A stretch of DNA of 64,000 bases from Sisyra terminalis (taxonomy: Eukaryota > Arthropoda > Insecta > Neuroptera > Sisyridae): positions 64,800,630 through 64,864,629 of the forward strand of contig OY292274.1 in assembly GCA_958496175.1 (NCBI GenBank), written 5' to 3'. The notes beneath the pieces were generated by a model. The model did no database searches. It saw only the letters and a list, made by a program, of their open reading frames with translations, and was not told the DNA's origin. The translations under genes and the position numbers were made by a program. Positions 1 through 64,000 of this stretch are shown one piece after another (within the stretch, counting starts at the first letter, position 1; every line of letters begins with the position of its first letter).

Positions 1-782
1 AGCGCAAGGAAGATCGCAAAGCGCATTTGGCCTCTCAGTATATGCAACGGATGGCAAACATGCGAATGCAACAAATGGGACAAATTTTCCAACCGGGAAG
101 TGCAAGTGGGTATTTTATTCCAACCGTACCGCAACCACAACGGTTCTTTGGACCGGCTCAGATGACACAAATTCGTACGACGCCGCGTTGGCCGACTCAA
201 CCTCAAGTTCGCGCTGCTGGTGCTCAAGGTGCTGGAACGTATCCGGCAATGACGGGCGCATTCCGAGCGACCGGACCAAGAGCGGCGGGCGGTCAGGCGA
301 CGGCTATGCGAGGTACCTTAGCGGCTCGACCCATCACTGGACAACAAGGAGTCAATCAAATTCCTGGTCGTCCAGTCGTTCCAGCTGGACAAGTTGTTTC
401 AAATACGGGACGTCCCACCAACTACAAGTATACGGCCAACATGCGCAACCCTCCTCAGCAGCTTGGCATGAACACAAATCCACCAGTCCAAGCCGTACAC
501 ATCCACGGTCAAGAACCACTCACGGCTAGTATGCTCGCAGCTGCACCTCTCCAAGAACAGAAACAAATGCTCGGTGAACGCCTGTTCCCACTTATCCAAC
601 GCATGTATCCCGATCTTGTCGGCAAAGTTACTGGAATGTTACTAGAAATTGACAACTCCGAACTACTCCACATGCTTGAACATAACGAGTCCCTAAAAGC
701 TAAAGTCGAGGAAGCCGTCGCCGTATTACAAGCTCACCAGGCAAAAACAGCAGCCGCAGCACAAGTCGTCAACAAAGACTAA
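1..782 (+). CDS. pAbp: Polyadenylate-binding protein, C-terminal exon (5' partial)
   Basis: This is the last coding exon of cytoplasmic poly(A)-binding protein, which binds mRNA poly(A) tails and recruits translation and deadenylation factors. The frame is already open at base 3 and reads [17 protein letters not shown], so the four RRMs lie upstream of the window. The first two thirds are the proline-, methionine- and glutamine-rich linker typical of the family (motifs [24 protein letters not shown]). The end is a MLLE/PABC domain: [12 protein letters not shown], then [13 protein letters not shown] and [24 protein letters not shown] is the docking site for PAM2-motif partners such as PAIP and eRF3. 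The stop is TAA at 780-782. No real start codon is in this window; the methionines in the linker are internal. Codon use is richer in G+C than the flanks, as expected of a highly expressed gene. Confidence 0.94.
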
Positions 783-2474
783 CACTCCAACATCAACAAA
801 ATAGACCAGAGACACTAATTTCGAGAACAAAATTATTGCTTTTTGTTTATTATTACGTCGAATTTTTGTTTATTTTTTTCTTGTTATTAATTACTAAATT
901 GTTGACATTGTTCTCGACGTTAGTCTCTCTTCTCTATTTTATTTATCTATTTTTGTTTTCTTTCTTAATTTTGTCATTACGAAATCATCAAGTCAGAGGC
1001 CAGTCGGTGAGATTTACATACATGCCAATTAATAGGAAATTCTAAGTCATTTCTTATATGAAAAAAAAAATAATATAAAAAAATAATAACTACTGGGAAT
1101 GTAAACTCTTTTGATAATAAATTTACTGAGTCTGAGAATAATAAAAAAGAAAAAAATTTTAAAAAATGAAAAAATTAACAAAAAAAGAGTAAAAACAGTT
1201 TCATATGTAACATTTTTTTCATAAGGAAAAAAATACATTAAAGCTGCCTTGTACATTGTTATATGTATATCCTTAATTGAATTATTTATTTCAGTTCATG
1301 TAAAACATTCAGATCAAGCTTATAAATAAAAACATTTTCGTAGTAAATTGCTTGCTTTATTTTTTATTTTTTTTTGTTACAGGAAATGTTATTCTGAAAC
1401 CCTGAAAGTTCAACAAGAAATATCAAATATAAAACCAAAATTACACTAGGAATTCCTAGGAAAATGAAATGGGTGGAATACGAATTGTATATATATAACT
1501 AAGGTATTCGGAACTCAGCGAATTAAAAATGCGTAAATCTGAGTTATGTGTATAAAACGAAACTGATTTGCATATGTACTAACATAAGGTAAACTCAGTA
1601 AACTCATGAAGTATGGAGAGGGGAAGAAAACCAAAAAAAAATATTTTTGTATATTATTTGCTTGCCTATGTAAAATGATCTCAGCTATCAAGAACCACCT
1701 ATGAACTAAAAATATTCAATCAGGAGTAACACAATAGTCCTTCTAGAAATACGGAATAGGAGGAACTTAAAGGAAAGGTCTCCAGAAATTACAAGGCAGT
1801 CTACCAGCAATAATTGTTAAAACCAGAATTCTTATTTTTTGATACCTTTATATACATTATCTTCTAATTATATTCGATTTCTACGATTCTAATACTAAAA
1901 AATTGTATTTCCGAACCCTCCAAAACTAATATTAAGCAATTCAATAAACGCTAACTTTAATATATAAAGACTATATATATATATAATAGATATTAAGTTA
2001 CACTAACTTTTGTTAACACTAATAATTCAACGCTTGTTACTTTGTACAATTGAACCTACATTTCTTATTTTATTTTGTAATAATATTGTATACTTTTTTG
2101 TACTCCTTCTGGTTTCTATGCACAGGTGTAACCGGTGTAACCCACCTGTATAAAATCCATTACCAGAAGTAAATAAATAAAATATTTTTGAAACTTTAAA
2201 TTCCAAAAATTATTTCCTTAAATTTTTTCAGCGAACTTTGTAGTTTAATGAAATTAAGCCCTAGTCGCCTTAATTAGCTTTACATTAGTGAAATCTGTAC
2301 TTCCGTAGGAGTAATTCTTATCTAACAATTAATTAACTAATACTGTCAAAAAGACAGTGATTTCAAGTGATTATTTAAAAATTATGATTTTTAATGAAAT
2401 CACAAACGAATTTAGTTATTCTAAAATTAATTTATTTGTAAAATAGTTTGCAAAATAAAAATATATAGTCAAGG
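783..2474. other. pAbp 3' flank and intergenic DNA
   Basis: AT-rich non-coding DNA. An AATAAA at 1325-1330 followed by T-rich sequence is a plausible pAbp polyadenylation signal, giving a 3' UTR of about 550 bases. Short open frames near 836-1045 and 1047-1256 are low-complexity T- or A-rich sequence with no protein character. Around 1725-1800 there is weak resemblance to the non-LTR tail repeats at 46.7-47.2 kb (shared pieces AGTCCTTCTAG, GGAACTT and TCCAGAAATTA), so this may be an old fragment of the same family. Nothing else is recognised. Confidence 0.5.
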
Positions 2475-3233
2475 ATGAATCCTTTAAGATACCATAACCT
2501 CAATGGTACCGAACTTTCACTCTGTATTAATAAACAGGACGAATTAAACACCTGTTTGGAATTTACGGTAGAATATAAAAAACATAATTACTTTAGTAAA
2601 TTAAAAAATGTTATTGCACCAAGTGCTCTACTCTTAGTTGTGTATATGGTGAATGGTATGAATGCGTATAGCTCATATTTTGCAACAGCTATTATAATAT
2701 GTTTTATTACTTATCAATGGACCAATAAATTAGAAAAAGGTTTGAAAAAAATTAAAAAAATTTTAATTTATAATAACGTTTTTCTCTTTTGCAGAAAGTT
2801 TATTAGTTGTAGCATCAATTGGAATTCAAATTACACAAACTTATTCCTGTGGACAGAATGAATCACGGTTTATCCCTTGGTATAATATCAAAGATATTTT
2901 TATCAATGAAGTGATCCATTTGGTATTAAAGTTTCTTAAATAAATCTTCAATATTTTTCTTATAAGTTTCTTTCAATTTCAGCAACGTATCTTGTATCTT
3001 CTTACAGTATTAATAGAAAATACAAACACCAAGGCTGATAGTAAAAATGAAATAATTCCATTATTTTCGGTATGTTTTGCGATTTTACGATCATTTGCTT
3101 ATTAGTTTTTGAGGAAATTTATTCCAATTAATAATAATTAAATTTTTAGAATACGAATCCACCTCTTGCCTGTTTGGAATTGATGTACAAATATATTCAA
3201 AATATTTTTAGTTCGCATGGTTTGATATCCTGA
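2475..3233 (+). CDS. PIGH: PIG-H, GPI N-acetylglucosaminyltransferase subunit H
   Basis: PIG-H is a subunit of the ER membrane enzyme that transfers GlcNAc to phosphatidylinositol, the first step of GPI anchor synthesis. Four exons fit: 2475-2739, 2795-2922, 2983-3069 and 3150-3233, with introns of 55, 60 and 80 bp. They give 187 residues; the vertebrate protein is about 188. A paired hydrophobic hairpin (VIAPSALLLVVYMVNGM and ATAIIICFITYQW) lies at about residues 45-80. The diagnostic PIG-H core follows the first splice: ESLLVVASIGIQITQTY, then FIPWYNIKDIFINEVIH. The phase-1 first donor (G|GTTTGA at 2740) is what restores the family's ESLLV motif, which supports the join. The stop is TGA at 3231-3233. 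The ATG at 2475 is the first in frame. Confidence 0.9.
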
Positions 3234-3560
3234 AAAAATGTTTTTATGGTAAATTATTGACAAAGTTGTATAATATAAAAAAATATATAAACAAATTAAT
3301 TTGATTTTTTTGAAATTGCCCACACTTTTATGAACACCTAACATACCGATATTAGCTATGTTTATTTCATAACAGTGTTAAGAGAGATAAGAGATGTGTG
3401 AATTTAAAGTGACAGAAAAAGATAGCAAATATTCTAATTTTAAGCATGCGTAATATGTGCGGCGTGAACCACAACGTGTTTTCCCTATTTTCAAAATGTT
3501 TTAGAGGTTACAAATTATAAAAAATCAAAGAAAATTTCGTCTTTTTTATAATTAAAGATC

Positions 3561-5333
3561 ATGTCTCAGTATAAAATAGGAAGTATATCAGATTTAATAT
3601 CAAAAAGTTCCAACCAATCGACTAAAGCCTCCAAAATTGTTAACAAAACCGTATCTGCTACTCCTGTTACTGTAGAAATAAAAGGAAAAAAACCGAAAAA
3701 GAAAAAGGCTGGAAAGGCTAAATCAAAAATATCATCAGAATTAAGTGCTAACAATGAAGTTTTATCAAACCAAGTCAACAATACGGAATCTGAAGAAGAA
3801 ACTCAAGAAAATTCATCTGCTGGTGAAGAGTTTGAAGAATTGCAGCATGAAGAAATACAAACTAAAAAAGGAATCAAAAGAGGGAAGGAAATAAATGAAG
3901 AAGAGGACAATACTAAGAAAAATAAAAAATTGAAGGAAAATTTAGAAGAAGAAGAAACAGAAGTCGTGGCTCAAAAAAAGACTAAGAAAAAAGCCAAGAA
4001 AGAGTCTAAACTGCAGGAGGCAACTGAACATAATGCTGAGGTAGATGCGATTCAAAAAAAGAAGAAAAAGAAATCTTCGAAAACACAGGAGGCTACTGAA
4101 AGTGATAATGAAGATAGCATGGAGTTAAAAGATAAGGATGTAAGCTCTGATTCTGTTACCAAAGAAAATGAAACGAGTAACGATGATCAGGATGATTTAG
4201 ATTTAGTTGATGACCGAACAATTTTTGTGGGAAATTGGCCTGTAAACAAGCTAAAAAAGCATTTAAAAGCGCTGTTTAAAGAGTATGGTTCAATCGATAC
4301 AGTTCGATTTCGAAGTGTTCCGCTTAAAGATCCTCGAATTTCCAAACGGGTGTCTGCCATAACGAAACAATTTCATCCAGATAGGACTTCAGTAAATGCT
4401 TATGTTCGATTCGCCGACGTTGAATCAGCCAATAAGGCACTAGCAGCCAATGGATTACTCTACTGTGACCACCATTTACGAGTCACTTTATCAAATAAAT
4501 GTAAATTTATCAAAAGTCATACCATCTTCATAGGCAACTTAAACTTCAGTAAGTTTCTTGAAATATTACAACCTTCAATCTGTAATCGTTTTTAATTTAG
4601 ACGTGGAAGACGAGGAGCTGTGGAAGGTGTTTTCGGTTTGTGGGGAAATCGAGAGTGTTCGAATTCTTCGCGACGCCAAAACAGGAATGTCCCGGGGATG
4701 TGCTTACGTTAATTTCAAAAGTGACGACGGCGTCGAACTTGCTATGCAAATGCCGGAAACTTCAATCAAAGATCGAGTGATTCGAATCAAACGTCCCGAA
4801 TCTAAACCCAACAAGTCCAAAGTCAAATCAGAAAACTTTCTTAATAAATTCAACAAACAAATATCGAAAAACATACCGAAGAAGTCACTGGAGAAAAATA
4901 AAAAAACGTTTCAGGGATCTGTAGGAGCTAAAAGAAATGTAAGAAGTTCGTTATTTTTCCATCAAATGCACAATGAAGTTTTCAGCTATTTTCTATACAC
5001 TTTTTTTCTTGAGCATTTTTATTATGTTTACAATATAAAAGATACAAAATGTATAGGTCTATGTTAAATGATTTTATAACTTTTACTTAAACTCTAATAT
5101 GATAATAGCATTTAAAGTTCTGGCCAAGGCTAAGAGACTTAAAACTTCTTTTAAAGATACATTACTATTAACACATAGGTTTAACATTGCACCAAATCAA
5201 TATTTTTTTTCATCAATTAATCGTAAATTTTTGATTTTAGAACAAGAATTTTAAACGAGCGAAACGACCCAGGCCATCGTTTCAAGCGAAATCGAAAAAG
5301 AAGTTTAATAAAAGTGAAAATGTTGCAAAATAA
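3561..5333 (+). CDS. RBM34: RBM34-like nucleolar RNA-binding protein, two RRMs
   Basis: Likely orthologue of RBM34 (yeast Nop12 group), a nucleolar protein linked to large ribosomal subunit maturation. Exons are 3561-4548, 4601-4938 and 5241-5333, giving 472 residues. Residues 40-215 are a lysine/glutamate-rich, low-complexity tail with KKKKK clusters that should act as nucleolar localisation signals. RRM1 starts near residue 218 (RNP2 IFVGNW at 221-226, RNP1-like VNAYVRFA at 278-285) and carries the long insertion common in RBM34. RRM2 is split by intron 1: RNP2 IFIGNL at 322-327, then VEDEELWKVFSVCGEIESVR and RNP1 RGCAYVNF after the splice. The short third exon is basic (KRAKRPRPSF) and ends in TAA at 5331-5333. 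AATAAA at 5383-5388 is a likely poly(A) signal. The gene starts 327 bp after PIG-H on the same strand. Confidence 0.9.
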
Positions 5334-5751
5334 ATTTAAAAAAAATTAAAATTAATTTACTTTGTTATACAATGTTTATATTAATAAAGTATTTGCGTTA
5401 ATTTCAATTTCTTAAGCTTATTTATTTCAAAAAATATAATTAAAGTTAAGGACCAATCAAAATAATTTATTTTGACAGTTCTAAGCTAGAATAGTTCCAT
5501 ATATTCAACTCAATAATCATTCTTACCCGTTTTTGGTTGAAGAATGATGGGAGATAATTATCTCAAAACAGTAGAGAAAGACCGAAAAACACTGGCTAAA
5601 GTTTGTACGGCGTGTATTCAATTGGATAATGCCACCAATGTGCATTATGTCAATTGATGTCAGTGTAACATGTTTACCTATTTTCAAATTTCTCTAAATT
5701 GTGTGAAAAAGTATACAAATTTAATTTATTAAAGAAATTTATCGTTTAATA
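5334..5751. other. Intergenic spacer between RBM34 and NIP45-like genes
   Basis: 418 bp holding the RBM34 poly(A) signal and the presumed promoter and 5' UTR of the next gene. No ORF or repeat is recognised. There is no obvious TATA box. Confidence 0.5.
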
Positions 5752-6669
5752 ATGTCTTCAGAAGATAGTGATTTCGATTCCTATTTTACGGATCCTCATC
5801 AACAGCTGAAGAACTTGAAAAATAAATTATCCAAAAATGAAAGTACAAAAGAAAAAATAATCGTCGAAGATCCAATAAGCGACGATATTGAAAACATGTT
5901 ATCAAATATTCCAAACGATGATGACATCAGTGATGAAACAGATTCAATGCCTTTGTCGCTGAGAATATCTTCGACTAATCGTAGATCCTCATCCCGGAAA
6001 CGTAGGAATCAATTTTCATCTTCGAGAAGAAGATCCAGAAAAGGTAACAAGAGTAGAAAAGTGGAGGATATAGTTCTTTTATCTGACGAAGAAAATATAA
6101 ATAGTTCACCCATTATTTTATCCGACAACGAAAAATCCACCAATTTGGATAAGTCGACAAATTTTAAGTATTCAGTGCTTATTATGTGGGCATCGCAAGT
6201 CGATAGATGGTTTGATTTGGACGCAAATGAAACGTTTGAAACTCTTTTCAACCATTATTCCAAGCAAAATAACATCTCTAAAGATTTAATTGCGTTTTTC
6301 GTCAACGAAAATCAAATTGTTAAGCCGAGCGATACACCATTGAGTCTGGGAATATCTTCGGGTAGCATAATCGATGGCGGGTTGCTGAGCAAACCGTACT
6401 TGGACAATTATATCGCGGCTGTTCCCGAGAAAAACGAGTATACCATAAAATTAAAAATTCAATGTGAACATTTAAAACGACCGTTTTTTATACATATCGA
6501 CCAGAACGATGAGTTTCGTGTACTTTTAAATAAATGTGCTCAAGAGTTAAGTGTTTCTTCGGATAAATTAAAATTAAATTTCGATGGAGATCCACTGTCG
6601 ATGTCTGCGACGCCGATTACCATGGATTTTTCTGGAGGAGAATGTTTAGATTTATACCTGAAGAAGTAA
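5752..6669 (+). CDS. NFATC2IP: NIP45/Rad60-type protein with two SUMO-like domains
   Basis: Intronless 305-residue protein of the RENi family (Rad60, Esc2, NIP45), which couples SUMO pathway enzymes to genome stability. The N-terminal third is acidic and serine-rich, followed by a basic patch (RRSSSRKRR, SSSRRRSRKGNKSRK, residues 77-103) suitable for nuclear import. Two candidate SUMO-interacting motifs follow: IVLLSDEE at 107-114 and IILSDNE at 121-127, both a hydrophobic run followed by acidic residues. SUMO-like domain 1 covers about 140-215 (VLIMWASQVDRWFDL). Domain 2 covers about 229-304 (TIKLKIQCEHLKRPFFIHID to FSGGECLDLYLKK) and ends without a diglycine, as usual for this family, so it would not be conjugated. 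The start ATG at 5752 is the first in frame, and the stop is TAA at 6667-6669. Recognition rests on domain layout and fold-like pattern, not on alignment. Confidence 0.85.
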   Translation: MSSEDSDFDSYFTDPHQQLKNLKNKLSKNESTKEKIIVEDPISDDIENMLSNIPNDDDISDETDSMPLSLRISSTNRRSSSRKRRNQFSSSRRRSRKGNKSRKVEDIVLLSDEENINSSPIILSDNEKSTNLDKSTNFKYSVLIMWASQVDRWFDLDANETFETLFNHYSKQNNISKDLIAFFVNENQIVKPSDTPLSLGISSGSIIDGGLLSKPYLDNYIAAVPEKNEYTIKLKIQCEHLKRPFFIHIDQNDEFRVLLNKCAQELSVSSDKLKLNFDGDPLSMSATPITMDFSGGECLDLYLKK

Positions 6670-7814
6670 TTACTCTTTAAAACGCTCATAATTTTTATTT
6701 GAAACTAAAATCTAATAATTTAATCTGTTATGCATATCATTATAATCTCGTTATTTAGGTCTTGCAATTATTTTAATTTTATTTTAAAATTTAAATTAAT
6801 TTTTATTTTCCTCAGATATTTAAGCTAAAAAATATATCTTAACACCATAAAAATGTTTCTTATGAATCTTAAATATAAAACAATGTTTTCTTTTGTAGAT
6901 GAGATAACAAATTGCGAATAAAGATTTTAAGCAATTCTATGTAAAACACATGACAAAATAGAACTATATAAGAATTGAACATGATAAATATTTTTTTCAA
7001 TTGGTCAAAAAAAATATTAAATTTTCTGCTTTGTCATAACTAAATTTTACTATAGAAGGAAATAAATCAAACTTATGTTGCCAAATATTTTAAGTAAATA
7101 ATTGGGTAACATTCACGATGAGAAGACAATAACCACAATAATAATTATGTATAAATATTATAACAACCGAATCGTTTTAATTAGAATTTAACCCTTTTTC
7201 CTAGTACTCAATAGTTGAATAATACGAAATCATCATACGAAATCAAACGTTGTACCATGGACAAATAATAAATGTTTTACTTAGAAATAAAAATGTTTAC
7301 AATTATTAATTTATCGAATAAAACACAATGGCATTTTTTGTTTGTGTTTTAATAAATCAGGTTCTGTTAAGAAATAGTATTAATATATGATTATATAAAA
7401 TAATTATCAAATAATTACATAAAACAATAAAAAGACTGTTCAAAATTAATCATTTCCTGTTTGCAATAAAAACATTCAAATCCCGTTTGTAAATATTCTT
7501 CATTGCTAAAATTAAAATAAATAAAATATCGAGACGATTTACGTCATATCTAAAATCGAATTTAAACGAGGTTTGTATGGAAAGTTCATAAGTGAAGAAA
7601 AAGGTGTTATTCTATATTTAAGCCTATATCCTTGTGCTTGATACTGATTAGGTTTATTATTACCTTAGGATAGTAATTTCAATTTATACGTAATTTAGTT
7701 CCACTTCCTTAAAAATCCTTTTCTCTCAGAAAGAATATCCAAAAAGTATAATAATCTATTTGGATTTTTTGTTAATGAACTTTGCGTACAAAACTCATCT
7801 AAGTTAAAATTTTC
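6670..7814. other. Intergenic DNA between convergent NIP45-like and HAP2 genes
   Basis: About 1.1 kb of AT-rich sequence separating two genes that converge. It should contain both 3' UTRs. Several AATAAA motifs occur on both strands, for example near 6918, 7061 and 7317. No coding potential or repeat was recognised. Confidence 0.5.
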
Positions 7815-10800
7815 TCATACCTCTAAAGCCTTTTTACTTTTTTTATACTCATTTAAAACGTATTTCGTATCCTCTTCCTCTTCTCCATCATCCGTATAAA
7901 GACTTTTCGACGATTTATTACTTTTAGACGATTTTGATGTTGACGTAGTCTTCGATGTTGTAGTCGAACTTTTATTCTCAGCCAACAATGGCTTCTCCTA
8001 AACATTTGCAAAATATTTCCTTTAAAAAACTGCTCAACATATAAATCTTAATACAAAAACCGTTTCATCTTTTTTCGTTTCCGTTACAAAAAACACTGAA
8101 CTGATCCATTTAGGTCGTCTCCTCTTTTTCTGATTAGGACATTCGTTCCTTTGGCAGCAACAATTAGCCGTGCATTTTACGCATAAGCTCAGCATTAGCG
8201 TGATCGGAAAGAGGATGAAAAAGAAAATGTTTATAGCAAATTCTAAATAACTGTAAGGACATTGTTTAAGTAAAATAGCCGAGGAAAAGTGTTTTTCAAA
8301 AACTGTTAACATACAGTGGAACAACTCTTACGGATTTTGCTCGTGTATCAGGATGAATTGGCCATCCGGTAGAATCGTAAACAACCGTACGATTCATCAA
8401 TTCACATTCTCTATACTGACTTATTTCATACGGATGTTTGGCCATTTGGTCGATTCCACAAATTCCGATCGGCTTAATACATATGCCTAACACTGCCTTA
8501 AGCAAACCTAAAATAATACAAATGTAGTAAGAAAATCGGGAATAAATAAATCCCCTTAATGAGTCAATCTTAGACTATAAACAATAGAGAATCCTACTTA
8601 ATGATTTCCGACCATACATAAGATATATCATTAGAAATTTTTCAATTATGCTTTAGTAGATCATCATCTGGATTCTAGAGCAACGTAGTGCGTTACCTAA
8701 AAGCATTAGCATTAAGAAAATCCAGCCAAACGTAGCGAGAATCATAAACATTGTTGAATGGTGCTCGGCAAAGGAAGAAGCAAATTCCACACTAGGAGCA
8801 TGGCCAGTAAAACCGGCTGCATTAAAATGTGCCTTCGTCATAGGATTACATGCCAATCCGTTTGCTGATCCCAAACATGCACATAAACAATAAAACAAAC
8901 AAACACAACGATCCCAATGCTGAATTCGTATTCTTCTGATCGCCACTAATTGTCTTTTCTTGTTAATAACTTCAACTAAAAAAATTGTCAATTAAAAACG
9001 AATTTTTGTCCTCAAAATGATAAAATAAATACACTAAACAAACCTGAACAGTGAAATCTATCCAACGGCATTGGACCTTTGAGCCGCAACAGGAAGCAGA
9101 CCTGGCGATTGGGAGCGATTACTTTCGGAGCAGCTTCGATATGATTCCATTCGGTAGGAACGGAAAGGGGGCAATCTGTAATTCGAGGTCCGAAACTTGA
9201 CGAAACTAGACCATAATTTGTGATTTTTACGTAGATTTTGGTTTCAGTATGGCATGTACTATCAATATCAACCTCTGAAATTTGAGCCATTATTCTAAAA
9301 AAATATAAAAATATAGGGTTTTCTGTTTAAATTTTTGAAATTAGCAAGGTTCAATTTTTTTCAGGCTTGTTTAATAAAATTGTATCAAGTCCTAACTAAA
9401 GACACATAGTTCAAATAGCCACTATAACGGCTTTAAAAATTGAGGGTCCGAAACAAATTTTCAAGTCTCTAGCAAAGAAAAATGAATTAAAATTTTGATT
9501 TTCCATTAAAACGAAGACCCTATTGATGCCTAATAGAATCGCATTTCGTTGTATTTAAAGTGGCTAATCTCTGTCCGTAATACTTTCCGTTAGGATGGAG
9601 CCAAACGGGTTCTACACTAGTCTTCTATAAATTTATTATAAAATACCCAGATCTGACGATTTGATTATTGTCAGCATTCAATTCCACATCAATCACGCTT
9701 GTGAGTTTTCCATCGTATTCGAGTGCAAGGTACTTCATATTATTGGGACCGATTTGAATCGGATCGGACGGAACTCGACCAAAAAATTTCAAATAGTGAC
9801 ATCCTTTTTTACCCTGTTTGACAGCTTTCTGAAAATTTCAAAATATCCTCCCTGTATTATTCCCGAAAATTATGGTATTTTTTCTTACTTTATCGCGGTA
9901 CCATAAATGCGCCGGTTGATTGTTTAGACAAGTTCCTGGAGGTTTATTGCAACGATTGGGTTGTGTTACGAATGCTTTGTAACTGACGCCAAGTTTATCG
10001 CATTCTTCTCCATCAGGAGTGATTTGTTCTGGAGAGACTATCAAATATTCTTCAGGTCCTCCTAAAAATGTATATTAGAGTTAAAAATCTCTAAAAAATA
10101 TTTTGATTTCTGAGGGCTTTCCCTACAAGTTTCTTCGTTCTAGAAGAACTATTGCACCTTGTTCCCATTTTCTAAATCCACTAGACTCAGTACATATATC
10201 CGGGCCAATATCAAATCGTTGTGTTATATAAAGATTTTTTTTATTTTGCTTGGCACAAATCTATGTTAATTACGACAAATCGGGAATAATATCGTCCTTA
10301 TAATTATATATTAGGTTGAAATAGAAAGGTTTTATTTCAAAAAAAAAGGGGCATTAATTGTTCCTCTACCTTCTGAATTTGGCTCCAGATAATGTAAGCA
10401 AAAGGAAAAAGCAGTTGCTCCATCCTTGGAAATTTCAGAAAAGTTTATTTTTGTTATTTATCATCAAGTTCATGAGTGCAATGATAGTCATATATACATA
10501 ATTGAGTTTATAAAAGTTCCAATAATATCTATTTGTTGTTTGCCATAAAACACAAACCTTTTAATTGGGGATATAAATGTTCCAATTCCGGCGAAACTGG
10601 TTCTGGAATCAACAATCGCATCATTGAAGGATTTAAGTTAAACGGTCCCTGATTACATTTAGTTAATGAGTTATACACAAACGAAAACGTAGGAGCTTTA
10701 TCTTTATATCGATTGTTTAAGGTTCCCAATCTAAAATTGCAAATAAACTAGCATAAAGATTTATAACTGAAATTTTCTTGGATATATTACTTAACCAAAT

Positions 10801-12441
10801 GTCCTTTGGTTATGTCTTTCCAATGAGTCTTTCCATTACCGCGTGCTGTTTTTTGAAATAATTGGACTACTATCTTGTGTTCGACTATCGGTACCGACAG
10901 GGCATAAACTGCGTACCTAAAAGTGTTTAATTGAAAATTGATATTGAAAATATCACAGGAAAATTACCATAAATCGCTGAATCTGAGACAGTGCGTACTT
11001 TCATGGAAGCGGGTCGGATCGACGCCCGACGGCGTCGATCTATCGGTGCAATCTTGACCTCCTCGAGTTTGCAATCCACTCGAGAATATTTGTTTACGTC
11101 GTCGTACTCGTGGTAGCAATGAATCGGTCAAATTATTTGGTTCAAATTCGCCTAAAAACCGCTTCAACAATTCGATCGATTTTTGATTCATTTCTTCGTT
11201 GGTCAGTTCCTTATCGTGGAACGACGTATCCACATTGGCGGCGGTAATATTTTGGGGACATTTAGGTTTCGGAAGCTTTGGTTTATTTGCCGATGGAAAC
11301 TTTTCCACTGAACTGTTCAAGTTCGGGTAGCTCGTATACTGACTTTTTTGGTCGGTTACGTTTCCCTTGCATTGGCCTGTCTTTTGCGGCGGATGCCATA
11401 GATTGGACAGACCAATGTTATCGTGGGCCATCTTGGTCGGCGTCGACGGCTGCCGTTGAGCATTTTTCAATGCGTCACATGAACAGCAGAAACCCTTTAA
11501 AAATTAAATTATTTTTATTACTAAAGTAATCATAGCTTACGAAATAAGTTTCACAAACCTTACTGTAAGGAATAATCTTTCCCTTATAGCGAATAATTCC
11601 GCAAGTTGGATTCTCGGAAAAGTCGTCACAGCCACGATAATGAGGACATTGCTTGTTTAAGACTTCTTCATAAGCTTCAGCATTGACAATCTGCAATTAA
11701 TTATAATTTTTAGTAATAAAAATAATGTAATAATTGTAATTTATAGACAAACTTACGTTTAATAGTTTTAATTCATACAATTGCGTTAACTGTTGATGTC
11801 TTATTTTAAAAACATATGGATCTAAAAGTCGGCCTCGTTGCTTTGATATCATATCGTACACATGATCAACGACAATGAATTCATTTTTATTGTGGGTCTA
11901 AAAATAAAAATTAAACTGATTTTTGCTTTTTACTTACGAGGGGTGCATTAATGCCGTAAAAGAAAGTTTAAGTTCATCAATGCAAAAAGCCAGTTTCGGT
12001 TTATTTAAAGTGAATCTATACAGATTTAAATGGTACGAATTCCAATAGATTAAATTCTTACAAAAGGAATTACTTATCACCAAATTTAGTGACTCTATCC
12101 GTTGTCAACCCACTTACTTTTCCTTCTTTATTGATTTTAATTGTAAAAATCAATTTTTTATCACACTTATTTATTTCCGAATTGGAAACGGATTCATCTC
12201 TGTCGAACGCCAAGTAGGGCGGCAGAGGTGGTTTTGGTTGGGAATTTTTCGAAGATTGGACGTTTTCGTTATCGTCATTTTTGATACATTTAATCATAAT
12301 GGCTCGAATTTCAATATGTGGTGTATGATTTTCCTCGGAAGCATTCTGACACTTTGTGTTATTGTCAACATTATTATCTTCCATTGCATTGTTAAACGGT
12401 AAAATCAAAAGCATCCCCAAAAGAATTGCTCTAATGAGCAT
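7815..12441 (-). CDS. HAP2: HAP2/GCS1 gamete fusion protein
   Basis: HAP2 is the sperm-side, class II-fold protein that merges gamete membranes in many eukaryotes. Thirteen exons, read from high to low coordinate: 12441-12118, 11897-11757, 11690-11559, 11494-10968, 10916-10791, 10730-10558, 10061-9889, 9828-9647, 9294-9044, 8975-8697, 8507-8315, 8250-8061 and 7997-7815. All phases agree and give 957 residues. A signal peptide (IRAILLGMLLILPFNNA) opens the protein, then HIEIRAIMIKC and CDKKLIFTIKI. Family marks follow: GFCCSC at 200-205, RGGQDC and HCLRFSDLWYAVY, GEECDKLGVSYKAF, and the PF10699-like stretch around KITNYGLV...ITDCPLSVP at about 612-665. A cysteine-rich turn precedes a membrane segment at about 750-770. 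A second hydrophobic segment (about 838-858) comes next, then CVKCTANCCCQRNEC and a basic KKRRRPK tail. The gene is absent from Drosophila but kept in many other insects. Confidence 0.93.
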
Positions 12442-13174
12442 TATATATCATATCGAGTAATAAAAATATAGAGTAACTGATTGGAAAAATTGTAGATAAA
12501 TATTTTAAAAGTTGTCAACATCTGTAAAAGTTTTCTGGATCCGTTTCTGTGGATTTGGGGATGTCATGAGGACAAGCATCGGTCATTGGATCTGCGGTGT
12601 GGTATCTGTATAATGAGGAATTAATTGAATTAAGATTTGATTCAACGCTTGAATCGAGGCAGAAGAAAAAGAAGAATACCACATGTCCGAATTTTAAATG
12701 AGCGAACACTAATTCTAAATAAAACTTTGAACAAAATATTGAAACTTTGCCAACTAGTCCAGATCTATTTCGTACAGATCACGATTTAAGTTATAGATGT
12801 ATGAGAGACAAAATGTTCCTCTGATTTCAAAATTATACTACATATATTATATAGATAGTAAAGACATTTAAAAGCAATTAAATAAATTTTTCTAGGTACT
12901 TATTTCTTCGTTCTACAGAACCAATCGTTTTATGATTAATTGTTCACAACAATTTGGACTTCCTTCTGTAAATGGTTGAAATTTGATTGTATAGATGAAC
13001 TTTTCAGGATTTTCATGAAAAAGAGTAAATGTTTACACTGGTAAGGATTAGGGGTGAAACTCCTCTGAAAAAAAGAATTGTTTATTTAATAATGGCCTGA
13101 CTTAGTCCCGAATAAAACTAAAAACCAAAACGAAAATGCAATATTACCAGATATGGACAAAGCTTCCCAATCCT

Positions 13175-13264
13175 CACCGGGGCTTCGCCCCTGGACCCCT
13201 TATTTATGATATATTATACTAAAATATTATAATATATTAAATATATTATATTTAGTATATTATA
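13175..13264. repeat. GC-rich hairpin followed by AT-rich palindrome
   Basis: At 13179-13191 the sequence GGGGCTTCGCCCC forms a 4-5 bp GC stem and stands out in otherwise AT-rich DNA. Directly after it, 13211-13264 is an imperfect AT palindrome centred near 13238. This pairing suggests a transposon end rather than a gene element, but no family is recognised. Confidence 0.4.
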
Positions 13265-13515
13265 AAAACTATATTTTTCAGCTGGCATGTTGATAGCTGA
13301 GAATAAATATTATTTTCTGCCTAGTTCGTTTATTAGACAGAGGAGTTGCCTTTTCCGCGAATTGGACACTATTTTCGCCGATTTCATGTAATTCGGCGTA
13401 ACATATACGCAAAATTGACAAATGAAGCCCTGGAAATGTGCGGTCTTTACGATAAGCTAACGAATCATTAAAGTCATCAAATATGTGAAGAATAGATAAA
13501 ATCCATCGAGTCGCA

Positions 13516-13735
13516 ATCCTGAAAGTATCGAAAAGAGTTAACGAAGAAAAAACTATTATCTATGTAGGGACTGGAAGAAATCCCAACTGGGTGGCCCACA
13601 TTCTCAGAGGAAAAGGATTCATACTTGAAATCCTGGATTATTAAAAAGAAAAATTAACTATCCCGATTTAAAGAATCTTGTCTGATATATAGACGATACT
13701 GGACAGAACAATTCAACCACGCGGGAAACTAAACA
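13516..13735 (+). mobile_element. Decayed non-LTR retrotransposon, reverse transcriptase C-terminal end
   Basis: A 43-codon frame at 13516-13644 reads ILKVSKRVNEEKTIIYV, then NPNWVAHILRGKGFILEIL. This is the pattern found at the C-terminus of RTE/CR1-like non-LTR reverse transcriptases (LKRVNEE...NWxGHILRxxGLLxE). The frame ends in TAA, and further in-frame stops follow, so the copy is dead. A second relic with the same downstream nucleotides lies at 45270-45490. Confidence 0.55.
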
Positions 13736-13803
13736 TAGCGTCAATAAGAAAACAACACATTTCTTTCAAAAAACTGAAAATTGTTAATATTATATCTATT
13801 AAA

Positions 13804-14128
13804 AATGTTCTTGGGAACTTGGACTCAAATAATAAGACGTTATTTTTAAAATTATCTCAACGCTTCGTTGGTATTTATTTCCAACTTCTTCAGGAGAACT
13901 AAAACATAATAAAAATGCATGTGTTCAAAGCCAAATTACACAAATTAATTTCCGCTGTTCAGTATAAAACTAAGATAACAATGTTTTTTGTGTAATTTGG
14001 CTTTGAACAAAATGCATTGTTATTATGTTTTAGTTCTCCTGAAGAAGTTGGAAATAAATACCAACGAAACGTTGAGATAATTTGAAAAATAATGTCTTAT
14101 TATTTGAGTTCAAGTTCCCAAGAACATT
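13804..14128. repeat. Inverted-repeat element with hammerhead-like core
   Basis: Two arms of about 140 bp (13804-13943 and 13987-14128) are inverted copies separated by about 43 bp. The outer ends read AATGTTCTTGGGAACTTG and its complement; the inner ends read TTCAAAGCCAAATTACACAA and its complement. Each arm carries the same hammerhead-like motif, intact in the right arm and with GAAGC instead of GAAAC in the left. The arrangement resembles fragments of Penelope-like elements or their terminal repeats; that family assignment is inference. Confidence 0.6.
14033..14080 (+). ncRNA. Hammerhead-ribozyme-like motif
   Basis: The core pieces are CTGAAGA (14039-14045), a stem GTTGG/CCAAC closing an AAATAAATA loop, then GAAAC and GTT. 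Flanking TCTC and GAGA can form stem I. Hammerhead cores read CUGANGA, stem II, GAAA. One extra A sits between CUGAAGA and stem II, which departs from the strict consensus, so activity is uncertain. Hammerheads of this minimal kind are known from Penelope-like elements. Confidence 0.4.
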
Positions 14129-14466
14129 ATTAATTATTTACCACACCATGAATAAGAGCAACCAGGATTATATCTATTGACTACTGTACGACCATTTTTT
14201 ACCGTTTATTTCTGTAAAATTTTTACCAGATTTGTAGAATTGTTCAATTTCGCTAACTAACGTGTTCGATGCTTTAAAGCGGACGCGACATTTTAAAATT
14301 AGCATTTTTTGGACTTGACTCAAGCACAAAGTCCGTCTTTAACAGCTCACCGAATTATTAGATTTCGAGAGTAAGGCACCAGTCACAGTTCATCCTTCCA
14401 CAATGTTTTATTTAGTGATATAATTTTTTTTTTCTAAAAAAATAATTTTTGTAATTATGTGCCATA

Positions 14467-17400
14467 ATGGCCAAGTATCACACGTCGATTCTAGTTTTAC
14501 TCATATCCGTCAATTTCGTAATTAGTTTTCACATCAAGTTCGACCGACCAAAAAATCAACCTCATTCAAAATTCCACGATTTGTTCGACGATGACGATTC
14601 CAGAGAACAGACGGAATCTCCCCGAAGAACGTTGCTGCCTGTTAAGCCTGTGAAAGCGGTCAAAGCCTCGGTGAATAAAACGGCCGCGGCCGTCGAAGAT
14701 GACGGCAAAGTGAAGGAAATTCTCGAAAAGTATTCCATGAAACGTGCATCTGCCAACAAAAGTGCCGAAGCTGATGTCAAACCCAAACTCAAAATTCCAA
14801 AACGTAACACTTCCGAAAAAGTTGAGTCGAGTGCTGATAAACCAAGTGTCGCGGAACTTCCGAAACCCAAACCGGAAACCAAACCACCGCCCGTTGCCAA
14901 ACCTGCCAAAGTCGAAGAAAAGAAACCTGAAAAATCCGTTAAAGCTGAGCCACCGATAAAAAAGCCTGACAAACCCAAACCCGCACCGCCACCGCAAGAA
15001 AAACCCAAACCCAAGCCTCCGCCTCCAAAACCGCGAAAGCCTCGGGCCTACGATTTACTAAAAGCACGCTATTTTGAACGGTTCTACTATTCATTTCCAA
15101 CATTTGCCCCAAATTACACGCGAATCGACAATTTAGAATGTCGGGTTCAAGGACAGATAGTGCGACGCCAGCTGAAAGCTGGGAAAGTTTGGGCCATGAA
15201 AAGTAAGTTTTTCATTTGGCGACAATTATTCGTTTTGCATTTCATTCATAACTTATTTAAAACTCACATATTTTGGATGCAACAATCAACTTTCATTGAT
15301 GCTTTGCATTAACGTTTTTCTTTTTATTCTTACGTATACTTTGTGCTAAATTTAGCTGACACTTGACAAGTATATTTTAAAAGAATTTAACAAAATAACT
15401 TCATTTCAATATTTACTGTGGCTAAGTGTATTTATAGAAATCTATAATTCTTGAGTGTTTCACAATCTGGGAATCGATTTCGATTGGAATTGTAACGTAA
15501 AATGTTTGCTTTTCGGTCTTGCAACAGACAAATTTTCAAATGATTCCATTTTTTCTTCCAATTTAGTCCTGGATCTGGCAAGATCCTTCAGATATAATCC
15601 AGACTTTCGGGTATTCTTCTCTCATTTCTGAAATTCCTCATTCGAATTTAAAACACCAAAAAATAACTAAAATTAAGTAGAGCGAAAACAAATAAAGATA
15701 TCAACTCAAATTTTGTATATTTTTTTTTAGCTGATATACCACTAAATTGTTATAGTTTCTATTTTTAAATAATTGATTTTTTGGTTGAATTATTTCAATT
15801 TTTTGAGTTATACTTACCCATGAGATTAATGTTAGTACTATAAGAAGAATTCTGGCTGTATTGATTTAAAATTAAAAGCACACAAAATTTCTGCACTTTA
15901 TACACTTTGACGACTTTTCATGGAAATGTGTGGCACATAAAATCATAAAAAGGTTTTTTTTTTACTATTTTAAGCATATTTTGGTTTACAAAAAGATTTT
16001 TTTTTATATAATAAAGGGGCTTCCGAGTCTTTTGAGTAATTACTTCATTATTTAATTTGAAAAACGGCCGTAAATTTTGTTCTGTTGAAGTACAAACGAT
16101 TTTTTGTGGATTCTTCCGGGTGCTGGTCTCTAGTTGATGGTACCGTTTGAATTTTCGTTTGTATTTCAATCGGAAATGGATTTTTCCGACAATTACTGAT
16201 TTTCTTTGGAATATTTTCCAAATCCAACAGTGGTACAACCTAGATATTGTGTTGCAGAGGATTATACCGGAAAAATATTCGTTTTAACTCTAATGAATAT
16301 GTGTAATTAGACTCTAATTACTTCATTGATGAAATTACAAAAACATTACACTAATAAAAACCGTCATTATTACCATTGGAATTGAGCTAGAAGGAATTTT
16401 TTTTCGGTACAATCCTCTACAACACAGTATCTAGGCTGTACTACTGTTGGAGTTGGAAAATATTCCAAAGAAAACCAGTAATTGTCGGAAAACTCCATTT
16501 TTTTTCGATGAAATACAAACCAAAAGTCAACCGGTACCATCAACTAGAGACCAGCACCCGGAAAAATCCGGAAACAAATTCGTTTGGACCTCAACAGAAC
16601 AAAATTTACGGCCCTTTTTCAAATTTAACAATGAAGGAATTAGACTCTAATTAAATTTACAAAAACCATTATAACTATTGTTCGGATTGAAAAATCTAAC
16701 AATGGGGGGCTATCGATTTTAAACAATTGAATATCTTTTTTTCGGTTGAGGTACAAATGAATTTTTTTTCGGTACAATCAAGTTCAAACAAAAAATATAG
16801 TTAAAATTTTAATTTGACAGAGGTAGACAAATATAGTAAATTGTGAACAACAGTAGAAAGGTGATTATTAACTTCAGCATTTTTGTCCTTTTTTTCAAAA
16901 CATTGTAATTTTTTTGAACTATGGTAATAATGGAAATTTGTAACCATGATTGTTTGATTATAAACGTTGACGACTTTTCATGAAAATGTGTGGCACATAA
17001 AATCTTAAAAGATTTTTTTTTTTGATAGTTTTTTATGTATATATTAACACCCGACCTCAACAAATTAAAATTTTAAATGTTTTTAGATTGACTATTGTTT
17101 GTACTTGATTGTACCAAAAAAATTTTCGTTTATACCTCAACCGAAGAAAAGTTGTTCAATTTTTTGAAATCGATAGTCTCTAATTGTTAAATTTTCAAAA
17201 TTTTTTACGGCTATAGATGAGCGTTGAAACGTAAAGGATTTTTGTATCAAAAATTTTTGGTTCTAACTTTAACCCAAAGTCCATTGTTGAATTTTATAAC
17301 GCCTGTTATTTCTTTTAAACTGAAATACAAACAAATTATATTACAGTGCAATTTGGGTGATTATTCATAGAGGAATGTACCAAAAAAATTTTGGTTCCAA

Positions 17401-20400
17401 CTCAATCCCAATGACGATTATTGTATGTATTATTAGACTCTAATTACTTCACTGATGAAATTATAAAAATATTACACTAACAAAAACCGTCATTATTGTC
17501 ATTGGAATTGAGTTAGAAGGAATTTTTTTTCGGTACAATCCTCTGCAACACGATATCTAGGTTGTACCACTGTTGGATTTGGAAAATATTCCAAAGAAAA
17601 TAAGTAATTGTCGGAAAATTCCCTTTTTGGGTGAAATATAAACGAAAATTCAACCGGTACCATCAAGTAGAGACCAGCACCCGGAAGAATCTGCAAACAA
17701 ATTCGTTTGGACCTCAACGGAATAAAATTTACGGCCCTTTTTCAAATTTAACATTGATGGAACTAGGCTCTGATTACATTTACAAAAACTGTTATAACTA
17801 TTTTTCGGGTTAAGTTTAGCCCATTTTTTTTCGGTACAATCAATGCTCATCTATAGCCGTTAAAATTTTTGAAAAATCTAACAATGGGGGGATATTAATT
17901 TTGAACAATTGAATAACTTTTTATCGGTTGAGGTACAAACGAATTTTTTTCGGTACAATCAAGTACAAACAAGTCAATTAAAAAATATATTTAAAATTTT
18001 AATTTGAAAAAGGTTTACAAATATAGTAAATTGTGAACAACAGTAGAAAGGTGATTATTAACTACAGCATTTTTGTCCATTTTTTCAAAATATTGTATTT
18101 TTTTTTTGAACTATGGTAACTATGGAACTATGGTAATAATGGAAAATTGAAACTATGATTGTTTGAAATAATTGAAAACAATCGTCAACGTTACAGGAAG
18201 ACGTCACAAAATTTGCTAGACAACAAAAGTAAGTGCTACTTAAAAACGTATTTAGCATAACTAAAACAAAAATTTTAGTAAATGGCCAATGCGAATTCAA
18301 CCCCGAAAAGCCGCAGTGGCTTTCGAATTAAATTGGATGACGAAATTCTTGAAATAACCCCGATATTTCGACTTTCGGAACCGTTTGAGATCATATCCAA
18401 CGAGCCATCTTCAAACAATTGGACCCAATCGCAAGAAACGGGCAATTTTTTAACGGATATTTCAACGTCATCTATCTCTTCATTCGAAGACTTTAATTTC
18501 AAAAGCACATTTTTCAAATTGGATTCACTCGAAAGAAATTTTGAAAATTTGACCAAACACGAAAAGAAGATAGCTAATAACTTTCCCATTGTTGATGGTC
18601 CAAAGTATGTTACCATCGATCCTTTTCTTTTTCAACAAATGCAGGACGTCAAATTTCAACTTCCCAATAGGATTTTGAGTGATTTTTCGTTGATGAAGGG
18701 AAACTCGTTTCGAGTTTCGCTTGATAATCTTGGAAAATTGTCTTTTCCGTTCGTGAGAAATTCGGTGCAGAGTAAATTTTCAGTTGCTCAATACAAAACC
18801 GTTCAATTCGATGATTTCTTGATAAAACGCATTGTTGAACATTTGAAAATTGAATTAAAATACAGCCAAATTGTTGAAGATGACAAAAATATACCGTTTA
18901 TCAAATCTGTTCCTGATTTGGACATATTACACGAGCATACAAATTTGAGTCACCGATTTTTGAAGAATGATTTTCATGGATTTCAAATACACTATGAGTA
19001 TCATCTATGGCGATTGTTCGAAACTCTTTGGGGAAAATCAAACGATAGTTTAGATTCCCAACATTTTGCTAGTATAACTCGGCGCCAATATTTTTCAAAG
19101 TGGTTACAAGAACTTTTGGAATCTTACTACAGGTATAAACAAGTTCCGGAAAACATTCTTAACTTGATTGTTGCAGGAAAATTGAATCAAGCTTGTCACA
19201 GAGCGATGAGCCATAAACATCCAACTTTAGCTCTGCTAATCTCCCAAATGGCGTTGGATGATGCAAGTTTGCATTTTGTGCAAACATCTTTGCAAACTTG
19301 GATCGATTGTGGTTCCGATCAATTTGTTTCTCCAAGTCTTTTAGCCATTTTTGGACTTTTGGCTAAAAAAGTTTTAATCAGACGTTCGAATAATGATATT
19401 TTTGCCATTTGTAAAAACTTAAATTGGATTCAATGTTTGGGTATCTATAATTGGTGCATCACTCCGTACGAGGCCACTGTTTCTGATGTCGTCAAAGATT
19501 ACACCGACGGATTTTTGCATATCGAAAATGAAATTCCATCTCCGGTTCCGATTTACCAATTGGAAAATATGGGAGAAGCAAATTTAATGTCGGAGACCTA
19601 CGATTTGTTTTATCACCTGTTAAATTTGTACACCTGGAAAACGTATCCCTTAACGAAGATATTGAACTCCACAAGTTATTCCAAACAATTGTTAAACTAC
19701 AGTCTCAGTTGGTTCGTCATGGAAAATTTAAAAAGACTCAACTATAATTTGATGAGGGAAAAAACCGAAATTTTGATTCTCACCCGTTTTGCCATGCAAC
19801 TTGAACTAAATAACCAATGGCACTGGTCAGTTTTTATTCTCTTACATATACCAAATATTCATCTTCGGGAAAAATATGTCACTGAAACTATCCAACGTCA
19901 CATTTCCCTAAACCAAACCCGAGACACAGAAGAAATCGAAAATTTTCTGGTGAAAACCCTAAAAATTCGTTACCCAGTCCTGGCAACAGCCAAGGGGTTG
20001 CTCGCCCAATTTCAAAACCAAACAACTCTAGCTTTTACCTATTTTCTAGTAAGCGACCAAAAGCAAACGGCTTCCAAACTATTCTGGAACCATGTTCTTC
20101 CTAAACAATTAGTAAACCGCAACTATTCTTATTTGCGGAAAATTATCCGGTACCTACAAAAAAACTATCCCTACGATGACAAATTAAACGTTATCCTGTT
20201 TTACATCCGGAAAATTGTTCCATTAGTCTCAATAATTTCCACCGAAATAAATGTTGAATATCTTGAGGAAAAGTTGAACACTGTTATTTCCGAGTTGGTG
20301 GAAACTTGTGGAAAAATTATTCAATTTGAAGCCAAAACCAACGAACAGATGCTTATGCTAAATTGTTTGTCAGAAGACATGTTTATGATACTTAAAATTT

Positions 20401-23400
20401 ACATGGAAAAAATAAGCCAAAAAGAAGATAAAGCTGCGTTAACAATGGCCACATCTAATCTTCGTCTATCTCCGAATTTTGTGATGTTTGAAATACGAAA
20501 TTTGTCGGATATTGTCTATGATGTTTTTAATTATAATTTTTAATTTCTTGAAAATAAAAAAAATCTGAAATTTGAGGATAGTTTGATTTTTTTTCTTAGT
20601 GGAGGGTGTGTATTGTCTACATGTACCTACAAAATGACTGATTTTTAATAGAACCCTAAAATTAGTCTGCCCATGCACCCTTAATTAAATGTCTTAACTA
20701 ATTAAACATAACTTTACATACTTATTCCATACTATCATACAAAGTTTAACTTCATATTAAGTCATTACGACATACTTTTACAGGCACCACTTTTTGGATG
20801 CAAATTAATGCAAGGGTACATTATTTTTTTACTGTTTTTTGTTATTGTAGTGTTGGATTCAACTGCCAAATTACCTCCGGGAATACTACAAGGAAATCTC
20901 AATCAATTGGGTGACTACGACGAATGTCTAGACATCTCCACCAGACTATTAGTCAGTGAAAGTCGCCATAAAACTGTTAATATTCAAGGCAAATATTGTC
21001 TGGTTCATGTCGACATTGAAGCGGTTTCGGAAGATATGAAATTGCCGGTCAATCTAATGCAAGCCAGAGGATTTCTTAAGAGTAAATACGAAGATGTAAG
21101 TTGTAATGATACAAAGATTTTTTTCAATTTTTGAATCATTTAAGATCAATGTTTGGTTTAGCCTGGACATTTCATCCCACGATTTTCAACGTTACATTGG
21201 GGCGTATGTGTTCCAGCAGGATGCGACGCTGACGATGTTGAACAAATAATGCGGGATTCACTCCGTCCATATAACTATTCTAAATCAACTGGACTGTTAT
21301 TTAAGGTTCATGCTACCGATGACGATTGTACCACGGCAACAGATTCAGCGTTTACGTGGTCTATTCCGACGATTTTAACAATGTAAATCATGACAAGATT
21401 TAATTTCTATGAGTATTGTTGTGGAAATAGTTAGGTTTAACCGGATAAAGCACATGAAAAGTGCATAAAAAGCTTACACTTTAGTCAAAACATATTTTTA
21501 AGTCTTTAAGAAGTTTCCTATGTTATTTATTATTGTGGTTCTTAATGGGGATGATATCATCACCCAGAGATGGTTGGAACTTTTTAAAGGGACAACAGAA
21601 ACTACACTAATAGAAAAAGAGAATAATCTTAAGAAAGAGCTATAATATTGTTCCATTTTTTTGAAAACTGGTATTATAAACATATATAAAAGAAGAGGTT
21701 TTGTTCGCCAAGAAAAGGCTCATAAAAATATGGCTATACCTAAGGTTTATAAGAACCCGAAAATCTATCTTTAAGATTAAACCAATGATTTAGTTTTCTA
21801 TGTTAGCTCTCGTATTTTCGTAGATACCCAGAAGGAAAATTAGATAAGAAAATATATCTTAGTTATTTTATACTTAATCACACGTTTTTTTAGAGGTTTG
21901 CTCACGACAATTGCCGTTATAGTGGTAGTAGCTACCATTAGAGATTATTGGCGAAATGTTGAGGATGATGGAACAGTCGAAAAGGCATTAATGTCGTTTT
22001 CACTAAAGCGAACCGTTTCCGATTTATTAAAGTCGGAATTTTCGGCGACAGAAATCACTTGTGTTTATGGTATTCGAGGAGTTTGTACCATTATGCTCTA
22101 TTTGGCACATAAATTGATTCCAATCGGAGGAACACCCTATTCAAACCGAATTCAATTAACTACGGTATTTGGTTTTTTCAAAAAAATGAAATCGGAATGA
22201 ACATTAATCTCATTTCAATTTTTAGTTGGCTAATGGAGAATGGAGTTCTCTGTTTCGTGGGTCCCTTATCTACACTGATTCGTTTTTATTGTTGAGTGGT
22301 CTACTCTCAGCGTACAATATGAGTCGAGATTTGGAAACGAAAAATACTGTTGACTGGTTTAATAGATTCGTTTCCCGTTTCTTACGGTAGTTAGATTTTA
22401 TGTTTTTTTTCCGGTTAATTTTTCAAGTTGATGTTGGTACTGTTTTAGGCTGACTCCAGCGTTGGCTTGCACCGTACTATTTTATGCGTATATTTTTGAG
22501 TTTCTCGGCTCGGGGCCGTTGTGGAACTCCCAGGTCGGAACCAATGCAGACTTGTGTAAGGAGAACTTGTGGCGAAATTTGTTGTACATCCAAAATTTCT
22601 TTCCGTTTGAGGAAACGGTAGGTGTTGGCGTTGAAATTAGGTGTTGGAATTACATTTTTGGGTTTTAGTGTGGGACACATACACATCAATTGGCACTTGA
22701 TATGCAACTTTCGTTGTTGGCTCCTATTTTGGTTTGGTTTCTGTATCGGCGGCCATTTATTGGAGTCATTTTGGTAACAGGATTGAACGCTTTGTCGGTC
22801 GGGCTTCGATTTTATTATACGTCGCAATATCAACTTTCTCTATTTATCTATCATGGCATTACGTAGGTATACTCTACATCGAAAATGAGACTCTTGAAAT
22901 AATTTATAAAAATGGGTTTGATTTAATAGCAAAGAATGTGCTTGCTTTAAGCTTATCCAGATTTCCCTTACTCATCTCTCCCGAATATATTGTCGAAATA
23001 TATTCAGGAGATCCTGAGGATATTTTTATGCGCCCTAAGAGAGGTGTATCTTCCCAGTCTATGGAAATTTATGAACAATTCCTTCTATTACAAATACATT
23101 CATTGTTATTAAACCAAAACCAAAGATTTGACCCAATATATATTTTTTTATTAATAATTTTTAGATTATCTCAATTATATCGAACGGCAAATAAATCATA
23201 TGGAGTTTCCCTCCATCGAGCAACTCCATACATCGCTGGTGTATGTCTAGGAGTTTTACTCCGTCAAATTTCTAAGAGAGATTTCTATCTACCCAAAGTA
23301 ATCACAATCTAAGTTAATTCAGAAGACTGAAGGATTCAAATATATTTTTCTAGTTTGTAGGCATTGCTGGTTGGTTGATGACAGCATATTTTACCGGTTG

Positions 23401-24015
23401 GGCCATTTACACTCCCAGCCATCAAGCTTTACGGACCTACGAATACAATGTGGTCGAAGCTGCTCAGTATGCATCGCTTGTTTCCGTAGCCTGGGCACTA
23501 AGTTTGTCATGGGTCATTTTCTATTGTTACGTCGAACCCGACAGCTTAATAAACCAAATTTTAAAATCCAAACCCCTCGTGTTCTTAAGTCGAATATCCT
23601 ACTCAATTTATTTGACTCAATTCGTGGTATTTTTTTATAATCTTGGCGTTGCACGTACTTCCACCGAGTTCGATATTTACTCAGCGGTAAAGAAACAACT
23701 ATTGAGGCTTACAATATCTTCGATTAAATATTTTTTTTTATATTTTTCCAGTTGAATATCTCTGAAATTATAGCGGTAATTACTTTAGCAACAATTGTAA
23801 CTCTTACGTTGGATTTACCGATGCAACATGTGAAAACGCAATGGTTTTACCGAGTCCACGAGTCGTCAAGCGAAGAAGAAAATGAGGGAAATGGGGAAAC
23901 GGGTGAAAATTTAGACAACGAAGAGGAACAAAAGGCTACGGAGGAGATTGATTCAAGTCATGTGGTCGAAGAGTCTGAAGAAGAAAACTTTTGGGGCGAT
24001 CGAGCGGATGATTGA
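14467..24015 (+). CDS. nrf-6-type (nose resistant to fluoxetine) multi-pass membrane acyltransferase
   Basis: Integral membrane protein of the acyltransferase-3 family with an N-terminal NRF domain; C. elegans relatives affect lipid and drug transport across epithelia. Ten exons: 14467-15202, 20851-21095, 21162-21382, 21894-22164, 22226-22386, 22449-22617, 22669-22862, 23165-23297, 23354-23686 and 23752-24015, giving 908 residues. A signal peptide opens the protein. Residues 40-205 are unusually rich in lysine and proline (KPKPETKPPPVAKPAK and similar). The NRF domain begins near NLECRVQGQIV, and exons 1 and 2 join as WAMK|MLDSTAKLPPGILQGNLN, the family signature. The likely catalytic pair is in GIRGV...LAH (R462, H473). 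About ten membrane segments follow, with HRATPYIAGVCLG and FLSRISYSIYLTQF as family marks. The tail is acidic (SSSEEENEG). Intron 1 is 5.6 kb and holds another complete gene on the same strand. Confidence 0.9.
15203..18281. other. First intron of nrf-6-like gene, 5' part (non-coding)
   Basis: Up to about 15900 this is plain AT-rich intron. From about 15900 to 18170 it is a cluster of related repeat blocks, described separately. The last 110 bp before 18282 is presumably the promoter and leader of the nested Nup96-like gene; a GACGTCAC (CRE-like) site lies at 18198-18205, which may be chance. Confidence 0.5.
15900..18170. repeat. Cluster of direct and inverted repeats inside the nrf-6-like intron
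   Basis: One block of about 270 bp occurs three times: inverted at about 16030-16280, and direct at about 16390-16660 and 17510-17780. Its landmarks are TCCTCTGCAACAC, GGAAAATATTCCAAAG and GAGACCAGCACCCGGAA. A second block occurs at about 16680-16960 and again at 17870-18160, with landmarks AATATAGTAAATTGTGAAC and CAGTAGAAAGGTGATTATT. Another piece (CGACTTTTCATG, GTGTGGCACATAAAATC) occurs at 15909 and 16970. The two long direct copies are offset by about 1.1-1.2 kb, pointing to a segmental duplication of a composite repeat. No coding capacity is seen. Confidence 0.75.
18282..20543 (+). CDS. Nup96: Intronless Nup96-like nucleoporin, probable retrogene nested in an intron
   Basis: A single 753-residue frame encodes a Nup96 (Nup145C) alpha-solenoid, a scaffold of the Y-shaped nuclear pore subcomplex with Sec13 and Nup85. 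Support includes GNSFRVSLDNLGKL (140-153, the Sec13-facing segment GxSFRVGWG in vertebrates), EYHLWRLFETLWGK, TRRQYFSKWLQELL, and ACHRAMSHKHPTLALLISQ (304-322, matching the family's ACxxAxxxxxxxLALLxSQ). Further marks are LNWIQCLGIYNWC, HWSVFILLHI and NLRLSPNFVMFEIRNL near the end. Nup96 is normally made by self-cleavage of a Nup98-Nup96 precursor. Here the frame starts at its own ATG and lacks the Nup98 FG repeats and autoproteolytic domain. It has no introns, while every neighbour above 305 residues does, and it lies on the same strand inside a foreign intron. That fits retroposition, and the intact frame suggests selection. The conventional parental gene is not in this window. Confidence 0.9.
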   Translation: MANANSTPKSRSGFRIKLDDEILEITPIFRLSEPFEIISNEPSSNNWTQSQETGNFLTDISTSSISSFEDFNFKSTFFKLDSLERNFENLTKHEKKIANNFPIVDGPKYVTIDPFLFQQMQDVKFQLPNRILSDFSLMKGNSFRVSLDNLGKLSFPFVRNSVQSKFSVAQYKTVQFDDFLIKRIVEHLKIELKYSQIVEDDKNIPFIKSVPDLDILHEHTNLSHRFLKNDFHGFQIHYEYHLWRLFETLWGKSNDSLDSQHFASITRRQYFSKWLQELLESYYRYKQVPENILNLIVAGKLNQACHRAMSHKHPTLALLISQMALDDASLHFVQTSLQTWIDCGSDQFVSPSLLAIFGLLAKKVLIRRSNNDIFAICKNLNWIQCLGIYNWCITPYEATVSDVVKDYTDGFLHIENEIPSPVPIYQLENMGEANLMSETYDLFYHLLNLYTWKTYPLTKILNSTSYSKQLLNYSLSWFVMENLKRLNYNLMREKTEILILTRFAMQLELNNQWHWSVFILLHIPNIHLREKYVTETIQRHISLNQTRDTEEIENFLVKTLKIRYPVLATAKGLLAQFQNQTTLAFTYFLVSDQKQTASKLFWNHVLPKQLVNRNYSYLRKIIRYLQKNYPYDDKLNVILFYIRKIVPLVSIISTEINVEYLEEKLNTVISELVETCGKIIQFEAKTNEQMLMLNCLSEDMFMILKIYMEKISQKEDKAALTMATSNLRLSPNFVMFEIRNLSDIVYDVFNYNF
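20544..20850. other. Nup96-like 3' flank and end of nrf-6-like intron 1
   Basis: About 300 bp. AATAAA at about 20554, just after the stop codon, could serve as the poly(A) signal of the nested gene. The last bases are the pyrimidine-rich tract and TTGTAG acceptor of nrf-6-like exon 2. No long poly(A) tract or clear target duplication bounding the retrogene was found by eye. Confidence 0.4.
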
Positions 24016-25677
24016 TTTATTTTAAAATGTAAAAATTCTAAAAGTTATCAATAAATTTTATTTAAAGAAAATCGCCTAAAAAGCGTTTTAAAAATAAATG
24101 GATATTCATTTAATTATTTAAATCTACCTTCTTCAGAATGCTACTTTTATTATTAATAATTAAACGTAAATAGGCAACCTTTTCTTCCGAAGATAAAGGA
24201 GTTGAACTTGATTACAAAGTTTCTATCAAATCAGTAAAGCTGTCTTTAAATTGGAACCATAAGTAAAATCCGAATTAAATATTGGTTCAACTATTTAAAT
24301 TAGACTTGTTGGTGACCTTTTTAATACTTTTTTTTTGGGCGAAACACTGAGATGTACCTAAATATTATCGTAATCGATGAACTTGTTCTTGAATTGTACG
24401 AAAGAATGCAGGTAGAAAGATATTTACGTTCAAATTATCAACCTTTGGTCCATAATGTCCAATATTATGAACAAGACTGAATAAATTCCAAACAGGTGTT
24501 AAATTGAAAAGAATTTTACCTGCTCTCAACTGGAGATAATAAATAATATAGTAATGAGAACAATGCATGTTCAAAGGTATCGTTTATGAAATCGGAAAGA
24601 GGTGTTAATGTCTTTATAATTGACAACAAATAATAAATGCCTCAAACCGGTTCACATTCCTTAAACGACATATTTAAAGCTGCCATTCTGTCGTACACCA
24701 TTGGCCTTCAAGCTTTTGCTATGTTATTTTATATCACCAGTTGAGCATATACTTGAATTTTTTGTATATATACAATTAAATAATATTTTTAATGTTTTTT
24801 TACAAACTAAATTTCAAATTAGAGTTCATTAATTTCATTTCATGGTTTCTACAAATTTTTGCGAGACCCACATGTCTCAACTCATTTTTATATTATTTTT
24901 TTATTATTATTTTACTTCCAGTAGGCATTCTACAGAGATGCAAAGCACCTGTACGTAGAACTGGAATATTACATATTACAAATGTAATGTAGTGCAATGT
25001 ACCATTGCATATATTTAAATCAGTTTAACAAAATTAAAAGTAACAAAGTTAAAAGTTACAAAGTTAAAAGATACAAAGTTAAAACAGAATTAGCAATAGA
25101 ATAAATAAATACAATTTTAATTTAAAATTAAATAATGTCAGTGTTTAGTCATTAAAGGTATCCATTATGCGTATTAATATTATCCTCATTTTTTTTCGCC
25201 TAAAACTAAGTGTTTTAAGATGGTTGGGCAATTTATTAAAAAAATTTATCGCAATAAGATATGGATTTTTAGTGCTGATAGTTTTCTTAGTTTTAGGCAG
25301 CGTTAACAAATTAGACCTAGTTTGTTTATTCTTATATAATAGAATACATTTTATTTAAGAATAGTGATTTATTATACATTAGAGCATTTAATGAATATTT
25401 CGCACTTAAAAGTTTCAGATCATTAAACAATTTAATTAAAAATAATAATCATAATAATATTTAACTAAGGAAGTTAATTTAAAATTTTAAATTTGTCGCG
25501 TGATTTTTTTTCGCCACCATACGTTAGTGCCATCTACAACGTCATGCCAAGATGTCATATTGAACTGTCAAATAGTTAAAAATAACATTATCTGAAAAAC
25601 TCAAATAAATACGAAAACGAGTTTCAATGTTAACACTTTTCTTTAAAGAAAAATAGTTTAAACCTATTTTTGCTGTC
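24016..25677. other. Intergenic DNA between nrf-6-like and TMUB-like genes
   Basis: About 1.7 kb of AT-rich DNA. AATAAA at about 24050 is a plausible poly(A) signal for the nrf-6-like gene. A short tandem repeat lies at 25030-25089. Open frames at 24365-24574 and 25167-25358 are leucine- or isoleucine-rich low-complexity translations without family marks. The final few hundred bases should hold the TMUB-like promoter. Confidence 0.5.
25030..25089. repeat. 15-bp tandem repeat, four copies
   Basis: Four imperfect copies of AAAGTTAAAAGTTAC: 25030-25044, 25045-25059, 25060-25074 and 25075-25089. It is a local minisatellite in intergenic DNA. Confidence 0.8.
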
Positions 25678-27108
25678 ATGTTCACAATACAAGGAATTGG
25701 TGACGAAGTAATAGAATTTTTCTTGGTCCTTGGCTTAATTACAATAGGTATGATAAAATATTAAATAACATTAAGTCGTAGGCTTAATTTTTAATTAGTG
25801 GGTTTATGTGTTAAAGGCTTGATCGCTTGGTGGTCGACAAGTATCAATCACAGGCCACTGATACGAACGGTATTAATCTTTGAGCATCGCACAAGATCTC
25901 GGGTGACGACAAATAATAACAATAATAATAGTGTACCAACGAATCCTGAAGGTCCACGTAATGTTGTCGAGCCATTACCGAGCGAATCCAGTGAAGAACA
26001 TGTACAAGTGGTCGAAACAGAGGATACGGAATCGGAGATTGTAGCAGAGCCAACGGCGGAAAGTAATGAGGAGATCGAGCAAAACGAAATTGTTGAAACC
26101 ATGGATTCAGACGCGGCTGTTATACGTCAACGGCGCTTATCATTCTTCAGTAAGTCCTTTGCATGTTTTTATTACTATATTTGGATGAATGTAAGTGAAC
26201 AAAATGTCAATTTGTTGACGAATCAGATTATTGGCGCACTTTTTTAAAGAATATGTTAATTTTTGTGGATAAAGATGGGTGCAGAAAATGCTTAGTTTCT
26301 GTATAAAACAATATATTACTAACGTTTACACACGCGATATATGTTTTGCTTTTTTTTTTTAGAAAAATCAAATGATCCTAAATCGGAGGACGAGCCCCAC
26401 ACTTCAACGGCTCAAAATCCCGAGCTAGCCGAATCTACGAAAGCTGAACCCACCAAATCTAGTCCTACGGAAAAAGATGATGATTTAATCCGCATCAAAT
26501 TAAAATTCCTAAACGACAATATCAGAGCGGTTGAGGGCAAGAAACGTGAAAAGCTCGGCGACTTCAAAAGGTGAAAATCGAGCCAAATTGTAAAAAATGT
26601 AGACTAACTGGGTGTTTTCTTCATATATAGGCGCCACTTTGAAGTTGAAATATCCGAATGCAAACTCGTGCGTCTCATTTTCAATGGCCAGATTTTGCAA
26701 CGGGACACCGACACATTGCAAAACTGTGGTTTATTTGACAATTGCGTCGTACATTGTTTGGTAATCCAACAGCAATCACGCTCAAATCCAGAATCGAGCG
26801 ACGCGGGCGATCAAAATCGCTCGACACGAACTTCATTCTCGGTTCCTCCCAATATAAACACGGGTAGTCAAACCAGTCAAAGTAGCAATCAGTGGGATTT
26901 CGGCAACATGTTATTTGCATTAGTTACATTGTTGTTAACGGGAGCGTGGTATTTTCGATACGAATACGCTCAACTGTTCACAATAACAGCAACTGTATTG
27001 TTAGTGTGTTTAACTGGCGTATTTTCACTGCTCTTGATTGGTATAATATATCCCGACGCGCCTGTCGTTATCGAAACTCAAACAGCCGACAGTCCTCAAA
27101 CTTCGTAA
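25678..27108 (+). CDS. TMUB: TMUB-type transmembrane ubiquitin-like protein
   Basis: Orthologue group of TMUB1/TMUB2, ubiquitin-like membrane proteins of the ER and recycling compartments. Exons are 25678-25747, 25799-26149, 26363-26570 and 26631-27108, giving 368 residues. The N-terminus (TIQGIGDEVIEFFLVLGLI) matches the family's opening IEGVGDEV and forms a membrane segment with exon 2 (VGLCVKGLIAWW). A long acidic, low-complexity linker with an asparagine run (residues about 50-180) follows. The ubiquitin-like domain spans about 182-258 (IRIKLKFLND, then CKLVRLIFNGQILQRDTDTL and CVVHCLVI). Two C-terminal membrane segments (about 303-320 and 326-350) contain FALVTLLLTGAWYFRYEY, as in TMUB1. 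The ubiquitin-like fold has no terminal diglycine. A poly(A) signal AATAAA lies at 27217-27222. The gene converges on EMG1, whose stop is only 343 bp away. Confidence 0.9.
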
Positions 27109-27451
27109 AATAAAATATATAAAAAGAGAACGTTCTTAATGTAAATATATCATTTAACTGTAATAGGAATCAAAATTTATCTTTCCGATTTATTGTTGGT
27201 CTCGTTAAAAAAAAATAATAAACGATAAGTGATCTATTTTTAATGCCTATTATATGCCTAAAATATTTTTGCTGTTATTTCACTTTTGTCATTGGTTTAT
27301 TAATTTTAATATAATTTATTTCAACATTCTAGGGTCAATTATTGAATTCATTTGAATAAATTTTAAAACTCATTTGTATTTTCTCTGTTATATTATTAAA
27401 TATTATTTTTTTGTTTATACATTTCTTTTTGTATGAAACTTTAGAAAATAG

Positions 27452-30400
27452 TTAAATAACGCTCCAAGCTTCTTCAAATGCTGAACAAAGTTTGGTACAA
27501 GTCAACGCTGCTGATAGAGGATAATTACTGATGGATATCGTGTCTTCTATGTAATCGACATTTATTTTTCCATGAGCCATGGCTCCTACAACTATTGCAA
27601 TTGGTTCTTCATTGTCTGGAACAAGTTCACGAGCATTTTTTACCTGAAATCAAAAAATTTTTTTAATAAAATTGAAACTTATTTTGCTCGTCAATTTACT
27701 TTATTTGCCGAAAAAGACATGGCTATTTTTCGTATACCGACGGGTAAATGGTTGGTGACTGGATTTTTGATAACTTTTAACAATTTCATGGAACTATCGC
27801 TGGCACGAACAGCAAACTTGTGCAACAATTGAACTGAAATAAAAATAAAAAAATATTTGTGATAAGACGTTTAGGGAAAACTTGTTTATATGTATTATAG
27901 TAAATTTTCTTATGACACTAATCTCCGTATGGTACCTATTCAAACAAGACAATTGCAGTGCTCAGTTGTAATCATCTTAGGTGTTTATTTTTTTTCGAAT
28001 ATTGAATGGATGAAAACCTATCACAAATACCATAATCAAATGCGTTTAGTACTACGAAAAATACTACTGTAGTGTTGTCAAACTATTTATATATTTTTAT
28101 TTACCTTTTGGGAATTTAAAATACGTATTTTTGCTAAGAACCGGTTTTATATTCACACGTTTGTTCAGGTAGTGTTAATTCGTTTTACATACGTAAGCTT
28201 ATGTGCACGTTATGTGTCTAGTTAAGTATTACATATAAGCGTATGAATATAAACGAACCAACGACTACCTGAACAAAAAATATACATCTAAATCCGGTTT
28301 TGAGAATTATTGCGTATATCAAATACCATTAGTACGTATCACACTATATCTCACTAGTACGATAACAGACATATGTTATCATTCATTCGGCCAAAACAAA
28401 TTCAACGTTCCTATAAATTAGAACTATTATTGCCTCGTTTGGGTAGGAATGATATATGGGTAATTCTCACGGAATATCGAAATTCTTGTCCTTTTAATTT
28501 TTACAAAAATTTAAGCGACCTATGATAGTATTTTTTTTTCTTGAAAAGAACATTATTTGAACTAATGGTATTGGTTACAATTTTTGAGTCATATGAATAT
28601 TTCTATAGAATAATAAATAAATGGTACCCTGAAAATCATTCCCTCACTTATGCCCCAAGCTTAAGATTAGCATATTTTTGAACTTCTAAATCAAAAATTA
28701 TTGGTGATGGCTTTTAAACTAGTCAAATTTGACTTATTTTTATTTCTTTGCTTATTTAATCACTGTCTATCCCTGTTTAAAAATGAGAACATTATTCATA
28801 ACGACTTTAGCCAAAATTATTGCTGTAAGTACAATGCAGAGGTACAAGTAGTTCATTTTAACGGGATAGAATAACAAATAACACTTTATAGAGTAGTATT
28901 ATATTTACGAAACAATGATACTGTTAGGGTCCAAACTTTTTACTCTATCAAACAATAACAGACCCAATTCATTGACGGTAGGGCCTATAGGAACCATTTT
29001 CGGATTTTCAAAATTATAAATATATATAATTATAATTCGTCTAAAATAAGTATATTCTGGGGACCAAGGGTCGATTTAAGATTTAATGGGGGGGCACGTA
29101 CCCCCCACGGTATGTTTGTGTACTGTGGAGATTCCATCACAGTCCATATTTAGAAGCAAATCAAATTATTAGAGTTGTAAAATATATGAATAAAATAACA
29201 GAAACATTAGTGAAACTCTTGTGTATTTCTGGCTGGAATTGCGAATTTTGTTCATTGCATTCCTTTTACGCATTTGCAAATGAAAAATGATATTGTGCCC
29301 CCCCCCTCCAGAAAAAAATCCTGAATCCGCCCTTGCTGGGGACCACTATATTTGTAAAATCTAGTTACACAAATACTACAGAATTGATAAATAAAATAAT
29401 TTCGGAATTTTATGAGAATTACCTATATACTATAAATAATATTTGTTATTCAGGTAGTATATGTATTAGTAAAAACTAGGAGCCGATTCTAGAAATTATT
29501 TTTTTTCGGAAGAATTGATTTTCGCGTAAAACTGGAATCAATTTCATCATTCGTCATTTTCTGTTGTTTTAACTTTATCGCTAAAATCTAGACCATTTTA
29601 TAGAAAAAAAGCTATGACACTAGACTTTGGATTTTCGTTAAAATTTTAGAAGCGAGATAAAATACTCAGTGAAATCACCTGGGTATTATAAAGATTTGTA
29701 TATGTTATTTATATTCTCAGTACAAGCAATATTTGCATTTTAAAGGTGAATCTTAAAATCAAGAGTGAATAGCTGGACTGAATTAGATTAGATTTCGGCT
29801 ACAATTTCAAGTATTATAGCTTATGGACTTATTTAAATGCAATTTCGTGTAACTGAGGCTTGGTATATGAGGTTCCAATAATAAATTTCCTAAGAATTTA
29901 ATATAATATTTTCATGCATAAGATGTTTGAAGCCTGGAGTTCTAATAAATGTTGACGCTTCCTACGATAGTCTCGCTATAATACATAAATTAGCTCCAAG
30001 TATTTCAAAATCTTCCGGTTTCTCAGTCCTACTTAAAATACATTGACTTTCAACACAAATTCGTACCCATTAAACCCGAAAACCGCTTAAACGTTCGTGG
30101 TATTCGCGTTTGTGGATTCACTTCAATCAAAACATTTTTCTCGGTATGAATATAAACTTGTAATAAACCAGCCCTGTTCAACGGACTGTCCAGCAACATC
30201 AACAAACACTGGTGCGTAATATCAGGCCGACACGCGCCCACATCTCGGTTATTTTTGCGTAAAATGTTTGCATGATCATCACAGTTGAGTAAATCAAACG
30301 AATTTCCAGCCTAAAACCAAATAGAATTAATAAAAATGCATTTATGTTCACCTCAATCTCTTGGCTACTTTAACACTTTCAAGCTGAGCTTGTTCCAGGA

Positions 30401-30515
30401 TAATTATCAATCGTTTCTCTTGATTTTTGATGTGAGCCGTCACTAAATGCTTGGGAACTGGATCAAACTCGTGGTCATCGTCTTTTTTCTCCGAAAATTT
30501 TCGTTTTTTACCCAT
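27452..30515 (-). CDS. EMG1: EMG1/NEP1, 18S rRNA pseudouridine N1-methyltransferase
   Basis: EMG1 is a SPOUT-class methyltransferase that modifies the hypermodified pseudouridine of 18S rRNA and is needed for small subunit assembly. Four exons on the minus strand, high to low: 30515-30369, 30310-30067, 27833-27700 and 27643-27452, giving 238 residues (human 244). The start [11 protein letters not shown] opens a basic tail. The core reads [50 protein letters not shown] and [19 protein letters not shown]. It continues [26 protein letters not shown], and the cofactor-binding knot region [10 protein letters not shown] with [13 protein letters not shown]. The first donor is AAA|GTAGCC; an alternative GT 20 bp further on would break the frame. 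Intron 2 is 2.2 kb, long for this window, and holds a MITE and an inverted repeat. Confidence 0.96.
28121..28316. repeat. Palindromic element, about 196 bp
   Basis: The left end (ATACGTATTTTTGCTAAGAA, CCGGTTTTATA, TTTGTTCAGGTAGT) is matched in inverted form at the right (ACTACCTGAACAAA, AATCCGGTTTT, ATTGCGTAT). The centre is also an imperfect palindrome. It is a fold-back MITE-like element of unknown family. Confidence 0.65.
29065..29335. mobile_element. hAT-type MITE with perfect 8-bp target site duplication
   Basis: The element is 271 bp and has no coding capacity. It is flanked by CTGGGGAC at 29057-29064 and again at 29336-29343. The duplication fits the hAT preference nTnnnnAn. Its ends are imperfect inverted repeats: left CAAGGGTCGATTTAAGATTT, right ending GAATCCGCCCTTG. 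G- and C-runs sit just inside each end, a common look for insect hAT MITEs. Confidence 0.85.
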
Positions 30516-33263
30516 TTTTGTGGTCACTAAATAGCGTACATGTGTTTTTAAACTTGATGGAATAAGCACATGTTTAAGCGGTCCACACTTTTGATTTTTT
30601 GTGAATATTTGACGCCTTTTTGTAGTGTAAACAACGAGCAAAGATATTAAAATCGTTCAACAGAAAGAGATAAAAAACAATTGGGCGAGTGCAAGTGAAC
30701 CTCATTTTGTTTCATTGTCAAAAACGAAACATTGCGCTTGCGCTTGCATCACAAATGATTCTTTTTAAATTAAACAAAAAACTTAATCTTTTATTAATTG
30801 TTTTAATTTGATTTAAACAATAACTTTGTAATTTCCTTAAACAATTCTTTAATGTCTTCTTATCACATTATTCTAAAGCTTTAAATTAAATTGCTTAAGT
30901 TCTTCTGGCTCTTTAACAGCGCTCATATACAAACAAAGATAAGGAATTGATAAATACAACGATAAAAAAGGGACAAACTATACTTATTGTATCCTTGATT
31001 CATGGAATTTTTAGAATGCTTTTCTAATTTTTATTTGTTTTAAACTTTTATTTTTCTATATTTTTTGCAACGAATTATTCTTCTTTTAAATATATAAAGA
31101 AAAAAAAGTCTATTTAACTTATTTTTAATTTAAAAACAGCGAAATATTTAATTCTCTTGGTCATTTTTAGCTTGCGCGTCTCCAAATTTAAAAAATCGCG
31201 CTTTTCAACCTTGAATTTTTCTACTGGAAATATAGCGTTTTTATTGCGAATAGAGATAGGAAAAAAACAAAATATCAACTCTTTCCAACAATTTTTAAAT
31301 GCCGATTGATAAATTCACTGTAAAAGTAAATTGTTTCCTAAATTTCAATTTCAGTTTTCCAATTCGGAACATTCCGAACTTATTCTCAAGCAATATGGCT
31401 TCCTGTTTATGTGATATCGGTTGAATTTTTTTCTTTTTAAAATAAACTACCCGATATTTGTTTGCATTTATTCCAAATTTTCACGCTAGATCTAGCATTT
31501 AATCACGGACAAACAAAGCAACTCCCAAATCCAAACGTAAATATTAAATAAATGCATTGTATTTTTGGTTATATTTGGCGGTTATTATGTGAATTTAGTA
31601 GTGTTTTTATTCAGTATCGAAATTTAATGGCCGCAGTTGCAGCAGAATGTTATTTTGTAGCTGAGCCGATTTGCATTACCAGCCACTACTAGTCTTCAAA
31701 AATCGGTAATTTTACGTTTTTCTAAAGTCTAAGATTTGTGTCTTTTCATTAAAATCAAGTGTGTGTTGGTATATTTTTTCTGCGGATGTAAGATTCAGAC
31801 CACTAGGCAGGGTGTGAACCAATGTCGAATAGTATTTTTGATGATTTCATTTGATTTTTCAATAAAATGTACTTATTTTATTGTACCATTGATTTGTAAA
31901 TCTTAAATAACATTATTTTCTTAATTTTAAAGTAAGCATTTTATTTAATGGCATTTGGTTAAGGTCGATATCAATTGCTAATGTCCACTTCATTACTATT
32001 AAAAATGCATTTACTGATATTTTATTGAATATTCTTAAGCCTATTTTACATAAACAACCATATAAACAATTGCCGGCTTCGGTACTAACTTAAGTTGAAA
32101 GTCCTATGTAGGCTTTGCTTACTTTACTTTCATTGACAAGTCAAAGGATTCCACATATTCTTGCTTTTACATATACAAGAATTACATTCATTAGGGGATT
32201 TAGGGGAAAAAGAAAGGGGCTTACCCCCCACAAAAAGCATCAAGATCTAACAGGCAATTTACGACCTATCGAAGTTGAAGAATTCGCGAAAGTTATCCGA
32301 GGCGGTTTTCTATGCGTTGAGTAAATTACGTTTTTGTTCTCCATTTTGATAAAATTTACCTTCAAATGGATCAAACCCTTCTCAAACTAAAATCCTGTAC
32401 TTGCTACTGGTTACTATAGGCCTTTACCTTAGATATCGATTTAGTGGAAAACATATCATATGCTTTACTTAACTGGACATAATTAGTTACATTTTCTGGT
32501 TTCGGAGCCAATGTTTGATTTTAACTTCGACTCCAGCTCCAACTCCGGGCTAAATTATTATTCTACCATATTAAACACTAATTTAAATGCAATTTTATAA
32601 CATTGAAACTTGGCTAAATAAATGAGATTCCAAAACTTTTTTTTTCAATATTTGGTGTACTGTATTAAACACAAGTGCATAATTAAGACCTAGAGCTACT
32701 ATAATTTTTGATGGTTCGACCAAAATGAATATTTTAGCTCCAACTCCTTTAAAATCATCTAGTTCCATGGTTTTGAGCTTCGATTCCCCAGCCTCGGTAT
32801 TAACTATTAGTTAGGACTTTTTTTAAAAAAGGTGTACGTTTTTTAACACCAAATCTTTAGTTGTAAAAGCATATATTTTTCTTTGGGCAATTATTTTAAA
32901 GTTTAGTTTTTATAACAAATGGCTTAATGAGCTTTGCTTTGACAAGTTACGGAAAGTACTAGTAACGACAAGTACAACAAAAGTACCATTAAGTCAATTG
33001 TATTTCTTTTGAGTTATTTACGAAACTAAAGCAAAGAAAGCCTACAGTGGGCCTTCATCTTTAAATATGGGTAAAGTATATACTTTCTTTACAATTTTGG
33101 TGGAATTGTATATGTTACATACTTCTTCGATTCCATGGTAAATCTATCTATGCCCTTTAGGCGAGTGTGGTCAGTTTTGAATTCCCTTGATTTTCCATTT
33201 TACGCACATTTTTTTACGAAAAACAACTGTTTTTTAGGCTATTATCCAATCGTCCATATTTGA
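30516..33263. other. Divergent intergenic region between EMG1 and Polycomb-like
   Basis: About 2.7 kb shared by two divergently transcribed genes. The last part (33238-33263) is 5' UTR of the Polycomb-like coding exon, because a TTTTTTAG acceptor ends at 33237 and an in-frame TGA directly precedes the ATG. At least one upstream non-coding exon must therefore exist; a donor-like CG|GTAATTTT at about 31705 is one candidate end. An open frame at 32115-32324 has no family marks. Confidence 0.5.
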
Positions 33264-36200
33264 ATGCTCCACATAAAAATGGATACCTCACTCCACCATA
33301 TTACAAGCTGTGTTGTCCCGATTGTAAACTGCAGTAGTCGGATGGGCGGTAAGACCAACATTAAACTAAAGGAATCGGATGAGCTTGTCGTGCCCGATTC
33401 AACCACTCCGCCAGAAAAGGAACGTATAAACTTTGAGGTCGGCGAAGACGTTCTATTAAAACACAAAGATGGACGATATTTTTTGGGGACAATTGTCGAC
33501 ATTGATTTTGCACGTGAACGATGCTTTCTACGCTTCGGAGACAACACGCAAAGTTGGTCGAGCGTCAAAGACTTGACGAAATTAAGCCGTCCCGACGAGG
33601 ACCACATGTGCGTTGTCTGCAAGAAATCGGCGCCGAAAGACAAGCACGAAATTACCATTTGTGATAAGTGTGGACGAGGATATCATAGCAAATGTCATCA
33701 GCCACACATCTCCGAAGACACTATCAGTAACGGTTCGTTATTCCTCTAGGCCTATTCCAGAATAAACATTCTAACTTGTTTTTGTTTCTAGGAGACTCGT
33801 GGGTGTGTAAAAAATGTGATGATAGCTGCATAGTTACTAGAAGTGGCAAGGATTTGAGTGCTCGGAAAAAAGAGTCGGCACCAACGATTAGAAAATTGTC
33901 GGCGACAACTACGCAGATTCCTCAAAAAAAATTGCCTGTCAGCAAAAGTGAATTGCCCTATGAGGTAAATTTAATGTTATAAACATATCGTTTAAAGTAC
34001 TCTAATTATAACAAAATTTGCAGCCTGATATACTAAATTGGGACAGCTACCACCGGGTTAACATGGAGCAAATCTACTGCTACTGTGGCCAAGCGGGCGA
34101 ATGGTTTACTCAAATGTTGCAATGTGGACGTTGCAAACAATGGTTTCACGAGAAATGTGTTCGCTGTTTAAAATATCCATTGTATTGTGGTGATAGGTTT
34201 GTGTTTTAAATATTATTTGAAGCATTCGGGTTGTAAACTTATTTAGGAATAACATGACGTAAAAGGAAGCAAACTTTTATGCATATAAAATTGTAAATCT
34301 CTGCGATAGAAACCGGGAATTGAGGATCCACTAATACATAGTAAAAATGATAGAAAAACGTACATTTTTGAAGGACTAATAGTACCTCGATTGGTGGCTC
34401 GAATCGCCATCTTAAGATTTTATGTATTATGATTTTAGTAAAATTATCCAAGATATAATTATAAATTTTAAAGATAGGGAGATGAAATATCATAACTACA
34501 ATTTTAGGGGCTTTTCTTACGAGTTCTACTTGTGCTTTAAAAGGGCTATAGTACCTCAATGTTATTCTTGGCTGCAATTGATTCACTATGACTAGCTCCT
34601 AGTTGACTAGTTAGGGGGACTATAAGCCAGAGCTAAGCAATCAAATAGGACCTGAAAGGCAATATATTATTTTTGTACGAAATAACAATTAAAATAATTC
34701 ATTTAATTATTTCTCCCTTATGGCTCTTTTTAACTACAAAGCAACCGCACGCCCGTCAAAACATATTAAATTTAAATTCTTTGCTTCTATTTTTCATGGT
34801 TTCTAAAAAATAATACACCCGAACGCCAAATTCAATTGAAAAAAAAAATAATATAATTACCGTAATTTTAGATTCTACGTTTTTGTGTGTTCAACCTGTA
34901 ATGATGGGAAGGAGTTTTTACGAAGACTTGAAATGAAATGGGTGGACTTGGTTCACCTAATGTTATTCAATCTCACTGCCTTTAACGCCAAGAAGTATTA
35001 CGATTTAGATACGGTTATTATTCCCTACGTAAACGATAATTGGCACGCTTTACAACTACCACCAAAGGTTTGTGTTTCAACTGAAATTGATTGTTGGATT
35101 TAACCGAGATTTGTTGTAGATTAATGATACGTCGAAATCAGAACGTCGTCAAACAATCCTAACAATTCTAACAAGTAATAGAAACCGATTTAAGTGTGGT
35201 CGGGAAATTAAAAAGCGAACGACTATTTGGGGATTGCGTGTTCGTTTGCCACCTCCGGCACCTTGCGTTACGTTGCCGTCAGAAGGACCAGTAACTGAAG
35301 ACGAGCTCAAAGAACGATGGCATGGCAATCGTAGATTGCAATTCTTACCACAAATTGAGTAAGTTCTGTCTTATCAAATGTAAAGTTGTTAATTTCTTTA
35401 ACGAGTTAACTAGTTTGTTATTATTGTGAATAGCAATAAAGCGAGGCGGTAGTTTTTGTTGAAGTTTAAACATCAACAATGGGGAGTGGTTACTTACAAA
35501 TAAGCCATCAGGATATTTTAATTTTCTAGAACTTTTAAGCGTAATTTAATGATTGGTTTATTTTTTTAAGGAAATCCGAAGATGTTAAAACTCCGGGGTC
35601 CAATATGGTCGTACCGGTGGATACAACAATGCTCGATTTGATGATGGGCACCAACTACTTTGCGCAATCCGATTCTGAGTCTTTGTGTTCCAGTCCCGAG
35701 ACGGACGATAAAATTGGCACCGAATCAAGTTTCGAGTCAACCATGGCTCAGACGCGATCTTCCTTCGAAGGTGGTGGCTTTGTGAAACGAAGTGTTCCTT
35801 TTCCCGAAACATATAATGAAAATCTGCGGCGCAAGAAAACTATTAGTGGTAAACGTGAAAAGACTCTGTTGCGACGTCAAAAACGAAAATTTTGTATAAA
35901 GAAAAACGATACGGAAAAAAAATTCACTCGAAAGTTACGATATAGACCATCGCATGTATTAGTGAATGAATCGAATGAAGATGATTCAGTTGTGAACAAA
36001 AGTGATGTTAGCTTTCCACCTACGCCTCCGACGTCTGTGTCGGCTCCGCCGACGCCGCCGGCCACCAGCTCCAACGTTCCTCAATCAGCCCTGTCGGAAG
36101 TCTCTTCCGATGGAATTTCCAACACGGAACCAAAATTCCGGCCGATTTGTGATCCATTTTCGATAGAATCAAGCCAATCGTCGAATTTAATCAAATCAAA

Positions 36201-36930
36201 CATTTGTAAGAACTCCGACTTTGATGTGTCGCACACAAATATTTCTTTGGAGTCCAACACGCCTTGTGATACATCCGGTGATGAAACATCTTCAAAAAGT
36301 ACCTTAGATCTCATTATTCCACCTCCGAAAGATTTCAAGGGTAAAAACAACCCGTTTCACAATTTACCGAAAGACGCGACAAACAAACGAGAAAAAAGTC
36401 CTGAAATTACCTCAACCAAAAGCGTATCACTGCCTCTATCTCTAAATCCTGTCATTCCTGTAGTGAGAACACTAAAGCGTCAATTGAGCGAAAAAGACAT
36501 TTTTATCGGACCAAATGGTGAAGTGAAACGTCGTAGATTTCGACGAAATCGGAACGCGTTACTTCACGCCCAAACTGTTGTTAGTAAAACCGCGGCCGTT
36601 GTTCCAGCGCGAAATTTACGCTCGAACGTTCAGCCGATAGCGAATTGCGTTGATTATGCATTGAATGGACGGCGATTGCGGCAACGGCAAGATAAGGCCG
36701 CCGAGGCGGCCAGCACCTCCACGAGCAAAGCTAGCAGCAGTGTTCCTAGCAGTCCGGTGAAATCGGAGACCAACCTCGACGATTTGAAAAGTTCGGTTAA
36801 CATTTATTTCGGTGCGGTCAACCGAATAGCGTCCGGTGAAAAGTTCACGGTTCGAGCCAGTCGTATTGGTCCTGAAGGTAAATTACAATATTTGATTGAA
36901 TGGGAAGGACATGATCAATCGGTTTCTTGA
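33264..36930 (+). CDS. Pcl: Polycomb-like (PHF1/MTF2/PHF19 family), PRC2 accessory protein
   Basis: Pcl is a chromatin protein that helps PRC2 find and methylate histone H3K27. Coding exons are 33264-33732, 33792-33964, 34024-34196, 34872-35067, 35120-35358 and 35571-36930, giving 869 residues. Domains in order: Tudor (about 55-108, [15 protein letters not shown]); PHD1 (about 114-166, CVVCKK...[12 protein letters not shown]...SWVCKKC); PHD2 (about 230-282, [20 protein letters not shown]); and the winged-helix/extended-homology region ([20 protein letters not shown] to [13 protein letters not shown]). A long serine/proline-rich linker leads to the C-terminal module [19 protein letters not shown], which in PHF1 binds SUZ12. 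All splice phases close. In the Tudor domain the aromatic cage is incomplete: H67 stands where vertebrate PHF1 has its key tryptophan. ATG 33264 directly follows an in-frame stop. Confidence 0.95.
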
Positions 36931-39900
36931 CATTGCTATTTGTAATTTAAAAAAAAACACTTATGTGGTTGAAGCCTTTTTTAAAAAAAAGCATAATTTA
37001 CATCACGTATACGATGTAATTTTATGTCGTGAGTTTTAGTTTTTATTATGTTTCTATTATCAATATTTCTGTACATTTTTACTAGGATATTGAAAATATT
37101 TTCACAATTATTTTAAACACAAGGGACAGAGAATGGAGTTAAGAAGTAAGTGAAAAGCCCCAAAAAGAAAATTGCAGTACTTTTATTTTGCAATTTCTTT
37201 TGATCCCTGCTGCGTTTTAATGTTAAACAAAAAAATACGAGAGAATGGAAAATATTCAAGGAGGAATTTAAACACAATTTTTTATGCCTTTTTCAGCACA
37301 AATATATTAACTTTTAGTACGTAAAAGCTTTTGTAAAATTTGAACTTAACTATGATAGCGCTTTTAGCAGCTATCATTGACGTCACTGTTTTAAAGTACA
37401 ATGAATAATGTAAGCTCTGCAAAATGTAGAGCTCTTATCAAATACCTAATATCCAATTAGAATTGGAAAATGAATTAAAATCAGTGTACATAATGAAGAG
37501 CTTAACGTATTATCATTAAGAGTATTCAATTAGTATCGTCGAAGATCCTTAAAAGGTTGAATACCCAAATTCACTTGAATTATTGATGATTTTTTATGAA
37601 TAATTTCCATTCTCGTATATTTTTCTTGAAAATTAAATATGTAACCCATTGCCTTTAACACAAAGGATTTAAGCTTATGGGAAAGTACCTCAAGTAATTT
37701 TCAAAATTGCAGCGTTTAGTAAAACTTGCTTAGCTTTTAACTTACAATTAAAGCTCTAGCTGTAAGTCGGCGTCTTCAATTGATTGATTAAATATTTAGC
37801 GAAAATTTACCAATTTCATTTGGGTGTCGGATTTTTTTTCAATACTACCAAAAGCTAAGAATCACAAGAACAGGTTCGATCGAATCAAAAAAATAATAAT
37901 ACGCAGATTCAAAATTTAATTATCGGTTCTCTTTTTGTATTTATTTGAAAGTTTCGATTTTTGGAAACGATATAAGTCTAGTCATTGTGAAGAGAGGATC
38001 TTTCTATTCGTTTAATTCCCAAAAAAAATAAAATAAAAATAAAATAGTTACGATTTCTAAGTGTGAAAAAAGTTTGTTCCTTTTTGTGGGAAAATTAAGA
38101 ATCTCAATGAAACGATTATCCTTTTGACTTGATCACTTTGTTCTTGGAGAATTCGAGAGGAAAACTTTCAGCAGTTTGAATTAGGCAGGGCAAGTGGGAT
38201 TTTTATGGGGCGTGGGACCAGAATCTACTTCCAAATCCTTTGCTTCCAGGAATTATGTCATCTAAACGTACCTTGTGCCAGCTTTTGGTATTAAGTGCAA
38301 TTTGGATCAAGAAACACTTTTGAAAATCGCAAGATTGAAAATAAATCAAATTACAAAACTTTCAAGGCAATAATCCAACGGGGTAACAAATAAAATAAGA
38401 ACTTTTGGGATGCTTAATTAATTATCATTGTCATTGTTATAATTTAGGATTCTTATTTCAATTTATACCGATTTGCCCTTAGTTAAACTGCTTTTGGTTT
38501 CCTCTCGATAAATGAAAGATAAATCATTGATTTATTTTTTTATGTTTTAATTTTTATTAATTCTTATTTGATAAGTAGTCTACATTATTAATTGAAATAA
38601 GGCTGAAACGTATAAAATTTTTGCTGGTATTTAATCAACGTATGATGTAACGGGATGATTATGTAAGTATATTATATACATGTGAAAGAAGGGAAAAATT
38701 ACAAGTTAACTTGTATTTATGTTGTAAAAGTAATTATTATTAACTAGAGATGAGCAATAGTTTGGCTATAACTTGGTAATTCAATGCATATTTTTTTTAC
38801 TAATATAAATAACACAGCAATAATTCAATGTGCTAGCACAGTTTTGAGTCAACACTTAAGTGCAACTTTAAAGGTTTTATCGAAAGTAGTTGGTTTTTTT
38901 GATTACAACTTTCGGATGGAATGGGCAGTGCCCATTGTTCAATCTACAAATGAGTTATAACTCATTGACTCATCTCTATTATTAACCAATTTACTTATGA
39001 GTTAAGTTACACGTGTTTTAAATATATATGTTAGTTAATTTAAATTCAATTTTGGAACTGATTTGATAATTTAAGATATATAACTATTACAATTTATTAT
39101 TATTATTATTATTTATTAAAATAATCGGAATTGTTATCATTAGTAACATTAAAATTACGACTGAATTATTAAATCAAGATTTAATGATTAGGAGAGAAGA
39201 TAAGAACAGCTCTTATACTGCCCTATAAGCCACACGTTATATTATTATTCCGAGTTTCTACAGAGTTGATATTTGGGTGAGAATACTACTGTCATACAAT
39301 CGGTACCCGACTAATATTAGATGGTATTCTCGCGTATATCACAACTGTGTGGAAAATCGGGTTTATTATTATTATGTTGTTTTGAAAATTTGCATTTTGT
39401 ATGTATATTTATATTGATTGGTTTAATGGAACAAATATTTGCCAATATTTAGGAAATGTTCTTGTATTAATAATGTATAACTCTTGTCGGATAGTCCAAC
39501 TGTTCAACTTAGGCTAATTTTGAATTCTGGGCCTTTTGGTGGACTGTTTGGTTTGAAATGAAGAAGTAATTGGAATGGGAACGTTTTATATGATTAAAAA
39601 ATTGTTTATACGAAAAAAAATGAATTAAACGGTCAGTGGATGGATAGTATTGATCGATTTGGATGAAAAATGGTTGATTTATGGCGCTTACGCAAAATGG
39701 CTAAACTAATGAATTAAATCATTTCTGATTGGACTTTTTTGGTCTTTGTAATATAGATATCGATTAAGACAATTTTGTGCTTTTATTCTTTTGCAAAACG
39801 TTAGTTAGGTTTCATTCTTTGGGCATTTTAATAATTATGTTTAATTGCTGCTGTGAAATTTATGTTTTTTTTTTCGTAATTATATTCTGTTTTTTTTTTT

Positions 39901-40517
39901 AGATGTTAAAATGGTAGAGAGAAGAAATGAAGTCTTTGGAGACTTGACAAACTAATTTTTCACCATAACACAGGGTACTTAAAACATTTTTTTATTGATT
40001 GAAAAGCGAAACAACGAAATATATACAAATTTTTCAAACGACTCATATTTTTGCTTGTAAAACTAATATTTAAGTGTCTACTCATTTTTTAACTCTACTG
40101 CCATTAATTTTTTTACTGTAAATAGATACACGACTTGTCGCTAATGTGTAAAGGAAGGACGATTACAAACTTGCTCTACTCTTTTTTTTTTTTATTATTT
40201 TTAAAGCCAAATTCCAATGACTGATGTGAGAACTAGTCGACGGAATAGGTTTAATTTCTTTTCTAGCGAATAAATTATGTCGAACATTCCTGTTGAATCA
40301 TCAAAAGAAGAAAAACAATGTTTGAGGAGATGATTTTTTGATGTTTTTAATATTCCAAAAATTAATGAAAAGGTGAAGATAAAATTAATGTGTAGAATAT
40401 GTTAAGGTTTTTTCAAAAAAAAAAAATCCAACTCGAGTAAAACTGTATATTTACAATTATGTAATAAATAAAAAATGAAAAATAAAATGAATGTAATTTC
40501 TTTTTGATTTTTTTGAG
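36931..40517. other. Region between convergent Polycomb-like and ODAD3 genes
   Basis: 3.6 kb of AT-rich DNA that must hold the Pcl 3' UTR and the short ODAD3 3' UTR. AATAAA motifs cluster near 40464-40486, next to the ODAD3 end. A microsatellite of ATT units lies at about 39093-39118. A long imperfect hairpin at 39260-39350 is listed separately. No ORF or known transposon was recognised. Confidence 0.5.
39260..39350 (+). ncRNA. miRNA-precursor-like hairpin
   Basis: About 91 nt fold into one long imperfect stem. Bases 39277-39288 pair with 39322-39333 over 12 bp with two wobble pairs. After a small internal loop the stem continues: 39268-39272 with 39336-39340, 39264-39267 with 39343-39346, and 39260-39262 with 39348-39350. 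The tip is a short stem 39300-39303/39307-39310. Size, small bulges and a single loop match animal pre-miRNAs. I do not recognise either arm as a known miRNA, and a small inverted-repeat transposon is a fair alternative. The opposite strand would fold similarly. Confidence 0.3.
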
Positions 40518-43500
40518 TTATTTGCGAATGGGAAGTTGAATGCGGTATGGTTTTCGGCGAGATTTCACGTCGACGATTAGTTGAGCCTGACGTTTTAGGT
40601 ATCCGCGGGACGGAACTTCTTCCTCGTCGTCGGAACCTAAAGACATAAAGAAAGATTGGTTGAAATTAATTTAAAGTAAAATCTATGAAATTTTCATGGA
40701 AATATTAGATCTAAATCCAACTCCATCGTTCATTGGAAGTCTAGGACCCTTGAACTGTAATTCCAGTTTTTTCCACTTTAGTAAATTGTAGAATCAACCC
40801 TTTCCTTTTAACGCTTAGACTACATTCGTAAACTTTGTACACTAAATTTTGAATCACTTACCTATTTTCTGTTTTATTTCTGGTCAGAGACCTTTTATAA
40901 AGCACTTTGGAAAGATGAAGGTTTTAAGTGTCATATTTTTCAATTTGTACTTAACAAAGAAGAAAATTTGCCTTAGATATTTTATGGACGACCCGTAAGT
41001 TCTTGGTAGTTTGCAAATAATCTATTTTCGTTGGACGAAGTCATATTTTTTAGGTAACATAGAAACTAATTATTTAGATTTTAGTAAACCCAGCAGACTT
41101 TGTGGAAATATTAGACGTTCAACCTAAATCCAACTCCATTGTTAATTGGAAGTCTAGAACCCTTGAACTGTAGTTCCACTTTAGTAAATTGTAGAAGTGA
41201 TCCTTTATTTTAACGCTTAGACTAGATTCGTAAACTTTGTACACTAAATTTTGAATCACTTACCTATTTTCTGTTTTATTTTTGGCCAGAGATCTTTTAT
41301 AAAGCACTTTGGAAAGATGAAGGTTTTAAGTTTCATATTTCTCAATTTTGCCCTAGATAATTTATGAACGACCCTTAAGTTCTTGGTAGCTTACAAATAA
41401 TGTATTTTTGCTGGACGAAGACGTAGAAACTATTTAGATTTTAGTAAACTCAGCAGAATTGACAAGATTTTTTGTATGATTTGGATATCCGTTCATGTTT
41501 AACACTTTAAATGAACCTCAATCAGACTTTACTAGTTTGAAAGTACTAGAGATTAGGATTACCAGGAATCGTCGGAGGTGGTGGAGTTGTAATCGGCATT
41601 CCCGTCATTGGAAGCGGCGATTTTGATGTCAAAACTGTATACGAAGGTGGACATGCAATTGTGTCTTTCATCATTGGCTGAACCGAAGAGTATTCTTGAT
41701 TGGGCTCCATTTCATCAAGAACGCTATCCTGTTCGGGCTCTTCAGTTTGAGAATACAGCATGAGGAGTCGATCGGAAAAGAGTTGCAAAAGATCCAAAGT
41801 GGTTTCCGAGCTAGCTACAGGTTCTTCGACGGCTTCGCCTGTTTCCGAATCGTGGATACACCGAAGAGTCACGCAAAGATCGCGTAAGCTGGCACTGATG
41901 GTATTCAATGCTTTGTAGTTGGTTTCAATTTTGTCTTGATGTTGCTGAAGACGGATTTTCTGCTCGTCAATTTCGGAAATCGTACGTTTTACATTTTCAT
42001 CGTGCCTAGAGAACCAGAAACGAATACATTTTTTAATAAAAGAAAGAAATTTTAAGGAAACCATACTCGTCTTTATCCTTATTTTCCGTAAATTTAAACA
42101 ATTCCAATTCGTCCAGCATTCGTAATTTCTTTTTTTCCAATTTAACTTTGCTGTCTTCGGCCATTTTTCGCAGTCGGGAAAGTCTTTCTAGCGTTTCTCG
42201 TTGGTCTTTGAATCGTTCTAAGACTTCAGTGATGGTAAGTGCACCTGGAATAACAAGTTTATGATTTGATTTATTCGGTCGTGGGTGAAGTTGTAGTAGG
42301 TACCGGTGGCTTCTTTGAGTTTTTCGAATGATGCTTCCATGGCGGCGTTTTCTTCGGCGAAGTTATCCTCTTCGTTTTCGCTGTCGCCGTGGTCGGACGC
42401 TTCGCTAGGGGGGCGCGCCGGGGCGCGCGTCGATTGTTGAATAATACGACGCTCCATTTGCACCAGCTGCTGGTGGCGGGCGTTGACGCGACGCCGGCAT
42501 TCAATGATTTGTTCTTCGCGAAGTTTACTCGTGGTCAAAGCCTCTTGTTGTTCGTGTTCCAACGTGCGAAGAACATCATCTCGCATCGCTAAGGCCTCCT
42601 TATTGATTTTCTTCACCGAAAAAAAATCGGTGAATATTTTAAACTTAAAAAACGCAAAGAAATACCTTAAGTTGTTTAATCTCTTTTTCTTGTTGTTTCG
42701 TGGATTCCTCGAGTTGTTTGAGGACATTTTCAAATCGGACACTATCAGAAGTTAGACTATCCTTGATCAAGCGGTATTTTCGGCGGATTAATTTGGCCTC
42801 GTTGCATTGTATTTCCATGCGATGAATTTCGGTTTCCAAAGCTGTGGCTTTCTGGGGTTTATCAAAATGTGCAAATTAAAGAAAAAGATGTAGAAATGTT
42901 TTAATGGTTTTCCATACTTTGCTGGTCGTACTTTCTGGAAGTGCTGGCTTTTCTGCCAGTGAATTTTCTTCCGGAACTTTTGAGAGTAAATCTTCATATC
43001 TTTTTATTAACAACTTCAATTGGTCGTCTTTCTAAAAGAGAAAATAATTTGAAATTTAATTGATATGTAATTAGTGTTGCCTTTAGAAAATCTAAGGTCC
43101 TAGAATGAATTGGTTGGTAACTTTTTGTCACTGTAATACTAGTAAGCGTCTTGAGGCTACTGTGTCCATGGTAAATCTGGTCCTACATAAAATCATACTT
43201 TTTTAGTTTCGTATCGAAAAATGTCGAGCTTTTTCCGCAAGTCGATGACTTTGAAGTCGAGATTTTCGAGTGTTTTTTCTTGGCTTCGGTCTGAGACATA
43301 GGGCAGGCCTTCGGCCATTTGCAATGGTAAGTCTTTGTCGTCGATGGTACCACGAGCTTGTTTCAAGGCAAATAAAAGCTCGGCGATTTCGCGCTTTAGC
43401 CGCAAAATTGTATCGGCATTGGCTTTCCGCTCAGTATCGCAAGCCTCGAACAGTGCTTTACGTTGGCCCTCTACGAAAATTATCCCATTAAAATATAATC

Positions 43501-43670
43501 CTCGACCTGGATTCTTTTTGAGAAAAGTTACCTGAAAGTTGGATTTTCTTTTTGATCTCGAAGATTTCTTTGTTGACACGGGATAGTGAGTTGTCGGGCT
43601 CTTCGCCCGTTTTGCACACGTGGACGCTTTTGGGCGCATTTTCCACGTCGTTTTTTTCGGAGAGATCCAT
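40518..43670 (-). CDS. ODAD3: ODAD3/CCDC151-like outer dynein arm docking complex subunit
   Basis: ODAD3 is a coiled-coil protein that helps dock outer dynein arms on axonemal microtubules in motile cilia and, in insects, sperm flagella. Eight exons, high to low: 43670-43532, 43470-43199, 43031-42918, 42851-42666, 42610-42304, 42244-42067, 42005-41563 and 40636-40518, giving 585 residues (human CCDC151 is about 595). Nearly all of residues 30-480 read as coiled coil (TILRLKREIAELLFALKQA, KLRKKLDIF-type heptads, EQIIECRRRVNARHQQLVQM). The family motif region is ASFEKLKEATGALTITEVLE, joined across intron 5. An acidic insert (SENEEDNFAEENAA) and a proline-rich stretch near 530-546 follow. The end is basic (RGYLKRQAQLIVDVKSRRKP). 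CCDC63/CCDC114 relatives share the KxATG motif, so the exact paralogue is less certain than the family. Intron 7 holds a direct duplication. Confidence 0.85.
40697..41466. repeat. Tandem duplication of about 400 bp inside ODAD3 intron 7
   Basis: Copy 1 (about 40697-41100) and copy 2 (about 41103-41466) are direct, diverged copies. Shared landmarks include CTAAATCCAACTCCAT, GAATCACTTACCTATTTTCT and AAGCACTTTGGAAAGATGAA. Copy 2 has small deletions. No coding capacity is seen. Confidence 0.8.
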
Positions 43671-45269
43671 TGGAAGTTATCCCTGATTTAAATAAGATTT
43701 TCAATAGAAAAAGAAGAGTTAATGAGATTTTGAAGATTAAAACGGTAAGTTGGGTAAGTTTCTTGATCCTTTATCAAATAATCTAATAGATTTTGATGGA
43801 AAGAAATTTATTTTGAACAATTAATCTATATGAAATAATGTTATCTTGAAACCAATCTTCAACTAAATCATCATGAGAAACAATTAATATAAAAGCCGTT
43901 GGACGTTGTCAATGATGTCGCGCATCTTGAGCGTCATTTTGGGCTCTATAATTATCATCGCGGCCCATATAATTACCACATTTGCTGCTTAAAAGGGAAA
44001 CCTTTACACTAATGACGATGCTTTTAAGTTCTTTTTTTCTAGTTCGGGTCAAAATTCTCAAATTTTCTCTTCCTGCCATTCAGATGGGAAATTGTGGCAG
44101 TCCACAAATGATACTAAAATTAAATCATAATTCAGTCTAACGTCAATGAAGTTTTAATTGTTCAACGAAAATTAAACCCCTAAGGGAATTCTTTTGAGAA
44201 AAAAAAAGCGAGGCATTAAATTCTTTCACAGAATAATTAAAAATAATTCACTTAATATCTTAATCATTGGTAAATGAAACTAATAATTTCAACTATAACT
44301 GAACATTTTTTTAGATTAAGGAAAAGTTAAAACTTCAGAAACATTATTAATACTAATGATCTCCATCGTAAGACGTGTACAAGTCGAAAATTTCTCATGA
44401 TACTTTTGGAAAGTAAAACTTGGCTATTTTTGCTGATAAATTAATGAAAAAAAATGTAGTATTAATAATTATTATATATTTTAAAAGATGAAAGATATAA
44501 TTAATATTTCCTTTGTTTGGAAATTAAGATTGTACTTATAACCGTTAATTATTTTTTTTTTACTTAAATTAAAGATGTTTGTTCTAAATTTTTGCAATTT
44601 ATAAATTCTATGAAATCTCGAAATATATTTTTAACAATACACATACTTGGGATATTGTTATTCACATGATAAAAAAAAATGTGCATGAAATTATGTAAAT
44701 CGGGAAGAAATATAAATGTGTTATGTAAAAGTATTGCATTTAATTAGCATAAAAATGATTGTTTTAATTAATTATTGTATATACCTACCGACTTGAATAT
44801 GTGAGTATAATGGTCTTGGATTTTGTAATTAGACACAACAGTTGCAACTAATCAATCCGAAGTGTTAAGCTGGGAAAATTACTTGCTAGTATAAGGTTGG
44901 GTAAATATTGATGCAATTGGGCGAGGGTTATTGATTTAATAAAGAGTGGTAGTTGCTAGTAACCATTACATAATTCTTCTGGAATTTTTCAGGAGATATC
45001 TCCAACAAATTGTTCCTCAGCTTTAAGGATTAGAATATTTTATATACAATAAGTTTACATATTTAAGAAGCATCCAAAGACGGAAAATCAATTAAGGAAA
45101 TTAAAGAGAAGAAGAATCTTGAAATCAATCTTGCATCAATTGAAAAATTGATGCTTTAAACTCCAGAAGGAGTCGCTAGAATGTTAGGTGTGGAATGTAG
45201 CATTGTATAAATTGGACACCTGAACATGTTGGAAAAGAAAAAAGCGCATATAGAGTTTCAAATGTGGAA

Positions 45270-45490
45270 GTATTAAAAAGAATCAACGAAGTATGAATCG
45301 TAAGAATTGCCAATTTGATGGATCACATTTTGGGAGGAAAAGGACTCATATTGGGATTTTTCTTCCATAAAACGGAAGATGAATTGAAATCTTGAACTTA
45401 TTACAACGAGGAGTGAACCATCCCAATTTAAAGAATCTTGCCAGGGATAGAGGAAGTTGGAAGGATGAATTCAACCCCACGGGAAACTTA
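45270..45490 (+). mobile_element. Decayed non-LTR reverse transcriptase C-terminal relic, second copy
   Basis: The frame VLKRINEV, a stop, then DHILGGKGLIL parallels the relic at 13516-13735. Downstream nucleotides also match (TCCCAATTTAAAGAATCTTG, AATTCAACC, CGGGAAACT). At least two stop codons interrupt the frame. Confidence 0.5.
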
Positions 45491-46545
45491 CTATTAAGAA
45501 CTAAATAAAAAAAGCAGTAGGAAATTTCGTTAAATAGGAAACTTTAATCTTTGGCAGATTGTGGAAAAGATAGACATGGAAATAAAGTACATAATGAAAT
45601 GTTAATATAAATATTAATTATATTTTAGTTACTACAGCTATTTCCTTTGCCCAAACTACCAGGTAAAGTGCATAAGACCAAGGACATAGTCAACACTTGG
45701 TTAATTGAAGGATAATTTAAAAAAATATATATCACAATGTATATAAATAAAGAAAAATATGTTCCATAGGGGCACCTTTGTCTAAATGAAGATTCATAGT
45801 GATTGCACAATTCCCAGAGGATATGAAACCATTCCAACCAAAGTTAATTAGGACCAAATTTAATACTGTAGGCACTTATCGGCTGGGTCGATAGTGTAGG
45901 CCAGGTTTTCTAAAAAAAAGGGGATTTATGAAAAATAAAGTTTAATATCATAGCGTTTTGGTATTTAGCGTTATTGAAAAAATGAATGATGGGGGACCCG
46001 AACTGGCGAGGGCTGCAGGCTACTGAGTAAATTAGCCCCTGAAGTGGATTCTGGATCCACTTTGCCCAACCGGATGGATTTATCCTAACTAAATCCAGAT
46101 ACATTACAATAAATAAATCGCACAGTATTTCTACAAGAAAACATAAAACCTAGTATTGGTTCCTTTCATAAGAATAAATCAACATATTAATCCATACTTC
46201 TCCCCAGAAAAACTTCAGAACAATCAGAACATTACTTTGATATTGGTGAACTAGTTAATTACAACATTTCGGTCAATTTGATCGTTTTAAGATTCGCTTG
46301 TTTAGAAGATTTGGTGACGAAATCTACAACACTAATTCGGGGCCTGGATAGACTCTGGTCTGCTGGAATTACCAAATAAAATCCTGGAGCAAATAATAAG
46401 GAGAAAAATTCTTAAGGTCTAGGAAAAATATTTGAAAAGACACCATGCAAAAGTTTTAAACTAAGGAAAGAAGGAAATCAAAAATATATATTCTGAGAAA
46501 ACATCTCCAGACTATGAGGATAAATACTGGAGTAAGTATAGTGCA

Positions 46546-46710
46546 TGCAGGAAATGTATAGAAAGAGAAGATACTTTCCCTCGTTTTATTTCGCAGCCCG
46601 GTCTTCACTTCTTAGGGCATGAGCTGAGAATTGTGGAAACCATCCACAGAGACCCAATAGACCGTTTCCTTAAATTTATCGCAGAAGCCAGTAAGACCAA
46701 CTGGAACTAG
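46546..46710 (+). mobile_element. Non-LTR retrotransposon ORF end with CCHC-like zinc-binding remnant
   Basis: A 54-codon frame ends in TAG at 46708-46710. It reads CRKCIEREDTFPRFISQPGL, then FLGHELRIVE and DRFLKFIAEASKTNWN. The pattern CxxC...EDT..F.....P...LG...........FLKFI...W matches the C-terminal end of several insect non-LTR reverse transcriptases, where H and C residues normally complete the zinc site. Both are lost here (PRF, QPG). The upstream region is broken by stops, so this is a pseudogene. Confidence 0.55.
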
Positions 46711-47450
46711 AAACAGTGCTGGAGGTAAGTAGTCCTTCTAGGACACAGCGCAGAGGAACTTCTAAAAGTGGCACTCCAGAAATTAGAAGAAGTTGAAGAA
46801 ATTGGTAATTGATCTTCAAATTATACTAAATGTTGTAAAGATTCCGCAAATTTAAAGCAAGGACCTGAACATTTTGGTTTTAATATTTAAGTATTATATA
46901 TTTGCAAAAATATTTCAATAAATAAATAAGAAAATGGTTAATGGTTTATCTTTTGCTGTTAATCCTCTAATTGACTGTTTCCTTAAATTTATCGCAGAAG
47001 CCTGTAAAACCAACTGGAACTAGAAATAGTGCTGGAGGTAAGTAGTCCTTCTAGGACACAGCGCAGAGGAACTTCCAAAAGTGGCACCTCACAAATTAGA
47101 AGAAATTGGTGATTAATCTTCATATTGTACTAAATGTGGTAATGATTCCGCAAATTTAAAGCAAGGACCTGAACATTTTGGTTTTAATGTTTAAGTATTA
47201 TATAATTGGTAAAATATTTCAACAGTTTTTTTTTTCTTTTTAATTAGTAATCAGTTTGTACAAACTATGAGCTAATATGATGTCTTGACTGGAGACCTTC
47301 AGCTCCAAATGACTTGATGAAGAAGTTCCCAGTGGAACATTTTCCTGCTACTTTGATGTCAGCTCTTATGGAGTCAATAAATAAATAAGAAAATGGTTTA
47401 TATTTTGCTGTTATTCACTATTTGTTAACTGTAAATATTGAATATTTAAG
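46655..47450 (+). repeat. Tandem non-LTR tail repeats
   Basis: Directly after the ORF relic the 3' tail is repeated. Copy A spans about 46660-46970 and copy B about 46975-47225. Both contain TTCCTTAAATTTATCGCAGA, AGTAGTCCTTCTAGGACACA and TAAAGCAAGGACCTGAACAT. A third partial copy of the tail end (CAATAAATAAATAAGAAAA) is at about 47375-47420. Tandem tails of this kind are typical of non-LTR elements. Confidence 0.7.
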
Positions 47451-48301
47451 GAATAAAGATTTTATTTTATATGCAATTAAGTTTTATTTATTTCAAAATT
47501 ACATAGACTGATTACATTAATATGAGGCTGGAAAAAAAATAAAACGTAAAGAAAAATAATTTTACATAAATACTTGACGTCAAAAACTAAAATATTTCAT
47601 TGAAAATCCTAAATTGTAATTTTTTACAGATATTTGATAATTTTAAATAAGTTATCCTTTAGCGGCTTAAGTTAGTGTTCTCTGATTGGTCGAAAGTTTT
47701 GCTCGAGTGTGTTCATCGCGCGCAACAAAGCAGTTCCTCCAATTTTCTCACGGCTATTTTCGACCAAAGATCACAAACTACCTCGAAAAATTCTTTGAAA
47801 TTGAAATTTCATTATGAAAAATCAAAGTTTTTTGACTTTTTATGGTCGGGTTAATTCAATATTGGGTCTAAATTGTTGGTAAATAAGTTAGATCCACGGC
47901 GGATGAATGTTACCGGCCATGTTTGTTTAGGGACACACTTTCACCAATGAATGAACAAAGTGCTTTGCGTCTTCAGATGTTACTCGACTGCCGTTGAGGT
48001 CGTGTGTCGTATGTTTCGCGTGTGTGGCGTTACAAATGTATTGTGAATTTGTACATAATTTTAAATAAAATTGTTTATATTTGCCGTGTGAAACGGACTA
48101 AACAAAGTGTAAACTATATGAAAATGCGGTGAATATACGGAATACAGTGTTGCGCGTTTTGAAAATTCAGTGTTTTTGAAAATTGTATTGTGTGCATTGT
48201 ATATGTAGTATTAGTTTTGTATTATATATAAGTAATATCTGTTGTGTTGTACAGTTGAAATAAATGTGAATTTCGTTTCCCATGTGGGAAGTTAGTATAA
48301 A

Positions 48302-48389
48302 ATGTGGATTACAGACAGTAGATGGGATTACAACTGGATTACTTTAGCGATATTTTTGGTCGTTGCATCTTGGATACATACAGCAACAG
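48302..48389 (+). CDS. Probable first coding exon of an unidentified secreted or membrane protein (3' partial)
   Basis: The ATG at 48302 opens MWITDSRWDYNW and then a hydrophobic stretch, ITLAIFLVVASWIHTAT, which reads as a signal peptide. A good donor, G|GTATTT, ends the exon at 48389 in phase 1. A phase-1 intron just after a signal peptide is common in genes for extracellular domain proteins. No matching second exon was found in the remaining 15.6 kb, so intron 1 would be at least that long, as in many adhesion, receptor and developmental genes. The protein family cannot be named from 29 residues. Upstream sequence is relatively CpG-rich and could be its promoter. Confidence 0.5.
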
Positions 48390-49790
48390 GTATTTTCACG
48401 TTTTTCCGACCAACATTCTTACAGGTGGCGGCTTAACGCGGCTACATTAACGAACCCCCAAACGTCGCTAAAATCAAGCACACTTTGTTCACAGAAATTT
48501 CAATGCTAGACATTCATTTTTCTTAATAGTTTACGTTAAAAAAATACGTTTAAGTTAATCAAAGTAGGCTTAGAAAAAATCAAGCGGCAATTTTTGAGGG
48601 AAATAATGGCGCACAGTACCTACATTCAAAAATCTTGCAATTCCCTAAAGTATTTTAATCGTAAAAGCTCGATTTATATTTCATAAAATCATCGCAAAAT
48701 AAATATAAATATTTACAGTATTTAATAAATTAGTCCCAACAGTTTTCATATACTTTGTCTTTATGGTTAGTAGGCAAATTGCGGGGATTCAATTTTCATT
48801 TTAATTAAGTTGTTCATAACTTTACCAAAGCTTATTTATTTAATTCAAGTTGGCGTTGGAAACCTAGCGGCAATTTTTGAAATTTGGGAAATGCCATGTT
48901 TTGATTGTATCAATGGCGGATGTTGTTTGACAATGGAATTTTAAAGCCTTAAAACCTTTGTATGTAAATAGTTTTATTACAGTCCACTTTGCTACTAAAA
49001 ATATATCCAAATTTTATTAGTCGACTTGTTTTATATTTATTATAATAAGATCTTTATGTACTTTAGGGTACCAAAGATATGAGGGTTTATATTCAACTCC
49101 TATTGCGCAATTCCCAACTCCTATTTTAACTTACCTTTATCATAAAGGTTTGGTTGTAATCATAGTAATATTACACAAAGTAAAGTAAATTTAATACTTC
49201 AGCTGGATTGAAATGTATTCAACAATTAAACAAGAATCAAATCGCCAAATTTGCTATTTTATATAAGTTACCTAAAGTTATTGAATGATAGCAGAGTGCA
49301 TATTTTATTTGGGACTTTATCTGGATGAATTTAATTTTATTTAGCGACCTCTAGATAAAGTTTATTTAGACTCGATTTATGCAAATCGTAAACTTACTAA
49401 GACTTAATCGAATAATTAAAGATAATTTGATTTAAGTTAAACTACTGATATGATTATTTTATAGTTTTTATAATAATAATTAATTTGCTTCATACGTTTT
49501 TTGCCAACCTTATCCAAAAAATCCTGGCTAAAGTCACCTTGTTCTGGATAAAATCCTAAATTTAATATCCTCTCAGACTTATCTATTTAGTAACCAAATT
49601 TCCATATAACAACATTATTATTATTATTTCCTCAAGCAATTGTATAAGCTAGCTTGACTACGGAATATGTGGATGATTATTTTATTCCCCTTTGCATTTA
49701 TTATTGAAGTATTTAATCATCTTTTTGTATAAAGTTTTGGCTTCTATAATTTTCCTCTTACTAAACGGTTTGATTGATTTATATATATAT

Positions 49791-50360
49791 TAGACTGACT
49801 CAAAAAAAAATTATGATTTTTTTTTCTTAATTATATCGAAAATATTGTTGGAAATGACAAAAAAAATCTTGTGAAAGTTTAAGCTCTTAATATTAATATT
49901 AAGAGGTGCCGCATCGCAAATTTCGATTTTCCATTTAAATAACATGGGAACAATATTCTCTTGCACTTTGGAATTTTATAGCTCACGTTGGTGACAATAT
50001 TTCGGAATGACCAACGTATATTCTTGTAGAAAATTGAACGATCTACAAAAAAGGTTTCGTACAAGTTTTTGATATATTTATTCCTTCAAAAGTTATTCGA
50101 GGTCAAAGTTGAAGTAAAAATAAATTTTAATATTTTTTCCAATTTTTTGACGCAACCATCAATTTTATGAGAAAATTTTATAGGACATTTTTTGTAGAGC
50201 ACTTTTTTTCCTATACTTTATCTCTATAAGAGTTTTTGATATTTTGCACAGGTCCTAAGTTATTTAATTAAAATAAAAATGTTAAAAATATAACAATTCA
50301 GGGAATATTATTAATTTAAAACAATAAAATTACGAATATTTTCAGTTGAATGCAAATAAT
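49791..50360. mobile_element. Fold-back element, truncated single-arm copy of the 62-kb family
   Basis: This starts TAGACTGACTCAAAAA and follows the left arm of the element at 62023-63041 closely for about 480 bp. Shared landmarks are CTTAATATTAATATTAAGAG, GCCGCATCGCAAATTTCGAT and TAGGACATTTTTTGTAGAGC. It reaches the central spacer and then stops; the inverted right arm is missing. Confidence 0.75.
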
Positions 50361-50575
50361 ATGTTGTTGAAACATTAAAATCCCACCCCTTAGCATCCCT
50401 TGCTGTACCTACTATAGTTTACCTTCAAGATACATATATTTTTTCAATTATGCTTTGAGAAAAATTGCTATACCTCTGAAATATTTTTACTATTGATTCT
50501 ATTTTGAGTAATATTTTTCCTTTGTAAAAGTTTTATGGTATATTAACCACAGTTTTGCAGTAAAAAAAGAATACA

Positions 50576-50638
50576 ATGAGTAACGAACCCATGCTCTTTT
50601 ACATGGACAGCAAATACGTTAACCACTGCGCCAATAAG
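50576..50638 (-). repeat. tRNA-derived SINE-like head
   Basis: On the minus strand the sequence reads GGCGCAGTGGTTAACG, then about 30 bases later CATGGGTTCGTTACTC. These resemble the A and B boxes of the RNA polymerase III promoter in a tRNA. The acceptor stem is not complementary and the B box is altered (GGTTCGTTAC), so it is not a working tRNA gene. A tRNA-derived SINE or tRNA pseudogene fits. Confidence 0.45.
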
Positions 50639-51890
50639 GTATTCAGGAATTATAATGTTTGTAATAGTACACAAATAATTGTATTTCAAAGCCACTACGT
50701 TATTGATAGACAAATTTTATCATCGTTTTTCACATATATGGCCCAATTGCAAATCTAAACAATCCAGGGTCCCACTTAAAAATGCATAGAAAATTTCAGC
50801 AGAATAGGTCCAGCGGTTTAAGAGTTCAACCCTGTACATGTTCAGTAGAAATATATATACAAAGATGATCACCTGGATGATTTTACTCATAGTTGAACCC
50901 AATAGGTGGCACTGTTGTTGAGATCCACATTTCAGACTTTAAGTAGTTTTTACATAAATATTTTATTAAATAATAAGCATTTCACTCATATCTATAGCGG
51001 TTTTATAGGAATAGAGCATCCGTAAGTGAAAAATGTGCAAGGGGGGAAAGGCAAAAAGAGCCATCTAATTTTTATAAAATTACTGAAACTAAATTTTTTT
51101 ATGCCAGCAAAGTTAAACAGTAGTTGCAAGCATAAGTTATTATATAACTACATGAAAATAAAATTGCCACTTTTAAAAATTTTATTTGATGAATTTAGAT
51201 TGTGCATTTATCTGTTCATGTTTTATCTAATTTTTTTCCACTCAAACAGATTGGTACCCGTTTTGTATGTATCTATTATTGTATTTAATCTAATTGTTGA
51301 TATAAGAATTCAATCAAACACTTGTTGACATTTTATACTGAAACATAATTATTTTCATCGATAAATTAGAGTTATTTGTCCAAAATTTGTACTGTAGTTC
51401 AAAATTGACCAAAAGGTCGTTTTGACATTTGTTTAAATATAATTTGCCACTTATTTGAGCTTTTTTAATCGCTACCAGATGGCAATTGATGACAAAAATT
51501 GATTGTTACCTTGGAAACCATTGAAATAACAAGAAAATTAAACATTGATAAATATTTTACTTAAACTTAGATTTTGATATAACCGACCTTAAAGTATAAT
51601 AGCCTTATTTTAACCGAACTATCTTTATTTATAAATAACAGGGAATTGAGATAATAGCTAATTGGTAAAGCTAAATGAATTTTTTTGATTTTTCTAATAG
51701 TTTTTTAATGGTTCCCAACAGGGGGCGATATTATTTTTTGGTGAATGCTGGAACTTGTTCAGGAAGCACTAGTGGTTCCATAAACTAAACAAATACTGCA
51801 AAGGACCAATGTATTGTTCCTTTCTTATTAGGAAATTGATAAAGAATTTTTAAGTTCCGAACCATTTTTCATCAATTCTCACATCTATAG

Positions 51891-52683
51891 TAGGGTGATT
51901 TTTTTTTTGACTTTGTTTGGTCCCATCGTGAAATTTTGTTGAAAATACCAAAAAAAAAATTATCTGAAAGTTTGAGTCCTTAATATTAATTTTAAGTCCT
52001 CGACCAAAACGTGTAAAGATTTCCCATTGAAAATACACGGAAACTCTGATTTTTTATTTTTAAATTTCTATATCTCAGCGGCATTTCATGGGATCGTTTT
52101 TACCGAAGATGGTTTTTCCTCAGAATTAAACGCTCTACAAAAGTGCCCATTGCGACAAAGTCGTAACTCACACCGGTGAGGTAGTACGGGCCACTGAACC
52201 TGATTTTTCCATAAAATTCGCGTTTTTTTTTTGCATTTATCTCGTAAATAACAAGAGGTACGGAAAAATTATAAATGAAAAACTTGTAGAGAATTTGATT
52301 TCCTACAAAAAAGTTCCTGTAGACCAAATCGCGAAGATCAATATTAAACGAGATATTAAGCCTTGAATTTTATGGAAAAATCAGGTTCAGTGGCCCGTAC
52401 TACCTCACCGGTGTGAGTTACGACTTTGTCGCAATGGGCACTTTTGTAGAGCGTTTAATTCTGAGAAAAAACCATCTTCAGTAAAAGCGATCCCATGAAA
52501 TGCCGCTGAGATATAGAAATTTAAAAATAAAAAATCAGAGTTTCCGTGTATTTTCAATGGGAAATCTTTACACGTCTTGGTCGAGGACTTAAAATTAATA
52601 TTAAGGGCTCAAACTTTCAGAGAATTTTTTTTTTGGTATTTCCAACAAAATTTCACGAAGGGACCAAAAAAAAAATCATCCTT
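51891..52683. mobile_element. Fold-back hAT-type MITE, 793 bp, with 8-bp target duplication
   Basis: Two inverted arms (51891-52218 and 52366-52683) flank a spacer of about 147 bp. The 8-bp sequence ATCTATAG occurs at 51883-51890 and again at 52684-52691, a perfect duplication that fits the hAT pattern nTnnnnAn. The outer ends are TAGGGTGATTTTT and, inverted, AAAAATCATCCTT. The arms are highly similar (for example TACTACCTCACCGGTGTGAG in both), so the insertion is fairly recent. No transposase is encoded. Confidence 0.85.
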
Positions 52684-54167
52684 ATCTATAGGTTTTAAAG
52701 GAGCAACTTTTCAAATTGAAATTTTTTTATCCAAGTAACTTAGATGGCCAATTTCTTTTCGGAAATCAACTCCGAAAATAAAACATCTTATTTGATTAGT
52801 GTTTTTCATTTTATAATCACCCACTTGTTGTTTTAATCTTGAAACTATAACAATTCGTAGTTATCTAAATTAATCTATGCCAATTTCATTTATCAATTCA
52901 TAAATATTTCATCAGACTTTACAATCAGTTCTTATCTATCCAATTACCAGAATTACATCCTGAATGTAATACGATCAAATTAAGTTCGAATATTATCATA
53001 AAGTTAGGACAAAGATATCGAAGCTTTGATTTACAGGGCATTGTACACTGTGTGCATCTGATTAATTTCACAGGTTATTATTCCGCAATTGAATGTGGAG
53101 AATTATTGAGTGAAAACTACAATGCTTGTAATGTTAGATTCATAAAATTTTCTGGCTAATAATGAGAAATTCAGCTAAAACTTGGTTGTATTCAATGCGA
53201 AAAATTATTAGCTCGTTAACCCACGTTTACGTGTGACAAAGAATTGCATCGTTTGACTTTTAATTAAAAATCGCCTCATTATCGATTTCGTGCACTTTTC
53301 ATTAATGTGTGTTCGATAACAGTTGCATTAATTAACTCTGCATCAAATTATTGGTAGTAGTGAAAAGCAGTAAAATAATCACACTACCGTCGGCCTATGA
53401 TTTTATGTTGGATACTTTTATTGGGAAAATGTCAACTTTTCTATTTCTCACGGTTAAGGCAAAGTGTTGCATGTTGAGAATGATTTCCACAAGTAGTTCC
53501 ACATGGTTTCGATTGGAAATAGTTTGTATACTAGTTGGGTAAAAAAAAACAACAAGCAAACAGGATATATTAAAAACTAATAAAAATCGTTTGCTTTGAT
53601 TGCCTCGATTTTTTTCATATCGTATTACAATTAAGTCTAATTTGAGCCTTTTTACAATTTACGATTTAATTATAGAGGAATCGAAAGAACTTCCTCTAAT
53701 AAATTTCTAGCGGTTGTTGGTTTTCGAAGATTTGCGCATGGAATTGAAGCAATGTTTAGCGTCAATCGGAAGCGAATTAGGAGCAAGAAATAATTTACAA
53801 ATTGATTTTAACTTGAAATTTCGGTTCTTGATCATTTTCTTAATGTCAACGATTTTCTTCAAAAATCTTCATTAGGTACCAAGGTTTTCAACGACCTAAA
53901 ACAAATTGAAACCAAAGAAAATTTTCGATTCGGATAAACCCAATTGGAAGGGTTTTTAATTTATTTAATGATTCCTAGACATCTTGTGAATAAATGATTA
54001 CCATTTTCTTCCCTTTTTTCTTTTGGAAAATTAGTTGTTCTTACAGTTTTAGTACATCCCAAGAGTCGAATCTAAATCTTAAATCTTTTTCGGTAAATTT
54101 CAATTTTTGAATGAAACTTAACTTTCAAATTAAATAGATAATAAAATTCAGATCTCAGCTTTTATTA

Positions 54168-54338
54168 AATAAGAAGACAATTCAGGTTGTTTAAGATCGT
54201 TTTTTTTTAATTTAATTTTTTTTTTTTGATTCAAGAAGCCTGATGAAGTTACGATGCGTAACGAAACGTAGCTAATTTGAATATTGAAAAAAATTAAATA
54301 AAAAAAAAATCTTAAACAACCTGAATTGTCTTCTTATT
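54168..54338. repeat. Inverted repeat enclosing a hammerhead-like core
   Basis: A perfect 30-bp inverted repeat (54168-54197 and 54309-54338, containing AAGAAGACAATTCAGGTTGT) encloses T-rich and A-rich tracts and a central motif. The layout parallels the element at 13804-14128. Confidence 0.65.
54222..54282 (+). ncRNA. Hammerhead-ribozyme-like motif
   Basis: CTGATGA at 54240-54246, then stem II GTTAC/GTAAC with loop GATGC, then GAAAC and GTA. Stem I can form from AGC/GCT and, beyond an internal loop, TTCAA/TTGAA. All core hammerhead positions (CUGAUGA, GAAA) are present. As in the 14-kb copy there is one extra A between CUGAUGA and stem II, so self-cleavage is unproven. Confidence 0.45.
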
Positions 54339-56574
54339 TCAAATTAAACTGAATCCCAAATTGTGTTTCTAATACTTTCTTCTACTCATTCTCTCTTTAA
54401 AAGGTTACGTGGGTTTCGCGGCTACAAAAAAATCGATTTTTTTTGCCTTATTAATTTCTACAACATCTCTAGAATATTGTCCCAAACTTTCAAGTTGATC
54501 CAAGTAATAGTTTCGGAGATACAACCTTGGGAAGCTCAGGAACCCGCCGGTATCACAATGCAGCTGTTCATCTATTGTCGCGTTTTTTTTTCGGAACTTT
54601 TCAAAATTTCTCGAGAACTACTCAACCGATTTTGATGAAATTTTACTAAGGCCTTCAAGATACAATTAACAAGAACTTGGACGTTGGATTTTATTTTCAA
54701 CTACAACTATTTAAAAAAAATAGAGCAAATTTCTCCGAAATTTGCATTTTCATGTTAGAATGTTTACCAAAATTACATTCTTCACTTTTTTTTCTTTCGT
54801 CCAAGTTCTAGTTTATTGTCTTAACCATATATGGTTTTCCTTTATTTTCACGGATGATCCTGTCATGAGTTCTGTTGATAATGCGGAAATACCTTTTTTC
54901 CGAAGGATCACCGAAAATGACATCACAATGGCGAAGTTTTAAATATTTTTCTACGAAAAAATCTGAAATTCTTTGTCAAATATGTTTGTTTAAGACAATA
55001 AAGTTTAATTAAAATATTTCATTTTTATATGGGAAAAAAACTGTTGAAAATAGGCAACTTTTTTCCCTGATTAAACCCATGTAACACCTTAAATATGTAT
55101 TTGTTTTTAATTTAACCTATTTTTCGCAGTCGATTGTGTGAAAAAAAAATATTGTCGATAAATTTGTTGTGTCCAGACTTTATATAATATTATTTATTTA
55201 TTTTTAGTAGGAAAGTGAACTTAAAGGATGTAAATCCATATACTAATTATTATTTTAGCAACGTTTTGGTCCTTTATTTGACTTTCATCAGGCTTTTCTT
55301 CATTTCTACATTTCTTCGCCAACTTCTCTTACAATTTTATGGTTTGGCAGTACAATTTCCACATGAACAATTTGGAATCTTTGTTATCATTACTGTGCTC
55401 ATTGTGGTCTCTAATATTTCGATTTTGAATATTTGACTAAAAGATCAATCTGTGATCTAGATTCTAGTCTATTATCCGCATTAGTAAATCTGTAAAAGAA
55501 AAAAAAATTAGACTTTCTGAGACTTATGTGGATCGATTTTTGCTTGTATGTTACACGATATACCACAGTCGAAAACAAAAGGCATTAACGCCAGACGTTA
55601 ATATCTGGGAAATTAAATTTGAAAAAAGGCAATTTGAAGAAATCAAACAAACGCATTCGGCGTAAATATAAAATTTTCTGATTGATTTACCACCGCAGAC
55701 TATGAACGTTGGACAATAAAAGCCAAGATAATAACAGGGTTGAAAATTGTTCTCGACGTTGCTTCTTGGTTTGCTTGGGTTCCGATGATGTTCCCTTTCG
55801 CTCGGTCTGCCGCAATTTCGTGACTCATATCCGACTGGTTTGCTCCTCTTTGTCGCTCCCCGGTTTGGTCAGTTGATATTTTTCTCACATAATACAAATA
55901 TAAAGTAAAATAAGCGAAGCAAAAGTCTCCTTTGGCTGCAACTATAATATGTCGTCTCGTGTGTTCTATGCGAACGACTTGAATGCAATAGGGGACTCCT
56001 TATAAGGGAAAGCGGCTAACACGCGCTGCTCCTGCTTAAGACATCCAATCAAGCCCGTTTTTTTCTCTCCTCTTCCATTTATCTGATCTTAGCTGAAGCA
56101 AAAGTACATGATGTAATCGGCAATACAAACAATAGTTAATCAATTAAAATTTTCAACAAACCTCGATATACAGGAAAAAAAAATAACCTTTTAGTTTCAC
56201 CGACTAAGTTTTTGCAATTGATTGTTCCCTTCTATTTATATTATCGAAATAATACACAGCTCTAGTTTTTAATTTACGTTTGAAAATCAGCTTGAAAATT
56301 GGCTTAAAACGTGACTTAATCTGCCATCTGCTTCCTGATTAATTTCCTTGTATTTTTTGGGAAGGAACTTTCCCATATAATTTCATACCATTCAAATTAT
56401 CTAACTTCACAATGGAAGACATTTTTGTTTTCGTGCTTGTTATAATGGATTTTGAAAAGTTGCCGCCATTTTTACAAAAAAAACATACTTTATTCAGTTT
56501 GAAATGATAAAAACAGATAATATAAGAAATTAGGGCTCAAGTGTACTTTAGTGACTTTAGCACACCCACAATCT

Positions 56575-57276
56575 CGGGGATATTTTAGTGATTTTAATTG
56601 TTTTAGTACTATGCAAATCACTCCCAAAAATCGGCCAACTTTCACCAACTTGAAGTTTCCTACAAACCGTTAGCGAACAACTTCCTACTGTAGAATTTGG
56701 CGTAACATTTATTAAAAATCCAGTCTAATATTTTTTTCATAACGCCACTAAAGAAGTATAACATCAAAAATCTCCTCAAAATGAATATCGTTACCTTCTA
56801 AGAAACTAATTTCGGCTCAAGTGTACTTTAGCACATCCACAATCTGGCAACGTTGCATTTCCGACTTTGTTTGTAATTTAATTCGCGATATTTTTCTTGA
56901 TTTAATTCTAATATAGTATAATTCTCTCTTTTGCGGTTAAATTTTTATTATGGACCGATTTAATCGCGAATTAAATTAAAAACAAAGTCAAAAATGAAAC
57001 GTTGCCAGATTGTGGGTGTGCTAAAGTACACTTGAGCCGAAATTAGTTTCTTAGAAGGTAACGATATTCATTTTGAGGAGATTTTTGATGTTATACTTCT
57101 TTAGTGGCGTTATGAAAAAATTATTAGACAGGATTTTTAATAAATGTTACGCCAAATTCTACAGTAGGAAGTTGCTCGCAAACGGCTTGTAGGAAACTTC
57201 AAGTTGGTGAAAGTTGGCCGATTTTTGGGAATGATTTGCATAGTACTAAAACAACTAAAATCACTAAAACATCCCG
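56575..57276. mobile_element. Fold-back element, about 700 bp
   Basis: Inverted arms at 56575-56890 and 56963-57276 are separated by about 72 bp. The ends read CGGGGATATTTTAGTGATTT and, inverted, ATCACTAAAACATCCCG. A segment GGCTCAAGTGTACTTTAG plus CACACCCACAATCT occurs once in each arm and a third time just outside the left end (56534-56574), so the element may be nested or extended on that side. No clear target duplication and no coding capacity. Confidence 0.75.
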
Positions 57277-57469
57277 AACAATTCGGAACCAAATACGAAA
57301 TTTAAAAAATACAGCCATTACAGCCGGCTAAAAGTCACTGTTACTTGTATTTTTAATTTAGATCATAGGCATCGTCGAAATAAATTTTTTAAATTTTACA
57401 CTCTAAACAATATCCTTATTATTACATAATTAGTAATTTCCCATAAAATATTCACCATCCAATATTGAA

Positions 57470-58670
57470 ACAATTGACCAATGGTAAAAATTGACAATTG
57501 ATTAATGAAACCAAAATGACTTGAAACCATGGCAACAATAATTCAATTCAAATGCGAGACAATGATTGTATTTCATTTACACGTTTGTGTTTACAATATT
57601 TGTTCTTTGTCTTTGGCGACATATACGCATACATATTACATACGTTTGCCTATTATTATTATGAGACTTGAAATGGATCTGAAAGAAATATATTTTTGGA
57701 AATTATTTTATACAATATTTAAAATAATGTAAGGAAAGTCAATTGATACGTAATATTTTTTTATATTTGAATTAAAAATCAGTTTCAGTATGATAATTGG
57801 TAAAAATTGGCTATTCATTGAATGAAATCAAAATGACTTGAAACCATAGCAACAATTATTAAATTTAAATTTGAAACAATGATTGTATTTCACTCACACG
57901 TATTTGTTTACAATATTTGTTCTTTGTCTTTGCCGACTTATATGCATACATATTACATACATTTGCCTATTATTACGAGAATTAAAATGCATCTGAAAAA
58001 AATATATTTTTGGAAATTATTTAATGCAATATTTAAAACAATGTAAAAAAAGTCAATTGATACATTATATAACATAATATTTTTCTATTTTTCAATTAAA
58101 AACCAGTTTTAATACATAGATATTGATGGGCAAATAAAATATACAATTACTATTGTAGTAATATAATTTTTAGGACGTTACTCTTTAGGATTTACATGAT
58201 ATTTTATGGCAACAATTTACTTTTATATGGTAAATGTTTTCGAACATGTAACCCATGCTGTACTGATAAACGGTTAATTCATATAATGAGTAATATACAT
58301 TTTGTATAAGTAACCAAATGTGTATATATATTATACAAATATACTAACAGCCACCTGTTAAGACATATAGTATAGCTATTTATAAATAGCCAGTTTAATC
58401 TTTGATTTGAAAACCAGTAACTTTCCGTGAAATTATCTCCGCCCAACACTGACATAACTGATAAATGGCTAAAATTAGCAATTGAATAAAGTCGAAATGA
58501 CAGTTGAAACTAATGACATGATAGTTTAAATTTGAGATGATAATTATGAAATTTGTATTCCACTCATGTGGATGGGTTTACAACTTTAAATTCTTTGTCC
58601 TTGTCTTTGCCGCAAAACATACGTTTCCTTATTATATATTTTGATATTAACAGCAAATTGTGTTTATAAT
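57470..58670 (+). repeat. Three-copy direct repeat of about 310 bp
   Basis: Copies at about 57470-57770 and 57785-58100 are similar, and a more diverged one lies at about 58440-58670. Landmarks are AAAATGACTTGAAACCAT, TTTGTTCTTTGTCTTTG and GCATACATATTACATAC. A 67-codon frame in copy 1 is not conserved in copy 2, so it is not read as a gene. Confidence 0.7.
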
Positions 58671-61600
58671 TTTATGATATTTTAGTTATCATAAGCCATT
58701 TATAACTGGAGTGCTAGTTCAGGCACTAAAGGAAAAGGCTACGACAGTGGATTGAAAACATCTTTTTAATGGTACCAAAGAAGTATAACTTCTCAGGTGC
58801 ATACATAAGAACACACATCCTTTTTTAGTATTTATTGTAAATTATTAAGAAAAATTGTTTTCTCCGAAAATCAGTAAATTTGAAAATTGAAAATGGTTAG
58901 AAGAGCATACCTTGGATGATTTGCATTTGGTGCTCCTGAAATCTTATTTTCCAACCTAATTTATCCCCTGTTTTCACTTCATTAAGACAATGTTGAAATA
59001 GAGGAATAGTAAAATTAAAAAAAAATCAGATAGTAAAAGTTTCGATTGATTATTGCAGACATTATTGTCTTAACTTTATAATTGTTGAACTAAATTACTG
59101 ATTAAAATTGGATGCCAATTGGTTCATATTCTATTTTCTACTCTTCATAATATCTCTATAGAACCTTCATGTTTTTGGATCATAAAACGTATGTTTAAAT
59201 AGTACGCTATGGACGAAGTCACGAGTATTTCAGCTGAGAACGATTAGGCCGATATGGAAATAAATTGGGGAAATCTCCATGTTCCTCTGAAATTTATTGC
59301 AGCTGGCATCAAAATAAAATATATTATCGCATTCGATTTCATGACAAGATTTCAAACTTATTTAAAACCATTTGACTAAACAGTAATTTTTTATGCTTTG
59401 AGCCATCCGCTTGGTCGGCAAGTCCATCGAAACGGTCAAGTGGGTTTTTTTCCACACTTCTTTTTTTTTTCAAATACAGGTTCATTTACATTTTCACACA
59501 CCACTCATATAAAATGAATGATATTATGTTAAAATTAATACGACGTACAAAACATCAAAATGATCAAAGGGGTGTTTTTGAATTTGCGACCCCATTTGTC
59601 TATGAGGGGTACACGTATAAAAGGGATGCTTCACCAGGGGTGAATTACGCCCATATGGCGTTCTTTCGAGAATCCTGGGATAGTTCCCAACCGAGGGAGA
59701 AAATATTAAAAAAAAAAAATAAATAAATATTCCGTTACAAAGATTTTCAAGTTGATTTATCCGGTGTTGTGGAAATTTTCTGAAAGTTGTGAGAAGTGAT
59801 TTTTTGCGTTCCATATTTTATATATTAATCGAGAACAAGACTGTCGCATCCTCTCTTTGTTATATTCGTCGAACGATTTCCGGATATATCAACGATAGAA
59901 TGTCGATTTTTTGCAGTCAATTACTTTATATATATGTAATTAAGCATTTTTATAATTGGAATTAGAACCTTGAAAAAATTAGTTCGCGGTTTAAATTGAA
60001 TTAACTAGATTGAATTTAGCGACAGTTGCAAGGTCGAGCAAAGCCAACTTGATTGTTTCCAAAGCTATATCAGCCATCTTCATTTGAATATTTAAATTTG
60101 AAAATGATTTTCAACGGCAATGCGATGAGATATTTTTAATGATAGTAATTATAGTTTGTGGCAAATGAACAAAAGTGATTAAACAGGAAAATGATCTTAA
60201 TTTAAGCCGAAAAAAATGAAACGATGTAATAACAAACGCCTCGGGTTAAAGGGCACAAAAAATACCGTTCGAAAATCAAGTTAAATTTGAATGCCATACA
60301 CATTAATTGTCGGTTATAAAAATTAATAAATATCAAATATGAATCTCGCCCCATTTTCAGTTTAATTAAATAAAATGAGAGGAAATGCAAGTGATGTTTG
60401 TATTAATGAGTTTGGAAAAAAGTTTAATGTACAAATACCAAGTTGGTGTATAACGAGTTGTATTTGCGCCCCGCGGCAAAACGGCTTGTTCTCCAACCCT
60501 TATTATGAAAGTATTTTTTTTTACGGTAGGTAGGTAACTTTTAGATTCGCTCGAGGATAGGTTTATGAATATAATAATGAATAAAAAATGTAAATGCAGA
60601 CGGTGCCGACCTTAAGTTAAGCTAGCAATTAACATAGATTACAAGAAATAACCGGGGCTGGTTCTCGTCGAGAAAAATGCCTGATAAAACAAGGTTGCGT
60701 CTTTTGTGATATCTTTGCTTTTTTGAAGAAAAATTTACCACTTAAATAAATGCCAATAAGCTATTATAAACGATTATTTTCTGCGAGAAATTTACCCCAA
60801 AAAGTACTTTTAAATTGTGCGTTTAAAAGTTATTCCAAGTTTTAACGTAGGTGGTTTGAATTATATTATTTTCAGTAACCTTAAAATTTAATCGCGTTAA
60901 AGGTGAAATATTGGAAAAAAAACACTAAAGCAATGGTTTATTTATTTTATTTTATCGAAAAAGTATCCTAGATTTGGTTTATCTAGTTTCAAAATTGGTC
61001 TAGTTAGGATATTTTTGAACCATTAAATTTACTTCACCTTATAATCTTAAGATGGCAATGTTTTTCAAAAACCATTTTCCATATATTTTCGGAAAATTAG
61101 TGGTGCCCTCTTGTGTTATATTTTTTCTCTACCCACTTAGATCAGATGAATAGTTAATGCCGCTATTTTGCTTATACTAATTTAAATAAATCTAGGATGT
61201 TACCGATGCATTAAATCCCAATAATTGCTTATTTTGGAGTTTACATCAGGGCTTTTTATGGAAAATAAATTATTTATGATATTTATTGGCAAATTTCAGA
61301 CAAATTTTCGATATTTGAATGCTGGATATTAGTGCTTCTTGGGTTAAAATAATAATTGTTGTACTTAAAAGAGTGGTTATTATTATTAGAGATGTCCAGG
61401 AGTTAGGGAAATTCATATAGTCTAGGGAAAAGCCTCGAAATTCATAAAAAGTTTTAGAAAATTTTAAATTCAGTATAATTTCATTAATATTTAGATTGGA
61501 AAAGCTGTAAATGACTGTAAATAAGTATATTATGTAAAGAGCTTGTACCTAAAAGACGTTCACCATGAGAGGGGTAGTCGAAAGGTGACAATATTTGATG

Positions 61601-62022
61601 CCGAAGGGGTGAAATGGGCTTTGATCTGGGAAAATTTTAAAAGTTTTCAAGAGGGGAGGGGGATTTTCCAGGTATGACAGTATTGAGCAACAGGTGGGAT
61701 AGAATCATCCCTAAAGTTCAATAGAACATGTATGGAAAATCGTAAGGTTGATTGATTTTATTTTACAACTTTTTTACTTAAAATATTTATTCGGGAATCT
61801 GGGAATTAAGTCTAGTCAAGGAATTAGTGTTAAAAAAAACGGGACATCCTTGGTAATGAAAATCTATAATTAATATTAATTTATTTTTTTTTGTGATAGA
61901 GTTTATAGGCATCTTGTAATTGATATGTAATTCCTCTGCGCTTATTGATCTTCTTCAAACTTCTGAAGGACTTTTTATGTAGAAAAATTTTATGTTTTCA
62001 TGGAATATAGTATAATACATAT

Positions 62023-63041
62023 TAGACTGATTGAAAAAAATGATGAATTTTTATTTTCTTAATTATATCGAAAATATTGTTGGGAATGACAAAAAAAAAA
62101 TCCTGCGAAAGTTTAAGCTCTTAATATTAATATTAAGAGGTGCCGCATCGCAAATTTCGATTTTCCATTTAAATAACATGGGAAAAATATTCTCTTGCAC
62201 TTTGGAATTTTATAACTCCCGTTGGTGACAATATTTCGGAATGACCAAGGTATACTCTTGTAGAAAATTGAACGATCTACAAAAAATGTCTGTTACAAGT
62301 TTTTGATATATTTATTCCTTCAAAAGTTATTCGAGGTCAAAGTTGAACTAAAGAGAAATTTTAATATTTTGTCAATTTTTTGACGTAACCATCAATTTTA
62401 TGAGAAAATTTTATAGGACATTTTTTGTAGAGCACTTTTTTTCCTACAACTTATCTCTATAAAAGTTTTTGATATTTTGCACAGGTCCTAAGTTATTTAA
62501 TTAAAATAAAAAAAATAATTTTTATGTTAAAAATTTAATAATTCAGGGAATTTTCAGTTTAATGCAAATAACTAAGGACCTGTGAAAAATATCAAAAACT
62601 TTTATGGAGATAAGTTGTAGGAAAAAAAGTGCTCTACAAAAAATGTCCTTTAAAATTTTCTCATAAAATTGATGGTTGCGTCAAAAAATTGAAAAAATAT
62701 TAAAATTTCTCTTAGTTCAACTTTGACCTCGAATAACTTTTGAAGGAATAAATATATCAAAAATTTGTTGGAGACCTTTTTTGTAGATCGTTCAATTTTT
62801 TACAAGAATATACCTTGGTCATTCCGAAATATTGTCACCAACGTGAGCTATAAAAATTCCAAAGTGCAAGAGAATATTGTTCCCATGTTATTTAAATGGA
62901 AAATCGAAATTTGCGATGCGGCACCTCTTAATATTAATATTAAGAGCTTAAACTTAGACAGGATTTTTTTTGTCATTCCCAACAATATTTTCGATATAAT
63001 TAAGAAAATAAAAATTCATAATTTTTTTTTGAATCAGTCTA
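62023..63041. mobile_element. Fold-back hAT-like MITE, full-length palindrome of about 1.0 kb
   Basis: Inverted arms of about 475 bp (62023-62498 and 62565-63041) flank a spacer of about 66 bp. The ends are TAGACTGATTGAAAAA and its near complement. The flanks are ATACATAT (62015-62022) and ATACATTT (63042-63049), an 8-bp duplication with one mismatch and of hAT form. The same family gave the single-arm copy at 49791-50360. No transposase is encoded. Confidence 0.8.
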
Positions 63042-64000
63042 ATACATTTAGTTTTTTAGTTTTGATTGCTCTAATCTAGAATAAACTTTTTAAAAATATT
63101 TTTTTAGGGTTGTATATATCACAGTAGACACATGTAAAAATTGGATCAAATCGATTAAATACAATTGATTTCCATTAAAAAAAAAATGGAAAATTCTCAA
63201 CTTTTAATTGCTATGCCCATTTACATGTTTGTAAAACCATAAAAGTATCTACTAATGTCCGTTTTTTCGCTCCGTTAATATTTTGATTTATTTTGAAAAT
63301 TTCTCAAACATTACAACTTGATTAAAGCCATTAAATCCGTCAATTTAACACGTACTTGAGCGTATGATTAATTCAAATTCTTTCCGAAGACTTGCTTCTC
63401 TTGTACCAAGCGCAGAATTAATGGAAAAAAAATGGTGTTTTATGGTAAAATATGATGGCTATATTTTCTGGTTGAAAACCCATTAGGAGGCAAAAATTTA
63501 TTTGGAGATTATTAAAGGCTTATTATTTATGATATTTGAATTTTTTTTCGCTGTATTAACATATTTTTATTAACACGCGATAAAATCGGATATAATCAAT
63601 CATACCATTAGTATATATCTTTTCGATTTCCACATTATCAATTGGTTTCCACATGGAAACACCTACTATATACCTACGTTTGGTTGGTTGGATGATTTAT
63701 AAATTATAGATTTGGAGAAATATTGGTCGTCTCTTTTTCAATTATCCGGCCCAAGTAAATTGTCTTGTTGATAATTAATTGCTATCGAATTTATTTGGTA
63801 TTGGATTGATGAAAAAATGGACCCGAGAAGTTTCAGGTAATTTTGGTTCTTGGAAATTTGTCGGTGTTGCGGGATGATTGGGACGTTTATCTGTGATGTA
63901 ATTATAACGACAACTATAATTATTTGAAGATGGAGGACGCTAGTTATTTCATTATCTCTTTTTTTTCCAAGTTTAGTTTTGACATTGTTTGATTCATTTG

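What the first reader, a model, noticed from the sequence alone, without database searches (positions are those of the whole stretch)
18282..20543. Intact intronless Nup96-like gene nested in an intron of a membrane acyltransferase gene
The frame is open for 753 codons and carries the full Nup96 solenoid signature, yet it has no Nup98 part, no autoproteolytic domain and no introns. Nup96 normally comes from a Nup98-96 precursor, so a free-standing Nup96 needs its own start and promoter. Retroposition into the nrf-6-like intron explains this best. An intact frame implies a selected function, perhaps a testis- or tissue-specific pore variant.
Basis: partly seen in the sequence, partly recalled or inferred. 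Interest (0 to 1): 0.8.

Follow-up and report, generated by a model that had tools for sequence, protein, structure and literature searches.

The report
Free-standing retrogene copy of Nup96
An animal genome, probably an insect's, carries besides its normal fused Nup98-Nup96 nuclear-pore gene an old, intact copy of only the Nup96 half inside another gene's intron (and a copy of only the Nup98 half on another chromosome), so the two products of a self-cutting protein also exist as two separate genes.

Summary
Confirmed. ORF 18282-20543 (753 aa) is a Nup96 (PF12110 E 7.9e-60), on the same strand inside a 5.6-kb intron of an NRF-6-like gene. A normal fused Nup98-Nup96 gene lies on contig C7, its Nup96 part in six exons by my model. 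The copy lacks the parental introns, so retroposition is the best account, though no insertion scars remain. It is old: 33% identical to the parent, synonymous sites saturated, no stops, and not faster than the parent in one relative-rate test (52 vs 55, p 0.77). Nup107, Nup93 and Nup85 each gave one locus. So a second Nup98/Nup96 set exists as two genes that need no autoproteolysis. A germline-biased pore subunit is the likeliest role; expression and species range are untested. A 50-nt candidate intron sits in the leader, so 'intronless' holds for the coding frame.

The parts
18282..20543 (+). Nup96-like coding frame, 753 aa, no introns, no stops
   Evidence: the ORF listing; PF12110; PDB Nup96 matches; open-frame chance
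18528..18761 (+). codes residues ~83-160, alignable to the parental segment before the solenoid (LSDFSLMKGNSFRV vs LGDLSLMKNRAFRS); probable Sec13-binding blade (that role is recalled, not tested)
   Evidence: parent-copy alignment; identity 28% in residues 81-120 and 38% in 121-160
19149..19997 (+). PF12110 Nup96 solenoid domain (residues 290-572)
   Evidence: genome-wide
18229..18278 (+). candidate 50-nt intron in the 5' leader (GTAAGT...TTTTAG), followed by TAA then ATG
   Evidence: 1 of 2000 mononucleotide shuffles gave such a pair in the same 120 nt; the same pattern occurs twice on the whole + strand of the window and not on the - strand
20553..20558 (+). AATAAA poly(A) signal 9 nt after the stop codon, followed by a short A run
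14467..15202 (+). host gene exon 1 (NRF-6-like; signal-peptide-like start and Pro/Lys-rich stretch by eye; ends in ...VWAMK and supplies NRF profile positions 1-21)
15203..20850 (+). host intron 1, 5648 nt, contains the Nup96 copy on the same strand
   Evidence: splice sites; domain completion
20851..21095 (+). host gene exon 2 (NRF domain continues; exon 3 from 21162)
15898..18166 (.). cluster of direct and inverted repeats in the host intron upstream of the Nup96 copy

Best explanation
An mRNA of the fused Nup98-Nup96 gene, cut short at its 5' end, was reverse-transcribed and inserted into intron 1 of an NRF-6-like gene long ago (shown: fused parent elsewhere, introns missing; inferred: the insertion event). 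The copy gained its own start codon and short leader and has been kept as a protein-coding gene by purifying selection (shown: no stops, parental rate in one test, saturated synonymous sites). Its protein keeps the Nup96 solenoid and the segment before it, but has no Nup98 part and no N-terminal segment of the cleaved Nup96, so it should enter the outer-ring (Y) complex as a ready-made Nup96 that needs no self-cleavage (inferred). A second intronless copy on C3 supplies a free-standing Nup98. Together they form an alternative, uncoupled Nup98/Nup96 set, most likely used in a particular tissue such as the male germline (inferred, not shown).
For: Family. Fused parent with autopeptidase (143.1 bits) and six-exon Nup96 part (my exon model). 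Introns: the parent has five in the Nup96 part (56, 59, 1589, 57, 60 nt); three map inside the significantly aligned part of the copy (near residues 256, 390, 612), a fourth near residue 83 by the global alignment only; none is in the copy. Selection: 33.1% identity over 643 columns, E 4e-108; pS 0.755 saturated, pN 0.449 over 601 codons; in simulated neutral decay (300 runs per level, base changes only) 3% of runs were stop-free at 0.02 substitutions per site and none at 0.05 and above; relative-rate 52 vs 55, p 0.77, and ML branches 0.94 (parent) and 0.90 (copy). Nesting. Split partner on C3. Controls: Nup107, Nup93 and Nup85 each gave one locus. Precedent: in Drosophila retro-duplicated nuclear transport genes are testis-enriched (PMC8645118, passages) and Nup98-96 is needed for germ-line transit amplification (PMC3174998, title, start of abstract and passages).
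Against: No target-site duplication and no clear poly(A) tail remain, as expected after long decay but also no positive proof. Against human Nup96 the copy scores lower than the parent (170 vs 206 bits), and yeast Nup145C sequences are matched by the parent only, so the equal-rate result rests on one vertebrate sequence and one alignment. The first ~100 residues show no significant match to the parent. The C3 Nup98 copy changes faster than its parent (31 vs 13, p 0.007), so the two copies need not share one history or role. No RNA, no relative genome and no expression data; the germline role is inference.
Confidence: 0.82

Rival explanations
1. DNA-level duplication or gene fission: the Nup96 exons were copied or moved as DNA and lost their introns one by one, or the parent gained its introns after the split. 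The copy works as a Nup96 in the same way.
For: A 50-nt candidate intron remains before the ATG and could be a relic of a DNA copy; no retroposition scars survive; the split is old enough for intron gain or loss.
Against: At least three, probably four, parental introns are absent together; the Nup98 copy on C3 is also read in one frame across the place where the parent must splice into its autopeptidase exon; the copies sit on different contigs from the parent.
Confidence: 0.12
2. Recent retropseudogene whose frame is open by luck.
For: Retrocopies are usually dead (general knowledge); no transcript evidence was available here.
Against: Only 33% identity with zero stops in 753 codons; simulated decay gives about 7 stops already at 0.05 substitutions per site; PF12110 score close to the parent's (205.8 vs 210.4 bits).
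Confidence: 0.01
3. The nested gene is the true, only Nup96 of the species, joined to Nup98 by trans-splicing or an upstream exon.
For: The gene is intact and the candidate acceptor at 18278 could accept upstream exons.
Against: A fused Nup98-Nup96 gene with the HF|T motif exists on C7; TAA stands in frame between the acceptor and the ATG.
Confidence: 0.01
4. Functional copy, but with a role away from the pore (for example chromatin or mRNA control), not as a Y-complex subunit. (Overlaps the best explanation on origin; differs on role.)
For: The C3 Nup98 copy has fewer FG motifs and a GLEBS below the cut-off, so the set is not a plain spare; the Nup96 N-terminus is new.
Against: The whole solenoid and the segment before it are kept at about the parental rate, which points to the same binding partners.
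Confidence: 0.2

Closest known systems
Nup96 part of the Nup98-Nup96 polyprotein (animals, fungi; Nup145C in yeast)
   Same: Nup96 solenoid PF12110 and vertebrate Nup96 similarity over about 500 residues
   Different: Own start codon, no Nup98, no autopeptidase, no introns in the coding frame, N-terminal segment of the cleaved Nup96 not recognisable
Separate Nup98 and Nup96 genes of land plants
   Same: Nup96 and Nup98 encoded apart; PMC8685260 states this for most plants (one passage read)
   Different: Here the fused gene is kept as well, and the separate copies look retro-derived
Retro-duplicated nuclear transport genes of Drosophila (Ran-like, Ntf-2r, importin-alpha and Nup93 copies)
   Same: Intronless duplicates of nuclear transport genes; the Drosophila ones tend to testis-enriched expression (PMC8645118, passages)
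   Different: That survey reports Nup93 as the only one of 30 nucleoporins duplicated in Drosophila, and outside Drosophila it searched the classes duplicated there, so Nup98-96 was not among them; here Nup93 gave one locus
Retrogenes nested in introns (for example mouse Mcts2 in H13)
   Same: A gene nested in a host gene; PMC13309782 reports that nested transcription can drive host intronic polyadenylation (abstract only)
   Different: No imprinting evidence here; effect on the host not tested

Membership tests
Nup96 (PF12110) | solenoid domain above the curated cut-off | tested here: met
   202.8 bits against cut-off 25; 205.8
Nup96 (PF12110) | best solved relatives are Nup96 and no other ACE1 protein | tested here: met
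   7 of 10 PDB sequences matched at E up to 1 are Nup96 or Nup98-Nup96; the other 3 are weak (Elongin-C twice, BTG2)
Nup96 (PF12110) | binds Sec13 and Nup107 in the outer-ring complex | not testable with these tools
   sequence only; the one structure model, made without an alignment, was useless, mean pLDDT 31.1
Nup98-Nup96 polyprotein | Nup98 autopeptidase directly upstream in the same frame | tested here: not met
   none at E up to 0.01 in the + frames of 14-24 kb; TAA before the ATG
Functional retrogene | parental introns missing from the copy | tested here: met
   3 of 5 lie within the significantly aligned part, a 4th by global alignment, all absent; the 5th falls at the copy's start and is not informative
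Functional retrogene | poly(A) tract and target-site duplication (expected in young copies) | tested here: inconclusive
   not found: no shared 10-mer between 17951-18290 and 20541-20850, only two T-run 9-mers; AATAAA followed by a short A run. At this divergence such marks would have decayed
Functional retrogene | intact frame under purifying selection | tested here: met
Functional retrogene | transcribed | not testable with these tools
   no RNA data held
Nested gene | lies wholly in an intron of another gene | tested here: met
   host NRF domain completed only by splicing across it; splice sites

The most novel reading that the evidence does not exclude
This lineage carries a second, old and selectively kept Nup98/Nup96 set made of two separate retrogenes (Nup96 on C1, Nup98 on C3), the Nup98 copy ending at the former cleavage site with a changed cleavage motif. 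A polyprotein that ties the two nucleoporins together by self-cleavage has thus been taken apart into independently regulated genes, probably for a germline-specific pore, while the fused gene serves the rest of the body.
Probability: 0.4. Interest if true: 0.78.

Novelty: new variant of a known kind. Interest (0 to 1): 0.62.

Why it matters
Nup98 and Nup96 come from one precursor gene in animals and fungi (PMC8685260, one passage). Why the fusion is kept is, to my knowledge, open. A genome that holds the fused gene and two free-standing halves lets one ask directly whether the coupling and self-cleavage matter, and in which tissue they do not. Nup96 is also linked to hybrid lethality in Drosophila (PMC4232535, title and start of abstract in the listing), and nuclear transport retrogenes to male germline conflict in flies (PMC8645118, passages), so an old Nup98/Nup96 set elsewhere would be an independent case.

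Tried and rejected
Protein database searches with the whole ORF and with the solenoid found nothing (0 of 7041 and 0 of 690 candidates), so no insect Nup96 could be used for a tree; dating rests on one vertebrate outgroup. Structure prediction without an alignment failed (mean pLDDT 31.1), and no fold search was made. A weak Elongin-C match (E 1e-4 with a 100-aa piece; E 0.0017 with the whole ORF) overlaps the Nup96 alignment, involves two Elongin-C chains and has no Skp1/BTB support in Pfam at E up to 10: rejected as chance. Weak Pfam matches to DUF2538, DUF4845 and RPA_interact_C are below their cut-offs: rejected. No target-site duplication. To name the species I searched for its genome size; no paper held that phrase together with the second term (5 of 1,392 listed). 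Of 84 beetle papers 40 were listed; none of those abstracts gives 376.6 Mb (nearest 377.55 Mb, with 10 chromosomes). Nup160 (PF11715) did not complete. Seven literature searches on the genes listed no paper whose title or start of abstract tells of a Nup96 or Nup98 retrogene in insects; three of the listings were well short of all matches (15 of 22, 15 of 77, 10 of 69), so this is the extent of the claim.
Full report
What is there. The frame at 18282-20543(+) is open for 753 codons, against a chance of about 7e-28 under the base composition of the surrounding intron. It is a Nup96: PF12110 at E 7.9e-60 and six Nup96 or Nup98-Nup96 chains at E 8e-49 to 4e-47 over residues about 180-687. In the two alignments printed the match runs through without large inserts, so no hidden intron lies in that part.

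Surroundings. Host exon 1 (14467-15202) ends ...VWAMK with donor GTAAGT; exon 2 begins at 20851 after TTGTAG. Joined exons give a complete NRF domain, 102.9 bits over profile 1-121, against 79.6 bits from position 22 when exon 1 is left out. The Nup96 frame is therefore inside host intron 1 (15203-20850, 5648 nt), same strand. Upstream of it, 15898-18166 is a cluster of direct and inverted repeats. In the leader, GTAAGT at 18229 and TTTTAG ending at 18278 frame a 50-nt candidate intron; 1 of 2000 mononucleotide shuffles gave such a pair in the same 120 nt, and the pattern occurs twice on the + strand of the window and not on the - strand. The three bases before the ATG are TAA, in frame, so no coding exon can be joined to this start through that acceptor. 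AATAAA lies at 20553. No autopeptidase or other Nup98 domain is found at E up to 0.01 in the three + frames of 14-24 kb.

The parent. The window is C1:64800630-64864629 of a 376.6-Mb assembly in 11 contigs. A search with the ORF gave three matches, itself and two pieces of one gene on C7; PF12110 gave two loci in the genome (210.4 bits on C7, 205.8 bits here; the tool scores only its best candidates). The C7 gene starts near L005:9214, has FG repeats, a strong GLEBS (87.5 bits), an autopeptidase (PF04096) and the junction VPHF|TRYALLPDE, followed by 839 residues of Nup96 in the exons L006 2360-2522 (its last part), 2579-2872, 2932-3555, 5145-5544, 5602-6269 and 6330-6721 (exon model mine, from reading frames and GT-AG sites). 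Its five introns there are 56, 59, 1589, 57 and 60 nt. In the copy the positions near residues 256, 390 and 612 (inside the significant alignment, residues 104-710) and near 83 (global alignment only) carry no intron. The fifth maps to the start of the copy and tells nothing.

Age and constraint. Copy and parent are 33.1% identical over 643 columns. Synonymous differences are saturated (pS 0.755; pN 0.449; 601 codons). Against one vertebrate Nup96 over 485 columns, parent and copy are equally distant (29.1% and 29.7%), while they share 35.9% with each other; Tajima counts 52 vs 55, p 0.77; ML branches 0.94 (parent), 0.90 (copy) and 1.70 (vertebrate). Neutral decay would have left about 7 stops at 0.05 substitutions per site. 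So the copy is old and has been held by selection at about the parental rate. Counter-signs: against human Nup96 the copy scores 170 bits and the parent 206, and the parent alone matches yeast Nup145C. Taken at face value the split is deep, perhaps older than the family or order of this animal, but with one outgroup and near saturation this is only an inference.

The other half. PF04096 gave two loci: C7 and a second on C3 (137.7 bits, open frame of 817 codons, no stops). The C3 gene (L022, minus strand, ATG at 7051, stop at 4649, 800 aa) has an FG-poor N-terminal part (11 FG and no GLFG, against 29 FG and one GLFG in the open frame that holds the parent's main Nup98 exon), a weak GLEBS (21.6 bits, below the cut-off of 27) and an autopeptidase domain 45% identical to the parent's. 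Against vertebrate Nup98 domains it scores 137 bits where the parent's scores 181. It ends ...WIFISQNFSGN-stop where the parent reads ...WVFRVPHF|TRYALL: three residues after the cleavage position, with the His before Phe changed to Asn. That this His is part of the catalytic motif is recalled. In the parent the main Nup98 exon and the autopeptidase exon are in different frames, so an intron lies between (269 nt with the best of five listed donors, my choice); the copy is read through in one frame. This copy changes faster than the parent (31 vs 13, p 0.007). A possible 73-nt intron near its start was seen. Nup107, Nup93 and Nup85 each gave one locus, so 3 of 3 other nucleoporin families that were answered are single at this sensitivity; Nup160 was asked once and not answered.

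How it probably works. The Nup96 copy keeps the solenoid and the segment before it and has its own ATG, so it needs no cleavage. It should occupy the Nup96 place in the outer ring, perhaps in the germline: Drosophila retro-duplicates of nuclear transport genes tend to testis expression (PMC8645118, passages read), Nup98-96 acts in germ-line divisions (PMC3174998, start of abstract and passages read), and Nup107 and Nup133 act in spermatids (PMC13142455, a preprint, abstract and passages read). If C7, the smallest large contig (22.7 Mb; the others 46.9-71.5 Mb), is the X, as the smallest chromosome is in two Cantharis assemblies, both copies moved from X to autosomes; this is untested, and so is the species. 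Being on the host's strand, the copy's poly(A) signal could also shorten host transcripts, as at H13/Mcts2 (PMC13309782, abstract read); untested.

Novelty. Separate Nup96 and Nup98 genes are known in plants and nuclear transport retrogenes in flies. Seven literature searches listed no insect Nup96 or Nup98 retrogene (limits in Tried and rejected). The combination of a kept fused gene with two free-standing halves is a new variant of known kinds.

Noticed in passing
L022 (G000 C3:19610001-19620000), minus strand, 7051-4649: Second Nup98 gene, one open frame of 800 codons, ending three residues after the autoproteolysis position with His replaced by Asn; FG-poor and GLEBS-weak.
   Followed up: yes
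L006:2523-2578 (C7): Retention of the 56-nt intron just after the Nup98-Nup96 junction would add a short tail and a stop, giving a Nup98-only product like the short mRNA reported in Drosophila (PMC3174998); such an mRNA could be the source of the C3 copy.
   Followed up: no
window 15898-18166: Cluster of direct repeats (83-92% alike) and inverted repeats (arms up to about 190 nt; 16037-16642 aligns to its own reverse complement at 82%) just upstream of the Nup96 copy, foldback-like.
   Followed up: partly
window 18200-18207: GACGTCAC, near the CRE palindrome, in the putative promoter of the Nup96 copy; seen by eye, may be chance.
   Followed up: no
L006:3556-5144: The 1589-nt parental intron is far longer than its neighbours (56-60 nt); looks repeat-rich by eye, not analysed.
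   Followed up: no
G000 C7: The fused gene lies on the smallest large contig (22.7 Mb); in two Cantharis assemblies the smallest chromosome is the X, so both copies may be out-of-X.
   Followed up: partly
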